A stretch of 64,000 nt of DNA from Candidatus Acidiferrales bacterium (GTDB taxonomy: Bacteria; Acidobacteriota; Terriglobia; Acidiferrales; UBA7541), in contig DASYYH010000003.1 of assembly GCA_035934015.1 (NCBI GenBank), positions 248,001 to 312,000 of the forward strand, in the 5' to 3' direction. Position numbers and translations under genes: made by a program. This document shows positions 1 through 64,000 of this stretch, piece after piece; position 1 is the stretch's first letter, and the number at the start of each line of letters is the position of its first letter. The notes below the pieces were generated by a model. The model ran no database searches. It was not told the DNA's origin and saw only the letters and a list, made by a program, of their open reading frames with translations.

Positions 1-1835
1 CCAGCCAGCCGCTTCTGGACCAAACTGCCACCGAGGCGGTGCGCGAATCGTTGGAGCAGTCGCGTTATTTTCGCGTGATTCCACGATCTCAGATCCACGA
101 AGCGCTGCAACTGATGAGCAAGACCAATACCATGCGAATAGACCGCTCCCTCGGACGCGAGCTATGCCTGCGGGAAAACTGCAGCGCGGTCCTCGCCGGC
201 TCCATTTCCAATTTCGGCCAGAAGTATGAAATTTCCGAGTATCTGATTGATCCCCAGAAGGACACGCCCGTGCTCGTGGAGAGCGCATCCATGAATTCCG
301 TTTCGGACCTCTATGCTTCCATTGACGCATTGAGCAGGCAATTCCGTAAACGTGCAGGCGAGTCCATCGCGCAGATCTCCCATGATAGTCAGCCGCTCGC
401 CCGCGTGACCACGCCCTCTCTCGAAGCTCTGCAACGATATTCTCGCGGGCTTGACCTTTACGCCTCGACAGATCTCAACGGGTTTTTGCCGCTCGGTGAG
501 AGCGCCGTTCAATTGGACCCCAACTTCGCGATGGCTCATCTTTATCTTGCCCGCGCCTACGATGCGCTCGGAAACGAACCCAGAGCTCTGGAGCATCTCG
601 CAGCGGCGGAGCGGGGATTGGATCATGTAACGGATCGCGAGCGCGATTTGATTTTGGCTGATGGTTTCGAAATTCAAGAGGACTACGACAAAGCTGCGGA
701 ACAATTCCGCCTGCTGACGGAAACCTATCCGGATGATATTCAGGGATTCAGCGGGCTGGCGGCGACTTCCATTTGGACGGGCCGCTTGGAGGAGGCTGTT
801 CCGGCTGAGGAGCATGCACTCGAACTTTCGCCTCACAGCGCAATTGACCATTTTAATTTGATTCTTGATTTGGATCGTTTGAACCGATTCGATGAAGCGC
901 TCGATGCCCATGCGGACGCCAAAAAAGACGGCGTCGATATTCCCTTGCTGCACTGGGGAACCGGTCTGGCGTATTTGGGTAATGACGATGCTCAGCAGGC
1001 GCAAACGGAATTCGAACTACTGGCTTCTCAGGGAGGGCCTTCGGGCGAAAACCTCGCGTCGTTCTACCTGGCGCGTATCCTGATGTATCAAGGTCGCCTG
1101 CGGAGTGCCGCTAAGGAATTGCGCAGGGGCTTGGTGCTTGACGAAAAGATGAGGAGCGAGTCCTACATGCCAGTGCGGCATTATCTGCTCGCGGAGATAG
1201 CGCTGATGCGCGGCGACACCGCGGGGGCACGAAGCGAAGGCCAACAGATGGCCCGGGAGGCTCTTCGCAATCCTCAGTCGGAGGACCTTCGTCGCGCAGG
1301 TGAGATTTTGGTCCGCATCAAAGATCTATCTGCCGCCCAGACAGTGTTGCGCGGCCTGGGAAAGTTGCGCGCTGAGCACGACAGCGAATTCGTGCAAAGC
1401 TGTTATTACAATCTGGATGGAAGCCTGAAGTTAGCTCAAAATGAAGTTGCGGACTCGATTGAAAGCCAGCGCAAAGCTTCCATTTTCTTCCCGCTGTACG
1501 ATGCCTACCTTGGCTTGGGCGATGCGTTGGCAGCACGGCGTGATTGGAATGGCGCGGCCCAGGCGTACAGCAACTATTTGAACTTCAAAGGTGAGATATT
1601 CGAAGACGACTCACCCGCCACTTGGGTCCTCGCCCATTTGGCCTTGGGCAGAACTCTCGCTCACGAAGGCAAAGATGCGGATGCTCTCAAGTATTACAAC
1701 CAGTTCCTGCAACTATGGGCCAACGCGGATAGCGATTTGCCTCCGCTCCAGGAAGCTCGCTCGGAGCGTAGGCGGCTAAGTACGAATGGAAAGACAGCCC
1801 CAGCACAAGCGTCGGATGTCTTGCAGCACCGCTAA
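1..1835 (+). CDS. TPR-repeat protein, C-terminal part of a larger regulator or kinase (5' partial)
   Basis: The frame is open from base 3 with no stop before the first possible start (a GTG at 39), so the gene begins left of the window. The first ~120 residues match the region seen in Acidobacteria between a DNA-binding or protein-kinase N-terminus and a TPR array (LLDQTATEAVRESLEQS, then ATTPSLEAL-like VTTPSLEALQRYSRG). From about residue 150 there are repeated TPR-type helix pairs with patterns such as NFAMAHLYLARAYDALG and GLAATSIWTGRLEEA, continuing nearly to the stop. Known relatives are winged-helix CadC-type regulators or serine/threonine kinases with a TPR tail. The N-terminal domain is outside the window, so which class this belongs to cannot be told. 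Expected role: protein-protein interaction in signalling. The family assignment is inference. Confidence 0.75.
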   Translation, partial: SQPLLDQTATEAVRESLEQSRYFRVIPRSQIHEALQLMSKTNTMRIDRSLGRELCLRENCSAVLAGSISNFGQKYEISEYLIDPQKDTPVLVESASMNSVSDLYASIDALSRQFRKRAGESIAQISHDSQPLARVTTPSLEALQRYSRGLDLYASTDLNGFLPLGESAVQLDPNFAMAHLYLARAYDALGNEPRALEHLAAAERGLDHVTDRERDLILADGFEIQEDYDKAAEQFRLLTETYPDDIQGFSGLAATSIWTGRLEEAVPAEEHALELSPHSAIDHFNLILDLDRLNRFDEALDAHADAKKDGVDIPLLHWGTGLAYLGNDDAQQAQTEFELLASQGGPSGENLASFYLARILMYQGRLRSAAKELRRGLVLDEKMRSESYMPVRHYLLAEIALMRGDTAGARSEGQQMAREALRNPQSEDLRRAGEILVRIKDLSAAQTVLRGLGKLRAEHDSEFVQSCYYNLDGSLKLAQNEVADSIESQRKASIFFPLYDAYLGLGDALAARRDWNGAAQAYSNYLNFKGEIFEDDSPATWVLAHLALGRTLAHEGKDADALKYYNQFLQLWANADSDLPPLQEARSERRRLSTNGKTAPAQASDVLQHR

Positions 1836-1858
1836 ATAAACTTCGCATGGAGGCAGAT

Positions 1859-2080
1859 ATGTCAAGCGCAGATGCAGCCAGAGCAAAAAGCAGGATGCCA
1901 CTGACCGAGGAACAACTCGAACACATGCTGGAATACCATGTTACTGCTCACCTTGAAAAGGACAGGAACATGATGGAAATTGGATGGGCGGTCAGCTGTG
2001 GCCACAAAACCTGCCCCATTCCCCATAAAGCCGTTGCTTTCTATTACTGTCCGTGCAGGCCTTGTCCGCCGACAAGTTGA
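1859..2080 (+). CDS. Small Cys-rich hypothetical protein (73 aa)
   Basis: The start chosen is ATG 1859 because GGAGG at 1849-1853 lies 5 nt upstream; an in-frame ATG at 1847 has no such site. The gene begins 23 bp after the TPR gene and may be co-transcribed with it. The N-terminal half is helical and charged (residues 14-40, LTEEQLEHMLEYHVTAHLEK). The C-terminal half carries five cysteines (47, 52, 64, 66, 69) and two histidines (49, 56) in CGHKTC and CPCRPC, which could bind a metal. A short hairpin, CTTGTC-CGCC-GACAAG at 2061-2076, overlaps the last codons. I recognise no family. It could be a small metal-binding protein, a peptide precursor or a gene remnant. The ribosome-binding site is the main support for it being translated. 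Confidence 0.45.
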   Translation: MSSADAARAKSRMPLTEEQLEHMLEYHVTAHLEKDRNMMEIGWAVSCGHKTCPIPHKAVAFYYCPCRPCPPTS

Positions 2081-2362
2081 GGCCGGACAGCGCCGGGTAG
2101 CTGGCGCCGAAAAATATATGCGCGGCCCGAAAACGTCCACGTGATCTCGGGCATGGGCGTTTCTGTATTTTCTCGCAGCCTGTCAATTCAAACGCTCGGC
2201 GAAGACGAAACGCCTCAGGGTTCTCACTGAAACTTTTCCTCTAGAGCATGCGTCAATCAATCGGGTAAGAACTCTGATACGAACGATACAGGCTAAGCCA
2301 ACAAATCACGCTTGGTCACGTTCCAAGCATATTTTTCGCGGAAGCGCCCGAGGAGGCGATGC

Positions 2363-3460
2363 ATGACCGAACATTCGAGAATGCGAACCTTGATTCGACC
2401 CGTCACTTTTTACACCACGGCCCTTTTACTGGCAGCTACACTCATCTCGACAACAAGAACTACAGCAAAAAATCACCTCGTCTCGCCACCCATGCAAGCA
2501 GCGGCAACGTCAGGTTATCACTTGATTAAAACCATTCCCGTATCGGGGGATAGTTTTTGGGATTATTTGAAATATCAGCCTTCGACGCATCGCCTGTTTA
2601 TCACGCACGGAGACCACGTCGCCGTCGTGAACGCTGAAACCGGCGAGCTGGTGGCAAACATCGGCGGAATGCAGGGCATTCATGGAGTCGTGCTCGCGCC
2701 AGAATTCAATCGCGGATTTGTGACCGATGGCCGCGCCGCGAAGGTTTGGATTTTCGATCTGAACACTCTCAAAGTTATCGGAAGCGCTCCAGCAGATCCT
2801 GACGCAGACGGCGAAGTTTACGACCCCGCCTCGAAGCGCGTATTCACGATGAATGGCGATTCGAAATCGTCCACGGTGATCGATGCCAAAACAGGAAAAG
2901 TTGTTGGCCATATCGATCTCGGCGGTGGACCCGAATTTCCCGTTGCGGATGGACAGGGTCACGTCTATGCGAACATCGAAACGACGAGCGAAATTATAGA
3001 AATTGACTCGCACACAATGAAAATCACGCATCGCTGGCCGCTCGCTCCCGGCGAATCGCCGAGCGGGCTGGCGATCGACGTCAAGAATCGCCGCCTTTTC
3101 TCCGGTTGCCGCAATAAACTAATGATGGTGATGGACGCGGACAGTGGAAAAGTTGTCGCGTCGCTTCCGATTGGCCAGGGCGTGGACGCAACGCGCTTCG
3201 ATCCCGGAACAGGCTATGCGTTCAGTTCGAATGGCGATGGAACGCTCACCGTGATTCATGAAGATTCGCCGGATAAATTCAGCGTGGTAGAAAACGTCAA
3301 GACGGAGCGGGGGGCGCGGACCATGGCGCTCGATCCGACGACGCATAATGTTTATCTCGTGACCGCTCAGGTGCAGCGTATCCCGAACCCGCCGCCGCAC
3401 ACGCGGCCATTCCGGATGGTGCCGGGAACATTCCACGCGCTCGTTTTTGGAAAAGACTGA
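2363..3460 (+). CDS. Exported YncE-like beta-propeller protein
   Basis: 365 aa from ATG 2363, which has AGGAGG at 2351-2356 at ideal spacing; an upstream TTG in the same frame lacks a site. An N-terminal hydrophobic segment (about residues 14-30, FYTTALLLAATL) acts as signal peptide or anchor. The rest is a series of about 40-residue repeats with the pattern of seven-bladed YncE/lactonase-type propellers: VAVVNAETGELVANIGG, VWIFDLNTLKVIGS, STVIDAKTGKVVGHIDLGG, MMVMDADSGKVVASLPIGQ. Each blade has the aspartate-x-x-T/S-G turn. Likely periplasmic. Substrate unknown: family members bind DNA, cofactors or nothing known. It is alone between the 282-bp gap after 2080 (no promoter recognised there) and convergent ligA. 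Confidence 0.8.
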   Translation: MTEHSRMRTLIRPVTFYTTALLLAATLISTTRTTAKNHLVSPPMQAAATSGYHLIKTIPVSGDSFWDYLKYQPSTHRLFITHGDHVAVVNAETGELVANIGGMQGIHGVVLAPEFNRGFVTDGRAAKVWIFDLNTLKVIGSAPADPDADGEVYDPASKRVFTMNGDSKSSTVIDAKTGKVVGHIDLGGGPEFPVADGQGHVYANIETTSEIIEIDSHTMKITHRWPLAPGESPSGLAIDVKNRRLFSGCRNKLMMVMDADSGKVVASLPIGQGVDATRFDPGTGYAFSSNGDGTLTVIHEDSPDKFSVVENVKTERGARTMALDPTTHNVYLVTAQVQRIPNPPPHTRPFRMVPGTFHALVFGKD

Positions 3461-3498
3461 AGCAGTCGAAACAAATTCAGACGCCGGGCGTCGCCATG

Positions 3499-5668
<2,170 letters not shown>

Positions 5669-5890
5669 TTAGAATTCAGCCCCTGAGACCCCCGACAAAG
5701 GCTCTGGAGCGGCGAGAATCGCTCACAATTGCCCCCCTTGAACGCCGGAGCTTTGTTGGAACCGGGATTCGCAGCGGAGGTCAGGTGGGGGGCGCATAGA
5801 GTGGACGAAGGCGCGGTGGCGCGAAAGGCTCGTGAACCGGAATTTCTTTTGCCAAGCACCAGATTCACTTTCACCGTCAGCCTCGATTAC

Positions 5891-5904
5891 AGCCTAATTA
5901 GGCT
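5891..5904. repeat. Perfect 14-bp palindrome in a 552-bp intergenic region
   Basis: AGCCTAATTAGGCT is a perfect palindrome. It lies in the gap between the divergent ligA (start 5530) and the diacylglycerol-kinase-like gene (start 6083). No open frame in this gap looks coding. A TATTATACAAT stretch at 6015-6025 offers several -10-like hexamers for the downstream gene, but no matching -35 was seen. The palindrome is a candidate operator for a dimeric regulator. That is inference. Confidence 0.4.
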
Positions 5905-6082
5905 AGCACGAAGCGGAGAAATTTTCAGTGGGCGTTGGGTGTAAGACGCGTCGGTGTCCGGGTAAGTGGTTGGACAAAAAACAGAGCAAGCCTCACACCA
6001 GAGAAGGCGGGGCGTATTATACAATGCGCGGTGGCATGTGGCGGATCAGAAGATCTTGAGAACGAGCAAGGCAACGGGAGAC

Positions 6083-7066
6083 ATGAGTCATCAAGGGACA
6101 GGACGAGTTGGGGACAGCGTTCGGAACGCCGTAATCATCTACAACCCGACGAGCGGAGGACAGCGCGCACGGCGGCTCCGAGAACTCGAAGACGCGGCGC
6201 GAATTCTGAAAAACGCAGGCGTGAGCGCGGAACTGGCGCCCACGCAGCAAGCTGGCGCGGCGACGGAGCTAGCGCGCGATGCCGTGAAAACGGGGCTGCA
6301 GATGGTGATTGCGTGCGGCGGCGACGGGACGATCAATGAGGTGATTAACGGGCTGGCGGGGAGTGATGTGCCGCTGGCGGTGCTGCCCGCCGGGACTGCA
6401 AACATCCTGGCCAAAGAAATCGGCATTCCGTGGAATATTCCTGCGGCGGCGCGATTAATTTCGGGCGGTAAGCTGGCGAGAATCGCGCTGGGAGAAATCA
6501 TTTGGCCAAACGGAAACCATACAGCCCTGGAAGGTTCGAGCGGGCCTGCGCAGAGATATTTTTTGTGCGTCGGCGGAGCGGGGCCGGATGGAGCGATTGT
6601 GCAGGCGATCGATACAGAAAGCAAATCGCGAGTGGGCATTCTCGAGTACTGGAAACAGGGATTCCGGCAATATTTCACTTACGGATTCCCGCAGTTTCGA
6701 ATCGCGACGAACGAGAAGGAAATGACAGGGAGTCTGCTCGTCGTGGGGCGAACGAAATATTATGGCGGGCCGTTTCGAATTACGACGGGAGCGAGCCTGT
6801 TCGAGGATGCATTTGAAATCGTGGCCTACAGTGGACGCAACCGACTGACGGTGCTGCTTTGCTTGCCGGCTATTTGGCTGGGGCTTCTCCACCGGGTACC
6901 GGGGATCCACGTGTGGAAGACGCGGCGAATTCGTTGCGAAGCCGTGAACGGCGACAGAATTTTCGCGCAGGTAGACGGCGAAGCAGCAAGCGCGCTGCCG
7001 CTGGAATTTCGCATTGTGCCGAACGCTCTGACTCTGGTATTACCGGCGGCTGGCGCGCAACGATAG
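6083..7066 (+). CDS. Diacylglycerol/sphingosine-kinase-like lipid kinase (DagK/YegS family)
   Basis: 327 aa from ATG 6083, with GGGAG just upstream. The frame stays open for 117 bp before this, but those codons have no family similarity. The N-terminal catalytic domain has the family hallmarks: NPTSGG at 21-26, then GGDGT at 79-83 followed by INEVINGLA, and a nucleotide-loop PAGTANILAKE. The C-terminal beta-sandwich domain ends LEFRIVPNALTLVLP. Members phosphorylate diacylglycerol or related lipids with ATP at the membrane face, recycling lipid or making signalling lipids. The exact lipid substrate cannot be read from sequence. The next gene begins 27 bp downstream on the same strand, so the two may be co-transcribed. 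Confidence 0.88.
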   Translation: MSHQGTGRVGDSVRNAVIIYNPTSGGQRARRLRELEDAARILKNAGVSAELAPTQQAGAATELARDAVKTGLQMVIACGGDGTINEVINGLAGSDVPLAVLPAGTANILAKEIGIPWNIPAAARLISGGKLARIALGEIIWPNGNHTALEGSSGPAQRYFLCVGGAGPDGAIVQAIDTESKSRVGILEYWKQGFRQYFTYGFPQFRIATNEKEMTGSLLVVGRTKYYGGPFRITTGASLFEDAFEIVAYSGRNRLTVLLCLPAIWLGLLHRVPGIHVWKTRRIRCEAVNGDRIFAQVDGEAASALPLEFRIVPNALTLVLPAAGAQR

Positions 7067-7093
7067 ATGCTCTAGCCGCGCTGGATAAAAGAT

Positions 7094-8110
7094 TTGGACC
7101 CTTTCACACATGCTCTGGCGTCCGTTGCGCTGGATCGGGCGGGACTGAGCCGCATCAGCCGGATGGCAATGGCCATTCTGGTCATTTCCGGCACGGCGGC
7201 GGACCTCGACTGGCTGAGCTACCTGGGCGGTGCGGGCGTTTACTTTCATTATCACAGCACCGTGCTGCATTCGATTGCGGGAAGCGCGATTCTTGCCCTG
7301 ATTCTTGCGCTGATTATTTGCTGGGCGACGAAAAAATATGCAAAAACCCCACTAAAATTCGAACGCGTCCTATTGCTCTGCGCGATTGGCGCGGCAGGAC
7401 ACCTACTGCTCGATTTGGCGACGTCAGACGGCGTGCAGTTGCTCTGGCCATTCAGCGGCCGCTGGTTTGCGTGGGATTTACTCACCGGAATGGATCCGTG
7501 GATTCTGGCAATTCTGCTGGCGGGACTGCTGGTGCCGGGACTGCTGCGGCTGGTGAGCGAGGAAATTGGCGAGAAGAAAAAAAAGCCGGGGCCATCACGA
7601 GGAGCAGTTGCAGCTCTCGTGCTGATGGCGCTGTACATCGGCTGGCGGGCAGACTTGCACTATCGCGCGGTGCAGATGCTGCTGGCGAATGACTATCACG
7701 GAGCGATGGCCATGGTGGCAGGCGCCTTTCCGGACACGGATTCGCCGCTCACGTGGCGCGGCGTGGTGGACACGGAGAACACCATTGAAGAGGTAAACGT
7801 GCCCTTCGGGCCGGGGGCTACTTTCGATGCCATGTCGAGCCTCACGCACTACAAGCCGCGGAATTCGCCAGTGCTGGAAGCGGCACGAAGCGCTCCGCTG
7901 GCCAGAGAGTTTCTGCGCTATGCGCAGTTTCCTGTGGCGGAGGAGGAGGACCTCGGGGATGGGTATCGAGTCACGCTGCAAGATATGCGTTTTCCCGAGG
8001 GTGCGAGCACGCCGGACGACTTGATTGCGGTGATTGACCTCGACAATGGACGCAACGTGCGCTACGAAAGAATGCGATTTGCGAGGGAAAGCGGCCGCCG
8101 CTCAAGGTGA
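7094..8110 (+). CDS. Membrane-bound metal-dependent hydrolase (DUF457/YdjM type)
   Basis: 338 aa starting at TTG 7094 (MDPFTHALAS, a typical family start; no in-frame ATG precedes it). The N-terminal half has several hydrophobic helices with conserved polar residues: FTHALAS, TAADLDWLSY and FHYHSTVLHSIAGSA, i.e. the His/Asp set of the LexA-regulated inner-membrane hydrolase family. More helices follow (LLCAIGAAGHLLLDLATSDG, with a further His and Asp), then a soluble C-terminal domain of about 140 residues. Members are annotated as metal-dependent hydrolases and some act on phospholipids; the substrate here is unknown. It follows the lipid-kinase-like gene by 27 bp, which makes a lipid link possible but unproven. 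Convergent with the next gene. Confidence 0.75.
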   Translation: MDPFTHALASVALDRAGLSRISRMAMAILVISGTAADLDWLSYLGGAGVYFHYHSTVLHSIAGSAILALILALIICWATKKYAKTPLKFERVLLLCAIGAAGHLLLDLATSDGVQLLWPFSGRWFAWDLLTGMDPWILAILLAGLLVPGLLRLVSEEIGEKKKKPGPSRGAVAALVLMALYIGWRADLHYRAVQMLLANDYHGAMAMVAGAFPDTDSPLTWRGVVDTENTIEEVNVPFGPGATFDAMSSLTHYKPRNSPVLEAARSAPLAREFLRYAQFPVAEEEDLGDGYRVTLQDMRFPEGASTPDDLIAVIDLDNGRNVRYERMRFARESGRRSR

Positions 8111-8119
8111 AGCGAGCGC

Positions 8120-8737
8120 TCAAGGTTCGTTGGAAGAAGCCGGCGAATGCAGCGAACGCACGACGATGTAAATCAGAACGATCGAGACGATTGACGCGCC
8201 AACAGTGACAAGTTTGTTCTGCAACATGAAGCTTTCGACGCGCTGACCGAATTCAAAAGCAAAGACGCCCTCCACGCCATAACGCAAGCTGCGTCCCGCG
8301 AGAAGACCGAGAACGAACGTGCGCAGGGGAACTTCGGCGATACCTTCGGCGATAACGAAGGCTTTGAAAGGCGCGGGAGGGGGCAAAAGCGACGGCACGA
8401 AGACGCTCAGGAATGAGTGACGCGCGACCCAGCGGCGAATGCGACCGTCGGGTTTCTCGCCGCGACGGCGGCGGTAGGCTTCGCCGCCCTTCTTGGCCAG
8501 CAAATACAACCAGATACACCCCGCGAGAGATCCAATTGTGGCCGCAGCGACGTAATAAAGAATGCGGGCGGGACGCCGGATGACGAACTCCATGAAGAGC
8601 AGATCGGTGACAAAGGGAAAAGAAAGAACGGACGAATCCAGGAACGCAACAACGAAAAGCCCTGCGCCGCCGAGTAAGGTGACGATGCGCGCGAGCCAGC
8701 CGGGAATTTTGGGAGCAGGCGAGGAGATGATGTTCAT
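8120..8737 (-). CDS. DedA/VTT-domain inner-membrane protein (YqaA-like)
   Basis: 205 aa with about five hydrophobic segments (GGAGLFVVAFLDSSVLSFPF; ILYYVAAATIGSLAGCIWLYLLAKKGG; a central re-entrant-like FVPSLLPPPAPFKAFVIAEG; a final VTVGASIVSIVLIYIVV). The pattern F-hydrophobic-D-S near the N-terminus, GxxxG in the second helix and the proline-rich PxPFKxF loop are those of VTT (DedA/SNARE-associated) proteins. Such proteins take part in lipid scrambling or undecaprenyl-phosphate recycling. The function of this particular subgroup is not established. Convergent with the DUF457 gene (9 bp between stops) and divergent from the DUF2911 gene. Confidence 0.75.
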   Translation of the reverse strand: MNIISSPAPKIPGWLARIVTLLGGAGLFVVAFLDSSVLSFPFVTDLLFMEFVIRRPARILYYVAAATIGSLAGCIWLYLLAKKGGEAYRRRRGEKPDGRIRRWVARHSFLSVFVPSLLPPPAPFKAFVIAEGIAEVPLRTFVLGLLAGRSLRYGVEGVFAFEFGQRVESFMLQNKLVTVGASIVSIVLIYIVVRSLHSPASSNEP

Positions 8738-8884
8738 TTTGCGCTGTGCATTAAATGCGAAGCGCGCATTGTAACAGAGTTGATGCCAGACGCGCGGTGC
8801 GGACTGGCCGATTCTGTTGGAACGGCGCCCGTGCGAGGAACTGAGTTATACTGGCGATGCAATTTTTCACTGAGGAGGATACTG

Positions 8885-9433
8885 ATGAAAGCCAGAATTG
8901 CAATGTTTGGAGCGCTGGTTGTGGGGCTCGCGGTCTTTGCCATGAATGGCTATGCGCAGCAGGACAAGAGCAAGCGGCCAAGCCCACCGGCGCAAGCGCA
9001 GTGCAAGTTTGCCGATGGCAACACGATAACGACCGATTATTCCAGCCCGCGAATGAAAGGGCGGAAGATTTACGGCGGGCTTGTTCCGTGGGGCAAAGTG
9101 TGGCGCGTGGGAGCGAATGAAGCGACGACGTTTGTGCCGACGGTGAATGTCGTGGTGGGAGGAAAAGAGGTCGCGGCGGGAAATTATACGATTGACGCCA
9201 TACCCAATGCGGACAAATGGACGTTTATCGTCAGCAAGAAGACGAAAATTTGGGGAATTCCCTACCCTGGGGAGCAATTTGACCTGATGCGCACGGACGA
9301 TGTGAAGGTGTCGCAACTCAGCGCACCGGTGGAAGACTTCACGATTTCGTTTGAGCCTGCGGGCAATGTTTGCACGATGAATATGGATTGGGAGACGACG
9401 CGAGCGTCGATTGAGATTCAGGAAAAGAAGTAG
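8885..9433 (+). CDS. Exported DUF2911 protein
   Basis: 182 aa from ATG 8885, preceded by GAGGAGG at 8872-8878. A signal peptide is clear (MKARIAMFGALVVGLAVFAMNGYAQ, with cleavage probably after AQ). The mature part matches DUF2911: YSSPRMKGRKIYGGLVPWG, VWRVGANEATTF, a Gly-rich ...AAGNYTIDAIP turn and WTFIVSKK. The domain is common in Acidobacteriota and Bacteroidota and has no proven function. A TATACT hexamer at 8847-8852 could be a -10 element, but no -35 at the right distance was seen. Apparently a single-gene unit. Confidence 0.85.
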   Translation: MKARIAMFGALVVGLAVFAMNGYAQQDKSKRPSPPAQAQCKFADGNTITTDYSSPRMKGRKIYGGLVPWGKVWRVGANEATTFVPTVNVVVGGKEVAAGNYTIDAIPNADKWTFIVSKKTKIWGIPYPGEQFDLMRTDDVKVSQLSAPVEDFTISFEPAGNVCTMNMDWETTRASIEIQEKK

Positions 9434-9529
9434 CGCGGAAGACTTTCGAGTATCCAGTTGCCACCGTCTCCATGCGAGAACCGCAGGTTGACGAACGGCG
9501 GGAATCCTGCTAAAAACACTTGATTCGAT

Positions 9530-9623
9530 ACCTGTCTGCATTCGCTCCGTAGGCTCCCTGAAAGGAGTCGTAATCGCTTGGCGAAAGACATCGGTGGACG
9601 AGTGGGCCGATCTGACGACAGGT
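9530..9623 (+). ncRNA. Candidate structured 5' leader of the pyrophosphatase gene (speculative)
   Basis: In the 236-nt gap before the pyrophosphatase gene, ACCTGTC (9530-9536) pairs perfectly with GACAGGT (9617-9623). Inside lie three hairpins: GGCTCC/GGAGTC (9552-9569, loop CTGAAA, one G-U), TCGC/GCGA (9574-9584, loop TTG) and ATCGG/CCGAT (9590-9611). It matches no riboswitch class I know and lacks a TTCRA arm, so it is not a tRNA. A 7-bp match of this kind is expected about once by chance in a region this size, so confidence is low. Confidence 0.15.
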
Positions 9624-9669
9624 GTGACTGGATTGTCCACAATTATTAGACTAAACAGGGAGGATTTTG

Positions 9670-12132
9670 ATGCGTAACTGGCTCGGAGGCATTCTGCCGC
9701 TACGAGGCCGAATTGGAAAGATTAGCGCAGCTAGCGCGATGACTTTGCTGAGCGCCGCGGCGGCGCACGCCCAAGGGGCATCGGAAAGCACGGGCGAAGC
9801 GAATTTGAAAGTACCGGATTTGTCGCAGGTGTCATTCCTCGGAATCAACGGGCACACGCTGCTGCTATGGGGGATTCTGTTCTGCGTTCTGGGCCTGCTT
9901 TTCGGATTGATGATGTATTCCCGGCTGAAGAATTTGCCCGTGCACAAGTCCATGAAGGACATGTCGGAACTGATTTATGAGACGTGCAAAACGTATCTGA
10001 TCACACAAGGCAAGTTCCTCCTGCTGCTGGAATCGTTCATCGCGGTCATCATCATTTTGTACTTTGGCGTGTTGCGGCACATGCCGGCGACGAGCGTGAT
10101 CATTATTCTTGCCTTCAGCGTGCTGGGAATTTGCGGCAGCTACGGCGTGGCGTGGTTTGGAATTCGCGTCAATACGTTCGCGAATTCGCGGACGGCTTTC
10201 GCGGCGCTGCCTGGGAAACCCTTTCCGATTTACCGCATTCCGCTGAGCGCAGGGATGAGCATCGGGATGATGCTAGTGAGCGTCGAGTTGCTGATGATGC
10301 TCATTATTTTGCTGTTCGTGCCGGGCAGCTACTCGGGGCCGTGCTTTATCGGATTTGCGATCGGCGAATCGCTGGGCGCGGCGGCACTGCGCATCGCGGG
10401 CGGAATTTTCACGAAGATTGCGGACATCGGCGCGGACTTGATGAAGATCGTTTTCAAAATCAAAGAAGACGACGCACGCAACCCAGGCGTGATTGCCGAT
10501 TGCACGGGCGACAATGCGGGCGATTCGGTGGGGCCGAGCGCGGATGGATTTGAGACTTATGGCGTGACGGGCGTGGCGCTGATCGCGTTCATTCTACTGG
10601 GCGTGAGCAATCCGGTTGTGCAAGTCCAACTGCTGGTGTGGATATTCGTGATTCGCGTGGCGATGCTGGTGGCGAGCGCAGTGGCGTACTTTGTGAATGA
10701 CACGATGGCGAAAGCGCGGTACGGCAATGCGACGCACATGAATTTCGAATCGCCGCTGACATCGCTGGTATGGATCACATCGATCGTGTCCATCGCGCTG
10801 ACGTTCATTATTTCGTATTTCATCATCCCGGACATCGGCGGCGATCCTTCACAGTGGTGGAAGCTATCGGTCATCATTTCGTGCGGGACGCTGGCCGGAG
10901 CGATTATTCCGGAACTTGTGAAGGTATTTACATCCACGGAATCGCGGCACGTGAAAGAAGTGGTCAGTTCGGCGCAGGCGGGCGGCGCGTCACTGGATAT
11001 TCTGTCAGGATTCGTCGCGGGAAATTTTTCGGCGTACTACCTCGGACTGACGATGGCCATTTTGATGGCGATCGGCTACCTGATCAGCACGCTTGGGCTG
11101 CACAATCTGATGGTGGCGGAGCCGGTGTTCGCATTTGGACTCGTGGCCTTCGGATTCCTGGGAATGGGCCCGGTGACGATTGCGGTTGACTCATATGGAC
11201 CGGTGACGGACAACGCGCAGTCTATTTACGAGCTTTCGCTGATTGAGCAGATCCCCAACGCCAAACAGGAGCTGAAAAACACTTATCAGATCGACGCAAA
11301 CTTCGAGCGGGCCAAAGAAATGCTCGAAGCGAACGACGGTGCAGGCAACACGTTCAAAGCGACGGCAAAACCGGTGTTAATCGGCACGGCTGTGGTGGGC
11401 GCGACGACCATGATTTTTTCCATCATCATGGACCTCACGAATCAGCTCACGACAAACGTCGATAAGCTTTCGCTGCTGCATGCTCCTTTCCTCCTCGGAA
11501 TCGTATGCGGCGGGGCGATGATTTACTGGTTTACGGGCGCTTCGACGCAGGCGGTGACGACAGGCGCGCATCGCGCGGTCGAGTTCATCAAGGCAAATAT
11601 CAACCTGGAAAACGCACAAGCAGCGTCCGTTTCGGACAGCAAGAAGGTCGTGGAGATCTGCACGCAATACGCGCAACGCGGAATGCTGAATATTTTTATC
11701 GCGGTGTTTTTTGCGGCGCTGTCGTTCGCATTCATCGAGCCGTTTTTCTTCGTTGGCTACCTGATTTCCATCGCGATGTTTGGGTTGTATCAGGCGATGT
11801 TCATGGCCAACGCGGGCGGAGCCTGGGACAACGCCAAGAAAATCGTGGAAGTGGAGTTGAAGCTGAAGGGCACGCCGCTGCATGATGCGTCCATCGTCGG
11901 CGATACGGTGGGCGATCCCTTCAAGGACACTTCTTCCGTGGCACTGAACCCAGTCATCAAGTTCACGACTTTGTTTGGGCTGCTGGCGGTCGAGCTGGCT
12001 GTGCAACTGACGAACCAGTTCGGCGGTGCGACGTTTACGAGGATTCTCGCTGCGATATTCTTTGCGATTTCGTTCTTCTTCGTTTACCGGTCGTTTTACG
12101 GGATGCGAATTCGATCCGGCAAAGAGGCATAG
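9670..12132 (+). CDS. hppA: Membrane-bound ion-translocating pyrophosphatase, divergent type
   Basis: 820 aa from ATG 9670, with GGGAGGA a few bases upstream. About sixteen hydrophobic segments, as in membrane pyrophosphatases, which pump H+ and/or Na+ out while splitting PPi. The PPi-site region begins at residue 252 (DIGADL) and continues EDDARNPG, then DCTGDNAGDSVGPSADGFET. The usual family text here is closer to GKVE...DNVGDNVGDCAGMAADLFE, so this protein belongs to a divergent branch. GNTFKA carries Lys563 where K+-dependent enzymes have Ala, which predicts K+-independence. The N-terminus looks like a signal peptide (AASAMTLLSAAAAHAQG), giving an extra exported stretch of about 30 residues. 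It stands alone and ends in a strong terminator. Ion specificity is not certain. Confidence 0.9.
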   Translation: MRNWLGGILPLRGRIGKISAASAMTLLSAAAAHAQGASESTGEANLKVPDLSQVSFLGINGHTLLLWGILFCVLGLLFGLMMYSRLKNLPVHKSMKDMSELIYETCKTYLITQGKFLLLLESFIAVIIILYFGVLRHMPATSVIIILAFSVLGICGSYGVAWFGIRVNTFANSRTAFAALPGKPFPIYRIPLSAGMSIGMMLVSVELLMMLIILLFVPGSYSGPCFIGFAIGESLGAAALRIAGGIFTKIADIGADLMKIVFKIKEDDARNPGVIADCTGDNAGDSVGPSADGFETYGVTGVALIAFILLGVSNPVVQVQLLVWIFVIRVAMLVASAVAYFVNDTMAKARYGNATHMNFESPLTSLVWITSIVSIALTFIISYFIIPDIGGDPSQWWKLSVIISCGTLAGAIIPELVKVFTSTESRHVKEVVSSAQAGGASLDILSGFVAGNFSAYYLGLTMAILMAIGYLISTLGLHNLMVAEPVFAFGLVAFGFLGMGPVTIAVDSYGPVTDNAQSIYELSLIEQIPNAKQELKNTYQIDANFERAKEMLEANDGAGNTFKATAKPVLIGTAVVGATTMIFSIIMDLTNQLTTNVDKLSLLHAPFLLGIVCGGAMIYWFTGASTQAVTTGAHRAVEFIKANINLENAQAASVSDSKKVVEICTQYAQRGMLNIFIAVFFAALSFAFIEPFFFVGYLISIAMFGLYQAMFMANAGGAWDNAKKIVEVELKLKGTPLHDASIVGDTVGDPFKDTSSVALNPVIKFTTLFGLLAVELAVQLTNQFGGATFTRILAAIFFAISFFFVYRSFYGMRIRSGKEA

Positions 12133-12180
12133 AAACCGAGAGCGGAACAGACTGCATTTGAAACTTTCGAACAGGAAGAG

Positions 12181-12213
12181 AACGGGGCCGGCGAAAGCCA
12201 GCCCCGTTTTTCT
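12181..12213 (+). terminator. Strong intrinsic terminator after the pyrophosphatase gene
   Basis: A 12-bp stem with one mismatch (AACGGGGCCGGC / GCCAGCCCCGTT), a GAAA tetraloop at 12193-12196 and a T-rich tail starting inside the stem. It lies 48 bp after the pyrophosphatase stop codon and just before the convergent DUF1501 gene. Confidence 0.9.
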
Positions 12214-12233
12214 TTATCGCATTCGTCTCTGCG

Positions 12234-13481
12234 CTAAGCCTTCAGGACGTTCAGGAACTTGCGCGGATCGTTTTCGAAGCCGGGAAACACGGGGCTGAGG
12301 TCGCGATTTCCGAGATGTTTGTAAATAATCTCGCCGAGGACGCTGCGGAAATCGGTGGTCACGGCGAGATCGCGATCCTGATAGAGCTGGCCGTCGCTCA
12401 TGCCCGGCCATTGCGTATAGACCTTGCCGCCTTTCACTGAACCACCCATGACGAACATGGCGTTGGCATGGCCGTGGTCGGTACCGCGATTGCCATTTTC
12501 GTGGGCGGTGCGGCCGAATTCGGACATGCTCACAAAAACAATGTCCTCCATGCGGTCGCCCAAATCCTGATGAAACGCAGCGATGCCCTGCGCCAAGTCG
12601 CGGAGCAAATTCGATAACTGCCCTTGCACGCCGCCTTCATTGACGTGATTGTCCCAGCCGCCGCTATCGAGAAATGCGATTTCCATGCCGATATCGGCTT
12701 TGATGAGCTCGGCAATTTCCTGGAGGCTTTTGCCGTAGCGGCTCTTGGGATACTCGGCGCCGTTTTCGGGCTGATAGCTGTCAGGGTCGAGTTTTTTGAG
12801 CGAGTCCACGGCTTCAAAAGTTTCCTGACCGACTCCGTGCAATGCTTGATCGACCGTGCTCGCGTACATGGATTCGAAGCCGCCCTCGGTGACTTGCGGA
12901 TTTCCGAAAAGGCGAAATTGCTTGAGGTCGGGAATGGCGATGGATGAAGCGCTGCCGCGGAGAGTCAGCGGCAGATACGGCCCAAAGGCGACGGCGCGAA
13001 ATGCGGAGACCTTCGGTTCGGGCAGGCCTTGCAAACCGCGATTCAGCCAGCCATCTTCCGTGCTGCGAACGCCGGGAGTGCCGGATTCCATGAAATCCTG
13101 CGCGTCAAAATGCGAACGGCTGGGATCCGGCGAACCAACGGCCTGAGCGACAGCGAGATTTCCGGCCTGAAACAAAGGCTGTAAGGGCGCGAGGCTGGGA
13201 TGGAAGCCGAAGAAGCCATCGAGATCAATGGCAGCGTCTTGCGCACCACTCTTTGGCTGGGGAATGGCGATGGTTGGGCGGAGGCGATAGTAATTCGGCT
13301 CGGCGAAGGGAACCACGACGTTCAAGCCGTCCATGGCGCCGCGCTGGAAGAGGACAACGAGCTTCTTTTTGTTAGGCGCGGGCGTATCCGCAATAGCACG
13401 GCGCAGAAATGCAGGCATAGCGGCCATGCCGACCATGGCTACGCCGCCGCTCTTTAGAAATATTCGCCGAGAGATCTTCAT
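12234..13481 (-). CDS. DUF1501 protein with Tat signal
   Basis: 415 aa; ATG at 13481 has a near-perfect AAGGAGGT eight bases upstream. The N-terminus is a twin-arginine signal: SRRIFLK followed by a hydrophobic stretch and an Ala-rich cleavage region (about residues 4-33). The body shows DUF1501 features: VVLFQRGAMDGLNVVVPF, FLDSGGWDNHVNEGG, VFVSMSEFGRTAHENGNRGTD HGHANAMFVMGG (read with the gap), an alkaline-phosphatase/sulfatase-like arrangement of Asp/His/Glu. Function unknown; an exported hydrolase is usually supposed. It follows the DUF1800 gene by 33 bp, the usual pairing of these families, so both are probably one operon. The Tat genes at 45.5-46.8 kb would export it. Confidence 0.9.
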   Translation of the reverse strand: MKISRRIFLKSGGVAMVGMAAMPAFLRRAIADTPAPNKKKLVVLFQRGAMDGLNVVVPFAEPNYYRLRPTIAIPQPKSGAQDAAIDLDGFFGFHPSLAPLQPLFQAGNLAVAQAVGSPDPSRSHFDAQDFMESGTPGVRSTEDGWLNRGLQGLPEPKVSAFRAVAFGPYLPLTLRGSASSIAIPDLKQFRLFGNPQVTEGGFESMYASTVDQALHGVGQETFEAVDSLKKLDPDSYQPENGAEYPKSRYGKSLQEIAELIKADIGMEIAFLDSGGWDNHVNEGGVQGQLSNLLRDLAQGIAAFHQDLGDRMEDIVFVSMSEFGRTAHENGNRGTDHGHANAMFVMGGSVKGGKVYTQWPGMSDGQLYQDRDLAVTTDFRSVLGEIIYKHLGNRDLSPVFPGFENDPRKFLNVLKA

Positions 13482-13514
13482 AATGACCTACCTCCTTGGC
13501 CGAAATAAACCTTA

Positions 13515-15455
13515 CTAGCGCCGCTGAAACTCCGGCGCACCAAGAACGAGGCCGGCGATCAGGCCTTCATTGACATGCTTCACGGGATCGTCGAGCCGAG
13601 CCTGCAAAATTTGAGGATCATTGAGCTGCTTTTCGAGCGTGCCCTGCGTGGCGGAAGAAACCTGGCCACCGAGAAAATCATTCACGGCGCGCGTGAGGAC
13701 GAGATTGGGATTTGCAACAGCATCCTGTCCAAAAAGCGACGGAAGATTCGTCTCGACGCCGGGCATGTGATTTGTGGCCAGCGTGAGCGCGAAATTCAGG
13801 CGATTCAGAAGCGCGCCCGCGTTGACCCAGACGTCGGCGGTGTCCGCGTAGCCGGTCGGCGGCTCGCAACGATAGAGCGGCTGGCCCATACGGCCAACCC
13901 ATTGCACAAGCTGAGGAGAGACGGACGTCTGAACGTCGAGAGCACGCGCGGCACTGACGGCAACTTCGAAAGGCGTTTTGATTTTGGCGCGATAGGCTTC
14001 GCGGGACCAAAACTCCGGAGAATAAATCATGGTTCTGAGGACGGCGCGAATGTCGCCATCGCTCGAAAGAAACGCACTTGCCATGCGATTGACGAGCGCC
14101 GGGGGAGGATTATCGGAGACGAAATGCTGCGCGAGCTGAAAGGAAATGTGATGCGCGGTTTGCGAGCTCGTTGCGAGCATGTGAAGCGCTTCGAGGCCGT
14201 CTTTTATGCCGCCGTAATTGAACGTAACGCCCATGACGACTTTCGGCGACTGATCGTGGATGCGGTCGTCGAAAAAAAACTGCGGATCGCGGCGCGGGGC
14301 GCGAATGGTCCAGCCAGTGAGGCAGTCTGCCATCTGGATGACATCAGCTTGCGTATAGCCGCCGTTGACGCCGACGGTGTGCAGCTCCATGATTTCGCGG
14401 CCGTAATTTTCGTTCAGGCCGCGCTCCTGTTTGCGCGGCGGGAGCTGACCTTGATTTGCGCTATTGCCCGGCTGAGGAAAGTCACGCTGGGCGGGAGGCG
14501 TCATACCTGCGAACAATCCCTCGAAGCGCCTGCGACGCGCGGCCAGCTCGGCTTGCATCTTTTGGAACGCGACGGGATCAGCGCTCAGCCAGTTATCGAG
14601 ATAAAAAAGCATGGCCGGGCTCTTGGCCGTAGCGACAAGCAGATCCTCAAATTTGCCCATCGCGTGCGGGCGGATGGTGTGCTCGACGTAGTCGCTGATA
14701 AGCCAGCGATCGGCGCCTTTGTCCGCATTGACATTGAAATGATTGAACCAGAAATTGGCCATGACCTCGTAAAGCTGGCGATTGGAGTAAATGGCGCGGT
14801 CGATGGTGGCGAGGTCGAGTTCGACTTGAATGCGCTGCGGACCAGGAAGCGTGTCGAACTGAATGGTAGCGGGGTCAATTCCCTGCTGGCGCATCTCCTG
14901 ACGCTTTTGCTGCATTTGCTGCTGAAACTGTTCGCGGTATTGCTGCGGATCGAGACCTTGCTGCTTCGCAACCTGGTTTGGTTCGGGGTATTCTTCGAGC
15001 AGCTGGGCTGACGACATTTTGAGCGTCTTGAATTGCGCGAGACGGGCGCTCATGTCGGAATCATCGATGGAGTCGTAGTTGAGTTGCTCATCAATCCATT
15101 TTTCGAGGCCGATATTGCGGATGCGTTCCATGTCGCCGGGACGAGGACCGTATGCGAGGCGATCGAGCGCGTGAAGAATGGCCTCGTCTTCAGTAAGCTG
15201 GGTGATGGGCAGTTTGCCTTTGAAGGATTTTGGGAGACTGTATTCAGGCTTCGCGGCACTCGCGCCGCGAGAATCTCTTGCGCCGCCTCCAGCGTGAACG
15301 TCCGGCGGCAACACAAATAAAGAGGAAACGAGAACGACGATAATTACCGCGCAAGACGTGGCATCAAGGCCGAGACACAGGCGCGAAGGAGCCAGCCCGC
15401 AAGATTTGCTGCGACGAGACAAACGGAAAAGCCGCGAATGACGAGAAGTTCGCAC
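13515..15455 (-). CDS. Exported DUF1800 protein
   Basis: 646 aa from a GTG at 15455 with GGGAGAGGA upstream. The frame is open for 360 bp more, but that would overlap the divergent proline dehydrogenase gene and adds unrelated residues. The N-terminus is basic, then hydrophobic (CAVIIVVLVSSLFVLPPDVHA), a signal peptide or anchor. Family features follow: ALDRLAYGPRPGDMERI near the start of the mature part, MANFWFNHFNVN, ENYGREIMELHTVGVNGGYTQ (broken here for length: ENYGREIMELHT then VGVNGGYTQADV), LTGWTI and LVNRMASAFLSSDGDIR. A Gln-rich coiled stretch (residues ~145-190, QQYREQFQQQMQQKRQEM) is inserted. Function unknown; usually encoded together with a DUF1501 protein, as here. Confidence 0.88.
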   Translation of the reverse strand: MRTSRHSRLFRLSRRSKSCGLAPSRLCLGLDATSCAVIIVVLVSSLFVLPPDVHAGGGARDSRGASAAKPEYSLPKSFKGKLPITQLTEDEAILHALDRLAYGPRPGDMERIRNIGLEKWIDEQLNYDSIDDSDMSARLAQFKTLKMSSAQLLEEYPEPNQVAKQQGLDPQQYREQFQQQMQQKRQEMRQQGIDPATIQFDTLPGPQRIQVELDLATIDRAIYSNRQLYEVMANFWFNHFNVNADKGADRWLISDYVEHTIRPHAMGKFEDLLVATAKSPAMLFYLDNWLSADPVAFQKMQAELAARRRRFEGLFAGMTPPAQRDFPQPGNSANQGQLPPRKQERGLNENYGREIMELHTVGVNGGYTQADVIQMADCLTGWTIRAPRRDPQFFFDDRIHDQSPKVVMGVTFNYGGIKDGLEALHMLATSSQTAHHISFQLAQHFVSDNPPPALVNRMASAFLSSDGDIRAVLRTMIYSPEFWSREAYRAKIKTPFEVAVSAARALDVQTSVSPQLVQWVGRMGQPLYRCEPPTGYADTADVWVNAGALLNRLNFALTLATNHMPGVETNLPSLFGQDAVANPNLVLTRAVNDFLGGQVSSATQGTLEKQLNDPQILQARLDDPVKHVNEGLIAGLVLGAPEFQRR

Positions 15456-15642
15456 AGTTCCTCTCCCGATCTGTGACCTAGATTTTAACCCTGCGCGGTC
15501 AGGAAAGTTGCGGCGGGCGAATGGTACTACGCGAAGGCGGCAATACCCTGGCCTTTTCGGCGGATTCTTTGCGCTCGGATACAACATTGACCGCGAAGGC
15601 GCTGTGCCGTATATAGGATGCCGTTTCGGGAGTGAGGGCGAG

Positions 15643-16581
15643 TTGGTACGCGAGCTGATCTTCTGGCTGTCTAAAAAACCGGCAGTGACGCAGGCCATCG
15701 CGCGGCGCGGGATGAAAAGCGGATTTGCGCGAAGATTTGTGCCGGGCGAAACGCTGGCGGAAGCGCTCGGCGTTGCGGAAGAAATCTGCGGGACGGGACG
15801 GCGAATCAGCCTCAATCAACTCGGCGAGAGCGTGAAAACTCCGGAGGAGGCGCGTGCCGCACGGGACAGCTACATCACGATGCTGCGGGAGCTTTCAACG
15901 CGGCATATCGACGGCAATATTTCCATCAAGCCGACACAGCTTGGACTGGAGCAGGACCGCGGGATGTGCGAATCCCTGACGATGGAAATTGCACGGACGG
16001 CAAAAGAATTGGGTTTGACTGTCGAGATGGATATGGAAGGTTCGGGGCTGACCGACGCAACGATCGAGATCTTCGAGTCGGTTTGCGGAAAGTTTGACAA
16101 CGTGGGTATGGCGATTCAGGCGTACCTGTTTCGGACGGAAAAAGATGTCGAACGGCTGGCCCGATTCCGTCCGAAGATTCGGCTGGTCAAAGGAGCCTAT
16201 CGAGAGCCGGCGAAGATTGCGTACCAGGGCAAGAAGAACGTAGACGCCAGTTATCACAAACTGATCGACCGACTGCTGGCCGGCGATTTTTTCCCTATCT
16301 TTGCGACGCATGATCCGGTGATGGTCGAGCACGTGCGCCAGGCCGTGCGGGAGCGGAACTATCCAGCGGATCGCTACGAGTTTGAGATGCTCTATGGGAT
16401 TCGTCGCGATTTGCAGGAGGAAATCCACGCGGCCGGCCAACCGTTGCGCGTCTATATTCCGTTTGGGAGCCAGTGGTGCCCGTATTTTATGCGGCGACTT
16501 TCGGAACGGCCTGCGAATTGCCTGTTTGTGCTGCGCAGCTTGATTGCGGAATCGGCGCAACAAAAATCATCGCGAGATTGA
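15643..16581 (+). CDS. Proline dehydrogenase (monofunctional)
   Basis: 312 aa from TTG 15643, which has GAGGGCGAG upstream; the frame is open back to 15508 but the extra residues do not fit the family, and monofunctional enzymes are about 300 aa. A flavin-dependent TIM barrel that oxidises proline to pyrroline-5-carboxylate and passes electrons to quinone at the membrane. Conserved pieces seen: NISIKPTQLGL, VEMDMEGSGLTD, RLVKGAYREP, FATHDPVM, EFEMLYGIRRDLQ and the C-terminal substrate-binding signature VYIPFGSQWCPYFMRRLSE. No pyrroline-5-carboxylate dehydrogenase is adjacent; the aldehyde dehydrogenase at 22.8 kb is too divergent in context to assign that role. Divergent from the DUF1800 gene. 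Confidence 0.92.
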   Translation: MVRELIFWLSKKPAVTQAIARRGMKSGFARRFVPGETLAEALGVAEEICGTGRRISLNQLGESVKTPEEARAARDSYITMLRELSTRHIDGNISIKPTQLGLEQDRGMCESLTMEIARTAKELGLTVEMDMEGSGLTDATIEIFESVCGKFDNVGMAIQAYLFRTEKDVERLARFRPKIRLVKGAYREPAKIAYQGKKNVDASYHKLIDRLLAGDFFPIFATHDPVMVEHVRQAVRERNYPADRYEFEMLYGIRRDLQEEIHAAGQPLRVYIPFGSQWCPYFMRRLSERPANCLFVLRSLIAESAQQKSSRD

Positions 16582-16600
16582 GAACGCAGGGAATGCACTT

Positions 16601-16837
16601 CTATGACTTTCCACTTGTGGCACGGAAGGCTTCGATGGACCAAATGTCGTCGGCTTCGCCGTGGCGGAGGACATACGTATTGCCATCGCCGGCGATGACG
16701 CGGAAGTAAGTCGCGCAGGGGGAATACCACTTGTCGTCGAGGCGCTCGACGGAATAGATGAGGTCGCCAATGCAAAAACGCAAGGGACGCTCGTCGGCGC
16801 GATAGCCTGAATAGCACTCAACGCGAGTCCTCTGCAT
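16601..16837 (-). CDS. Small conserved hypothetical protein (78 aa)
   Basis: The frame begins at ATG 16837 with GAGGTGTGAG upstream and encodes a compact beta-rich protein: ECYSGYRADERPLRF, IGDLIYSVERLDDKWYSP, TYFRVIAGDGNTYVLRHGE, DDIWSIEAF. I recall this type of short protein (an SH3-like small barrel with YRADERPLRF and D-x-W-Y motifs) in Acidobacteriota and other soil bacteria; no function is known to me. A perfect TATAAT on this strand at 16882-16887 could be its -10, about 45 bp before the start, without a clear -35. A longer ORF in another frame (16567-16845) is a shadow. Convergent with the proline dehydrogenase gene, so it is likely transcribed alone. Confidence 0.7.
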   Translation of the reverse strand: MQRTRVECYSGYRADERPLRFCIGDLIYSVERLDDKWYSPCATYFRVIAGDGNTYVLRHGEADDIWSIEAFRATSGKS

Positions 16838-17021
16838 CGTCTCACACCTCGCGCACTGCAGCGACGAACAGTCGATGCGACATTATAACTCGCCGCTGCC
16901 GCTATTGCTGCGCAGGAGCAGGAGGATTAGACTCTTTGTGACGCCAAAAAATGAATGAAATTCGCTCCTGAAAAGAATTACGCATGACGACCTCAGCGAA
17001 AACGAGAAACGGGCACCGGTG

Positions 17022-17495
17022 ATGAAGCCAGATACAGGACGCAACAGATTGTGGAGAACGACTACGGTGCTGGGCGCACTGATGGCGGCCGTCACCATAG
17101 TTCCTCTGGTTCGAGCGCGAGTGACTGACACAATTACGTGGAAACCGATTGCCGAAGCCAGCCTGAAAATTACCGGCAGAAAACCACCAAAGGCTTGGAA
17201 CGTATACCAGGATGAAAAAAACAAGAATCGCGTCCTAGTGCAGATCGACAACCGCTGTCTGGTGGTGGATGCAAAAATAAAGCAGGTCTACGAAATCGGG
17301 CCGACGGAATTGCAGGATCACGGCAAACGGCTCGAGAGCCCGAATCCAGAAAGCAGGCAAAACGCACTACTGAGCGACAATTGGGATATGCGCGACATCG
17401 GACCGGCGGAGCGCATTCAGTTTCAACTCACAAAGGAAAACATTTATCTCGATGTAGAGCTTCCCCACCCACTAATTCTGCGAACAGCTCACTGA
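17022..17495 (+). CDS. Hypothetical exported or anchored protein
   Basis: 157 aa from ATG 17022 (an adjacent in-frame GTG at 17019 is possible). Residues 10-30 are hydrophobic (LWRTTTVLGALMAAVTIVPLV), a signal peptide or anchor. The mature part has regular beta-strand patterns (RVLVQIDNRCLVVDAKIKQVYEIGP) and ends in ENIYLDVELPHPLILRTAH. I do not recognise the family. The stop overlaps the convergent EamA gene end by 7 bp. The 170-bp gap before it shows no clear promoter for this strand. Confidence 0.6.
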   Translation: MKPDTGRNRLWRTTTVLGALMAAVTIVPLVRARVTDTITWKPIAEASLKITGRKPPKAWNVYQDEKNKNRVLVQIDNRCLVVDAKIKQVYEIGPTELQDHGKRLESPNPESRQNALLSDNWDMRDIGPAERIQFQLTKENIYLDVELPHPLILRTAH

Positions 17496-18427
17496 GACAG
17501 CGAAACATCCGAAACAGGCCCGGGCGAATCCGCAGCGGATTGCGCAGGACCTTTCATCTCCGCCAGCAGAATCCCAATGAATACAAGCGCGGCACCCAAA
17601 AGCACTCTGCGGGAAATGACTTCGTGGGCGATACATACGGAAGTAAGCGCAGCGAAAACAGGCTCGAGGCTGATGAGAATCGCGGTGTGAGTCGGCGTCG
17701 TATATTGCTGCGCCCAGACCTGAAGCGAAAAGCAAAGCGCCGTGGCACCTACGGCAGTGATCAAGACTGCGAAGACTAAATTCGGCGTCCAATGGAGGCG
17801 CGGCGGCTCCCAGCGCGTGGCGTCGAGAACGGGAAGGCAGAGAGAAGTGAATAAGGCCGTCATGCCAACCTGCAGGAGACTTAGCGCGCCGACAGAATGG
17901 CGCGAGCTATAGCGGCCGATAACAATAATGTGAAGCGCGAACATCACAGCGCAGCCAAGAGCCAAAAAATCCCCGACGTTCAGGGCTTCGAAACCGGAGC
18001 GCGGGACGGTCAGATAATACAAGCCGACAAGTGCGGCCAGAGCGCCCGCCCAGACCCAACGATGGACGCGACGCTTCCAGAAAATCGCGAGCAAGACAGG
18101 GACCATCACTACGCCTGCGCCCGTGATGAACGCGGCCTTGGAGGGAGTGGTGAATTTGAGCCCGAGCGTCTGGAACGTGTACCCGCCAAACATGAAGCAG
18201 CCAATGAGCGCGCCGGCGAAAAACGTTGCGCGATCCATTTTGCGCAACGCGCGCCAGTAGACGAGAGCCATGACCGCGGCGGCGAGGGAAAAACGCAACG
18301 CGTTGAAAACGAAAACAGAGGCCGCCGCTAGTGCGTCCTTAACCACGACGAACGTCGCACCCCAGATGAGGGCACAAAGCGCCAAGGCAAGATCGGCTTG
18401 AATGCGGCGCGACTTCACAGCGGGCAT
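17489..18427 (-). CDS. EamA/DMT-family transporter
   Basis: 312 aa with ten hydrophobic helices in two EamA repeats. The first repeat begins ALALCALIWGATFVVVKDAL and the second contains LGCAVMFALHIIVIGRYS and SLEPVFAALTSVCIAHEVIS, with the family's conserved P in the ninth helix. DMT-family proteins export amino acids, nucleosides or other small metabolites across the inner membrane; the substrate cannot be told. It is the last gene of a minus-strand run beginning at truA, with a 76-bp gap after the amidohydrolase gene upstream, so co-transcription is possible but less certain than for the tighter pairs. Confidence 0.88.
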   Translation of the reverse strand: MPAVKSRRIQADLALALCALIWGATFVVVKDALAAASVFVFNALRFSLAAAVMALVYWRALRKMDRATFFAGALIGCFMFGGYTFQTLGLKFTTPSKAAFITGAGVVMVPVLLAIFWKRRVHRWVWAGALAALVGLYYLTVPRSGFEALNVGDFLALGCAVMFALHIIVIGRYSSRHSVGALSLLQVGMTALFTSLCLPVLDATRWEPPRLHWTPNLVFAVLITAVGATALCFSLQVWAQQYTTPTHTAILISLEPVFAALTSVCIAHEVISRRVLLGAALVFIGILLAEMKGPAQSAADSPGPVSDVSLSQ

Positions 18428-18503
18428 TGTATGGGGATAAGGCTGAGCTTTCCAGTCATCCGGACAACCCGCGCGACTGGCTGGAGCAGAACAAGCCAGT
18501 GCA

Positions 18504-20252
18504 CTATTCGTGGCGTTCGTAAACGACGCGCCCGCCGGTAATGGTCATATCAACGGGCGTGCGAAGCAGTTCCGGGGGCGCGACGGTCAAAATGTCAACG
18601 GGATAGACAACAATGTCGGCAAACATGCCGGGCTTGATCTGGCCTTTGCGGTTTTCTTCAAATTCGCCATAGGCCGAGCCGACGGTGTAATCGTAAATGC
18701 AGACGTCGCGAGGAAGCTTTTCCTGAGGCTCCCATCCTCCCGGAGGACCTCCTTTCGGCAGTTCGCGGGTCACGCATGCATAAATCCCTCGAAGCGGATT
18801 GATGCCTTCGACCGGAAAATCGGTGCCGAAGGCGAGATGCACACCATGCCGACTCATCGTATTCCAAGCGTATGCGCCCTTGGACCGCTCCGGGCCAATT
18901 CGCGCACCGGCCCAGCGCTCGTCATCGAGCAGATGGACGGGCTGCATCGAGGCGATCACATTCAGATCGGCAAAGCGACGAAAATCACCAGGGGCCACGA
19001 TTTGTGCGTGCTCGACGCGATCGCGGCGGTCGCGCGGGCCATTCGCCGCGCGCACGGCAGCAAATGCATCGAGCGCAACACGGTTGGCCTTATCACCGAT
19101 GGCGTGGAAATTCAGCTGGAAACCGGCACGGTCGCGTTCAATCGACATCTCGTTCAGCTGCAGCGGGTCCATGCGTAAAATGCCGGAGGTGGATGGGTCA
19201 TCAGAATAGGGCGAAAGCATAGCGGCCGTGCGAGAGCCGAGGGAACCATCCATAAAGGCCTTGAGAGAACCTGTTTTCAGCCACGGATCCGTCATTCCGC
19301 CCTCGCGACGCTCCTCCTCGAGCTTGGAGAGCGGCTCCGTGAAGGTGAGCCATTCCGTGATGCGCAACGGCAACTTCCCTTCCTGCTTGAGGTCACGGTA
19401 AATCAGAAAATCCTGCCAGGTCGAATAGTCCTGAATTGACGTCACGCCTTGCGAGACAGCCTCCGCAAGGGCAAGTTCAATCGCACGACGGCGACGCTCT
19501 GGGCTGGCGGGAGGAACGTGGCGATAGACGAGACTCATTGCGGCATCTTCTTCCAACATTCCGTCCGGCTCGCCGGTCTGGTGGTCAAGTGCGATATGGC
19601 CGCCGCGGGGATCCTTTGTGTTTTTAGTGATTCCGGCAATCTTCAGTGCAAAAGAATTTGCGACAGCAACGTGACCATCAACGCGGCCGAAGATCATTGG
19701 GTGATCTTTTGAAACAGCATCGAGGTCCCATCGCGTCGGGAATTTCTTCTCCGGCCACAGCGTGTGATCCCAACCGCTTCCTGTAATCCACTCGCCCGGC
19801 TTGTAGTTTTTCAGCGAATCGCGGATGCGCTGCTGAAATTCGGCCAGCGATTTCGCACCTTCGAAATTAACGGTCAGCTTGGCCATTCCGCCCGAAGCCA
19901 AATGCGTATGGGCATCATTGAATCCAGGCATAGCGAAGCGGCCATGCAAATCGACGACTCGCGTTTGCGCGCCAATAAATGGGCGGATTTCTTCGTCGGA
20001 GCCCACAGCGATGATTTTTTCGCCGCGAATCGCAATGGCCTGCGCGTGCGGATGAGCGGATTCAACCGTATAAATATTGCCGTTTATAAGCGCCAAATCA
20101 GCTAGCGCTTCGGCGCGTGGTGCAGCATTCATGCTCTTCCCCATTTCAGGATTGATTCGACGGCGCGGGCGGCCATTCGATGAAATACAAAGAAACGCTC
20201 CGCAGAGGACAGCGGTGATGAAAGCAACAAATGAAATCAACCGGCGCAACAA
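18504..20252 (-). CDS. Exported amidohydrolase (YtcJ / Amidohydro_3 type)
   Basis: 582 aa if started at the TTG at 20252, two bases after the M20 peptidase stop; this gives a hydrophobic signal-anchor (LISFVAFITAVLCGAFLCI). Later ATGs (residues 38 and 42) are alternatives. Metal-site motifs of the superfamily: FNDAHTHLASGG near residue 113 (HxH), GRVDGHVAVANS, FHAIGDKANRVALDAF, VEHAQIV and the final FGTDFPVEG aspartate. Amidohydro_3 members hydrolyse N-acyl or cyclic amide substrates. It probably acts in the periplasm on a peptide-derived or formylated compound; the substrate is unknown. It is close-packed with an M20 peptidase, which suggests amide scavenging. Confidence 0.87.
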   Translation of the reverse strand: MLRRLISFVAFITAVLCGAFLCISSNGRPRRRINPEMGKSMNAAPRAEALADLALINGNIYTVESAHPHAQAIAIRGEKIIAVGSDEEIRPFIGAQTRVVDLHGRFAMPGFNDAHTHLASGGMAKLTVNFEGAKSLAEFQQRIRDSLKNYKPGEWITGSGWDHTLWPEKKFPTRWDLDAVSKDHPMIFGRVDGHVAVANSFALKIAGITKNTKDPRGGHIALDHQTGEPDGMLEEDAAMSLVYRHVPPASPERRRRAIELALAEAVSQGVTSIQDYSTWQDFLIYRDLKQEGKLPLRITEWLTFTEPLSKLEEERREGGMTDPWLKTGSLKAFMDGSLGSRTAAMLSPYSDDPSTSGILRMDPLQLNEMSIERDRAGFQLNFHAIGDKANRVALDAFAAVRAANGPRDRRDRVEHAQIVAPGDFRRFADLNVIASMQPVHLLDDERWAGARIGPERSKGAYAWNTMSRHGVHLAFGTDFPVEGINPLRGIYACVTRELPKGGPPGGWEPQEKLPRDVCIYDYTVGSAYGEFEENRKGQIKPGMFADIVVYPVDILTVAPPELLRTPVDMTITGGRVVYERHE

Positions 20253-20254
20253 AT

Positions 20255-21571
20255 TCAGGGTTGGACTCCTGCGATACCAAATAACGTTAACAGCACGCGC
20301 TTCATACCGAGTTCGCGGCCAGCGGGATCATACCACTCCTCAAGCGAATGCGAACCGCCGCCCTGCCCTCCTCCACCAATGGCAATGGCGGGAATGCCGA
20401 TGGAAAGCGGAAGATTCGCGTCCGTCGAAGAACGCTCAAGACGGGAACGATTGCCGAGAAAGCGATCGGCGTTTTCGATTGCAGCGAGCAAGGGCGAATC
20501 CGCGGGCAATTTTCCTCCCGGACGGATGCCGATCACGCTAATCTTCAGACGCAACTTTTCGCTTCCCGGAGCCGCAGCAGCCATTTCCTGATCCACGGCA
20601 CTGGCAAACTTGCTGCGAATTTCGTTGTCCATCCGCAAAAGCTCGGCCTCGTCCTCCGAGCGCAAATCCACCTTTACGCTGGCTTCGGCAGGAATCGAAT
20701 TTATAGAATTGCCACCTTCCATCACGCCAAAGTTGAATGTGGTGCGCGGCTCCTCAGGAACAGGCGCAGCGGAAAATTGAACGATTCCACGCGCGAGGGC
20801 TGTGATCGGATTCGGCGATCCGAAATCCGACCAGCTATGGCCGCCGGGACCGGTGACTTGAATATCCAGACGACGGGAGGCAAGACCGATCGTCGTGACG
20901 TAATCCGCCGCGGCGCCGTCAAGAGCGATCACGGCGCGGACGCGGTTTTTGTATTCGTTCATCAACGCGCGAATACCACGAAGATTGCCTTCGCCTTCCT
21001 CGCCCACCCCAGCTACAAATAAAATCGATGTCTGAGGCTTGAGATGCGCTTGGTCGATGGCGCGTAAAACGCCGGCCATTGAGGCGAGGCCGGCACCGTC
21101 GTCGGAGATTCCGGGAGCTTCGAGGCGACCTTTCACGCGCTTCACGCGCACGTCGGTACCGGCCGGAAAGACCGTATCGAGATGTGCGACGACGAGTACG
21201 ACATCGTCACCGACCGAGCCAGCGAGCTCGCCGATGACGTTGCCAACCGAATCCGTATGCACATCCAAGCCATTGGCATGGAACAGCTTGGCCAGATACG
21301 CGCCGCGCTCTTGCTCGTGGAACTCCGGTGCGGGGATTTCCGTGATGGCGACCTGTTGATCGGTGACCCAGCCTGCATTGCCGTCGAGCCAGGCCAAGGC
21401 ACGAGCGACGCGCTTGTCCTGAGCGAGAGCGTCAATGGGATTTGCGGGACGCGCAGTCAGCGTTGCCATGGCCAACAGGATACCCAACAGCGGAAAAACT
21501 TTCACGGATTTAATGAGGGCGCGTTTTCCCGATGCATTGCATACGATGCGCGGATTTTGCGAGGAATGCAA
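20255..21571 (-). CDS. M20-family metallopeptidase (PepT/dipeptidase-like), exported
   Basis: 438 aa from a TTG at 21571, directly after the stop of the LeuA-like gene; a GTG at 21505 just before the hydrophobic VKVFPLLGILLAMATL is an alternative start. Zinc-site motifs: VVAHLDTVFP (His and catalytic Asp), ISDDGAGLASM (bridging Asp), GVGEEGEGNLRG (catalytic Glu pair), and GGGGQGGGSHSLEEW (C-terminal His). A dimerisation domain with VTGPGGHSWSDFG lies between. M20 enzymes cleave terminal residues from di- or tripeptides, or deacylate amino acids. A signal sequence suggests it works outside the cytoplasm. Middle of the truA-EamA gene run. Confidence 0.88.
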   Translation of the reverse strand: MHSSQNPRIVCNASGKRALIKSVKVFPLLGILLAMATLTARPANPIDALAQDKRVARALAWLDGNAGWVTDQQVAITEIPAPEFHEQERGAYLAKLFHANGLDVHTDSVGNVIGELAGSVGDDVVLVVAHLDTVFPAGTDVRVKRVKGRLEAPGISDDGAGLASMAGVLRAIDQAHLKPQTSILFVAGVGEEGEGNLRGIRALMNEYKNRVRAVIALDGAAADYVTTIGLASRRLDIQVTGPGGHSWSDFGSPNPITALARGIVQFSAAPVPEEPRTTFNFGVMEGGNSINSIPAEASVKVDLRSEDEAELLRMDNEIRSKFASAVDQEMAAAAPGSEKLRLKISVIGIRPGGKLPADSPLLAAIENADRFLGNRSRLERSSTDANLPLSIGIPAIAIGGGGQGGGSHSLEEWYDPAGRELGMKRVLLTLFGIAGVQP

Positions 21572-21572
21572 A

Positions 21573-22826
21573 TTACGATTTCACAGACGCTTTTCGGTGT
21601 GTCGCTGAGCCGCACAAAGCGAAAAGTTCCGCGTCCGTCAAAATGCGTTCAGCATGCTTAGCCGCCTGAAAGATACGGTCGACAAGTTCGTCCGTAGCAT
21701 CGATGCCTTGCTTCTCGAGCCAATACGTCACGTTTGAACGTCCGCTCAGTGGGCCGATCTCAATGATCTGCTCCAGGCCGAAGAGATGCGCGGGTACGCC
21801 GCTATAAACGGAGTCGGCCAAAACGACATCGTTCTTGCGATAAGCCTTAATGATCGCCGCGGCGTGAACTCCCGTTGCAGTGCGAAACGCATCGCGACCA
21901 ACAACGGGATAATTCGGCGGAACAACTGTGCGCGTCGCGCGCGCGACGGTTTCGGAATACTCCTTGAGCTTCGATAGGTCACGATCGATTAAACCCATCA
22001 GTCGAAGATTCACGAGCATCAGTTCCATAGGCGTATTGCCCACACGCTCGCCCAGCGAATTTGCGGCAGCGTGAACCTGATGCGCGCCAGCGGCCAAGGC
22101 CGCAAGAGAGTTAGCGATGGAAAGGCCGCGGTCATTGTGCCCGTGCCAGTCGACGCGAATTTTCTCGCCGGAGGGCTTCACAACTTCATCGATTGCAAAC
22201 TTCACAAGATTGAATGCGCCGCGAGGCTCAGCGTGGCCGACTGTGTCACACAGCACAATTGAGCGCGCACCGCAGCGAATCGCGGTGGAATAAAGAATCT
22301 TGACCGTCTCGGGGTCGGCGCGCGTTGTGTCCTCCGTGACGTACATAACGGGAAGACCTTCCGACACGGCGAACTTCACTGCGTCCTCGGTAGTGCGCTG
22401 GAGATGTTCAACCGTCCAGTCTTCTACCAGGCGGCGAATGGGGCTTGAGCCGAGAAACGTCGCGGCTTCGATGGGCATTCCGACTTTTTGCGAGATTTCG
22501 GCGATGGGATGAATGTCGTTTTTGTGGGTGCGCGCGGCGCAATTGGGCCGAACGCGCATGCGACAAGACACAATTTCTCTTGCCAGCGCTTCGGTGTCCG
22601 CATACGCGCGCGGGCCAGCGCCAGGGAGGCCGATGTTGACCGTATCGATGCCGAGGTCTTCCATCAGATGCAAGATTTGAATTTTTTCCTGAATGCTCGG
22701 ATCGCGCACGGAGGGGTTTTGCAAACCATCGCGGAGCGTTTCATCGTTGAGCAGTACATTGCGCCCCGCCGGAATGTCGCGACCTTTGACGATGTTCCAG
22801 TCGTAGATTAAATCGCTATGATTCAC
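21573..22826 (-). CDS. LeuA-like DRE-TIM metallolyase-family enzyme without allosteric domain
   Basis: 417 aa from a GTG at 22826 with GGAG 6 nt upstream; it overlaps the aldehyde dehydrogenase end by 11 bp. The catalytic TIM barrel has LLNDETLRDGLQNPSV (Arg32, Asp33), CDTVGH, and the metal-binding HGHNDRG; then ANSLGERVGNTPMEL, a motif of isopropylmalate/homocitrate/citramalate synthases. The C-terminal subdomain (TATGVHAAAIIKAYRKND) is present, but the LeuA regulatory domain of about 130 residues is missing. The motif RDGLQN is the form usual in HMG-CoA lyases; synthases normally have RDGEQ. So it condenses acetyl-CoA with a 2-oxo acid or performs a related reaction, and the substrate is not clear. 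Genes around it are not leucine genes. Confidence 0.8.
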   Translation of the reverse strand: MNHSDLIYDWNIVKGRDIPAGRNVLLNDETLRDGLQNPSVRDPSIQEKIQILHLMEDLGIDTVNIGLPGAGPRAYADTEALAREIVSCRMRVRPNCAARTHKNDIHPIAEISQKVGMPIEAATFLGSSPIRRLVEDWTVEHLQRTTEDAVKFAVSEGLPVMYVTEDTTRADPETVKILYSTAIRCGARSIVLCDTVGHAEPRGAFNLVKFAIDEVVKPSGEKIRVDWHGHNDRGLSIANSLAALAAGAHQVHAAANSLGERVGNTPMELMLVNLRLMGLIDRDLSKLKEYSETVARATRTVVPPNYPVVGRDAFRTATGVHAAAIIKAYRKNDVVLADSVYSGVPAHLFGLEQIIEIGPLSGRSNVTYWLEKQGIDATDELVDRIFQAAKHAERILTDAELFALCGSATHRKASVKS

Positions 22827-24459
22827 TTCGACTCCGCCCGTTTTTTTGCAGCTTTGAAACGCTGCTTTTCTTGAACAGCGGCATAAGGGAGTGACCGTCG
22901 CTCGCCAGCGCCTTCCAGCGACGCTTCCAACTTGGCGCAAAAAGTATTTCGGTGAAACGATCTGCGGCCTCGGCGAGGCCATCGCCATAACGATACCACC
23001 AGGACTTCGCAAAACGCGGCAGCAACTCCTCATCGATGTACTTGACATGAGTCATTTCAAGCAAGCCGAGACGGGAGTGCACGCAGCCCCAGCCGCTGGC
23101 CCCGCGGCCGCCATGAGGAGCTTCGGTAATTCCGTAATAACTGGCGACATCGTTGACCATTACAGAACCGACGCGAAGGCGAGAGGCTATCTTGCGCCCA
23201 CGTTTCGCGTCGCGAGTCCACACGCTCGCGGAAAGGCCAAATTCGGAATCGTTTGCGAGGCGCACGGCTTCTTCATCGTCAGCGACAACTTGAATCGCGA
23301 TGACCGGGCCGAAGGTCTCTTCGCGCATCAGGCGCATGGTATGGTCAACGTTTGTGACAATCGCGGGAGCGAAGAAATTCGCGCCCTTTTCCGGGGTGCG
23401 CACGCCGCCAATCAGAATTTTTGCGCCGCGCGATACGGCGTCCCGCAAGTGCGCCTCGACTCGCTTAATTTCCTGATTGCGCACCATCGGGCCGATGTCC
23501 GTTTCCGAATCAGCGCTCGAACCTACTCTTAGATCCCTGGTTTTCTGCACGCATAGAGAAATGAATCGCTCGGCTACAGATCGTTCGACATATACGCGCT
23601 CAACGGACAAACACGCTTGACCACAGTTTGTGAGGCCACCCCAGATAGCCGCGCTCGATGCCTTATCGATATCCGCGTCGGCAAGAACGACCATGGGATC
23701 CTTGCCGCCAAGCTCAAGAACAGACGGAATTAGATGGCGGCCACACGCTTCGGCGACTTTACGTCCGGTCTCCACGCTCCCAGTAAAGAACACCTTGTCC
23801 GGGCGAGCCTCAATGATTGCGGCGGCGACTTTTCCTCCGCCCTGCAAGACCTGAACAAGCCCTGCAGGCGCACCTGCCTGTTCGCTGAGTTCGGCTATGA
23901 GAGCGCCTGTCCACGAAGTCAATTCCGACGGCTTGAGGAGCACAGCGTTGCCAGCAACGAGCGCGGGAAGAACCTGGCCAACAGGAATGGCGAAAGGATA
24001 GTTCCATGGAGTGATCAGTGCGACGAGGCCTAGAGGTTCATAATGAAGCCGCCCACGCTTGGACTTGAGCGCCCAATTGTGATGAGGAACTCGCTGCGTC
24101 TTGAGGAAGCGGGGAGACTTCCGAGCAAGGAAGCCCGCGGTGTCGAGCGCGAACATGATTTCGGCAAAAATGGCTTCGGCACGCGGCTTCCCTGTCTCCC
24201 GGCAAATGATATCGGCAATTTCTTTGCGGCGATCAAAAACAACTGCTTGAAATCTGCGGAGGAATGCGCAGCGTTCGGTAAGAGACATCGCCGCCCAAGC
24301 GGCTTGAGCCTCACGCGCACGAACAAATGCCGCGGGAATCTCCGAAATCGGTATCGCCTGAAACCGCGCGATTTGCTCAGCGGTTGCGGGGTCAATGGAC
24401 TCAACAAAATCACCCGATTGCGCGGGACTCTTGCGAAAAGATGGAGCGGGAGCGCTCAT
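22816..24459 (-). CDS. NAD(P)-dependent aldehyde dehydrogenase
   Basis: 547 aa, longer than the usual ~480 because of a C-terminal extension of about 60 residues ([21 protein letters not shown] and on). The start follows the truA stop by 13 bp. Active-site features: ITPWNYPF, the nucleotide-binding [12 protein letters not shown], catalytic Glu249 in VLELGGKDP and nucleophile Cys283 in [12 protein letters not shown]. It oxidises an aldehyde to the acid with NAD(P)+. The extension is typical of a subgroup of ALDHs near the succinate-semialdehyde or phenylacetaldehyde-like clades; no substrate can be assigned. Its stop overlaps the LeuA-like start by 11 bp, which implies translational coupling. 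Confidence 0.92.
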
Positions 24460-24472
24460 GGTTACGTGAATT

Positions 24473-25249
24473 CTAACCGATTTTCCATGACTCAGGGTAC
24501 TTCAAGGACACGAGATAAAGGCCATCTGGAGGAACGGTGGGACCAGACCGCGAGCGGTCGCGCGCCTCAAAGAGATTTGGGATGTCGCTGGGGCACAGTT
24601 TACCGCGGCCGACGTCAAGCAGCGTGCCGACGATCTTTCGGACCATGTAACGCAAAAATGAGCGACCGGTGACTAGGTAGACGAGCTCTTCCTGCTCTGG
24701 TTTTCGCGCGAATTCCGAACAAAGGATTATGCGCACCGGAGAGCGATCCTTATCTACATCTTCCGATCCGGAGGACGCAGCGAAAGACGTGAAATCGTGC
24801 TCGCCTTCAAAAAGCTTTGCGGCATTAACCATCGCCGCCTCATTCAGCGGATAGGGATAGTGCAAGACGCGGCGAAAATCGAAAGGAGAAAGAACAGAGC
24901 CGCGAAAAATGCGGTAGTGATACGTCTTTTCGAGCGCCTGCCAGCGTGCGTGAAAATCCGGGCCAAATTCTTCGGCAGCCACGACGCGAATCGTTGACGG
25001 CAACAAGGCATTGCATGCGCGCTGCAATTCATCAGCCGCGAGAGCAGATTGTGTTCTAAAGCTGGCCACCTGACCCAAGGCGTGGACTCCGGTGTCTGTG
25101 CGGCTTGCTCCGTGGATGGAGATATGCTCTTGCGTGATCTTTCGAATGACATCGGTCAGCGAACCCTGAATCGTCGCCAGCCCGGGCTGGATCTGCCAGC
25201 CGTGAAACGCCGAGCCGTCATAGGCAAGCGTCAGCTTGATATTTCGCAT
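24473..25249 (-). CDS. truA: tRNA pseudouridine(38-40) synthase TruA
   Basis: 258 aa from MRNIKLTLAYDGSAFHGWQI, a standard TruA start. The catalytic Asp52 lies in HGASRTDTGVHALGQ. Further family pieces: ARWQALEKTYHYRIFRG, FTSFAAS and RSFLRYMVRKIVGTLLDVGRG. It converts uridines at positions 38-40 of the anticodon stem to pseudouridine in the cytoplasm. Normal length and all key residues intact. It leads the minus-strand run into the aldehyde dehydrogenase; the dioxygenase-like gene lies 51 bp upstream. The metabolic genes behind it share no obvious pathway with tRNA modification. Confidence 0.96.
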   Translation of the reverse strand: MRNIKLTLAYDGSAFHGWQIQPGLATIQGSLTDVIRKITQEHISIHGASRTDTGVHALGQVASFRTQSALAADELQRACNALLPSTIRVVAAEEFGPDFHARWQALEKTYHYRIFRGSVLSPFDFRRVLHYPYPLNEAAMVNAAKLFEGEHDFTSFAASSGSEDVDKDRSPVRIILCSEFARKPEQEELVYLVTGRSFLRYMVRKIVGTLLDVGRGKLCPSDIPNLFEARDRSRSGPTVPPDGLYLVSLKYPESWKIG

Positions 25250-25300
25250 GCAAGGAAATTATCGCATGAGGGAACAGTTCTCGCAGGGACAAAGGGGAAA

Positions 25301-25894
25301 CTATGCGGCATGAATCGTGCGGGAGACGCGCGGCTTCAGCCGCTTATATGGGAAGTACGTGAGACCCATGCAGACCGGTTCAAAGTCGTCTTCGATGCCG
25401 CTGCCGGTATAGTTCACGTGTGCGCGCTCCGAACGCGTAATGAAACGAATTGCGCGGAAGCGCCAGTCAGCACGGAGATCGAACCAGTGGCGAACACCAG
25501 GTCCCACTGAAAGCAGATCTCCTGGCTCGAGCTCCACCATGACGACGGGTCGATCGATAGGATGAATATTACAGAAGCCGCGTGCCGCCAGTACGAAATG
25601 CGCTTCGTCTTCGTTGCGCCAGTGCTCCCGCCTGAAATTCGCGAGCATTTCTTCGAATCCGCGAGAGTCGGGAGACAGATCGACGATATCGTAGCCAGCG
25701 AAGCCGCGTGCTGTTTTGTATTCTTCCAATTGAGGTCTATAGGCGGCCAAAACCTGACGGGCTGGAGCCCACACAGAAACAGGGTTTCGCGGCGACCATC
25801 GAGCATAATCCACGTCAATTTCGGCAAGGAGAAGTTGAATCTCCCGGGGCATGATGAAAGTGCGGCCGACTTGTGGAACCTTAACGATCGCCAC
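25301..25894 (-). CDS. Acireductone dioxygenase (ARD)-like cupin with altered metal site
   Basis: 197 aa from a GTG at 25894. Cupin of the ARD family, which in methionine salvage oxidises the acireductone with Fe2+ or Ni2+. The fold motifs are clear: NFRREHWRNEDEAHFVLAARG, then ELEPGDLLSVGPGVRHWFDL. The usual metal ligands are H-x-H-x-x-x-E and a later His. Here His91, Glu97 and His136 are kept, but the second His of the H-x-H is Arg93; the codon is CGC, one base from CAC. A His at 99 might compensate. No other methionine-salvage gene is near. It could be inactive, or changed in chemistry. Possibly the first gene before truA (51 bp). Confidence 0.75.
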   Translation of the reverse strand: MAIVKVPQVGRTFIMPREIQLLLAEIDVDYARWSPRNPVSVWAPARQVLAAYRPQLEEYKTARGFAGYDIVDLSPDSRGFEEMLANFRREHWRNEDEAHFVLAARGFCNIHPIDRPVVMVELEPGDLLSVGPGVRHWFDLRADWRFRAIRFITRSERAHVNYTGSGIEDDFEPVCMGLTYFPYKRLKPRVSRTIHAA

Positions 25895-26108
25895 GACAAG
25901 ACGCCTGCCAATCCAACAGAAAATTCAATAAACGGAAAAAACACAGACACCGAAAATGAAGCTCTCGAATCGTGCTAGAGACACTTGCTCCAGAGGCTTT
26001 AGGAAAGTTGCGAAGCACCTACCCTCTAAGTAGAGCCACGCAAGGAATATGGCGCAGATGATCTTCCTAAATGAGAAAAGGCGCAAGCTTTTTTATTCGC
26101 GAGAGTGG

Positions 26109-26696
26109 TCAGGTTTCGGCGCGAACAAAATGGCTTCCCGGCTTGGTGATCGCTTCTCCTGCACGGCATTGGGGACAATCGAACTGCTCGTAGCTTGGGA
26201 TGTTGATCTCGATCAAGGCGCGAGCGGGAACAGCGAGTTCAAGCCGCCCGCCGCTGCGGTCAATCAGGGCGGCTGCGGCGACTACGCGTCCGCCTGTCTG
26301 TTCGACAATGCTCATCGTCTCGCGGGTGGAACCGCCGGTCGTCCATACATCTTCAACGACGAGAACTTTTTCCGCTGGTTGCAGAGTAAACCCACGGCGC
26401 AGGGCCATGCGTCCTGAGGAATCTCTTTCGACAAAAATGGCACGAACTCCAAGTCCGCGTGCGACCTCTTGCCCGACAAGAACGCCGCCAAGCGCTGGAG
26501 AAACGACGCAATCGATCGCAGAATCGCGGAATTTATCCGCCAGGGCGCGGCCCAGTCGTTCTGCAAGGTCAGGGTACTGGAGGACAAGGGCACATTGGAC
26601 ATAGGTCGAACTGTGACGCCCACTGGATAGTTCGAAATGGCCGTGCCTTACCGCGCCAGCGCGCTCAAATATGGACCTGGCTTCATCCGCCTGCAT
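26109..26696 (-). CDS. pyrE: Orotate phosphoribosyltransferase PyrE
   Basis: 195 aa from ATG 26696, chosen because GGGAG sits 7 nt upstream; other in-frame starts at 26705 and 26759 are less well placed. The PRPP-binding motif VLVVEDVWTTGGST is intact, and FELSSGRHSSTYVQC, SPALGGVLVGQEVA and RGFTL fit bacterial OPRTases. It adds ribose-5-phosphate to orotate in pyrimidine synthesis. The C-terminus ends with a Cys pair region (FDCPQCRAGEAITKPGSHF) seen in a subgroup of OPRTases. No other pyr gene is beside it. Divergent from the TolC-like gene. Confidence 0.94.
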   Translation of the reverse strand: MQADEARSIFERAGAVRHGHFELSSGRHSSTYVQCALVLQYPDLAERLGRALADKFRDSAIDCVVSPALGGVLVGQEVARGLGVRAIFVERDSSGRMALRRGFTLQPAEKVLVVEDVWTTGGSTRETMSIVEQTGGRVVAAAALIDRSGGRLELAVPARALIEINIPSYEQFDCPQCRAGEAITKPGSHFVRAET

Positions 26697-26752
26697 CGCC
26701 CGCATCTCCCAGAGATAAAAGCGTCTCGATAGCCTAGGGCAGCCAGGAATCG

Positions 26753-26781
26753 TTGTCAATGCAAGGCATCAATGTTAAACT
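26753..26781 (+). promoter_or_regulatory. Candidate promoter for the TolC-like gene
   Basis: TTGTCA (26753-26758) and TAAACT (26776-26781) are 17 bp apart, in the divergent region between pyrE and the TolC-like gene. The -35 matches five of six consensus bases and the -10 four of six. It would leave a long 5' leader of about 200 nt. Weak support. Confidence 0.35.
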
Positions 26782-26991
26782 CAGCGCTCGACTTGTTCGA
26801 TTTCGGGTGATTGTGTGCGGTTTCGAACACTCGCCCAAATACTGTCTTCTGTCTGCTCGGCACGTACAACGCAGATGCGGTTGATTGCCGCTTGGCATCG
26901 AATCAGTTGAAACAAATCATTGCTCCGGCACGTTTCATCCACTTAGGGCATTCAACATATTTCTCAATCAGATGGAGAGGAAGAAAACTAT

Positions 26992-29034
26992 ATGACTGGA
27001 AGGCTGATTCGTATAGCCGTTGCTCTTTACCTTATGACATGGATGGCTGTGGGGATGCCTGCTTATGCCCAGGCGGCGGGCCAACAATCCACGCAATCGA
27101 ATGGACAGGCATCGAGCAGTGCGCAGGCGCCGAGCTCGATTCCTTACCCGAATCTCTTAGCAGGACAGGACTTTTCAAAGGGAAAGAGAGCTTTCCCCAA
27201 TTTTTTTGCGCCTTATACACGGCGCTTTGTGCCGCAGCCCAATCTGGTCAACACGCCGACCATCTACGGGCTGGTTCGCGACGGCAAGTTGGATCTGAGC
27301 CTACAGGATGCCATCGCCCTGGACCTCCAAAACGATCTGAATATCACCGTGGCAGAGTACACCCCGTGGATTGACCAGACACAACTGCTCAACGCCGAAG
27401 GCGGCGGAACTCCGCTTGGCCAGTTCGTGATCGGCGGCGGTGGCGGCGGCACGTTCGACCCAGTCGTCTTCGCGGGCTCGGGCATTAACGACAGCGTGAT
27501 TCCTGTGAATAACGCGCTCATCAGCGGCGTAGGCACAACGCCTACTTTCTTCAGCCTTCAGGATCATTCCTCGCAATTCAATTTCGGATACGCACAGCAA
27601 CTCCATACTGGAACATCACTCAACGTGACGTTTAGTAACACCCGAACTTCTTCTTCGATTTCAGAGAACTTTTTCAATCCGGCAATTCAGTCGACGTTTA
27701 CGGTGGGTTTCCAACAGCCTCTGTTGAGGGGATTTGGCCTGCTTCCAAACATGCGGTTTATCCTAGAGGCAAGAAACACGACCAAAGTTGGGAAGCTCCA
27801 ATTCGAAGAGTCCGTGATTGCAGAAGTTACGCAAGTGGAGACGCAGTATTGGATTCTCGTGGCTGATCGGCAGGCCGTGGACGTCGCAAAACAGACGCTG
27901 GCGGTCTCGCAGAAATTATACGATGACGATCAGCGCCAACTTCAAATCGGGACCCTGGCGCACCTAGACGTGGTGACCGCGGAGTCTGAGATCGCAGCAA
28001 ATAACCAGGCACTGATCGCAGCCCAGACAAGCGCCCTCCAGCAAGAGACCGTAGTTCTCAATTTAATTACAAAGGATCCGATGGATCCCAGGCTTCAAAA
28101 TGTTGAGATCGTTCCGACCACGACCCTTGATGAGATTCCGCAGGTGCCGAATATTTTGATTCCGGATGCCGTCAAAGAAGCCTGGACGAACCGTCCCGAG
28201 TTAAAAGTTGACCAACTTGTGCTGGACAATGACGGTGTCGAAGTGAGGGCAACGAGAAATGCTCTGTTGCCATCGCTGACATTGTCGGGCAGCTACTCGA
28301 GCACTGGGCTCGCCGGCATTAACACCAATGCGATCTTCACGCCGAACGGGACGCTTTCCCCAATTCTCACCGAACCTATCATCGATCAGAATGGCAATCC
28401 GGTTCTATCTGGTGGCGTGCCCACATTCGTTGGGACTCCGAACGGCACTGTCGCCAGGAATACGACACAAAGCGGTGTGGGGACGGCCTATTCCGATGTC
28501 TTCCACAATCGTTTCCCGACGTATCAGGCGAGTTTAAACCTGAGCCTCCCGCTGAGGAACCGATCGGCACAAGCTGCCAATGCTCAAGCGCAATTGTCCG
28601 AACGGGAACAGCAGGTGTCTCTGCAGCGGGATAAAAACACCATCGTAGTCGGCGTCAGACAGGCTCTCACGGCGTTGCAACAGGACGCCGCACAAGTCGT
28701 TGCAACGGCGAAAGCTACTCAGCTTGCGCAGGAGACTTATGACGATGAAGTGAAGAAGTTTGACCTCGGTGCATCGACGACCTACAACGTCGTGCTGCAG
28801 TCCCGCGACTTGAACGCCGCCAAACTAAATGAACTGCAAGCGAAGACAAACCTAGCGGCGGCTTTGGTCAATTTCAATCAGGCGATGGGCCGAACGCTAA
28901 GCGCGAACAACATTTATATCGCAGACAACGTGCATATGCCGATTGACTTCACTCCGGTCGCGCCCCTAATCCCGGGCACGATTAACGGTCAATTGGCTGG
29001 CAGTGATGTGTTCGGGATTCGCGCAAATCAATAG
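26992..29034 (+). CDS. TolC-family outer-membrane efflux protein
   Basis: 680 aa from ATG 26992, with GGAGAGGA upstream. Signal peptide at the N-terminus (IAVALYLMTWMAVGMPAYAQA). Two TolC-type repeats of long helices and strands: the first with LDLSLQDAIALDLQNDLNITVAEYT and EESVIAEVTQVETQYWILVADRQ (split here), LQIGTLAHLDVVTAESEIA; the second with RNALLPSLTLSGSYS, NRSAQAANAQAQLSEREQQV and KFDLGASTTYNVVLQSRDLN. It forms the trimeric outer-membrane channel for a tripartite pump or type I export. It is longer than usual TolC (~450-500 aa), with a Gly-rich insert (GGGGGGTFDPVVFAG) and a 60-residue insert near 440-500. No inner-membrane pump partner is adjacent in this window. Confidence 0.92.
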   Translation: MTGRLIRIAVALYLMTWMAVGMPAYAQAAGQQSTQSNGQASSSAQAPSSIPYPNLLAGQDFSKGKRAFPNFFAPYTRRFVPQPNLVNTPTIYGLVRDGKLDLSLQDAIALDLQNDLNITVAEYTPWIDQTQLLNAEGGGTPLGQFVIGGGGGGTFDPVVFAGSGINDSVIPVNNALISGVGTTPTFFSLQDHSSQFNFGYAQQLHTGTSLNVTFSNTRTSSSISENFFNPAIQSTFTVGFQQPLLRGFGLLPNMRFILEARNTTKVGKLQFEESVIAEVTQVETQYWILVADRQAVDVAKQTLAVSQKLYDDDQRQLQIGTLAHLDVVTAESEIAANNQALIAAQTSALQQETVVLNLITKDPMDPRLQNVEIVPTTTLDEIPQVPNILIPDAVKEAWTNRPELKVDQLVLDNDGVEVRATRNALLPSLTLSGSYSSTGLAGINTNAIFTPNGTLSPILTEPIIDQNGNPVLSGGVPTFVGTPNGTVARNTTQSGVGTAYSDVFHNRFPTYQASLNLSLPLRNRSAQAANAQAQLSEREQQVSLQRDKNTIVVGVRQALTALQQDAAQVVATAKATQLAQETYDDEVKKFDLGASTTYNVVLQSRDLNAAKLNELQAKTNLAAALVNFNQAMGRTLSANNIYIADNVHMPIDFTPVAPLIPGTINGQLAGSDVFGIRANQ

Positions 29035-29047
29035 CACCAGTACCTGC

Positions 29048-29084
29048 AAAAGGCCCCGAGGCAGCATCTCCGGGGCCTTTTGTT
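29048..29084 (+). terminator. Strong intrinsic terminator after the TolC-like gene
   Basis: AAAAGGCCCCG (29048-29058) pairs with CGGGGCCTTTT (29071-29081) around a 12-nt loop, with the T-run continuing. It sits 13 bp after the stop and isolates the TolC gene from the mutase genes. Confidence 0.92.
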
Positions 29085-29112
29085 TGTCTTGCGGAAATGT
29101 GCGCCCAAGCGC

Positions 29113-29141
29113 TTGCCCGCTTTTTCTCATTGCCCTACAAT
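29113..29141 (+). promoter_or_regulatory. Candidate promoter for the mutase operon
   Basis: TTGCCC (29113-29118), a 17-bp spacer and TACAAT (29136-29141). It lies just after the TolC terminator and about 60 bp before the mutase start. Four of six and five of six consensus matches respectively. Confidence 0.5.
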
Positions 29142-29200
29142 GAACGAAGGATTGAAGCAAGGTGTGGCGGGCCGCTCGAATAGACCAGGAGCCGGGCGAG

Positions 29201-30913
29201 ATGAATAAACAAAGCCATGTTTCCTCTGTGACAACAAACGTCGAGCAGGAATCGGCTCGCAAGCCATCGCCTGCCGAGGCCGAATGGGAGAAGAACGTTC
29301 TCCAGTCCACATTGGAAAAATCCCCAGAGCGCTCCGAGCACTTCACAACTATCTCCGATTTTCCGATCCAGCGTCTTTACACGGCCGCTGATTTATCCGG
29401 ATGGTCGCCTGAAAAAGACCTTGGCAATCCGGGCCAGCCTCCCTATACGCGAGGGATCCATTCCACCATGTACCGAGGTCGGCTGTGGACAATGCGGCAG
29501 TTTGCAGGCTTCGGGACGGCAGAAGACACGAACCAGCGATTCCGCTACTTACTTTCTCAGGGCCAGACGGGACTGTCCGTCGCGTTCGACCTTCCTACAT
29601 TGATGGGGTACGACTCGGACCATATCCTCTCGGAAGGCGAAGTCGGGAAGTGCGGCGTGGCTATCAGTTCATTGGCAGACATGGAAGTGCTTTTCGACAA
29701 GATCCCAATGGCGGACGTCAGCACTTCAATGACAATCAATTCGCCCGCCGCCGTAATCTGGGCGATGTATCTTGCGGTGGCAGAAAAGCAGGGAGCAAGC
29801 TGGAAAAAAATCTCGGGAACACTCCAAAACGACATTCTCAAGGAATACATCGCGCAAAAAGAATACATCTATCCGCCGGGACCATCGATGAGGCTGGTCA
29901 TTGATACGTTCGAATTCGGCGCGAAAGAGACGCCGAAATTCAATGTGATCTCGATCAGTGGATATCACATTCGCGAAGCCGGCTCGACAGCGATTCAGGA
30001 ACTCGCGTTCACGCTGCGCGACGGCATCGAATATGTGGAGTGGGCGCTGCGGCGCGGACTCGACGTGGATGACTTTTCGCCTCATCTTTCGTTTTTCTTC
30101 AATGCTCACAGCGACTTTTTCGAGGAAATCGCCAAATATCGTGCCGCGCGGCGCATCTGGTACAAGACAATGCGCGAACGGTTTGGCGCGAAGAATCCTC
30201 GTTCGTGGGCATTACGCTTCCATACGCAGACTGCGGGCTGCTCTCTCACGGCGCAGCAGCCATACAACAACGTAGTGCGCACGGCGCTTCAGGCACTGGC
30301 GGCCGTGATGGGCGGCACGCAATCCCTGCACACAAATTCCCTCGATGAGGCATGGGCGTTGCCGACGGAATTCGCAGCTACGATCGCTTTGCGAACACAG
30401 CAAATCATCGCGCATGAGAGCGGAGTTGCGAATACGGTTGATCCACTTGGAGGCAGCTATTTTGTCGAAAAACTGACAAACGACGTGGAACGCGCCGCCT
30501 GGGATTACTTCGAAAAAATCGACGCGTTGGGCGGGATGGTGAATGCAATTGAACGCTCGTACCCGCAGAGAGAAATCGCGGAGGCTGCCTATCGTTATCA
30601 GCTATCCGTCGATCGCAAGGAAAAAATTGTGGTCGGCGTGAACGATTTTGCCGCCGAAGAAAGACCGCTTGAGATTCTGCAGATCGACGAAACGGTCGCA
30701 CATCGGCAGGCTGAACGCCTTCGCAAACTCCGCGCGGATCGGTCAATGGCGGAGGTTGATCGCCGTTTGAAGTCCCTGCGCAAGGCTGCTCAAGGGACTG
30801 AAAACCTGATGCCGCACATTTACGAAGCAGTGAAAGCGTACGCAACCCTGGGCGAAATCTGCGACGCGTTGCGAGATATTTTTGGAACGTATGAAGAGGT
30901 CGCCATTACATAG
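29201..30913 (+). CDS. icmA: B12-dependent acyl-CoA mutase large subunit; residues indicate isobutyryl-CoA mutase
   Basis: 570 aa from ATG 29201; an earlier in-frame GTG (29162) has no added family similarity. It is the substrate-binding TIM-barrel half of a methylmalonyl-type mutase: [19 protein letters not shown], then [64 protein letters not shown]. No B12 domain is fused; that subunit is the next gene. In methylmalonyl-CoA mutase Tyr89 and Arg207 recognise the carboxylate; isobutyryl-CoA mutase has Phe80 and Gln198. Here the matching positions are Phe101 (RQFAGF) and Gln219 (EYIAQKEY), with the same spacing of 118 residues. It should therefore interconvert isobutyryl-CoA and butyryl-CoA. 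Databases will often call it methylmalonyl-CoA mutase. The substrate call is inference from two residues. Confidence 0.85.
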
Positions 30914-30994
30914 GAGCGCTCCACCTTCACGCTTCTGCAGATGCAAGTCTTCGGTACACAAAGCGACGCCAATTGAAGTATCCTTGCTAAGCCA

Positions 30995-31408
30995 ATGACT
31001 GAAAAAAAGATACGGGTCTTGATCGCGAAGCCAGGACTGGATGGACATGACCGCGGTGCAAAGATCATCGCCCGGGCGCTGCGCGACGCTGGGATGGAAG
31101 TGATTTATACAGGTTTGCGCCAAACTCCGGAAATGATTGCCTCTGCGGCGGTGCAAGAAGACGTGGACGTGATTGGGCTTTCGATTCTTTCCGGCGCACA
31201 CAATGCGCTTTGCCCGCGATTAATGGAGCTGCTGCGCGAAAAAGGAATGAGCGATGTCACCGTGCTAATTGGCGGGATCATCCCAGAAGCAGATATTCCG
31301 GCACTGAAAAAGGCGGGGATTGCCGAAGTATTCCTGCCAGGCACGTCTACGCAGGATATTGTGGACTTCATCCGCAAACGCTTAACGGCGAGCACACCGA
31401 AGGCATAA
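30995..31408 (+). CDS. icmB: B12-binding small subunit of the acyl-CoA mutase
   Basis: 137 aa, the length usual for stand-alone isobutyryl-CoA mutase small subunits. The cobalamin signature GLDGHDRGA supplies the axial His (D-x-H-x-x-G), followed by LSILSGAH (the S-x-L motif) and IGGIIPEAD (the GG motif). It carries adenosylcobalamin and pairs with the large subunit encoded 81 bp upstream. It lies in the same orientation, so it is probably in the same operon. No GTPase chaperone (MeaB/MeaI type) or epimerase is beside it. Confidence 0.92.
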
Positions 31409-31509
31409 AACCGCGTGAACTCTTCCGTGCGTAGTTTTATGGGTCAGCGGCTCACGCCACGCAAAAGAGGCTCTTGAGATCGGTTTGGCCCACACGACTG
31501 CTGCGACCG

Positions 31510-31530
31510 TAGACGTTATTTCCACGTCTA
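31510..31530. repeat. Inverted repeat between mutase small subunit and carboxyltransferase genes
   Basis: TAGACGT and ACGTCTA flank a 7-base spacer (TATTTCC) in a 247-bp gap with no gene. There is no T-run, so it is not an obvious terminator. An operator or an mRNA-processing hairpin is possible. A TGATACAAT motif (31599-31607) further down could be an extended -10 for the carboxyltransferase gene. Confidence 0.4.
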
Positions 31531-31655
31531 TCCAGATTGATTTGTAGCGGCGTTCGTTGAATTTGGAGCTCTTCCCCACCCGAACTTTACGAGCGAAATG
31601 ATACAATGCAAAGCTCTGTAGCGGTTCAGCCAACGATCTTGGGCGAGGATTCGCG

Positions 31656-33332
31656 TTGTCCGACTCGGTGATTGAAACTCACATCAAGACCACTTCTCCC
31701 GATTTTGAGAAAAATCGGCGCGCGCTCATCGAGCGCCTTTCCCGAATCAAAACTGAAGAACAGCAGATTCAGCAAGGCGGAGGCGCAAAGGCAATTGAAT
31801 CACAACATCAGAAAGGGCGTCTGACGGCCCGGGAACGCATCGCAAAGCTTATCGATCCGAAAAGCCGCTTTTTCGAGATCGGACTCTACGCCGCCTATGA
31901 GATGTACGAGGAGTGGGGTGGAGCGCCCTCTGCGGGAACGATCACAGGGCTGGGGCGCGTAGCTGGCCGACAGGTGATGATTATTGCCAACGATGCGACA
32001 GTTAAGGCTGGGGCATTTTTCCCGATGACCGCCAAGAAAGTCATTCGCGCGCAAAACATCGCCATCGAAAACCGGATTCCGACGATTTACTTAGTGGATT
32101 CCGCCGGCGTTTTTTTGCCTCTCCAAGAGGACGTTTTTCCGGACACGGACGATTTCGGACGCGTATTTCGCAATAACGCAGTGATGTCGGCGATGGGCAT
32201 ACCACAAATTACGGCGATCATGGGAATGTGCGTTGCCGGCGGTGCATATTTGCCGGTGATGTGCGACCACATTCTGATGACCGAAGGCAGCGGCCTTTTT
32301 CTCGCCGGACCCGCTCTCGTACAGGCTGCGATTGGGCAGAAAACTTCCGCAGAAGATCTTGGTGGCGCGAAGATGCACGCGCAGATCAGCGGCACAGTTG
32401 ATTTCCGCGAACCTGATGACGATTCCTGTTTGACGCGCATTCGCGGCCTGGTCGAAAAAACAGGACATCGCGCGAAAGCGCCTTTCGATCATCGGGAGCC
32501 GGAGCCACCTAAGCATCCCGAAGCGGAAATTTATGGCGTATTTTCTTCCGATCCCGTAAGGCAATACGATATGCGTGAAATCATTGCGCGCATTGTCGAC
32601 GGTAGCCGCTGGGATGAATACAGGCGGGAATACGGGCAAACTGTCCTGTGCGGTTTCGCGCGAATCGGCGGCTGGGCCGTGGGAATCGTCGCGAATCAGA
32701 AGAAAAGCGTTCAGGTCGCAGCTCCAGGAACCGGCGAGCGGCGCGTGGAGTTCGGCGGAGTAATTTACACAGAATCGGCGGACAAAGCGGCGCGTTTTAT
32801 TCTGGATTGCAACCAGAATTTGATTCCGCTCGTTTTTTTGCACGACGTGAATGGATTCATGGTCGGCAAAGAAGCGGAATGGAGCGGGATCATCCGCGCG
32901 GGAGCCAAGATGGTCAATGCTGTCGCGAACAGCGTTGTACCGAAGATTGCGGTCATTTGTGGCGGGAGCTTTGGCGCTGGGCACTATGCGATGTGCGGAA
33001 AGGCTTACGATCCGCGGTTTATTTTCGCGTGGCCGAGCGCGCGCTATGCCGTCATGGCCGGCGAATCCGCCGCGGGGACGCTGGTGGAGATCAAAGTTAA
33101 GCAACTCGAGCGCGACGGGAAAAAACTCACTGAAAAGGAACGGAAGGAGCTTTACGAGTCCATCCGCTCAACTTATGAACATCAAACCGATCCGCGCTAC
33201 GCTGCCGCGAGGCTCTGGGTCGACGCAATCATCGATCCAGCGCAAACACGAGAAGCGATTGTGGAAGCGCTCGACGCGGCTTCGCACAATCCAAGCGTCG
33301 CAGAATTCAAAACAGGAGTACTGCAAACATAG
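31656..33332 (+). CDS. Acyl-CoA carboxylase carboxyltransferase subunit (methylcrotonyl-CoA type)
   Basis: 558 aa from TTG 31656, preceded by GGGCGAGGA. Two crotonase-fold carboxyltransferase domains: MIIANDATVKAGAFFPMT, YLVDSAGVFLPLQEDVFPD, MGMCVAGGAYLPVMCDH in the first; FLHDVNGFMVGKEAEWSG, GGSFGAGHYAMCGKAYDP and MAGESAAGTL in the second. These are closest to the beta subunit of 3-methylcrotonyl-CoA carboxylase rather than propionyl-CoA carboxylase. It moves CO2 from carboxybiotin to the acyl-CoA. It needs a biotin carboxylase/carrier subunit, which is absent from this window. The following HMG-CoA lyase and enoyl-CoA hydratase genes support leucine breakdown. Confidence 0.87.
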   Translation: MSDSVIETHIKTTSPDFEKNRRALIERLSRIKTEEQQIQQGGGAKAIESQHQKGRLTARERIAKLIDPKSRFFEIGLYAAYEMYEEWGGAPSAGTITGLGRVAGRQVMIIANDATVKAGAFFPMTAKKVIRAQNIAIENRIPTIYLVDSAGVFLPLQEDVFPDTDDFGRVFRNNAVMSAMGIPQITAIMGMCVAGGAYLPVMCDHILMTEGSGLFLAGPALVQAAIGQKTSAEDLGGAKMHAQISGTVDFREPDDDSCLTRIRGLVEKTGHRAKAPFDHREPEPPKHPEAEIYGVFSSDPVRQYDMREIIARIVDGSRWDEYRREYGQTVLCGFARIGGWAVGIVANQKKSVQVAAPGTGERRVEFGGVIYTESADKAARFILDCNQNLIPLVFLHDVNGFMVGKEAEWSGIIRAGAKMVNAVANSVVPKIAVICGGSFGAGHYAMCGKAYDPRFIFAWPSARYAVMAGESAAGTLVEIKVKQLERDGKKLTEKERKELYESIRSTYEHQTDPRYAAARLWVDAIIDPAQTREAIVEALDAASHNPSVAEFKTGVLQT

Positions 33333-34235
33333 ATGGAGCCTGTAACAATTATTGAGTGTCCACGCGACGCCTGGCAGGGGCTGCCACAAACCATTCCTAC
33401 GGAAGTCAAGATCGAGTACTTGAGCCGGCTGATTGCGCTCGGATTCCGGCACATCGATGCGGTCAGCTTTGTATCGCCGAAGCATGTGCCGCAAATGGCG
33501 GATAGCGAGGAAGTAATGGCCGGACTAGCGAAACACGTCCCTGCCGACATGCCCGCGCCTGAAATTATCGGCATTGTAGTCAACGAGAAAGGTCTGGAAC
33601 GCGCCCTGGCGACCCCGGGCGTCACAACGATCGGGTATCCCTATTCCGTTTCAGCATATTTCCGCCGCGCCAACGCAAATATGTCGCGCGCCGAGTCGCG
33701 CACACTAGTGGAGACGTTGCGCAGCAAGACGAAGGCCGCTGGACGAAATCTCGTGATCTACATTTCCATGGCTTTTGGCAACCCCTACGATGAGCCCTGG
33801 GGACCCGAGATCGTCGAAGAAACTCTGGTCTGGCTGAAGGAAATAGGAGTACAAACGGTGTCGCTGGCTGACACTATTGGCACAGCATCGCCGCACGACG
33901 TTGCGGCACTTTTTCAATCGGCCAAGAAATGTGCGGCCGGAGTCGAGATTGGCGTGCATCTTCACAGCCGGCCGGAGAGCGCCGCCGAGAAAGTGCTCGC
34001 CGCATTTGAAGCGGGATGCCGGCGATTCGATGGGGCGCTAACTGGTCTCGGCGGCTGTCCTTTTGCGGGAGATGAGCTGGTTGGCAATATTCCGACAGAG
34101 ACTGTACTGGCGACGCTTGCTGCGCGCGGTGTTTCCACCGGCATTGATACGAAATCGCTTGCCGTGGCGTGCGCACTCACGGGGAGAATTCGCTCATCGT
34201 ATGCGCACGCGGCCGATGCACCGAAACCAAACTGA
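33333..34235 (+). CDS. Hydroxymethylglutaryl-CoA lyase-like protein
   Basis: 300 aa; the ATG follows the carboxyltransferase stop with no gap. DRE-TIM barrel: IECPRDAWQGLP (Arg11 and Asp12), FRHIDAVSFVSPKHVPQM, ADTIGTASP, the metal-binding IGVHLHSRPE and the signature cysteine loop GLGGCPFAGDELVGN. It cleaves HMG-CoA to acetoacetate and acetyl-CoA, the last step of leucine breakdown. The first motif is CPRDAWQ where the best-known lyases have GPRDGLQ; the catalytic Arg, Asp, His pair and Cys are nevertheless present. Likely functional, with HMG-CoA or a close relative as substrate. Confidence 0.85.
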   Translation: MEPVTIIECPRDAWQGLPQTIPTEVKIEYLSRLIALGFRHIDAVSFVSPKHVPQMADSEEVMAGLAKHVPADMPAPEIIGIVVNEKGLERALATPGVTTIGYPYSVSAYFRRANANMSRAESRTLVETLRSKTKAAGRNLVIYISMAFGNPYDEPWGPEIVEETLVWLKEIGVQTVSLADTIGTASPHDVAALFQSAKKCAAGVEIGVHLHSRPESAAEKVLAAFEAGCRRFDGALTGLGGCPFAGDELVGNIPTETVLATLAARGVSTGIDTKSLAVACALTGRIRSSYAHAADAPKPN

Positions 34236-34244
34236 AAATAATTC

Positions 34245-35027
34245 ATGAGCTATAAAACGCTGCAATTCGATGTGACTGGCGAGCTTGCTACGATCACGCT
34301 CAACCGGCCTGAGCGCCGCAACGCAATTTCGCCGGAGATGATTGACGACATCCTCGGCGCGCTCGACGAGGCGGAGAAAAGCGAAGCTCGTGTCGTTATC
34401 CTGACGGGCGCAGGAAGAGCGTTTTGTGCGGGAATGGACCTCGATGCGCTGCAGGCGCTTGCCACTCAAACGCAAGACCAACATATTGCTGATGCCGAGC
34501 GCATGGGCAAGATGTTTCATCGCGTTTATAGTTTCCCGAAACCTTTGATTGCCGCTGTGAATGGACCGGCAATCGCAGGGGGGACGGGGCTGGCGACGCT
34601 GTGCGACTTCACTCTCGCTATTCCAGAGGCAAAGTTCGGATACACGGAAGTGCGCATCGGGTTCCTGCCTGCGGTCGTTTCCGTATTTCTACTGCGGCAG
34701 GTAGGAGAGAAAGTGACGCGCGAGCTCTTGCTTACAGGAAGGCTTTTCGATGCCACAGAGGCGCACCGGCTGGGATTGGTTACGGAAATCGTTTCTGCGG
34801 ATAAGCTACTCAATGCAGCGCACGAGCTTGCACGAACGTTGATCAGCTCGAGCCCGACAAGCTTACGCATGACGAAGCGCTTGATTTTGCAGTGGGATGC
34901 TCCGGAAATTGAGCGGGATCTTGCGATTGCGATTTGTGAAAGCGCCGACATTCGCGGCACAGAGGATTTTCGTGAAGGATTGTCGTCGTTTCTCGAAAAA
35001 CGGAAACCGCAGTGGCGAGGGCGCTGA
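34245..35027 (+). CDS. Enoyl-CoA hydratase family protein, possibly methylglutaconyl-CoA hydratase
   Basis: 260 aa from ATG 34245, nine bases after the lyase gene. Crotonase signatures: LNRPERRNAISPEM, AGRAFCAGMDLDAL (first oxyanion loop), NGPAIAGGTGLATLCDF (second oxyanion loop), then FGYTEVRIGFLPAVVS with a Glu in the catalytic region. It adds water to an enoyl-CoA. Between a methylcrotonyl-type carboxyltransferase and HMG-CoA lyase the natural role is hydration of 3-methylglutaconyl-CoA to HMG-CoA. That specificity rests on context only. Confidence 0.85.
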   Translation: MSYKTLQFDVTGELATITLNRPERRNAISPEMIDDILGALDEAEKSEARVVILTGAGRAFCAGMDLDALQALATQTQDQHIADAERMGKMFHRVYSFPKPLIAAVNGPAIAGGTGLATLCDFTLAIPEAKFGYTEVRIGFLPAVVSVFLLRQVGEKVTRELLLTGRLFDATEAHRLGLVTEIVSADKLLNAAHELARTLISSSPTSLRMTKRLILQWDAPEIERDLAIAICESADIRGTEDFREGLSSFLEKRKPQWRGR

Positions 35028-35086
35028 TGCGCCAGGTGCAGTTTGCTAAAAGTCGCGCTTTCTATCAAGGGTGAGCTTCGATAGAA

Positions 35087-35527
35087 ATGAACACAATTGG
35101 CGAAACGACCGTCCGCGTGCGCTACGCAGAAACCGATCAGATGGGAGTGGTGTATTATGCGAATTTTTTCGTGTGGTTTGAAGTAGCGCGAGTCGAACTG
35201 ATGCGCCAAATGGGATTCAGTTACAAGCAGATGGAACTGGAAGACGACAGTTACGTCGTGGTCGCTAAAGCTAGCTGCATGTACAAACGCCCGGCAAGGT
35301 TCGACGACGTGATTCGCATACGCACGCGCGTTACCGAGGCACGGAGGCGCACGATCGCGTTTTCTTACGAGATTTTTAACGGCGCAACTCGCGAACTGAT
35401 CGCAACCGGCGAGACGCTCCACGTGATTTGCGATCAGAATGGACGTCCCAAGAGTTTGCCAGACAAATATAGGCACTATTTCCCGATCGGACGTTCAAAA
35501 GACACCATCGTGGCAGGTGCTACGTGA
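35087..35527 (+). CDS. Acyl-CoA thioesterase, YbgC/4HBT hotdog fold
   Basis: 146 aa. The start of the protein has the 4HBT signature RVRYAETDQMGVVYYANFF (Asp in TDQMG is the catalytic position), followed by FVWFEVARVELMRQMG and hotdog strands to FNGATRELIATGETLHVI. It hydrolyses short acyl-CoA thioesters in the cytoplasm. It ends in a GTGA overlap with hutH, so translation of the two is coupled. The 59-bp gap from the hydratase gene suggests it belongs to the same transcript. In this context it may relieve accumulation of branched acyl-CoAs; this is inference. Confidence 0.88.
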   Translation: MNTIGETTVRVRYAETDQMGVVYYANFFVWFEVARVELMRQMGFSYKQMELEDDSYVVVAKASCMYKRPARFDDVIRIRTRVTEARRRTIAFSYEIFNGATRELIATGETLHVICDQNGRPKSLPDKYRHYFPIGRSKDTIVAGAT

Positions 35528-37053
35528 CACCCGCGAAAAGAACGATAGCGATCTCCGGAAACGACCTTACGCTTTCCCATCTGTACCAGGCTGTGCTTGA
35601 ACGCTTCGAGGTAACTCTGGCAGATGACGCACGCGAACGCATGACCGCTTCGCGCGCGGTAGTCGAACGTCTGGCAACCGGAGCGGACGCGGTCTACGGC
35701 ATTAACACAGGCTTCGGTGCGCTCGCCTCAGTCCGGATTCAACCTGACCAGATTCGTGAATTGCAATTCAATCTTGTGCGCAGCCATGCCTGCGGTGTCG
35801 GCGCTCCGCTGAACGCCGAGGAGACGCGCACGGTCATCCTTCTACGCGCCAATGCACTTGCGAAGGGCTTCAGCGGCGTGCGGCCTGTCGTTGTAGAGAC
35901 TCTACTTGCCATGCTGAATGCCGATGCGTTGCCGGTCATACCGTCGCAAGGCTCTGTCGGTGCATCGGGCGACCTTGCGCCGCTTGCCCATCTGGCGCTC
36001 GCGGCAATTGGAGAGGGCGAGGCTACTTACAAAGGCGAAAAGCTGACCGGTGGCGAGGCATTGCGAAAGGCGGGGATCGCGCCGCTAAGTATCGAGGCCA
36101 AGGAGGGTCTGGCGCTTCTGAACGGGACGCAGGGCATGCTTGCGTTGCTATCGCTTGGTCTCCGCGAAGCGGAAATATTGATTGATAGCGCAGACGTGGC
36201 CGCAGCTCTTTCGCTTGACGCGCTGCGCGGAAGCCCGGCGGCGTTCGATGAAAGGATTTCACGCATTCGGCCATATCCCGGGCAGGCGGCCACTGCTCGG
36301 AACCTCATCCGCCTGAACCGCGGCAGCGAAATTCGCGAATCACATCGTTCAGCGGAGAAAGATCCGCGAGTGCAGGATGCGTATAGCCTGCGTTGCACCC
36401 CGCAGGTGCATGGTGCGGTGCGTGATTCCCTTTCGCAAGTGCGGACGACGATTTCCATCGAGTTGAATAGCGCCACCGACAATCCCCTTGTATTCGCGGA
36501 CTCGGGTGAAGTTGTCAGCGGCGGAAATTTTCACGGGCAGCCTCTGGCCATGGCAGCGGATCAAGTTGCAATTGCGCTTGCGACAGCGGCAGGAATATCC
36601 GAGCGCCGCATGGAACACATGACGAATCCGCACACGAGCCTTCTGCCGGCCTTTCTGACCGCTGATCCGGGGCTCAATTCCGGCTTCATGATCGCGCAAG
36701 TCGTGGCGGCATCTCTCGTCAGCGAACTTAAAACGCTTTCGACGCCGCATTCTGTCGATTCAATCCCCACATCCGGCGACCAGGAAGATTACGTTTCCAT
36801 GGGAATGAGCGCCGCGCGGAGACTGGGACGCATGATTGAAGCTCTCAGAAACGTGATCGCCATAGAACTGCTCGCCGCATGCCAGGGCATCGACCTTCAG
36901 GCTCCATTGCGCACGGGCATGGAGGCGCGCAAGGCATACGCACTCGTGCGCGAGGTTTCACCTGTCGTTCACACGGATCGTTCCCTTGCCCCGGATATTT
37001 CCGCTGTCGGACGATTAATTGCAGAAGGCAAATTTCAGAAGCTGCTCGCCTGA
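35524..37053 (+). CDS. hutH: Histidine ammonia-lyase
   Basis: 509 aa from GTG 35524, sharing the bases GTGA with the thioesterase stop. The MIO prosthetic group forms from Ala147-Ser148-Gly149 in GSVGASGDLAPLAH. VYGINTGFGALASV and the LVRSHACGVG segment (His88) mark it as histidine rather than tyrosine or phenylalanine lyase. Other conserved parts: QDAYSLRCTPQVHGA, TDNPLVF, GGNFHGQPLAMAADQ and TSGDQEDYVSMG. It deaminates histidine to urocanate. No hutU, hutI or hutG is adjacent; convergent with the hydrolase gene. Confidence 0.94.
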   Translation: MTPAKRTIAISGNDLTLSHLYQAVLERFEVTLADDARERMTASRAVVERLATGADAVYGINTGFGALASVRIQPDQIRELQFNLVRSHACGVGAPLNAEETRTVILLRANALAKGFSGVRPVVVETLLAMLNADALPVIPSQGSVGASGDLAPLAHLALAAIGEGEATYKGEKLTGGEALRKAGIAPLSIEAKEGLALLNGTQGMLALLSLGLREAEILIDSADVAAALSLDALRGSPAAFDERISRIRPYPGQAATARNLIRLNRGSEIRESHRSAEKDPRVQDAYSLRCTPQVHGAVRDSLSQVRTTISIELNSATDNPLVFADSGEVVSGGNFHGQPLAMAADQVAIALATAAGISERRMEHMTNPHTSLLPAFLTADPGLNSGFMIAQVVAASLVSELKTLSTPHSVDSIPTSGDQEDYVSMGMSAARRLGRMIEALRNVIAIELLAACQGIDLQAPLRTGMEARKAYALVREVSPVVHTDRSLAPDISAVGRLIAEGKFQKLLA

Positions 37054-37090
37054 ACTAACGCGCTAGCTGATAAACAACCGATTCTGTTGC

Positions 37091-38146
37091 TCATTTCAGG
37101 TTCCGCTGTAAGAACTTCCCGAAGCGCCAGCCGACGATCCATTTGAAGGGGGCCTCGCCAAGAGAATAATGCCCGCATGGCAAGCGAAGAGAAACACAGG
37201 AGACGCCATTTCGACGCGTTGCGGCAAGAAATTCATCAGACAAGTCGACGGGGAAGGTGGGGTCGTACTGTCCGCTAATCGCAAGCAGTTTTTGGCCTAT
37301 ATGTCGCAGCTTCGAAATGTAAGGAATCGGGCTTATAGGCTCCCAGAAACGGCGAATCTCTTCGACTGAGACGTGCGCCGCGAGGGATTCCCAGACGTTT
37401 TTTGTGGTCAGCCCTCTTGCGACCACGTCGCCAAAATTCGTCGAGACGTGCAGTAACGCCGCCGCGCGAATTAGTCGCTCGTGTGAGGCAGTAACGCAGG
37501 AGATGCACGACCCGAGACTCGTACCGAGAATTCCCAGCGGCCCATAGCCACGTGAGTCGAGCCAGCGCAACGAACAGCGAGCATCACATACAGCCTGGCG
37601 GTTGGCCTGTAGCGTCAATCCGATATTCGGCCCTACGATATAATCAGCTCGCGGATGGCCGGGCACGGCGCGATGGTCGTGATAAGGAAGACTAAGGCGT
37701 AGCGCAGAAATTCCGAGACGGTTAAGCCATCGGCAAACATCGATGTAGGCGTCAGATGTTGCATTCCACTGTGGCAACAAAATAACAGCCGCTCCGCTCG
37801 TCGCGGCTGGGAAAAAACGGCCATAAACTCGATTGTTCTCTTCCCATGGAGAGCACACAGCACTCGTAAATGTTAATTCCCCGCTCCAGGCTGCCCTATT
37901 TGGTATCAGCTCATAGTGAAAATCAGCAGGCGTTTCGAAGGCAAACCATTCGTCGCTATTTGCCAGCGTTTCTTCGGCAAAGCGTGCGAGAAAATCTCGC
38001 GGCTTATTTTCGTCGGCCTTGCCGCCTATATGTTCGAGTCCCCACGCAAATGGCAAAACAGGGCGGTTCGGCTCCGCAGCCCAGCGGCGATGCTCGTAAC
38101 GCAGGATTCTTTCTGCGTACCAGCGCGTATTCGTCAGTGGAATCAA
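37091..38146 (-). CDS. Alpha/beta-hydrolase (DUF2048/Abhydrolase_18-like)
   Basis: 351 aa from a TTG at 38146 (the only reasonable start; no clear Shine-Dalgarno). The catalytic elements are visible: nucleophile elbow GTSLGSCISC, an acid in SGQYDPTFP and the His in PCGHYSLGEAPF. A strand-turn AVILLPQWNAT and RLSLPYHDHRA precede the elbow. The overall layout matches bacterial relatives of the Abhydrolase_18 family. Substrate unknown. A TATATT hexamer on this strand (38155-38160) ends eight bases before the start codon, which would give an almost leaderless mRNA. Convergent with hutH and divergent from the prepilin peptidase gene. Confidence 0.78.
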   Translation of the reverse strand: MIPLTNTRWYAERILRYEHRRWAAEPNRPVLPFAWGLEHIGGKADENKPRDFLARFAEETLANSDEWFAFETPADFHYELIPNRAAWSGELTFTSAVCSPWEENNRVYGRFFPAATSGAAVILLPQWNATSDAYIDVCRWLNRLGISALRLSLPYHDHRAVPGHPRADYIVGPNIGLTLQANRQAVCDARCSLRWLDSRGYGPLGILGTSLGSCISCVTASHERLIRAAALLHVSTNFGDVVARGLTTKNVWESLAAHVSVEEIRRFWEPISPIPYISKLRHIGQKLLAISGQYDPTFPVDLSDEFLAATRRNGVSCVSLRLPCGHYSLGEAPFKWIVGWRFGKFLQRNLK

Positions 38147-38294
38147 ACTACCGAATATAGCTTAGCGATAACCATCACCGCCATCTTTGCCATCTGCAAA
38201 AGTTTGCTGGCGCTGGGAATGCAGACTTTAGAAATCGGGCACGCTGTTCGCCGGTATTGTTGAGGGGCGTGCTTCCTTGTGGCAAAGTCGCATT

Positions 38295-39140
38295 ATGCTT
38301 CCCACTGGTCTGATTGCTACATTCGTTTTCTTGCTCGGCCTAATGATTGGCAGCTTTTTGAATGTTTGCATCAGTCGGCTTCCGCAAGGAAAGTCCGTGG
38401 TCAAGCCAAGATCGCATTGTCCAAGGTGCCGGGCCGCGATTAAACCTTGGGATAACATTCCCGTGCTGAGCTACGTTTTTCTGATGGGGAAATGCCGCGC
38501 GTGCAAGGCGCGCATTTCGCCAATTTATCCAGCAGTTGAAATGGTCACAGGACTGCTTTTCCTCGCCTGTTATGCGGCCTATGGAAATTCTGTGGTCACG
38601 GCCAAGTGGATTGCCTTCTGCGCCATTCTCGTTGTGCTTGCCTTCACTGACTGGCGGGAGCGTCTGCTGCCAGACAAGGTTAACTTCACAGGACTTGCGA
38701 TCGGCTTGCTTTTCAGTTTCTTCGCGCGTCCGGAAGACAGCACAGCTCTCTGGCTGGCAAATCATTTGTTTGAATTTCCTCCGCCGACACGGGTGATTTC
38801 TTTTGCGGACGCGCTGATCGGCGCCATTGTTGGGGGCGGGATCCTGTGGGTTATAGGAGAGGGTTATTTTCGGCTCCGGGGACGTGAGGGTATGGGGCTT
38901 GGCGACGTCAAAATGATGCTCATGGCCGGCTCTTTTCTTGGACTTCGCAGAACGATCCTCACAATTCTGATCGGCGCTGTGCTGGGCATGGTTTTTGGCG
39001 GAATTTTCATGCTCGCGTCGCGCAAGGGATCGGATTACGAATTGCCTTTCGGCACGTTTCTTGGAGCCGCGGCAATTCTCGTGATCTTCTTTGGCACTCC
39101 CATTATCGTGTGGTACCAATCGCTTTTTCAGATTCGATAG
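38295..39140 (+). CDS. pilD: Prepilin peptidase (PilD/GspO family)
   Basis: 281 aa from ATG 38295 (an upstream TTG at 38277 is possible). Eight hydrophobic segments. The N-terminal methylase part has GSFLNVCISRLPQG and the zinc-type tetracysteine motif HCPRC...CRAC (Cys42, 45, 67, 70). The protease aspartates are Asp119 in FTDWRERLLPD and Asp204 in GMGLGDVKMM. It cuts the leader of type IV pilins and pseudopilins and methylates the new N-terminus, in the inner membrane. It should serve the pilus operon at 57-63 kb. The histidine kinase gene starts 7 bp after its stop. Confidence 0.95.
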   Translation: MLPTGLIATFVFLLGLMIGSFLNVCISRLPQGKSVVKPRSHCPRCRAAIKPWDNIPVLSYVFLMGKCRACKARISPIYPAVEMVTGLLFLACYAAYGNSVVTAKWIAFCAILVVLAFTDWRERLLPDKVNFTGLAIGLLFSFFARPEDSTALWLANHLFEFPPPTRVISFADALIGAIVGGGILWVIGEGYFRLRGREGMGLGDVKMMLMAGSFLGLRRTILTILIGAVLGMVFGGIFMLASRKGSDYELPFGTFLGAAAILVIFFGTPIIVWYQSLFQIR

Positions 39141-39147
39141 GACCGCA

Positions 39148-40521
39148 ATGGTTTTCGCTCCGCCCAGTTCAAACTTCAAATTTGAGGTCGGATTCGGCTT
39201 GTTTTTCTTCATACTCGTTTTCCTCGGAATGATCGGGGTGCTCGTTGCAATTCGAAAATCGCTCGGAGGAAAGGACTCCAGCATTAAAGAAGGAGATGGA
39301 GCCTTTCGCGTCAATGCGGAAAATCCATCCGCATTCATGACTGCTTCCATGCAGGGTGTAATTCAGCGGCTGCGTGATCAGGAACAGGAACTCGCACGCC
39401 TTCATCGAGCGGAAAAGGAGCGCGCGGAGGAAACGGAACGGCTGAGCGAAGCAGTTACCCGCAATATGCCGGCAGGGCTTTTGCTCATCAATGCCACAGG
39501 GACAATCGGTTCTGCCAATCCCGCGGCGGAGAAAGCGCTTGGAATATCCGGACTTCAATATCACCGCTACTCAGAGGCGCTCGGCGCCAATTCTCCGCTT
39601 TCGCAAATGATCGCTGCCAGCTTGCGCGATGGTCAAACCTTTCAGCGGGATGTGGTTCCACACACGACCTCCGCGGGGGAAACTCGTCAGTTGGGCGTAA
39701 CCATTTCGCCGATCTACCGCTCGATGCGCAACACCCTAGTTCAAGGGCCGACAGCTCCAGTTATCCAGACAATTATGGGTGCGATTTGCCTAATGAGCGA
39801 CATCACGGAACTGGCCACGCTGCAAAAACAGATGCGCTGGAAAGAGAATCTGGCGGCATTGGGAGAAATGTCCGCCGGAATAGCACACGAATTCAAAAAT
39901 GCGCTGGCGACGATTTCGGGCTATGCCCAGATGATCCATAGCGAAGCTGCATCGTCAGAAGCGGAAGATTGTTCGCAGAAGATTCTTGACCAGACCCGGT
40001 CACTTGCCCACGTTGTGACAGAATTCCTGCGTTTTGCGAGGCCGCTCGAGCTTACAAACGAAGATTTTGCATTGTCCGGCGTTATCGAAGGAGTCGTCGA
40101 GGAAATCGGAACGAGCGTTCCCGACGTCACGGTTTGCACTGAAGGTTCGTTTGGTGAGGTTTCCGGTGACTCCGGGCTCCTCAGGCAGGCTATCCTGAAC
40201 CTTGCGAGGAACGCAGCGGAAGCGGCTTCGAGCAACGGGCATCGCGGCGAGGTTGTTATTGCTGGTATGAAAGAAGAGCATTCAGGCCGGTCCTGGCAAC
40301 GGATTGCCGTCAGGGATAACGGCCCCGGCATCCCTCCCGGAGACATCGATAAGATCTTTGTGCCATTTTTTACGACCAAATCGAGCGGCACTGGTCTGGG
40401 GCTTGCCGTTGTCCAGAAAATTGCGCTACAGCATGGCGGACGCGTGGAAGTACGGAATCGGGCGACGGGTGGAGCCGAATTTGACCTATGGTTACCTTTG
40501 CGGCAGCAAGCGCCTTTATAG
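39148..40521 (+). CDS. PAS-containing sensor histidine kinase (NtrB/PilS-like)
   Basis: 457 aa from ATG 39148. One N-terminal membrane helix (FGLFFFILVFLGMIGVLVAI), a coiled linker, a PAS domain (about residues 105-215; NMPAGLLLINATGTIGSANP), then the dimerisation domain with His247 in SAGIAHEFKNALA. The ATPase domain has the N box NLARNAAEAA, G1 DNGPGIPPGD, the F box and G2 SGTGLGLAV. It autophosphorylates and should pass the phosphate to the NtrC-type regulator encoded 710 bp further on. Co-transcribed with the prepilin peptidase gene. The signal it senses is unknown. Confidence 0.92.
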   Translation: MVFAPPSSNFKFEVGFGLFFFILVFLGMIGVLVAIRKSLGGKDSSIKEGDGAFRVNAENPSAFMTASMQGVIQRLRDQEQELARLHRAEKERAEETERLSEAVTRNMPAGLLLINATGTIGSANPAAEKALGISGLQYHRYSEALGANSPLSQMIAASLRDGQTFQRDVVPHTTSAGETRQLGVTISPIYRSMRNTLVQGPTAPVIQTIMGAICLMSDITELATLQKQMRWKENLAALGEMSAGIAHEFKNALATISGYAQMIHSEAASSEAEDCSQKILDQTRSLAHVVTEFLRFARPLELTNEDFALSGVIEGVVEEIGTSVPDVTVCTEGSFGEVSGDSGLLRQAILNLARNAAEAASSNGHRGEVVIAGMKEEHSGRSWQRIAVRDNGPGIPPGDIDKIFVPFFTTKSSGTGLGLAVVQKIALQHGGRVEVRNRATGGAEFDLWLPLRQQAPL

Positions 40522-40598
40522 CCGTTCCCCCAGAGTGCAAAGACCATCTAAAATTAAGTGAAAAAGCATAGACACGTGGCACTTCAGAGGTGAACGCC

Positions 40599-41228
40599 AT
40601 GCGAAAAACGATTTGGCTCGCAACAATTTTGCCGCTTTTGGCTCTGCCGCAAGCGCTTATGGCCCAGTCGGCGTCACAACAACAAGCACAAAGTCAGTCG
40701 CAAACCCAATCACAAACGCAGACGCAGTCTTCTTCAAGTTCAAGCGCCGATCCGCTTGCCGAAGCAGCGCGCAAGGCTCGCCAAGCTCAGAAAACCGCGC
40801 CTAAGGCAGCCGTTGTCTTTACAAACGACAACCTGCCCGCCTCCGCCTCAGGGGTTTCGGTCGTGGGCAGCACGTCTTCCGCATCTGCAACGGGAGACAA
40901 GAGTGCGAAGGGCTCATCCGCGGCATCGCAGGGAAAGAACGATGAAGCATCCTGGCGCAAGAAGTTCGCCGATGCACACCACAAGCTTGATCAGGACCAG
41001 TCCGAGCTAGCGATCATGCAGCGCGAGCTCAGCGAGCTTCAACTCCAGTACTATCCAAACGATCCAACCAAGGCGCTGATGCAATCGGTGACGCGCTCGG
41101 ATATCACCAAGAAACAAGACGCCATCGACAAAAAACAGAAGGACATCGCAGCCGACAAACAGGCCATTTCCGATCTGGAAGACGCCCTTCGTCAGGCCGG
41201 TGGCGACGCGTCCTGGGCTCAAGACTAG
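40599..41228 (+). CDS. Small exported coiled-coil protein between kinase and regulator
   Basis: 209 aa from ATG 40599, preceded by AGAGGTGA. Signal peptide (TIWLATILPLLALPQALMAQS). Next comes a low-complexity Gln/Ser/Thr stretch (residues ~25-50, QSQTQSQTQTQSSSSS) and a linker. The C-terminal half is a predicted coiled coil: KKFADAHHKLDQDQSELAIM, RELSELQLQYYPNDP, ITKKQDAIDKKQKDIAADKQ. No enzyme motif. The family is unknown to me; similar exported coiled-coil proteins occur next to signal-transduction genes in Acidobacteriota. Its place between the two regulator genes suggests a periplasmic link to sensing, which is inference. Confidence 0.75.
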   Translation: MRKTIWLATILPLLALPQALMAQSASQQQAQSQSQTQSQTQTQSSSSSSADPLAEAARKARQAQKTAPKAAVVFTNDNLPASASGVSVVGSTSSASATGDKSAKGSSAASQGKNDEASWRKKFADAHHKLDQDQSELAIMQRELSELQLQYYPNDPTKALMQSVTRSDITKKQDAIDKKQKDIAADKQAISDLEDALRQAGGDASWAQD

Positions 41229-41237
41229 CGAGTTGAT

Positions 41238-42626
41238 ATGGAATCAATCCTTCTGGTCGAGGACAAGCCTGAACTGCGCGCTATGCTTCGGCGCGCGCTG
41301 GAAAAGGCTGGCTACTCGATTGACGATGCCTCCGACGGAAACGCTGCGACTGAGAAAGTCCGCAAGCGCCGCTACCTGGCCGTCCTAACGGATTTAAAAC
41401 TTCCGGGCGCTTCTGGTCTCGATGTCTTGCGCGAAGCGCGCCGCGCAGACCCCATGATTCCTGTAATTCTCATTACTGCGTATGGATCTGTTGAAGACGC
41501 GGTTACGGCCATGAAGGAGGGCGCTTTTGACTTTATTCAGAAACCGGTCGAACTTGAGCATCTGAAGCTACTGGTCGCGCGCGCCGCGCGCCAGCAGGAT
41601 CTCCTTCGCGAAAATCTGCTTCTCCGCGAAGAATACGCCGAGCGTTACGGGTTTCCGCGAATCGTCGGAGAACATCCCTCGATGCAGGCTGCGAGCCAGA
41701 TGATTCAACGCGTCGCCCCTACCGATTCCACTGTTCTTCTCCTCGGAGAAAGTGGCACGGGCAAGGAGCTGTTTGCTCGCGCCACGCACAATCTCAGCAA
41801 GCGACGTGAAGGCGCTTTTGTGGCGCTCAATTGCGCTGCGATTCCCGAAGGACTCGTGGAAAATGAATTATTCGGTCATGAACGAGGAGCCTATACGGGT
41901 GCGGGGACGCGAAAAATAGGCAAACTCGAACTGGCACACCGCGGCACGATCTTCCTGGATGAGATCGCCGAACTACCGCTCGCAGCCCAAGGGAAACTGC
42001 TCCGCGTTCTTGAGGAACGCCAATTCGAACGTGTGGGCGGAACTCAATCGATCGACATTGATGTGCGCATCGTGGTTGCGACGAACAAAAATCTTCAAGA
42101 GGCAGTAGCACAAAAAACCTTTCGCGAGGATTTATACTTCCGTGTCTCGCCGGTTCCTGTGACGATCCCCCCTTTGCGCGAGCGCGGAGATGATGTGATT
42201 TTGTTGGCCACTCATTTCTTGGAACGTTTTCGCCGCGAGTTCCACAAACCTGGATTGGAGTTTGCGGAAGCGGCACGCGCGCGGCTTCGCGGCTACCATT
42301 GGCCGGGCAATGTTCGCGAGCTTCAAAATACGATCGAGCGCGCATCCATACTCGCAAGCACGGACGAAATTGGCCCAACCGACCTCCAACTTCCTGCTCC
42401 TCGGCCAAATGCAACGGAAATGCCAGAGGGGATGCTAAACGAAGAGTTTCCCTGGGACGGCTCGCTCGAGGACGTGTCCCAGCGCGCTGTGCATCATGTC
42501 GAACGATTCAAAATTGAAACTGCCCTGCGGGAGGAGAGGTGGAATAAATCCCGTGCTGCGGAAAAACTCGGCGTTTCCTATAAGACTCTGCTACACAAAA
42601 TCCGAGCATTGGGGCTCGAAAACTAA
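41238..42626 (+). CDS. Sigma-54-dependent NtrC-family response regulator
   Basis: 462 aa starting 9 bp after the exported-protein stop. Receiver domain with phospho-acceptor Asp52 (LTDLKLPGASG) and Lys102. Central AAA+ domain: Walker A GESGTGKELFAR (170-181), the sigma-54 contact loop GAYTGA (217-222), Walker B GTIFLDEIAEL and an arginine region in LRERGDDV. C-terminal Fis-type helix-turn-helix (KSRAAEKLGVSYKTLLHKIR). It activates sigma-54 promoters when phosphorylated, probably by the kinase upstream. No convincing sigma-54 promoter was found in this window. PilR-like function for pilus genes is possible. Confidence 0.94.
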   Translation: MESILLVEDKPELRAMLRRALEKAGYSIDDASDGNAATEKVRKRRYLAVLTDLKLPGASGLDVLREARRADPMIPVILITAYGSVEDAVTAMKEGAFDFIQKPVELEHLKLLVARAARQQDLLRENLLLREEYAERYGFPRIVGEHPSMQAASQMIQRVAPTDSTVLLLGESGTGKELFARATHNLSKRREGAFVALNCAAIPEGLVENELFGHERGAYTGAGTRKIGKLELAHRGTIFLDEIAELPLAAQGKLLRVLEERQFERVGGTQSIDIDVRIVVATNKNLQEAVAQKTFREDLYFRVSPVPVTIPPLRERGDDVILLATHFLERFRREFHKPGLEFAEAARARLRGYHWPGNVRELQNTIERASILASTDEIGPTDLQLPAPRPNATEMPEGMLNEEFPWDGSLEDVSQRAVHHVERFKIETALREERWNKSRAAEKLGVSYKTLLHKIRALGLEN

Positions 42627-42642
42627 CTGTCTGAAACTTCAC

Positions 42643-43431
42643 TCATTTCCTTACCGCGGAATGCAACGCGACTATGCCGCAAGTCCAGCGTTCGAATTCC
42701 GTGTCTCGAAATTCCAGTTTTTCCATCCAATTTGCCAGCGTTTCAGGCCGTGGGAACTTTTTCACGGAATTCGGCAAGTACGTATAGGCCTCACGATTCC
42801 GCGAAATGGCACCTCCGATACGGGGCAGGACTCGCGTGAAATACAAGCGATACAGTTTCCCAAGAAATCCATTCTCAGGCTCGCAAAATTCCAAGATTCC
42901 GAGCCTTCCCCCGGGGCGCAATACGCGAGCAATTTCACGAAGGCCATTTTCGTAGTTCGTCAAATTGCGAAATCCGAACGCCGTTGTAATCAAATCGAAG
43001 CTGGCATCCCGGAATGGTAAGACGAGGGCGTCCACGGCGAGAAAAACGACATCAAGGTGAGCCGTGCGCTGTTTTTTTTTCGCGATTGCGAGCATTGGGA
43101 ATGCGAAATCGGCGCCTATGAATCTTTTGCTAGAAACGCCCGCGCGCGGCCCACTTTGCTCCGCTTGACGCGTTAGAGCCAAGATCAAATCGCCCGTTCC
43201 GCAGCATAAATCGAGCACCTGTGCGTCGGGGCGAGACAAGATATCCGCAAATCGTTTGGCAGTTCGCCGCCGCCAAACCCGATCCAATGAAGCGGAAAGC
43301 AAATGGTTTAAGAAATCATATCGAGGCGCGATGCGAGTAAACATCTCGCGCACCTGCTGTCCCGCTTCGCGTTCATCACGGGAGCCCTCAGGACGGGTCC
43401 CGGGCGCAGCGTTGTGAGCCTCTGTATCCAT
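42643..43431 (-). CDS. ubiE: Demethylmenaquinone/ubiquinone methyltransferase UbiE/MenG
   Basis: 262 aa from ATG 43431, which has GGAAG at good spacing; the frame continues upstream through the aroB gene end without similarity. SAM-binding motif I LDLCCGTGDLILAL, then FIGADFAFPML, DALVLPFRDASFDLITTAFG, the family signature RIAPRYDFLNHLLS and RPGGRLGILEFCEP. It adds the C-methyl group in the last steps of quinone synthesis. In an Acidobacteriota host the product would be menaquinone. Follows aroB by 29 bp in the tat-aroB run. Confidence 0.93.
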   Translation of the reverse strand: MDTEAHNAAPGTRPEGSRDEREAGQQVREMFTRIAPRYDFLNHLLSASLDRVWRRRTAKRFADILSRPDAQVLDLCCGTGDLILALTRQAEQSGPRAGVSSKRFIGADFAFPMLAIAKKKQRTAHLDVVFLAVDALVLPFRDASFDLITTAFGFRNLTNYENGLREIARVLRPGGRLGILEFCEPENGFLGKLYRLYFTRVLPRIGGAISRNREAYTYLPNSVKKFPRPETLANWMEKLEFRDTEFERWTCGIVALHSAVRK

Positions 43432-43460
43432 TCCGTCACTTCCATCGCTGGTTGACCGGC

Positions 43461-44576
43461 TCACGCGGCTACATCCCTGCGCGCCTTCGCATAGAATCTG
43501 GGCAATTCGCGCCAGACCATTTCGACGAGCACGGCCGGCACTTCCATTCCAATGTCGGCAGCCCCGATTCGGCTCGGAATCACCCATCGCATATGCCCAT
43601 GGCGGGATTTTTTATCTCTCGCCATTGCATTGAATAGCGTCGATGGCGGGATGGATGGCAGGGCCGGCAACGGCCCACACCGGGCAATCAGCGACGCGAT
43701 TCTGCAGGCCGAGCGTTCGCCGATGCGATCCAGACCGGCACCGATCAAGGTCGCGCCGAGCATTCCCCATCCCACGGCTTCGCCATGCAGAAATCGCTCA
43801 TATCCGGTCAAGGCTTCTAAAGCGTGACCCATGGTGTGGCCGAAATTCAAAATCTGGCGCAGGTTGCTTTCCCGTTCATCGAGCTTCACGATTCGCGCTT
43901 TTTGGCGCGCACACCTCTCGATTACGAATTCGAGCGCTCGATAGTCCTTTGCCATGATTTGTTTCATCTCGCGCTCAAGGAAATGGAAGAGTCCTGCATC
44001 TCCAATCACGCCGTACTTGATGACCTCATGTAACCCAGAACAAAATTGGCGCGCGTTCAAAGTCGTCAAAAGGGCGGGATCAGCGAGTACAGCTCTTGGT
44101 TGGTGAAACGCACCAATCAGATTCTTGCCTTCCGGCAGGTCGACGCCGGTTTTTCCGCCGATTGCGCTATCAACTTGGGCCACGAGCGTCGTCGGGACAT
44201 GCACGATGCGCACACCTCGCATGTAGCTTGCCGCGACAAAGCCGGCCACATCACCTACAACACCACCACCGATGGCCACGAGCACGGCCTGTCGGTCTGC
44301 ACTACTCTTTGCAAGTTTCCGGCATATACCCTGGACGGTCGCGAGCGTTTTTGCGATTTCTCTGTCATCAAACAAAATCACGCAGTTTCCAGGCACGCGC
44401 CCCAATCGCCGTTGAACCTCGCGACCCCAAAGCCCCCAAACACGGGGTGACGACAACAAAAACACCCGACCACCGCAGCGCAAATCTTCGACAGTATCCC
44501 TAAGCCGGGAGAGCGCACCATGGCCGACAATCATTGGATAGCTTGCTGAAGTGGTGCGAACAGAAATTGTTTTCAC
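43461..44576 (-). CDS. aroB: 3-dehydroquinate synthase AroB
   Basis: 371 aa from a GTG at 44576 that shares GTGA with the M28 peptidase stop; the longer frame to 44684 only adds residues from that gene's other frame. Family features: VLVAIGGGVVGDVAGFVAAS, VPTTLVAQVDSAIGGKTGVD, NLIGAFHQP, the metal ligands in GHTMGHALE and HGEAVGWGM. It makes dehydroquinate from DAHP using NAD+ and a divalent metal in the shikimate pathway. No other shikimate gene is near; it sits in an operon led by tat genes. Confidence 0.95.
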   Translation of the reverse strand: MKTISVRTTSASYPMIVGHGALSRLRDTVEDLRCGGRVFLLSSPRVWGLWGREVQRRLGRVPGNCVILFDDREIAKTLATVQGICRKLAKSSADRQAVLVAIGGGVVGDVAGFVAASYMRGVRIVHVPTTLVAQVDSAIGGKTGVDLPEGKNLIGAFHQPRAVLADPALLTTLNARQFCSGLHEVIKYGVIGDAGLFHFLEREMKQIMAKDYRALEFVIERCARQKARIVKLDERESNLRQILNFGHTMGHALEALTGYERFLHGEAVGWGMLGATLIGAGLDRIGERSACRIASLIARCGPLPALPSIPPSTLFNAMARDKKSRHGHMRWVIPSRIGAADIGMEVPAVLVEMVWRELPRFYAKARRDVAA

Positions 44577-45562
44577 TTGGAGAATTTTGTCTCGAGCTCG
44601 CCGACTGTAGCCAGCACAACGTGTCCAACAATCGCCAGGCTTTTTGGACTGATCTTGTCTATCGTATCTTGGGTCGTGTGCCAATACCCTTCATTCTGAT
44701 AATCAGTGAGGTCAATCAGGTCAACGGAGGGTATTTTCAAAGCCAAGAATGGGTCGTGGTCATCGTCGACGGCATCCGCTTGCGAAATAAACACGTCCTT
44801 GTACCCCAGTTTTGCAGCCGCGGACCATATCAGATCCGTGAGCCATGGCGTGGATGTGGTCTCTTTGGAAATATGCAGCCCTCTCTGTCCCACCATATCC
44901 ACCAAGATGACAGCCTTGACGTCTTTCACCTCTCCCGTCAGCTCAAGATTGGCCGCCATTTGACGACTTCCATATGTGTGGTCGTCATCGCCCCAATCCG
45001 GATTCACTGCCTCTTCGCCATCGAGGAAAGCCATCCAAATCGCAACCTGCTGTTTTTTGCCACACAAGAGATGCGCCGCTTCAAGCATCAATCCCGTTGA
45101 CGAACCGCCATCATCCGCGCCGACAAAGTCTTGTAAGCGTTTCGTGTCGTAATGCGTGAGGAGCAGGATTATGCCTTTCCCTTCGCCCGGGACCTTGGCA
45201 AAAATGTTTTTCATCGCGATTGTCCCGACCGGCGTCTGCGCATGAAAAGGATCGTCGGAGACATCGCAGCCATCTGACTTCAGCTGCTTTTCGATGTAAT
45301 TCTGCGTCAACTGAATCGCAGCAGATCCCGAAGGACGCGGCCCGAAGCTGACGAGCTTCGCCGTATACTCATAAGCCTTCTGGCCATCGAAACCTCCCGT
45401 CTGTTGCGCGGGCGGCGCCTGATCGTTTGCGTCAATTACAGGCGCGGCGACGGCGGAAGCACTGGATGACATTGCGCTAGTTTTGTTCCCACTACCGCCG
45501 CATCCGGCAGTACAGGCCAGCGCCAGAATTGTCATCATACAGAGTCGAATCCTACTGCGCAT
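44573..45562 (-). CDS. M28-family lipoprotein, glutaminyl-cyclase-like
   Basis: 329 aa from ATG 45562, one base after the tatC stop. A lipoprotein-type signal (MMTILALACTAGCGG) is followed by a Ser/Ala-rich linker. The single-zinc M28 ligand set is visible: LLTHYDT, VGADDGGSSTG, MAFLDGEEA, AVILVDMVG, and the C-terminal GYWHTTQDTIDKIS. The WHT-x-x-D ending and YTAKLVSFGPRPSGSA opening resemble glutaminyl-peptide cyclotransferases. Such enzymes turn N-terminal Gln into pyroglutamate on exported proteins; a plain aminopeptidase is the other option. Likely anchored to a membrane on the periplasmic side. Overlaps aroB by the GTGA motif. Confidence 0.82.
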   Translation of the reverse strand: MRSRIRLCMMTILALACTAGCGGSGNKTSAMSSSASAVAAPVIDANDQAPPAQQTGGFDGQKAYEYTAKLVSFGPRPSGSAAIQLTQNYIEKQLKSDGCDVSDDPFHAQTPVGTIAMKNIFAKVPGEGKGIILLLTHYDTKRLQDFVGADDGGSSTGLMLEAAHLLCGKKQQVAIWMAFLDGEEAVNPDWGDDDHTYGSRQMAANLELTGEVKDVKAVILVDMVGQRGLHISKETTSTPWLTDLIWSAAAKLGYKDVFISQADAVDDDHDPFLALKIPSVDLIDLTDYQNEGYWHTTQDTIDKISPKSLAIVGHVVLATVGELETKFSK

Positions 45563-45563
45563 A

Positions 45564-46385
45564 TCAGCTCACTCCCTGACGCACCAGGTCGCGTTGACGC
45601 TTCCTGCGAAACACCATATAGGAAACCCCGATGCCAACAAAATACAAACCAATCATCGGCGTCATGAAAATGAGCATCGTCGTCATATCAGGAGTCGGCG
45701 TAACAAAGGCAGCGATAATCGTGATGATCAGAATAGCGTAACGGAAGTTCCTCCAGAGCCATTGTGGCGTCACAATGCCAAAAATGGAAAGCACAAAAAT
45801 GAGCACGGGGAGCTCAAAAATTGCACCCAAGCCGACCATAACAATCAAGATCAAGTCAAAATATTCGCTGATGCTGATTAATGGCTGAAACGGACCTTGG
45901 GGCCCCTGAAATGTGATCAGGAATTTGAGGACAAACGGCAGCACGATGAAATACGCAAAAGCCACGCCGCAAAGAAACAGAAAGACCGACGAAAAAATAA
46001 ACGAAAGGACGGCCTTGCGTTCATGCTTGTATAACCCCGGCGCAATAAAAAGCCATATCTGATGGAGCACCACCGGCAGCGCAAGGATAAGGCCAAGATA
46101 AAAACCCACCTTGATCAAAAGATTCACATACTCGGCAGGACCCGTGAAAATCAGCTTGTCAGGAAAGTGAGCTTGCTGCAGTGCAACAACCATCGGCTTT
46201 GCAACATAGTTGATCACCCATTTCGCAACCGAAAAACCAATCACGAAGCCGATGCCGATCGCGATGGCGGAGTTAAGCAGGCGCTTACGGAGGTCTGTCA
46301 GATGCTCAAAGAGAGACATCCGCTCAGAGTCTTCATTGCTGGACTGGCCGGGTTGCGCGGCTCCCGGCTGGCTAGGAGTCGCCAT
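45564..46385 (-). CDS. tatC: Twin-arginine translocase subunit TatC
   Basis: 273 aa; the start lies inside the tatA gene (14-bp overlap). Six membrane helices. Conserved pieces: MSLFEHLTDLRKRLLNSAIA at the N-terminal side, the FTGPAEYVNLLIKVGFYLGL loop, PALYKHERK-like APGLYKHERKAVL, and FALPFVLKFL-like IVLPFVLKFLI. TatC binds the twin-arginine signal peptide in the inner membrane. A likely substrate in this window is the DUF1501 protein. Co-transcribed with tatA. Confidence 0.96.
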   Translation of the reverse strand: MATPSQPGAAQPGQSSNEDSERMSLFEHLTDLRKRLLNSAIAIGIGFVIGFSVAKWVINYVAKPMVVALQQAHFPDKLIFTGPAEYVNLLIKVGFYLGLILALPVVLHQIWLFIAPGLYKHERKAVLSFIFSSVFLFLCGVAFAYFIVLPFVLKFLITFQGPQGPFQPLISISEYFDLILIVMVGLGAIFELPVLIFVLSIFGIVTPQWLWRNFRYAILIITIIAAFVTPTPDMTTMLIFMTPMIGLYFVGIGVSYMVFRRKRQRDLVRQGVS

Positions 46386-46770
46386 GGTCCGCCTTATGGA
46401 TCATCGCCTCGTTATTCGATTGGTCTGGTGAACTGGAAGTCTGGGAGGTTTGCTCATGCGCAGATTCCTGTGCCGGCGGAAGAATTTTGTTTTCAACGAG
46501 GGGTTCGGCTGGCGATTCGGGCAAGGCAGGAGATGCTTGTTGAACCGCAGCGGATGAGGCGGCGGTCTGCTGTTTCTTGGTCTCAGACACGCGGGCTTCA
46601 CGCTCAAGCTCTCTCATGTGCTCTTCGAAGCCGGCGCGAAGGTCTCCCGTCGCTCGCTTAAACTCGGCCATCACCTTGCCAAAATTGCGCGCTAGTTCGG
46701 GCAGTTTTTCCGGGCCGAATACGATCAGAGCGACGATAAAAATGACTATAAGATGGGGTAGGCTCAACAT
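46372..46770 (-). CDS. tatA: Sec-independent translocase subunit TatA/TatB
   Basis: 132 aa from ATG 46770; the longer reading frame upstream covers the promoter and is not coding. One N-terminal helix (LPHLIVIFIVALIVFGPEKL) with the FGPEKLPELAR hinge, an amphipathic helix (NFGKVMAEFKRATGDLRAGF) and a long charged, Gln/Ser-rich tail. The Glu-Pro at the hinge and long tail do not decide between TatA and TatB. It is the only such gene here, so it may serve both roles. No good Shine-Dalgarno is seen. First gene of the tat-M28-aroB-ubiE run. Confidence 0.92.
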   Translation of the reverse strand: MLSLPHLIVIFIVALIVFGPEKLPELARNFGKVMAEFKRATGDLRAGFEEHMRELEREARVSETKKQQTAASSAAVQQASPALPESPAEPLVENKILPPAQESAHEQTSQTSSSPDQSNNEAMIHKADHGDS

Positions 46771-46797
46771 TTTTTGTGCGCAAAACCCTTCTTTTGC

Positions 46798-46826
46798 ATC
46801 ATAGAAGAGGCTGCCGGGTGTGTCAA
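46798..46826 (-). promoter_or_regulatory. Near-consensus sigma-70 promoter for tatA operon
   Basis: On the minus strand TTGACA (perfect -35, 46826-46821), 17-bp spacer, TATGAT (46803-46798, five of six). The start would be near 46791, giving a ~20-nt leader before the tatA ATG at 46770. This is the best promoter in the window. Confidence 0.8.
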
Positions 46827-46842
46827 ACCGCCCGGAAATGTA

Positions 46843-46851
46843 TGCTATACT
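46843..46851 (+). promoter_or_regulatory. Extended -10 promoter for the ctpA-like gene
   Basis: TGCTATACT is an extended -10 element (TGn plus TATACT). No good -35 is needed in this class. It lies 17 bp beyond the tat -35 on the opposite strand, so the two promoters are back to back and may share a regulator. The ctpA-like start is 38 bp downstream. Confidence 0.55.
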
Positions 46852-46888
46852 TCGCTGTGCCCCGATGGGGGCGTGAAACGAGGCTCGG

Positions 46889-48508
46889 ATGCATTCATCA
46901 AAACGCGGCGGCATTCTGCTGGCCACCATCCTAATTATCGCCGCGATTTTGGGCGGATTATGCGGGCCTCCTCTCAAGGCCACTGCTGCTGATGCTAACG
47001 ACCTGCAGGATTCCGTCGAGTCTTTCGCCCGAGTGGTTTCCATCGTTCAGCAGAACTATGCCGAACCTGTTGACACAGATACTCTTGTATTCGACGGTGC
47101 AATTCCCGGCATGTTGCATGTCCTCGATCCGCACTCCTACTTTTTCGACCCGAAAGCCTGGGCTCTCCAGATGGAAGTTCAGCGCGGCAATTATTATGGC
47201 GTGGGCATGCGTGTATTCCAGAACGCTTTGAATCAAACCGAAGTCCTTTCCCCTTTTCCTGGTTCTCCGGCAGACAGGGCAGGAATCAAGGCCGGAGACA
47301 TTATTCAGGAAGTGGATGGTAAGGATTGCTCTGAGCTCAACACTACTCAGGTTGCCGACCTACTCAAGGGACCCAAAGGAACCGTGGTCACCATCGCACT
47401 GAACCGTGAGGGATATTCCAAGCCCATTGCTGTAAATGTGATGCGCGATGAAATTCCGCAATCCGCAGTTCAGTACTCGGCGCTGCTGAGGCCTGGCATC
47501 GGCTATGCTCATGTTACCGGATTCAGCTCTGAAACAACCGACTCCGATCTCGCGGCGGCGATGAAGAAACTCGACTACTCGCATCTGGATGGCTTCATTT
47601 TGGACCTCCGAGACAACCCCGGAGGCCTGTTGATGCAAGCTATCGGAATGGCGGACATGTTCCTGTCGAAGGACCAGCTTGTGGTCTCGCAAAAGGGCCG
47701 TGCGTCACCTGAGCGTCGCTACTATGCACTGCGCGGGAACGACGGGCGCGAGATCCCGGTCGTTGTGCTTATCAATGGCGGGAGCGCTTCGGCGTCTGAA
47801 ATTGTTGCCGGATCATTGCAGGATCACGACCGCGCCCTGATTGCCGGCGAGCGCAGTTTCGGTAAAGGCCTTGTGCAGACGCAGATGCCTTTGGCTGACG
47901 GAACTGCCCTCCTGCTGACAACCGCGCGTTATTACACGCCGACGGGGCGGCTGATACAGCGTGACTACAAGAACGTCACTCTTTATGATTACGAATTCAA
48001 CCGTCAGCCAAATAAGGAACCCGAAGTCAAGCTGACGGACAGCGGCCGCAAAGTTTACGGTGGCGGCGGGATTACACCAGACGTAGCGGATCCCGCGCCA
48101 ATGTACAACCCCTTCCAGACGCTTTTGCTGGCTCGCGGTGTGTTTTTTCCCACGAATGAGGGCGTTGGAAACTTCACACGCTACTTCATGGGGACTCGCC
48201 CTACAGTCACCAAGGATTTCACGGTCGACGACGCGGTCGTGAAGCAGTTCTATGGCTATCTCGATCAGCAGCACATCAGCTACACACCCGACGAGGTTAA
48301 AGCCAACGAGGATTGGATCCGACTTCACATCCAGCGCGAAGCCTTGACGTACGCGCTTGGTTTACCAGCGGGCTTCAAGGTTTCCGTTGATAACGATCCG
48401 CAGATCGAGAAGGCGATCGAGCTAATCCCTCAGGCGAAGGCGCTTTACGACAATGCGAAAAAAATTGTCGCTGAACGCCAAGCTTCGGAACTCGGCCAGC
48501 CGCAATAA
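46889..48508 (+). CDS. S41 C-terminal processing peptidase (CtpA-like)
   Basis: 539 aa with a signal peptide or anchor (ILLATILIIAAILGGLCG). Order: N-terminal helical domain (VVSIVQQNYAEPVDTDTLV), PDZ domain (about residues 105-185; GVGMRVF, SPADRAGIKAGDIIQEVDGK), then the tail-protease core: DGFILDLRDNPGGLL, Ser301 in GGSASASEIVAGSL and Lys326 in GERSFGKGLVQ, the Ser-Lys dyad 25 residues apart. A C-terminal ~170-residue domain follows. It trims exported proteins at the C-terminus in the periplasm. Divergent from tatA and convergent with the S9 peptidase gene. Confidence 0.93.
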   Translation: MHSSKRGGILLATILIIAAILGGLCGPPLKATAADANDLQDSVESFARVVSIVQQNYAEPVDTDTLVFDGAIPGMLHVLDPHSYFFDPKAWALQMEVQRGNYYGVGMRVFQNALNQTEVLSPFPGSPADRAGIKAGDIIQEVDGKDCSELNTTQVADLLKGPKGTVVTIALNREGYSKPIAVNVMRDEIPQSAVQYSALLRPGIGYAHVTGFSSETTDSDLAAAMKKLDYSHLDGFILDLRDNPGGLLMQAIGMADMFLSKDQLVVSQKGRASPERRYYALRGNDGREIPVVVLINGGSASASEIVAGSLQDHDRALIAGERSFGKGLVQTQMPLADGTALLLTTARYYTPTGRLIQRDYKNVTLYDYEFNRQPNKEPEVKLTDSGRKVYGGGGITPDVADPAPMYNPFQTLLLARGVFFPTNEGVGNFTRYFMGTRPTVTKDFTVDDAVVKQFYGYLDQQHISYTPDEVKANEDWIRLHIQREALTYALGLPAGFKVSVDNDPQIEKAIELIPQAKALYDNAKKIVAERQASELGQPQ

Positions 48509-48565
48509 ACCGAACGCGCCTGCTGGTCCTCATTACCAGATCTGTACGAGATCTCTTCCTGAGAC

Positions 48566-50737
48566 TTACTCGCTCGGCGGAATAGTCTCGCCCTTCACAA
48601 GCACGCGCTCGAAGAAATCCGCAGTCGCGGCATACGCTTTCATCCACGTCTTCCACATCAGAAAACCGTGAATCTCGTCAGGAAACACAATCTGTTCAAA
48701 GGGAACGTGATCGCCACGCAGCCGCTGCACAAGGTCCACCATTTGATCGAACGGCACATTGCGGTCGTCGTCTCCCTGAATCAGTAATACTGGAGATTTC
48801 CATGTGTCGATTGACGCGTCCGGCGAAGAACTGAAGGCTAGCTTCACCGCTTGGGCCAGGTCGGGCGCACCTTGCGCTTCACCACCCTCATAACGCGTCC
48901 ACCGCGAGAGAAAAACGGACCAGTCGTGGACACCGTGCATGTCCACGCCGGCCTTGAAAATGTCGGAATTCCTCGCCAAACCCATAGCGGTCAGAAATCC
49001 TCCGTACGAACCGCCCCAAAGACCGATCTTGTTGGGATTCACGTAGGACAGTCCTTGCAGATACTTACCCGCGGCTACAATGTCCTTATACTCGGAAGCG
49101 CCTCTCCAGCCGCCATCCACCGGCTCGCGAAACGCGCGGCCATACATGATCCCGGTTCGGTAGTTCACGGACAGCACGACAAATCCCTTGCTCACGAGAT
49201 ACTGATTTTCCGCGTAGGCGTAGTGGTAGTAGTCCATATAATGGAAACCCAGCATCATCTGACGCATAGACCCGCCGTGCATGTATACAAGCGCTGCAGC
49301 ATGCTCTAATCTCCCTCGCGGCACAAAGAGCTGGCCATGAATCTCAAGCCCATCCAAGCTCTTAAAAATGACCTGCTTCGGAGTCACGAGTTGAGCGGAC
49401 GGAAAGTCACTGGGCAACTCCTCGCGTGCAATCATTTCGCGGCCGCTCGACGTGATTCGATAAGGCATCGCCGGAGTAGTGGCGCTGGAGCCAAGACACA
49501 GAACATACTTGCCGTCGCCGGTTTCGACAGGAAACCACTCGATTGTGTCGCCTTTGGTTAATGCTTCGGGCGGTGTGCCGCCAGCGATGCTTACGCGCCA
49601 GATGTGTCTGCGATCCACGTCGTTCTGGTTGGACTCGTAATAAAGCGTTTTGCCGTCAAAGCTCAGCGTGACGCCCTTCGCGTCGAAATCGCCCGGTGTT
49701 AACAACACGACGTCTCCACCGTCAGCCGAAACCGAATAGAGATGATTCCGGCCGTCTTTTTCCGAGGAAAAAGTGATTCGATTTTCTGCGGCAAAATGAA
49801 ATGAATCGGCTTCCGTGAGACGAGGGATGGAGTCGTCCATAGTATTGCCGCTACGCCAGACCAGGTGGGCTTCCCCGCTAACTGGATTCCCAACCCAAAT
49901 TGACCACGGCTGCGGACGCAAAGGAATGATTGGAAGGCCGCGCTCGGCACCGTTTGTCTTTACATAAGCGATACTCTTGCCGTCCGGAGACCAGCGGGGC
50001 AAGCCATCGCGATCTACCGTCGGATGCAGGTAGTGGATCGAGTCTTTTCCAAAGTTGTAGACGGCAATTAAACTGTGACCTCCGCGATTGCTCGTGAATG
50101 CGATCTCTTTACCGTCCGGAGACCATCGAGGATCGGAGTTGTCTCCTCGCACGTAACAGAGCTGATGGGCCTGGACAGCACCAGACACGGGAGCAATCCA
50201 GAGAGCGTCACGCGCAGCCCATACAGCGAATTGTCCATCGGGAGATAGCTCAATGTCTTCGCAGCCTTCATGTCCGCACTCCAAGGTGCCCAGCAGGCGC
50301 GGTTGACCACTCGCAACGCCAACGGCCCACACCTGCTGCTCGGGTTTCTGCACATCGCTCGTCGGATCGGCCACTTCATTGACGGAATTTGTTTCGCTGC
50401 CGCGCGCATACACGACTGCTTTTCCGTCCGGGGTTAGGCGAACGCTCGCGATGGCCTGGCCATCGTCTTCCGAATAATGAGTCACTTCGCGAGCGGCAAA
50501 ATCCGGCGCATCGGCGACCCAGATATTTCGAACTCCCTTGATGTCGAAAGTCCAAGCAACGCGGTCTGACCCGCCGGAAGAAGCAATGTTGTCCGGAAAG
50601 GCGAAACTCATGACTTGTTCGAGCGTAAAACCATTCGGGGCCGCATATAGCGCATCCGCCAAAGCAAATAAACACACCGCCGCAACGATCAGCGCAACTT
50701 GCAGACTCCGAACATTCAGATATCGACGAAATTGCAT
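48566..50737 (-). CDS. S9-family prolyl oligopeptidase/acylaminoacyl peptidase, exported
   Basis: 723 aa from ATG 50737, with CAGGAG at good spacing; an ATG 33 bp upstream lacks one. Signal peptide (LQVALIVAAVCLFALADALYA). N-terminal beta-propeller made of repeated RWSPDGKEIAFTSNRGG and LPRWSPDGKSIAYVK type blades. The C-terminal alpha/beta-hydrolase has the nucleophile elbow GLWGGSYGGFLTAMGL, an acid in QGDDDRNVPF and the His in FPDEIHGFL. It cleaves oligopeptides at small or Pro-type sites, outside the cytoplasm. It is alone between convergent ctpA and the EVE gene 87 bp downstream. Typical of protein-scavenging Acidobacteriota. Confidence 0.92.
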   Translation of the reverse strand: MQFRRYLNVRSLQVALIVAAVCLFALADALYAAPNGFTLEQVMSFAFPDNIASSGGSDRVAWTFDIKGVRNIWVADAPDFAAREVTHYSEDDGQAIASVRLTPDGKAVVYARGSETNSVNEVADPTSDVQKPEQQVWAVGVASGQPRLLGTLECGHEGCEDIELSPDGQFAVWAARDALWIAPVSGAVQAHQLCYVRGDNSDPRWSPDGKEIAFTSNRGGHSLIAVYNFGKDSIHYLHPTVDRDGLPRWSPDGKSIAYVKTNGAERGLPIIPLRPQPWSIWVGNPVSGEAHLVWRSGNTMDDSIPRLTEADSFHFAAENRITFSSEKDGRNHLYSVSADGGDVVLLTPGDFDAKGVTLSFDGKTLYYESNQNDVDRRHIWRVSIAGGTPPEALTKGDTIEWFPVETGDGKYVLCLGSSATTPAMPYRITSSGREMIAREELPSDFPSAQLVTPKQVIFKSLDGLEIHGQLFVPRGRLEHAAALVYMHGGSMRQMMLGFHYMDYYHYAYAENQYLVSKGFVVLSVNYRTGIMYGRAFREPVDGGWRGASEYKDIVAAGKYLQGLSYVNPNKIGLWGGSYGGFLTAMGLARNSDIFKAGVDMHGVHDWSVFLSRWTRYEGGEAQGAPDLAQAVKLAFSSSPDASIDTWKSPVLLIQGDDDRNVPFDQMVDLVQRLRGDHVPFEQIVFPDEIHGFLMWKTWMKAYAATADFFERVLVKGETIPPSE

Positions 50738-50824
50738 CTGGCGCTCCTGAATGAGATTTTGCGCGTGCATAATACGCCGACAGGGTCGGAAAGAAAAGGA
50801 GAGTATCCCGTGGCAGCGATACTT

Positions 50825-51202
50825 TTAGCGGCTCGTCAGAAACTTATATTGCGCAGCCGTCAATGGAACAACGCTCAGCCTGGCCTGGCGAACTAGAGGC
50901 GACACTGCGAAAAGCTTTTTGCCTTTGATCTCCGCAAGCGTCGTCGCGTCCAAAGACTCACCTGCCCTAATTTTCACGTGAGGATCTTTTGGATTGTTTG
51001 CCTCAACCGAAATTACGATGGCAGTCCCGACGGAACTCTTTCGATCTCCCGTTTCATAAATCACCAAACGGTCGCCGGGCTTCATCTCTCTGAGATTCTT
51101 TACTGCGGCTGGATTCGAGACGCCATTCCAAATTGTGATCTTGTCACGCTGTAAATCCGCGAACGAATATTCGGAAGGTTCTGTCTTAAGCAGGTAATCC
51201 AT
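50825..51202 (-). CDS. EVE-domain protein
   Basis: 125 aa from ATG 51202 (GGAG upstream; a TTG two codons earlier is the alternative). The domain is recognised by YLLKTEPSEYSFADL at the start, WNGVSNPAAVKNLREMKPGD, VIYETGDRKSSVGTAIV and the aromatic-lined SPLVRQARLSVVPLT end. EVE/PUA-like folds bind modified bases in RNA or DNA; some act in modified-DNA restriction, but a stand-alone copy such as this (thymocyte nuclear protein 1 type) has no assigned bacterial role. No restriction gene is nearby. It is followed by the S9 peptidase gene. Confidence 0.9.
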   Translation of the reverse strand: MDYLLKTEPSEYSFADLQRDKITIWNGVSNPAAVKNLREMKPGDRLVIYETGDRKSSVGTAIVISVEANNPKDPHVKIRAGESLDATTLAEIKGKKLFAVSPLVRQARLSVVPLTAAQYKFLTSR

Positions 51203-51287
51203 ATCCAATCTCCATCGGAGGGCTTGGCGACTCCCTCACAGTCATTAGAGCGTTGTCCATAATACACAGACCGCGCGGCCCGCAGAA

Positions 51288-53018
51288 CTACTGCTCATCT
51301 TGAGGCTCGAAGGGTACAGGTTCTTGCAGCACGCGATAGCGACCGTTCCCTTCCCGCCCGAGAGTTGGCGCGTAAAGCCCCAGTAGTTTTCGTGTCCACC
51401 AATCTCCCGTCTCACGCTTCGTCGCCATATCCGTGAACCAATATTGCCAGATGACGCAGCGAATGACCTGCGGCGGCCCGTTGGGAAATGGATTGCGCGC
51501 AAAGAGCGAAAGCACTTCGGGACTTCCGTCAAGCAGTGATTCCTCCGTGTACACCACAAAATGGTATTGGCGCCAAGTACCCAAGGATGCGAACCACAAA
51601 TTCCAATCAAATCGTGGCTGATACGGCGCGTAAATCCCCGGCGGTCTAGTCACGTCTTGGGGCTTATACTGAAACGGATAGGCAGTCCATGTCGCGCCGC
51701 CGTCGTTCGAGCCTTGAAACTCGATTTCATAACGTGCCCTGGTCATTACTTCGAAGAGCCCATACTGATTGGCAATCCGGAATGGTTCCAAAGCTTCCAC
51801 CGGCCATTCCGGAAGATGCAGATTTTGCAGGGGCATCCAAACCAGTTGCGCCGTCGTCGCATAAAACAGCCAAGCGAAGCAAATTCCTGCCGACGTCATC
51901 CAAACTGGCTTAAAGATGCGTCCACCTCGCAAACGCCATGCCACAAGCCGGGTTCTCATATTTTCGAAAGTCGTCTTTCGAAGCAAAATCGATCCTGACG
52001 TTTTTTCATCGGAGATCACTGCGGCGGGCGCGAAATCCTTAGTTCCCGCCGTATCTTGGCGTCCGCCTGCGGTCAATCTCGCCACGGCAGCACGATACCG
52101 AGGGAACCACTTCACCGAAATTATTCGCAAAAGAAATTTGTCGTCGAGCAGCAAGAAACCGAGCGAAAGCACAAGATAATTCAAAAACGCGTAATTTGCC
52201 GTGAGTATCACGCCAATCTCCCACAGCGTCACGATGAAGAAGCAAATCAGCCGGAATCGCCGCGGCAGGAAAACCAACAGAACCATTCCCATCTCCATTA
52301 CGAGCGTGGCGAGCGCTGCAAGCCAGTGAAACCAATGCGGGGCATGCTGCACATACCAGCCAATCCATGTGGGCAGAGGGCCATTCTGGTAATACTCGTA
52401 CATTGCGGTCAGATGGCGCCATTCGGGATCGCCGCCGAGCATTTTCCCGATGCCGGACTCGAAATAAATGCGGAACCACTCCCACAGGAGCAAACCCAGA
52501 CATGCTCGCGCTGGCGCCGAAGACTCACCCCAGCGTGGCAGCCAACCTCTGGGCGCGAAGAAAAGGCAGAGAAATCCCGCTTCGAGCAACATCCCGTCAG
52601 ACTGGTAGCTTGAAAAATCCTGCAGCACACCAATGAAGGAAAGAAAACAAACAAAGCAAATCCCAGCGGAAAGTTGCGGCCAAACATTTAATATGAGGGC
52701 AATGGCAGCAATCAGCCCAATCCAACAAACGATCATCAGCGCACGGTCCGTCGAGCTAAACCAAAACACGGACGGCGCATACCACAACCTCGCGACGCCC
52801 GAAACGGAATGACGAATGGCGTCCAGGTAATTGTTGGCCGGCAAAATGCCATTCGGCCCAACCAAACCCTTGACCTGATATGCCAGGGAATAGAATGCGG
52901 AAAAATAAATTACGCCCAGCGCACGGAGAAAAATCCAGCGCGGGCCCAAATGGCCAGGAGTTTTCCCCGACTCCGGCCCCAAAAGCCAGTTAAAAAAATC
53001 GACAATACGACCGCCCAC
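51288..53018 (-). CDS. Lipase-maturation-factor-family membrane protein
   Basis: 576 aa from a GTG at 53018. Several membrane helices in the first half (WIFLRALGVIYFSAFYSLAY; LMIVCWIGLIAAIALILNVW; ALATLVMEMGMVLLVFLPRRFR; LICFFIVTLWEIGVILTANY). The conserved family region includes LLWEWFRIYFESGIGKMLGGDPEWRHLTAMYEYY (in parts: WEWFRIYFESGIGKM, GDPEWRHLTAM, YYQNGPLPTW). The C-terminal domain has RYEIEFQGSNDGGATWTAY and WNLWFASLGT. Animal LMF1 helps fold lipases in the ER; the bacterial role is unknown. A TATAAT at 53025-53030 ends six bases before the start codon, so the mRNA may be leaderless. Confidence 0.87.
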   Translation of the reverse strand: MGGRIVDFFNWLLGPESGKTPGHLGPRWIFLRALGVIYFSAFYSLAYQVKGLVGPNGILPANNYLDAIRHSVSGVARLWYAPSVFWFSSTDRALMIVCWIGLIAAIALILNVWPQLSAGICFVCFLSFIGVLQDFSSYQSDGMLLEAGFLCLFFAPRGWLPRWGESSAPARACLGLLLWEWFRIYFESGIGKMLGGDPEWRHLTAMYEYYQNGPLPTWIGWYVQHAPHWFHWLAALATLVMEMGMVLLVFLPRRFRLICFFIVTLWEIGVILTANYAFLNYLVLSLGFLLLDDKFLLRIISVKWFPRYRAAVARLTAGGRQDTAGTKDFAPAAVISDEKTSGSILLRKTTFENMRTRLVAWRLRGGRIFKPVWMTSAGICFAWLFYATTAQLVWMPLQNLHLPEWPVEALEPFRIANQYGLFEVMTRARYEIEFQGSNDGGATWTAYPFQYKPQDVTRPPGIYAPYQPRFDWNLWFASLGTWRQYHFVVYTEESLLDGSPEVLSLFARNPFPNGPPQVIRCVIWQYWFTDMATKRETGDWWTRKLLGLYAPTLGREGNGRYRVLQEPVPFEPQDEQ

Positions 53019-53024
53019 GCCGAC

Positions 53025-53030
53025 ATTATA
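53025..53030 (-). promoter_or_regulatory. Perfect -10 hexamer directly before the lipase-maturation-factor gene
   Basis: TATAAT on the minus strand, preceded by TG (extended form TGTATAAT without the spacer base). Transcription would begin at or within a base or two of the GTG start at 53018. No -35 seen. Confidence 0.5.
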
Positions 53031-53079
53031 CAGGCCGCTTTACATTTATGGTCGTCGTGGATTTGCCGAGCGGGAAAAT

Positions 53080-53155
53080 TGGTGGACGGCAGGGGATTCG
53101 AACCCCCGACCCCCGCGTTGCGAACGCGATGCTCTCCCAGCTGAGCTAGCCGCCC
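53080..53155 (-). tRNA. tRNA-Ala (anticodon CGC)
   Basis: 76 nt including an encoded CCA end. Acceptor stem GGGCGGC/GCCGTCC has the G3-U70 wobble that identifies alanine tRNAs. D-arm with GCTC...GAGC, anticodon loop TTCGCAA giving anticodon CGC (reads GCG), and T-loop TTCGAAT. It lies 79 bp downstream of the alanyl-tRNA editing protein gene on the same strand. Confidence 0.98.
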
Positions 53156-53234
53156 ACCGAGGCAATTTATTTTAGCAAACGGCGCATCCAGCGCCAACGT
53201 GGAAGCGGCGCGCGGTTGTCAGAAAAATGCGCCT

Positions 53235-54449
53235 TTACTTCTGTGAACCCAGGGCAATCAGCCGTGCACGCCCCCCGGCCACGACCTTATCGAGTGAAGC
53301 CATGTCGGATACCGTACCCTGAGCGAACACTTTACTGCCCCCGCCTTTTCCTCCGACCGCAGCCAGCAATTCGCGCAGCATGGCGCCCATGTCACCATCG
53401 AGCTCCGCTGATTGCGCCAGCACAACCGTTTTTGCGCCGCGGCTTGCAAGGATCGCTCGCACACCGGAGTTGACAACCAGCTTCGCCGCGAGCATCGCTA
53501 AATAACTCGCCGTGGCATCCTGGGAGACGACGCTCACGATTTTTGGTGCGCCATCGGCAGAATACTTTGTTTCGTCGCCAAGCAATTCCGCTGCTTCCAA
53601 CTCAACGAGACGCTCTGTCAGTTTTCTGGCTTCCCTCTGGAGCGACCGGCGCTCCTCCTGGGCTTTGCCAACCATTTCCGGCAGCTTGGCCATCGCGCAA
53701 CCAAACTGTTCAGAGGCTTTTTTCAGCACCACCAGATCTTCGCGCGCGGTCGCAAGCGCTCGAAATCCTGCGACAAACTCGATACGCCAGTTCTGCTTTT
53801 GCCGTTCGCATTTCCGAATGAGCAACAAACCCGCCTGACCCGTCCGAGACAGATGCGTGCCTCCGCATGGCTGTCGATCGAAGCTCTCGATTTCGACCAC
53901 GCGCAACGTTCCTTCGCGATCGACTTTCTTGCGGATCCCATCCGCGGCCAATTCTTCAGCAGTCCCATAGCGAACCTTGATCGGCCGATCTTCACAAATA
54001 ATTTCGTTTACGCGCGACTCCGCGTCTTCCAGATGGCGCGGGACAACGGACGGAGTTGCCAAATCGATTGTGGAGATGTCCCGGCCCATGTGAAATGAAA
54101 CCGTTTGAAACTGAAATCGTTCGATGAAAGCCGCTGAAAGCAAATGCTGCGCGGTGTGCTGCTGCATGTGGTCGAAGCGGCGCGTCCAGTCGATAACGCC
54201 ATGAACTGCTGTTCCAGCATTGAGAGGTTCTTCTGTGAGGTGAATCACATTATCGGCCGCATCGTCCAGCACTTCGACGACGTTCACGCGATTCAATGTT
54301 CCGGTGTCGAACGGCTGACCACCTGACGTGGGGTAAAACGCAGTTCGATCCAAACGAACGCGCCATCGGCCGTCCGCTGGTTCGCAAGCGACGACTTGCG
54401 CATCGAATTCGCGCAAGAACGAATCGTTATAGTAAAGACGTTCCGTCAT
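53235..54449 (-). CDS. Stand-alone alanyl-tRNA editing protein (AlaX-L with DHHA1 domain)
   Basis: 404 aa. The N-terminal part is like the beta-barrel before the AlaRS editing site (TAFYPTSGGQPFDTG). The editing domain has the zinc ligands His98 and His102 (QQHTAQHLLS) and Cys195/His199 (QPCGGTHL). The C-terminal DHHA1 domain ends with GGKGGGSKVFAQGT, preceded by a coiled coil (VGKAQEERRSLQREARKLTE). It hydrolyses wrongly made Ser-tRNA(Ala) or Gly-tRNA(Ala). The catalytic alanine-activating domain is absent. The gene starts 9 bp after thrC and precedes the tRNA-Ala gene, so all three may be one unit. Confidence 0.93.
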   Translation of the reverse strand: MTERLYYNDSFLREFDAQVVACEPADGRWRVRLDRTAFYPTSGGQPFDTGTLNRVNVVEVLDDAADNVIHLTEEPLNAGTAVHGVIDWTRRFDHMQQHTAQHLLSAAFIERFQFQTVSFHMGRDISTIDLATPSVVPRHLEDAESRVNEIICEDRPIKVRYGTAEELAADGIRKKVDREGTLRVVEIESFDRQPCGGTHLSRTGQAGLLLIRKCERQKQNWRIEFVAGFRALATAREDLVVLKKASEQFGCAMAKLPEMVGKAQEERRSLQREARKLTERLVELEAAELLGDETKYSADGAPKIVSVVSQDATASYLAMLAAKLVVNSGVRAILASRGAKTVVLAQSAELDGDMGAMLRELLAAVGGKGGGSKVFAQGTVSDMASLDKVVAGGRARLIALGSQK

Positions 54450-54458
54450 TTCATCGCT

Positions 54459-55646
54459 TCAATGCGCTTTCAAGGTTTTTTGCCATGCTTCGGTATACTT
54501 GTATCCGCAACCTGTATTGAAAAGCACCACCGTTTCATTTGCTTCAATCCATCCGTTTCCGGCGAGCTTCCGGGCGGCAACGACTGTCGCACCGCCCTCC
54601 GGAGCGGCGAAGATTCCTTCCTTGGCGGCTAGCTCTTTCGTCGTCGCCAGAATATCTTCATCACTCGCGGCGACTGCCGTACCTTTGCTTTCTCGAATTG
54701 CCCGCAATATCAGGAAGTCTCCAATGGCTTTTGGCACCCGCAGACCAGACGCAATCGTTGCGGCGTTTGGCCACATTGGCGCGTTCTCCTCACCCTTTTC
54801 AAAAGCGGCAACGATGGGCGCGCAGCCTGCCGACTGAACCGTGACCATTCGCGGTCTCTCTTTGCCGATCCAACCCATTGCTTCCATTTCTTCGAATGCT
54901 TTCCACATCCCAATCATCCCCACGCCGCCTCCCGTGGGATAGATGATCACATCGGGCAGACTTCCCTCGGATTGCTCCCAGAGCTCATACGCCATGGTTT
55001 TCTTGCCTTCAATTCGGTACGGCTCCTTCAATGTGGTTACTTCGAACCAGCCATTCTTCTCTTTGTTTTCTGCGACATACTTGCCGCAGTCGGAGATTAG
55101 GCCGTCGAGTTTGCGGACGTCGGCGCCGAACGCGCGGCACTCCATCTCGTTGGCAAGGGGAGTATCTGCAGGCATCACGATCACGCTGGGAATTCCCGCT
55201 TGTGCAGCATAGGCCGCGAGCGCTCCGCCGGCATTTCCTGCCGTCGGTGTTGCAAGCGCCTTCGCTCCTAACTCTTTTGCACGGCTCACCGCCGCTGAAA
55301 GTCCGCGCGCTTTAAACGACCCGGTGGGATTCAGCCCTTCATCCTTGATGTACAGCTTATCCAGGCCGAATGATTGGCCGAGTCGCTTTGCATGCAGGAC
55401 GGGTGTCATACCTTCCCCAAGGCTGACGGGCTCGCGCGACGGCAGCACTTCCGCGTAGCGCCACATCGTCGCAGAGCGCGAACGCAGAGCATCTCGCGTC
55501 AGCGTCTTTGCCGCCGTTTTCAGGTCGTAGCGTGCGAGCAATGGTCCGCCGCAATCGCAAAGATTCCAAAGTTGATTATGAGGATGCTCTTTTTTACATC
55601 GGGAACATTCCAAGTGAGTGATGGCAGTCTGTAGTGGTTTGGTCAT
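54459..55646 (-). CDS. thrC: Threonine synthase
   Basis: 395 aa. N-terminal zinc ribbon (Cys14, 17, 30, 32: LECSRCKK...LCDCGG). PLP-binding Lys112 in NPTGSFKARGLSAA, preceded by VSLGEGMTPV. The phosphate-binding PTGGGVGMIG and the C-terminal APEGGATVVAARKL follow. It turns O-phosphohomoserine into threonine with PLP. The zinc-ribbon form with SFKARG is usual in threonine synthases of this class. The gene is divergent from the HAD gene (84-bp gap) and leads into the alanyl-tRNA editing gene. Confidence 0.93.
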   Translation of the reverse strand: MTKPLQTAITHLECSRCKKEHPHNQLWNLCDCGGPLLARYDLKTAAKTLTRDALRSRSATMWRYAEVLPSREPVSLGEGMTPVLHAKRLGQSFGLDKLYIKDEGLNPTGSFKARGLSAAVSRAKELGAKALATPTAGNAGGALAAYAAQAGIPSVIVMPADTPLANEMECRAFGADVRKLDGLISDCGKYVAENKEKNGWFEVTTLKEPYRIEGKKTMAYELWEQSEGSLPDVIIYPTGGGVGMIGMWKAFEEMEAMGWIGKERPRMVTVQSAGCAPIVAAFEKGEENAPMWPNAATIASGLRVPKAIGDFLILRAIRESKGTAVAASDEDILATTKELAAKEGIFAAPEGGATVVAARKLAGNGWIEANETVVLFNTGCGYKYTEAWQKTLKAH

Positions 55647-55717
55647 AAGCGAAAAAGTCTAGCACATCTTTTTGTCATAGGTTCCCAACTCGCGCACTCG
55701 TCGCGCCTCATTCACGA

Positions 55718-55723
55718 TACAAT
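55718..55723 (+). promoter_or_regulatory. -10-like hexamer close to the HAD phosphatase start
   Basis: TACAAT, ending 7 bases before the ATG at 55731. A transcript from here would have almost no leader. No -35 at a usual distance. Confidence 0.35.
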
Positions 55724-55730
55724 CTTTTGC

Positions 55731-56558
55731 ATGCCAATTCGGCTCATCGCCATGGACATCGATGGCACGCTTCTTGACAGCCGCCACGAACTCCCCGGCG
55801 CCAACCTCGATGCCGTCTGCGACGCGGCCAAACGGGGGATCGAAATCGTCTTTGTTACAGGGCGGCGTTTCGATTTTGCCTGTCCTGTCGCCCAACACTT
55901 TTCTTGCGACATCACTCTTGTCGTAAACAATGGTGCACTGATCAAATCGAAGTCCGGGGAAACGCATCTGCGGCATTTGCTCCCCAGTGCGCTGGCTCAC
56001 GATGTGCTTGCTGCCACTCGTGAGTTTCGGCCTGGTGCAGCAGTCATATTTGATCGGCCCCTTAAAAATCAGGTGATTTTCGAACAGATCGACTGGGAGG
56101 ACCCTGTGAGCGCGGGATACTACCGCCGCAATCGAGAATTTATTTCCGAATGCGTCCCACTCGAAGAATGCCTCAGCGAGGATCCCATTCAGGTTATGTT
56201 TGTTGGTAGTGTTGCGCGTGGACGAGCCGCCCTCGCGGCTTTATGTGCAATGCCGCGCTCTGCCGAATTTTCGCTGGCACATACAGAATACGAGCAGCGC
56301 GACCTCAGCATACTCGACGTGATTGAAGCGGGCTGCTCCAAAGGCGCCGCGCTCGCCGAATGGGCCCGACGCCGCGGCATTGCTCGCGAGGAAATCATGG
56401 CCATCGGCGACAACTGGAACGATCGCGACATGCTGGAATTCGCGGGTTTGCCAGTAGTCATGGGCAACAGCGTTGACGGACTGAAGTCGCTTGGCTGGGC
56501 GGTCACACTGTCTCATGACGACGCTGGCGTCGCCGCGGCTATCCGAAAATACGCTTAG
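55731..56558 (+). CDS. HAD-superfamily sugar phosphatase, Cof type
   Basis: 275 aa. Motif I AMDIDGTLLDSRHE at the N-terminus holds the catalytic Asp pair; motif II GRRFDFACP-like VTGRRFD; the C-terminal GAALAEWARRRGI and AIGDNWNDRDMLEFAGLPV (motif IV, with metal-binding Asp) are complete, followed by VMGNSVDGLK. The large C2b cap region lies between. It removes phosphate from sugars, nucleotides or vitamin precursors; the substrate cannot be told. Divergent from thrC; probably its own short transcript. Confidence 0.92.
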   Translation: MPIRLIAMDIDGTLLDSRHELPGANLDAVCDAAKRGIEIVFVTGRRFDFACPVAQHFSCDITLVVNNGALIKSKSGETHLRHLLPSALAHDVLAATREFRPGAAVIFDRPLKNQVIFEQIDWEDPVSAGYYRRNREFISECVPLEECLSEDPIQVMFVGSVARGRAALAALCAMPRSAEFSLAHTEYEQRDLSILDVIEAGCSKGAALAEWARRRGIAREEIMAIGDNWNDRDMLEFAGLPVVMGNSVDGLKSLGWAVTLSHDDAGVAAAIRKYA

Positions 56559-56709
56559 GACAGCAACGAAGCCGGTCGCAGAAATGAATTTGTCTCAACG
56601 ACGCATGTGGTTGGCGCGCGACGACGAAACTCCGCCAGTCAAAACCGAATTCCGACGATATTCTTAGCTGACGACGCGTGGTCTGCGCACCACGAGTGCA
56701 TGCGAAAAT

Positions 56710-57702
56710 CTATTGCGGTTGTTGTGGTATCTGCGGTTGCTGAGGTGGTTGCTGCGGCAGTCCCAACGGATTGGTTGGCTGCTGACTCCCCGGCACGGAT
56801 GGGCCGATTGACCCACCAGAGATCGTCTGCACCTGCTCGAGCGGATTGAAGATAAATTCCCATTGCTTGTACGTTGTACCGCCTTTATACACCTTGATCG
56901 AGCTCTTCGCGATCTTGCTTGCAACACCGATGATGAAGCCGCCCATGACTTGCCCAGAATCATCAGTTTGCGGAGTTGAGGATTCGCTGATGTTCATCCC
57001 TCCTGTGGGCCCCGTGCTGCCTGTCAACGCTCCCTGGTCAAAAAACGACGGCGTCGTCTGCTGACCGTTGGTAGGGCTTCCGTTCGGCGTGTTTGGGGCA
57101 TTTGGCGTCGGCGATTGGCCGTTCTGACCCTGCAACAAGGTCTGCAATGCCTGCGCCAGAGGGCTGCCAGGAGTTGGACCGACTCCGCCTGAGCCCAACG
57201 CTGCGCCTTGACTCACCAAGCCATCAGTCGAATTGTCGCCGCTTGAATTGCCCGTCGGCGCGCCGGTAAGCGTGGCCGATCCCGAGGTAATCCCCAGCTT
57301 GCGTTGCTGGTCGACGAAAGCCATCTGCTGCAATGATGTGTACTGAACGCTCCCGATCAGTTGTCCGGTCGGCGTAACGTAGATGAAGCGCCAAGAACCG
57401 TCCTCTTTGTTCATGGGATCTTTGTACGCTTCGCGCAAGCAGCGCGGACCGCCATTCTGCGACTTCAAAAGATCATCGACAGAGGTGGGAAAGCGCCCAA
57501 ACTTTCGGTAAAAAATGCCGACGGCTCGCTGGTATTGTTCTCCCCGCCAGATCATATCCGCTTCTCTGTCCCGTAGCCCTTGCGTATAGATGTCAAGAAC
57601 AGCAGTCGACATTCCAATGGCAACTGTCGCAACGAGGAAAAGAACGAACAGCAGCGCATAGCCGTTCCGGCTTCGCTCACACGGTCTGGTTGCTTTTCTC
57701 AT
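56710..57702 (-). CDS. Pseudopilin-like pilus-locus protein with long Pro/Gln tail
   Basis: 330 aa. The ATG overlaps the previous stop (ATGA). A basic N-terminus, then NGYALLFVLFLVATVAIGMS, a prepilin-like hydrophobic helix. It has a Gly just before the helix (possible cleavage site) but no Glu at +5, which normal pilins need. A globular part (GEQYQRAVGIFYRKFGRFPT) resembles type II secretion pseudopilins, and a long Gly/Pro/Gln/Asn-rich tail follows (NAPNTPNGSPTNGQQT; PQQPPQQPQIPQQP). It may be a minor pilin or a pilus-assembly partner. Last gene of the pil operon. Convergent with the HAD gene; the 150-bp gap holds nothing clear. Confidence 0.7.
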   Translation of the reverse strand: MRKATRPCERSRNGYALLFVLFLVATVAIGMSTAVLDIYTQGLRDREADMIWRGEQYQRAVGIFYRKFGRFPTSVDDLLKSQNGGPRCLREAYKDPMNKEDGSWRFIYVTPTGQLIGSVQYTSLQQMAFVDQQRKLGITSGSATLTGAPTGNSSGDNSTDGLVSQGAALGSGGVGPTPGSPLAQALQTLLQGQNGQSPTPNAPNTPNGSPTNGQQTTPSFFDQGALTGSTGPTGGMNISESSTPQTDDSGQVMGGFIIGVASKIAKSSIKVYKGGTTYKQWEFIFNPLEQVQTISGGSIGPSVPGSQQPTNPLGLPQQPPQQPQIPQQPQ

Positions 57703-58286
57703 AAACGAGAGCGAGGGGGCGGCATGCCCTGCGCTGAATTGACGTCTCGCAACGTCAATGTCGTCTGGCGCCCGGAGGAAATGTCCTGAAGGTCCACAGA
57801 GTTGTTGTTGATTTTCAGGACGCGGAATTGATTGAGCAGAGTGCCGCCCTCAGGAAGAATGTAAACGTCATCCTGATTCGCTGAAAAACAAGCCTTGCGC
57901 CGTCCTGTCGCCAAGTCTGTCACGATGCCGTAAAAAGTCGCGGGGACGATCAACGGCGGCGGTGCAGCCGGGACAGCGGCGGCAGCCTGGGCAGCGGCAG
58001 CGGCCTGTTGCGTCTTCACTTGCTGCGGCGTAGGTGCCAGAGCCGGCAGCGGCTCCGCGCTGAAAATATTTCGGTGCGCGCCGTTGTATTGCTGCTTTTG
58101 AATGTTCTGGAGCAAGTCTAGACGCAGCGACGGGTCAGGCACGGCTAGCGGTTCGAATTTCGCATCGTTCGCCTGAACGCCTCCAAATCCATCGTCCCGC
58201 GAGCGAACGGAATAATATACGACGGCCAGCAATATCACGAGCAGCGCCGCTAGAATAAATGCCTCGAATTTCGTTTTCTTAGTCAT
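57699..58286 (-). CDS. pilP: PilP/GspC-like pilus assembly protein
   Basis: 195 aa. One N-terminal membrane helix (AFILAALLVILLAVVYYSV), then an Ala/Pro-rich linker and a C-terminal beta-rich HR-type domain (VPATFYGIVTDLATGRRKAC, PEGGTLLNQFRVLKINNNSV) like PilP or GspC. PilP joins the inner-membrane PilMNO complex to the PilQ secretin. The order pilM-N-O-P supports the call; the domain match is weaker than for the neighbours. Four bases after the pilO stop. Confidence 0.7.
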   Translation of the reverse strand: MTKKTKFEAFILAALLVILLAVVYYSVRSRDDGFGGVQANDAKFEPLAVPDPSLRLDLLQNIQKQQYNGAHRNIFSAEPLPALAPTPQQVKTQQAAAAAQAAAAVPAAPPPLIVPATFYGIVTDLATGRRKACFSANQDDVYILPEGGTLLNQFRVLKINNNSVDLQDISSGRQTTLTLRDVNSAQGMPPPRSRL

Positions 58287-58290
58287 CGCT

Positions 58291-58842
58291 TCATCTGCGA
58301 AGGTACGTCCGCAACGCTACTTGCAATTTGATTGTTCCGGACGATTCGGACGCAAGTGTCAGCCCATCGAGCACGTAGAAATGAGACGAATGCTCGAGTT
58401 CATTGATGAGTCGTACAAGCCCCTGATAGTCTCCCTGTACAGCCGCCGTAATCGTCACTTCATTCAGCCCGCGATCCTTCACCGTTTGTTCCTTGAAGGA
58501 TACACCGCTCGTCTGTACACCTGCATTCTTGGCCATTTGGCCCAAATCGGCAACCAGCGTCGAGTATCCCGAAGATTCCGGCAGCAAATTGCTCTGATAA
58601 AACGAGTCACACTCTTTTCCGACATCGGGAAGATCTTTTTCGATTTTCTTTCCCTTCTCCACGTCCGCCGAGAGCAACTTCGCCCGCGCCGCCAATCTGT
58701 CTCGTTCCGTCTTCTGGACTTGCGGCTGTTCGCCAGCCGCCTGCCAGCTCACAACCATCAAAGCAACGTCCATCGTGAGAATGCAACCCAGCGCGATCTT
58801 TATCGCCAGTTTCCAGCGCCGGGATTTGTTCTTCCCGCTCAT
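58291..58842 (-). CDS. pilO: Pilus assembly protein PilO
   Basis: 183 aa with one N-terminal helix (LAIKIALGCILTMDVALMVVS), a coiled coil (TERDRLAARAKLLSADVEKG), and a ferredoxin-like C-terminal part (VTITAAVQGDYQGLVRLINE, HFYVLDGLTLAS). It overlaps the pilN stop by ATGA. PilO and PilN form the periplasmic heterodimer of the type IV pilus machine. Confidence 0.85.
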   Translation of the reverse strand: MSGKNKSRRWKLAIKIALGCILTMDVALMVVSWQAAGEQPQVQKTERDRLAARAKLLSADVEKGKKIEKDLPDVGKECDSFYQSNLLPESSGYSTLVADLGQMAKNAGVQTSGVSFKEQTVKDRGLNEVTITAAVQGDYQGLVRLINELEHSSHFYVLDGLTLASESSGTIKLQVALRTYLRR

Positions 58843-59411
58843 ATTGCGTATCGCGCCTCGAGCTGAAATAGAACGGTCGTCGCAGTATCGTTTGCATTTT
58901 TCTTCGGGTAGGTCTCTTCGGTGACCTGTACATTGGAAAAGACGGGCGACGCTGTGATCGTCCGAACAAACTTGTCTTTTTGCTCGTCGTTATCGGCACC
59001 GATTATCAGAACCACCTTCACCGCGCCGTCTTTCTGCATCTGCGGTGAAATGCTAATCACACGCACGCCTGGCGGCAGCAGTTTTTCCAGGTCGGCGAAC
59101 ATTTTCGTCCAGGGAAAAGTTCGCTCCTCAATCAAGCGGTTCAAAAACTCTGAGCGCTCCATCACTTCAACGGTATGTGGATTTCGAAAAACTGCGCGCA
59201 GCCTTTCCTGTTGCGTCTGTGACGCGCGAATCTGGCTTTCCAGCGATGCGATCTCCTTACGTATCTCCCGACTTACTCTGCGCGCACGCACAGCATGAAC
59301 TGATAGCACGGCAAGCGCCAAAAGTGCAGCCACTCCCAGCGCGACCGAACCGACAATAAACTGCCGGTTGTTTTCTAGCGGAGACGTTGCGAGATTGAAT
59401 TGCGTCCTCAT
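58839..59411 (-). CDS. pilN: Pilus assembly protein PilN
   Basis: 190 aa. Short cytoplasmic start with NLATSP, the typical PilM-binding motif (usual form INLLP), a membrane helix (FIVGSVALGVAALLALAVLS), a coiled coil (RKEIASLESQIRASQTQQER) and a folded C-terminal domain (LEKLLPPGVRVISISPQMQ). Sits 20 bp after pilM. Confidence 0.87.
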   Translation of the reverse strand: MRTQFNLATSPLENNRQFIVGSVALGVAALLALAVLSVHAVRARRVSREIRKEIASLESQIRASQTQQERLRAVFRNPHTVEVMERSEFLNRLIEERTFPWTKMFADLEKLLPPGVRVISISPQMQKDGAVKVVLIIGADNDEQKDKFVRTITASPVFSNVQVTEETYPKKNANDTATTVLFQLEARYAI

Positions 59412-59431
59412 GCCCTATCGTATCCTCGGCT

Positions 59432-60400
59432 TCATCCTCCAAGATTCATCTGCCAGCCAACCAGCGCTTCCAGCCCTTTTGCTGCAAGCGATGTCGCCTC
59501 GGCGGGAAGATGCGTCGTCACTGAAAGCGGCTGCGATGAGCAGCTGACTTCTCTCGCCAGTGCTTCAATCAATTCTCCCTCAATCTCCCCAAATCCGGCC
59601 ACTTTCACTCGTTCAACCTTGCCTCCCCACGTATCCTGGTAAAAAGCGATCGCCGGAAATACCTCGTCCAAAATCGATTGCGAACTGACGTGCCCTTGAG
59701 TCCTATCCATCTCCGTGGACCGATAAACGCACAATGTGTCGCCACTAGTAATCACAGTTGTGAGATTCCTATCGCTCATTCGCACTAGCAGCGTCGTCAG
59801 CTCTCTGTCGAGCATCGGCAACGTGGCCAGCGTTGAACTCTGCACAACGCCCACAGAGATTCCTTCCTCTTCCGCAGCGGATTCATACTCCCGAATAATC
59901 CTCTGGCGCGCGATGGTCGCAACGATCTCCGGTTTTCCTCCTCGGTTCGACTGTTTCATCCATGAAATGGCGGCCTCCTCGGCGTCGAATGGAAGGCTTT
60001 TCTTGAGCCGCCATCGCAGCATGGGAAGAGCCTCTTCGGCTCGCCGCGGGAAACTATCAAAGGACAAGATAAATACACGGATCACCGGATCCGGGACCAT
60101 CAATGCGACGGGCTGTCCTTGGCTCGGTACTCGAGAGACAACGCGTCGGATCGCTGCACGAACGGCAGCCGCGTCGTTTATGTTCGCCTGGGTGGCCGAA
60201 GGAACGATTGCACCTTCCGGCAGCTTCTCGACGGCCGACGCTGCCAGATGCGAAATATCCCTTCCCCAGCGGGCCGCCGCGACGTGCGTTGCGGCGATCT
60301 CCAGCACAACGCTCGGATGCGGCATCGCATTCAGCCATTCGGAAAAGCGACTATGCTGGTTCGTTTTCAGCCGCGTCTCGGATGCAGCCGGGTTAGTCAA
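59432..60400 (-). CDS. pilM: Pilus assembly protein PilM
   Basis: 322 aa from a TTG at 60400 with AAGGTGA upstream, overlapping the pilB stop by 8 bp. Actin-like ATPase fold as in PilM: VVLEIAATHVAAARW (phosphate-1 region), AAIRRVVSRVPSQGQPVALM, FPRRAEEALPMLRWRLKKSLPFDAEEA (in parts), and SSTLATLPMLD. The residues of a strict actin phosphate loop are not all present. It forms the cytoplasmic ring that binds PilN. The protein is shorter than usual PilM (~350 aa). Confidence 0.82.
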   Translation of the reverse strand: MTNPAASETRLKTNQHSRFSEWLNAMPHPSVVLEIAATHVAAARWGRDISHLAASAVEKLPEGAIVPSATQANINDAAAVRAAIRRVVSRVPSQGQPVALMVPDPVIRVFILSFDSFPRRAEEALPMLRWRLKKSLPFDAEEAAISWMKQSNRGGKPEIVATIARQRIIREYESAAEEEGISVGVVQSSTLATLPMLDRELTTLLVRMSDRNLTTVITSGDTLCVYRSTEMDRTQGHVSSQSILDEVFPAIAFYQDTWGGKVERVKVAGFGEIEGELIEALAREVSCSSQPLSVTTHLPAEATSLAAKGLEALVGWQMNLGG

Positions 60401-62021
60401 TAAAAGTCACCTTATTGATTTCCCGGAATGTCGTAATCCCCATCCGCACCCGGGAAAGGCCTGATTCGCGCAGAAATTCCATCCCTTCTTCTCTTGCCGC
60501 TCGTTTGATTTCCGATGTTGGCCTGCGGTCAATAATCATCTCGCGGATGCGATCCGAGAGGTCCAGCAGCTCGCAAATCGCAGTCCGGCCGCGGTAACCG
60601 CTGCCGGAGCACTCGAGGCAACCCACTCCCTCAAAAATAGGCACATCCGCCCACTCTTTGGGATCGATTCCCGACTCTTCAAAAGCACTCGCGGGAAGAT
60701 GCACGCGCTTCTTACAGCTCGGGCAAATTACGCGGACCAAACGCTGGGCGAGAATACAATTCAGTGCAGAGACGAAATTGTAGGGCTCAACGCCCATGTT
60801 AATAAATCTCCCAATCACGTCCGTCACGTTGTTCGCATGCACGGTGGTAAAGACCAGATGGCCCGTCAGTGCGGATTGAATCGCAATCTGCGCTGTTTCC
60901 TGGTCGCGGATTTCGCCCACCATGATCTTGTCCGGGTCGTGGCGCAGAATCGAGCGCAGTCCGCGCGCGAACGTGAGACCTTTCTTCTCGTTCACCGGAA
61001 TCTGCGTAATCCCCTGCACCTGATACTCGACGGGATCTTCGATCGTGATGATCTTGTCTTCATCGGATTTGATTTCGTTGATCGCGGCATAAAGCGTCGT
61101 GGTTTTGCCCGAACCAGTTGGCCCCGTGACGAGCACCATTCCGTATGGCTCGTGAATGTAGCGTCGGAATTTCCGCAAATCCTCTTCAGCAAAACCAACA
61201 ACATCCAAAGTCAGATTCCGAAACTTCTCGCTCAGCGTTTCTTTGTCCAGGACGCGCAGAACAGCGTCTTCTCCGTGGATCGAAGGCATCACAGACACGC
61301 GAAAATCAATGAACCGTCCCTTATACCGGACTCGGAAGCGACCATCCTGCGGCACGCGCCGCTCAGCAATATCCAGTTCGCTCATCACCTTGATGCGCGA
61401 CAATATGGTCGAATGCCACTCCTTGGCGAGCGGCTGCATCGCATATTGCAGCACGCCGTCAATGCGGTATTTCACGGCAACTTCCGAATTACGCGTCTCA
61501 ATATGAATGTCGCTGGCTCGTCGTTCGAGCGCCGTAAAGATCACGGTATCAACGAGGCGCACAACGGGACTCACGCCAGTATCCCGCGTGAGCTTCTCCA
61601 TCGAGATGTTTTCGTCGCCGTCCTCGTCGCCAACCACTTGCAGCGTGAAACCCTCTGTCGCCTGGTCGAGAACGCGCTGCGATTGCTCCGTTCGCTTGAG
61701 CAAATCGCCGATCTGTGTAGCCGTGGCCACCTTGATCGTCAGTTTTTTGCCGAGCAACAACGCGAGCTCATCATTTACGAGGAGTTGACTGGGGTCCGAT
61801 ACGACCACAACCAACGAATTGTCATGCGATTCCAGCGGCACAAAGTTGTAGCGAAACATCAGCTCGGCCGGAATCGATCGAAAAAGTTCCGGGTCAATCC
61901 GCTGCTCCGCGAGATCGATGAACGGCACACGGTACCGTTCCGCGAGCTTCTGCGTGCGGTCGCGCTCGGCCGTGTCTTCGCGGACTATCGTCGGATGCGA
62001 CTCTCGGTTTGTTGTTGCCAT
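60393..62021 (-). CDS. pilB: Type IV pilus extension ATPase PilB (GspE family)
   Basis: 542 aa. N-terminal MshE-N domain (AERYRVPFIDLAEQRIDPEL, VVVSDPSQLLVNDELALLLG), Walker A VTGPTGSGKTTTLYAA, Asp box IITIEDPVEYQV, Walker B GEIRDQETAQIA and His box ALTGHLVFTTVHANN. A zinc-binding four-Cys insert (CPSCKK...CLECSGSGYRG) lies near the C-terminus. It powers pilus extension. Starts 12 bp after the pilC stop. Confidence 0.95.
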   Translation of the reverse strand: MATTNRESHPTIVREDTAERDRTQKLAERYRVPFIDLAEQRIDPELFRSIPAELMFRYNFVPLESHDNSLVVVVSDPSQLLVNDELALLLGKKLTIKVATATQIGDLLKRTEQSQRVLDQATEGFTLQVVGDEDGDENISMEKLTRDTGVSPVVRLVDTVIFTALERRASDIHIETRNSEVAVKYRIDGVLQYAMQPLAKEWHSTILSRIKVMSELDIAERRVPQDGRFRVRYKGRFIDFRVSVMPSIHGEDAVLRVLDKETLSEKFRNLTLDVVGFAEEDLRKFRRYIHEPYGMVLVTGPTGSGKTTTLYAAINEIKSDEDKIITIEDPVEYQVQGITQIPVNEKKGLTFARGLRSILRHDPDKIMVGEIRDQETAQIAIQSALTGHLVFTTVHANNVTDVIGRFINMGVEPYNFVSALNCILAQRLVRVICPSCKKRVHLPASAFEESGIDPKEWADVPIFEGVGCLECSGSGYRGRTAICELLDLSDRIREMIIDRRPTSEIKRAAREEGMEFLRESGLSRVRMGITTFREINKVTFID

Positions 62022-62033
62022 CTCGCTCGTCCT

Positions 62034-63239
62034 TTATCCGCCCGCGGAAACGGAAAATAGCGGCAGGTACAGCGCAATCAAAATAAACAAAATAATCAGC
62101 GCTATGATAACCAAGACAACTGGCTCGATGATTGAGATCAGTACCCCGGTCTTTAAATTCGTCTCTTCCTCGTAGAATTGCGCGACGCTCCCCAGCATGG
62201 GCGCCAGCGCGCCAGATGCTTCTCCCACTTCGATCATGTCGAGCGCGAGAGCGGGGATCATGTTTGTATCTGCCAATGCCGCGTGCAACGCGCCGCCCTC
62301 GCGCACCTTTTGCGCTGACCTAAGAACCGCTCTCGAGACTAACCGGCTGGTCATGGCATTCGCTGCTGTTTCCAGTCCGTTCACTAAGGGCGTTCCTCCG
62401 CGAAGCAAGGTGCCCAATGTGCGCGTAAACTGGGCCATCTGAAATTTCATCCAGACATCCCCGACCACGGGAATCTTCAATTTCAGACGGTCCACAGCCA
62501 AACCGCCTGCGCTTGTCCTCGACCAAAAAAACAGAAGGACGAGTCCAACCGCGGCAAGCACAACAGCGGTCAAAATCCACTTGCCGTAGCCCATCACGAG
62601 CGTGATCAAAAATTGCGTAGGCGCAGGAAGTTTTGTGCCCAAATCTGCATACAGTTTGGCAAACTGTGGGATTACATAGGCAACCAGATATGAAACGATG
62701 CATGTCGCAGCGACGACCAGGAAAGTCGGATAAACCAGAACGCTGATGAGTTTCTTGCGAATCCCCGATGTCACGCGTTGATAGGAGATGTAGTCATCCA
62801 GAACCCCTGGCAGATCGCCGCTTTTCTCGCCGGCTCGCAGCGAGGCAATGTACACGCCGGGAAACATCCCCGTCGCTTCGACTGCGTCCGAAAGCAATTC
62901 TCCTTCGCGCACCTGGCTGCGAACTTCGCTCAGCAGCGGGCGGATCTTCGGCTGGGCGGCACGGTCCGCCAAGAGGTCGAGCGCCTTCAAAATCGGCAAG
63001 CCGGCCTTTATCAGAGTATTAAACTGCTGATTGAAGATCAGGAAGTCACCTGGTGGGAGTTTCCGATTGCTTCGAAGCCCGCCAAATAGTCCGGCGACAG
63101 TTAGGTTCGGACGGACCGTATAAACGTAAAATCCTCGATCGGCCAGCTTCTGACGAGCTTCCGTTTCGCTCTGGGCCGTCTCCAATTGCTGGAAGACGTT
63201 TCCGGTCGCATCCCCGACTTTGCACACAAATTCAGCCAT
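62034..63239 (-). CDS. pilC: Inner-membrane platform protein PilC (GspF family)
   Basis: 401 aa. Two GspF/T2SSF domains, each with a helical bundle and membrane helices: FLIFNQQFNTLIKAGLPILK, SLRAGEKSGDLPGVLDDY, FLVVAATCIVSYLVAYVIP; and FTRTLGTLLRGGTPLVNGLE, MIEVGEASGALAPMLG, VVLVIIALIILFILIALYLP. It is the platform that connects the ATPase to pilin assembly. No Shine-Dalgarno is visible; an extended -10 lies 43 bp upstream. First gene of the operon. Confidence 0.95.
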   Translation of the reverse strand: MAEFVCKVGDATGNVFQQLETAQSETEARQKLADRGFYVYTVRPNLTVAGLFGGLRSNRKLPPGDFLIFNQQFNTLIKAGLPILKALDLLADRAAQPKIRPLLSEVRSQVREGELLSDAVEATGMFPGVYIASLRAGEKSGDLPGVLDDYISYQRVTSGIRKKLISVLVYPTFLVVAATCIVSYLVAYVIPQFAKLYADLGTKLPAPTQFLITLVMGYGKWILTAVVLAAVGLVLLFFWSRTSAGGLAVDRLKLKIPVVGDVWMKFQMAQFTRTLGTLLRGGTPLVNGLETAANAMTSRLVSRAVLRSAQKVREGGALHAALADTNMIPALALDMIEVGEASGALAPMLGSVAQFYEEETNLKTGVLISIIEPVVLVIIALIILFILIALYLPLFSVSAGG

Positions 63240-63281
63240 AAATTGTGGTTTACGCTCGGTGTCCGCGAGCGCTAAGAACAG

Positions 63282-63290
63282 ATTTTAGCA
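63282..63290 (-). promoter_or_regulatory. Extended -10 promoter for the pil operon
   Basis: On the minus strand TGCTAAAAT, i.e. TGn plus TAAAAT (five of six), 43 bp before the pilC start. No -35. Supports pilC being the first gene of the unit and the 181-bp gap to the LolA-like gene being a real boundary. Confidence 0.4.
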
Positions 63291-63420
63291 TAGCGATTCT
63301 GCCGCGCATGTCTCTCCCGTCATTCTGTGCGCAGACGGCAACTGCGCCTTAAGAGATGACTGGCACTAACAGCCTTATGGTAGGAGTCGCTACAGGGGCT
63401 GATGGTTGGCCGGCGGCAAG

Positions 63421-64000
63421 CTATTGAACGCTGCGGGCCAGCGCCGAATCATCCACAATGGCTACGCCCACGGGAGGAGTAAAGTGGAATTTCGCCTCTT
63501 CAATTCGAACATTTTCATGCCAATCGCCAAAGCGGAACTCAGTTTCGATGTCCCCCGGTTGCCGGATTGCCACTCTAACGAGCTGATCTCTTGGGTTTAC
63601 TTCAAAGACGGCCTTCGTAAAGGCGTCCGCATCTTCTTTTCGGGGACTGCAAACAAGAACAGCATTGCCTGCCTCTGCCGGACGTTCCTCAGAACCCCCC
63701 GTTCCAGAACCTAACCTCAGACTTCCGCAGATTCGCTCTAAATTTGCCTTTCCCGCCAGCAGCGCCAGTGGAGTGCGCCAATCCGAACTTTCTTTGATCG
63801 ACGTGCGGCTCGCCGTATGGTTTGCCGGCACGTAATACCAGACATTCTTGCCATCCACTAAGAACATCTTCGTCGACGGCGAATCATAATCCCATCGCAT
63901 GCGTCCGGGCTTCTCGAAATATACCGTGCCGCTCTCGACGCTAATCGCGGACCCGCCGGAGGTGTACTTCTCGAGAAAAATTCCGACCATGCTTTTTGTT
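63421..64000 (-). CDS. LolA-like outer-membrane lipoprotein carrier protein (5' partial)
   Basis: The frame is open to the window edge (upstream codons read TKS before the ATG at 63990), so the true start is outside. LolA features: SAISVESGTVYFEKPGRMRW, DYDSPSTKMFLVDGKNVWYY, then LALLAGKANLE and the final strands FRFGDWHENVRIEEAKFHF. LolA carries lipoproteins from the inner to the outer membrane. An inserted loop with GSGTGGSEERPAEAG sits in the middle. A shared name with LolA does not prove lipoprotein transport in this phylum. Confidence 0.8.
   Translation of the reverse strand, partial: TKSMVGIFLEKYTSGGSAISVESGTVYFEKPGRMRWDYDSPSTKMFLVDGKNVWYYVPANHTASRTSIKESSDWRTPLALLAGKANLERICGSLRLGSGTGGSEERPAEAGNAVLVCSPRKEDADAFTKAVFEVNPRDQLVRVAIRQPGDIETEFRFGDWHENVRIEEAKFHFTPPVGVAIVDDSALARSVQ

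Follow-up and report, generated by a model that had tools for sequence, protein, structure and literature searches.

We hold with moderate confidence that the gene at positions 25301..25894 (minus strand) of the window, the 64,000-nucleotide stretch of a Candidatus Acidiferrales genome analyzed here, is a relic mtnD that has lost its pathway and is now either drifting or re-used. Its product is a homologue of acireductone dioxygenase (ARD) in which, in this one genome (G000), a metal-ligand His of the family has been replaced by Arg (Arg93).

The open reading frame starts with GTG and is translated into 197 aa, and it is an orphan mtnD homologue, the only gene of family PF03079 in the source genome. 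The protein scores 58.4 bits against Pfam PF03079 (cut-off 27), the proteins of its four congeners score 59-75 bits against the same model, and a phmmer comparison matched it to the solved ARDs 4qgl (4e-19) and 1zrr from Klebsiella oxytoca (2e-17). The PF03079 score and the matches to solved structures agree with the original prediction that this is an ARD homologue, and on sequence similarity its assignment to the ARD homology family is solid. As an enzyme, the product should not be filed as acireductone dioxygenase, because a defining ligand, for which we tested, is absent at the position of His98. Automatic annotation would label this gene acireductone dioxygenase, which it probably is not. 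The single-sequence AlphaFold model of the protein had a mean pLDDT of 34. The close-relative scan of contigs with the ARD protein alone gave no match, and no relatives of the protein were found in viral contigs.

Acireductone dioxygenase binds Fe2+/Ni2+ through three His and one Glu (His96, His98, Glu102 and His140). The corresponding motif of the homologue reads E90-H91-W92-R93-N94-E95-D96-E97-A98-H99-F100, and the alignment with 1zrr pairs H91 with His96, R93 with His98, E97 with Glu102, H99 with Arg104 and H136 with His140 (K. oxytoca numbering). The motif had originally been read in the same way (Arg93 encoded by CGC, with His91, Glu97, His136 and His99 present), to which we add that the gene lies on the minus strand; the metal ligand that was then described as lost is indeed the counterpart of K. 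oxytoca His98. The search with the ARD protein covered 396 phylum genomes, 399 class genomes and the complete set of five from the genus, and we read the best-matching homologues in an alignment (n=59) of the ARD homologue, 54 proteins from other genera and four from congeners. The three remaining ligands are invariant (59/59), namely the His of codon 91 (25622..25624, minus; register from the 1zrr alignment), the Glu of codon 97 (25604..25606, minus) and the His of codon 136 (25487..25489, minus). Position 93 (CGC in the window; 25616..25618, minus) is His in all 58 other aligned homologues, that is, in the 54 from other genera and in the four congeners, where the codon is CAT in every case. 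The congener orthologues are 77% (G566) and 53-59% (the others) identical to the ARD homologue, and the closest of them, that of G566, has the motif EHWHDEDEAHF against EHWRNEDEAHF in G000. The four-ligand set is therefore complete in all four congeners and broken in G000, where Arg stands at the His98 position. A DNA pattern for the Arg form, admitting ARD context, matched in one of the 396 phylum genomes, G000 itself. Within the phylum set Arg93 is private to this genome, and it is seen in one assembly. Given that the other 58 aligned homologues have His without exception, it appears to be a real departure beyond chance in the G000 sequence. Codon 141 (25472..25474, minus) holds another change private to G000, again at a site that is otherwise invariant: it is Arg here and Cys in 58/58 other homologues.

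The original prediction had proposed a check of close relatives for the Arg, with His in their orthologues as the outcome contrary to its interpretation, and His was found in all of them, including the 77%-identical congener. There is accordingly no support for the Arg as the hallmark of a recruited cupin family, as every orthologue has His93; of the earlier interpretation as a whole, a protein outside its pathway remains and a family defined by the Arg does not. We also considered Arg93 as the fixed trait of a subfamily and rejected it, since all other homologues, congeners included, have His. A literature search for an ARD homologue naturally without a ligand found none, which is weak evidence because limited literature was covered.

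The residue at codon 99 (CAT, His; 25598..25600, minus) also departs from the family. Relatives have a conserved Arg two residues past the Glu (54/54 non-genus homologues); in G000 it is His99, and this Arg is not proven essential for ARD. His99 occurs in three of the five genus genomes (G000, G566 and G419), and G566 and G419 carry His93 as well; G587 and G553 have His93 together with Arg99. Because two congeners have His93 and His99 side by side, comparison of the sequences indicates that His99 did not arise to replace the lost His93; it predates Arg93 or is independent of it.

The pathway genes of methionine salvage were searched in 17 genomes, including the five of the window's genus. mtnA is present in 17/17 (in G000 at 407 bits, cut-off 279). 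mtnB scored above its model cut-off in eight of the 17, and mtnC in those same eight, which are all the non-genus genomes of the set with mtnD and in each of which mtnB-mtnD-mtnC is contiguous (8/8). None of the five genus genomes, all of which keep the ARD homologue, has mtnB or mtnC above cut-off, and MtnW is absent from all five, so that G000 possesses mtnA from the methionine-salvage gene set and lacks mtnB and mtnC (or mtnW). The earlier observation that no other methionine-salvage gene is near thus holds and is exceeded, as mtnB and mtnC are missing genus-wide. The best MtnB-like protein in G000 reaches 89-91 bits, short of the MtnB cut-off of 137, and gives higher scores against models of sugar-phosphate aldolases or decarboxylases; it looks like another class II aldolase-family enzyme. 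Phosphorylase-family (nucleoside phosphorylase) proteins are present and could open methylthioadenosine, and the gene set would accord with disposal by an aldolase-type route, for example the DHAP shunt.

The ARD gene lies 214 bp downstream of pyrE (26109..26759, minus; TIGR01367, 211 bits) and 51 bp upstream of truA (24473..25249, minus; TIGR00071, 182 bits), with which it is probably co-transcribed. The order pyrE-ARD-truA on one strand is found in 5/5 genus genomes, with TolC and methylmalonyl-CoA mutase alongside wherever the contig extends far enough, and in three other genomes of the family (G481, G453 and G448) pyrE and truA are directly adjacent with no ARD gene between them. In two genomes of the sister genus g217 (G469 and G560) mtnB-mtnD-mtnC stands directly before truA. 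Therefore, the ARD gene is probably the remnant of an mtnBDC operon formerly before truA, from which mtnB and mtnC were deleted. In the tree, the five genus proteins form one clade (100/100) on a long branch outside the others, and a forced grouping was not rejected, either with the sister-genus mtnD (AU p 0.36) or with the mtnD of the whole family (0.20). As the tree places the genus outside and a shared clade merely goes unrejected, we regard the operon-remnant history as plausible, not more. In G469 no pyrE turned up in the 5.5 kb that precede mtnB, and for this reason we only infer an ancestral pyrE-mtnBDC-truA order.

On the other side, truA opens a cluster (18504-25249, minus) that continues with an aldehyde dehydrogenase, whose best NCBIfam match is succinic semialdehyde dehydrogenase, under cut-off, and then with an isopropylmalate/homocitrate synthase-like protein, an M20-type peptidase and an amidohydrolase-like protein. 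Several family genomes (G481, G448) share this order, and others share part of it. Within the genus the cluster is disrupted in different ways: in G419 truA and the synthase-like gene have no aldehyde dehydrogenase between them, and in G587 nothing of the cluster follows truA.

The ARD reading frame is intact in all five genus species. We calculated dN/dS by the Nei-Gojobori method, for which synonymous sites were near saturation so that the values are rough. Between G000 and G566 the ARD gene showed a dN/dS of 0.19 (bootstrap 0.125-0.289), and its neighbours 0.071 (pyrE), 0.060 (truA) and 0.054 (TolC); between G587 and G553 the ARD gene showed 0.107, not clearly above its neighbours. The gene is under purifying selection, which is looser in the G000/G566 line. 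A pseudogene as the full account was rejected, given the intact frame in five species and dN/dS of 0.11-0.19. Since G000 has 12 private changes and its sister 15, no acceleration specific to the Arg93 lineage is visible.

Four residues that are invariant in the 54 other homologues have been lost genus-wide (Phe108, Pro131, Phe152 and Trp158), and Arg129, which is Arg in 50/54 of the others, is Ser in the genus. The equivalent of Trp158 (K. oxytoca Trp162) is replaced in G000, G566, G587 and G419 and gapped in G553. The genus-wide losses of Trp158, Phe108, Pro131 and Arg129 fit a changed or fading job better than Arg93 alone does. Codons 153-160 are the counterpart of the Trp162 turn of K. oxytoca, which has a part in the Fe/Ni switch and is conserved in relatives, though not proven essential. 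They are replaced or shortened in 5/5 genus members, and four of the five keep all four metal ligands despite the altered turn; an altered turn with intact ligands could offer a useful natural experiment on that switch. ARD-like matches of lower strength (E 1e-21 to 1e-10) were also seen at G376:C176 and C205, both in one genome, and at G286:C1:3988-4293, and may represent additional ARD homologues that are divergent or split.

It has been reported for K. oxytoca ARD that mutation of a ligand abolishes metal binding and activity (PMC8315008). The His98Ser variant binds no metal, stays folded with an Fe-ARD-like fold and exceeds wild-type Fe- or apo-ARD in stability; Trp162 lies ~7 A from the metal in Ni-ARD (PMC4019311). 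Given that His98Ser binds no metal, Arg93 should, by analogy, abolish the ARD metal site and leave a folded cupin. Such a loss would be tolerable in G000 because the methionine-salvage pathway is gone.

Taken in order, the events that we propose begin with an ancestor that would have had mtnB-mtnD-mtnC upstream of truA. The genus would then have lost mtnB and mtnC, which left the mtnD homologue between pyrE and truA, where it stands at present. Without MtnB plus MtnC or MtnW, no acireductone would be made from methylthioadenosine, and therefore the original ARD reaction would have no known substrate in the genus. The protein has since diverged as a cupin under reduced, still purifying selection, and in the G000 species this divergence has reached the replacement of a metal-ligand His by Arg. 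If K. oxytoca His98Ser is a guide, what is left would be a cupin that still folds but has no ARD metal centre. The present state is most likely that of a drifting protein whose metal-dependent activity is irrelevant, or of one with a weakly constrained, metal-free secondary role. Against a pure relic, five diverged species have kept the reading frame intact and dN/dS lies well under 1, so something is still selected.

That same genus-wide conservation at the locus under purifying selection would also be expected of a recruited metal cupin, in which the ARD fold is re-used throughout the genus for another substrate and, in the G000 species, His99 takes the place of His93, giving a site again of three His and one Glu (residues 91, 97, 99 and 136). 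His99 stands where Arg is otherwise invariant (54 non-genus homologues), it lies two residues past Glu97, probably on the same strand and with the same facing, and its presence in three of five genus members means that a spare His was available to the lineage that later lost His93. However, His93 and His99 occur together in G566 and G419, so that His99 did not arise as a compensation, G587 and G553 have His93 with Arg99, and the side chain of Arg93 would probably occupy the place of the metal ligand. We therefore consider a moved ligand unlikely. The fuller version, in which MtnD was re-used genus-wide outside methionine salvage, the spare His99 came first and the ligand then shifted from 93 to 99 in one species, giving a rearranged three-His-one-Glu centre and new chemistry, seems to us very doubtful.

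It is also improbable that Arg93 is a sequencing or assembly error, or the mutation of one strain, in a species that has an ordinary His93. The Arg is found in one assembly alone, and a single transition can separate His and Arg codons (CAC to CGC), but the codon is CAT in all four congeners and so differs from CGC at two bases; moreover, nothing else in the frame or the adjacent bases points to an error, and the same gene carries C141R, which is likewise private and at an otherwise invariant site. A further alternative is a still-working ARD that tolerates the Arg and is fed by promiscuous enzymes, for example an unspecific phosphatase together with a class II aldolase-like protein. In its favour, mtnA is present, as are proteins of the nucleoside phosphorylase family, and the class II aldolase-family protein reaches 89-91 bits with the MtnB model. 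However, this protein falls below the MtnB cut-off of 137 and matches sugar-phosphate aldolase/decarboxylase models better, the genus genomes have no MtnC or MtnW, and ligand mutants of ARD are inactive (PMC8315008). We consider such an enzyme highly improbable.

Read as a relic mtnD without its pathway, the gene belongs to a graded series, from relatives with the full mtnBDC operon, through four congeners with an orphan and complete ligands, to the single species that has lost a ligand. The series shows how a pathway enzyme behaves once its pathway has been deleted. We regard the case as a modest example of enzyme decay or re-use, with no new system and no new enzyme class.

The closest known counterpart is MtnD, the E-2/E-2' enzyme of K. 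oxytoca (PDB 1zrr, 2hji; also 4qgl). The ARD homologue is homologous to it over most of its length, keeps the cupin motifs with the equivalents of His96, Glu102 and His140, and likewise has Trp-Phe after the last ligand. It differs in having Arg for His98 and His for Arg104, in the replacement of the Trp162 region and of the Phe108 and Pro131 equivalents, and in its genome, where mtnB, mtnC and mtnW are missing. With the mtnB-mtnD-mtnC operon of relatives (e.g. G469, G291) the locus shares an mtnD homologue and, in G469 and G560, the truA neighbour, whereas in the window's genus the mtnD homologue alone remains. The K. oxytoca His98Ser laboratory variant (PMC4019311) has a replacement at the equivalent ligand position, but that Ser was engineered, whereas the Arg here is natural and sits in an already diverged protein. 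Finally, according to PMC3765361, seed storage proteins and metal-independent epimerases are metal-less cupins in which the metal ligands have likewise been lost on the cupin barrel; compared with these, the loss described here would concern a single species and a member of the ARD family that retains three of the four ligands.
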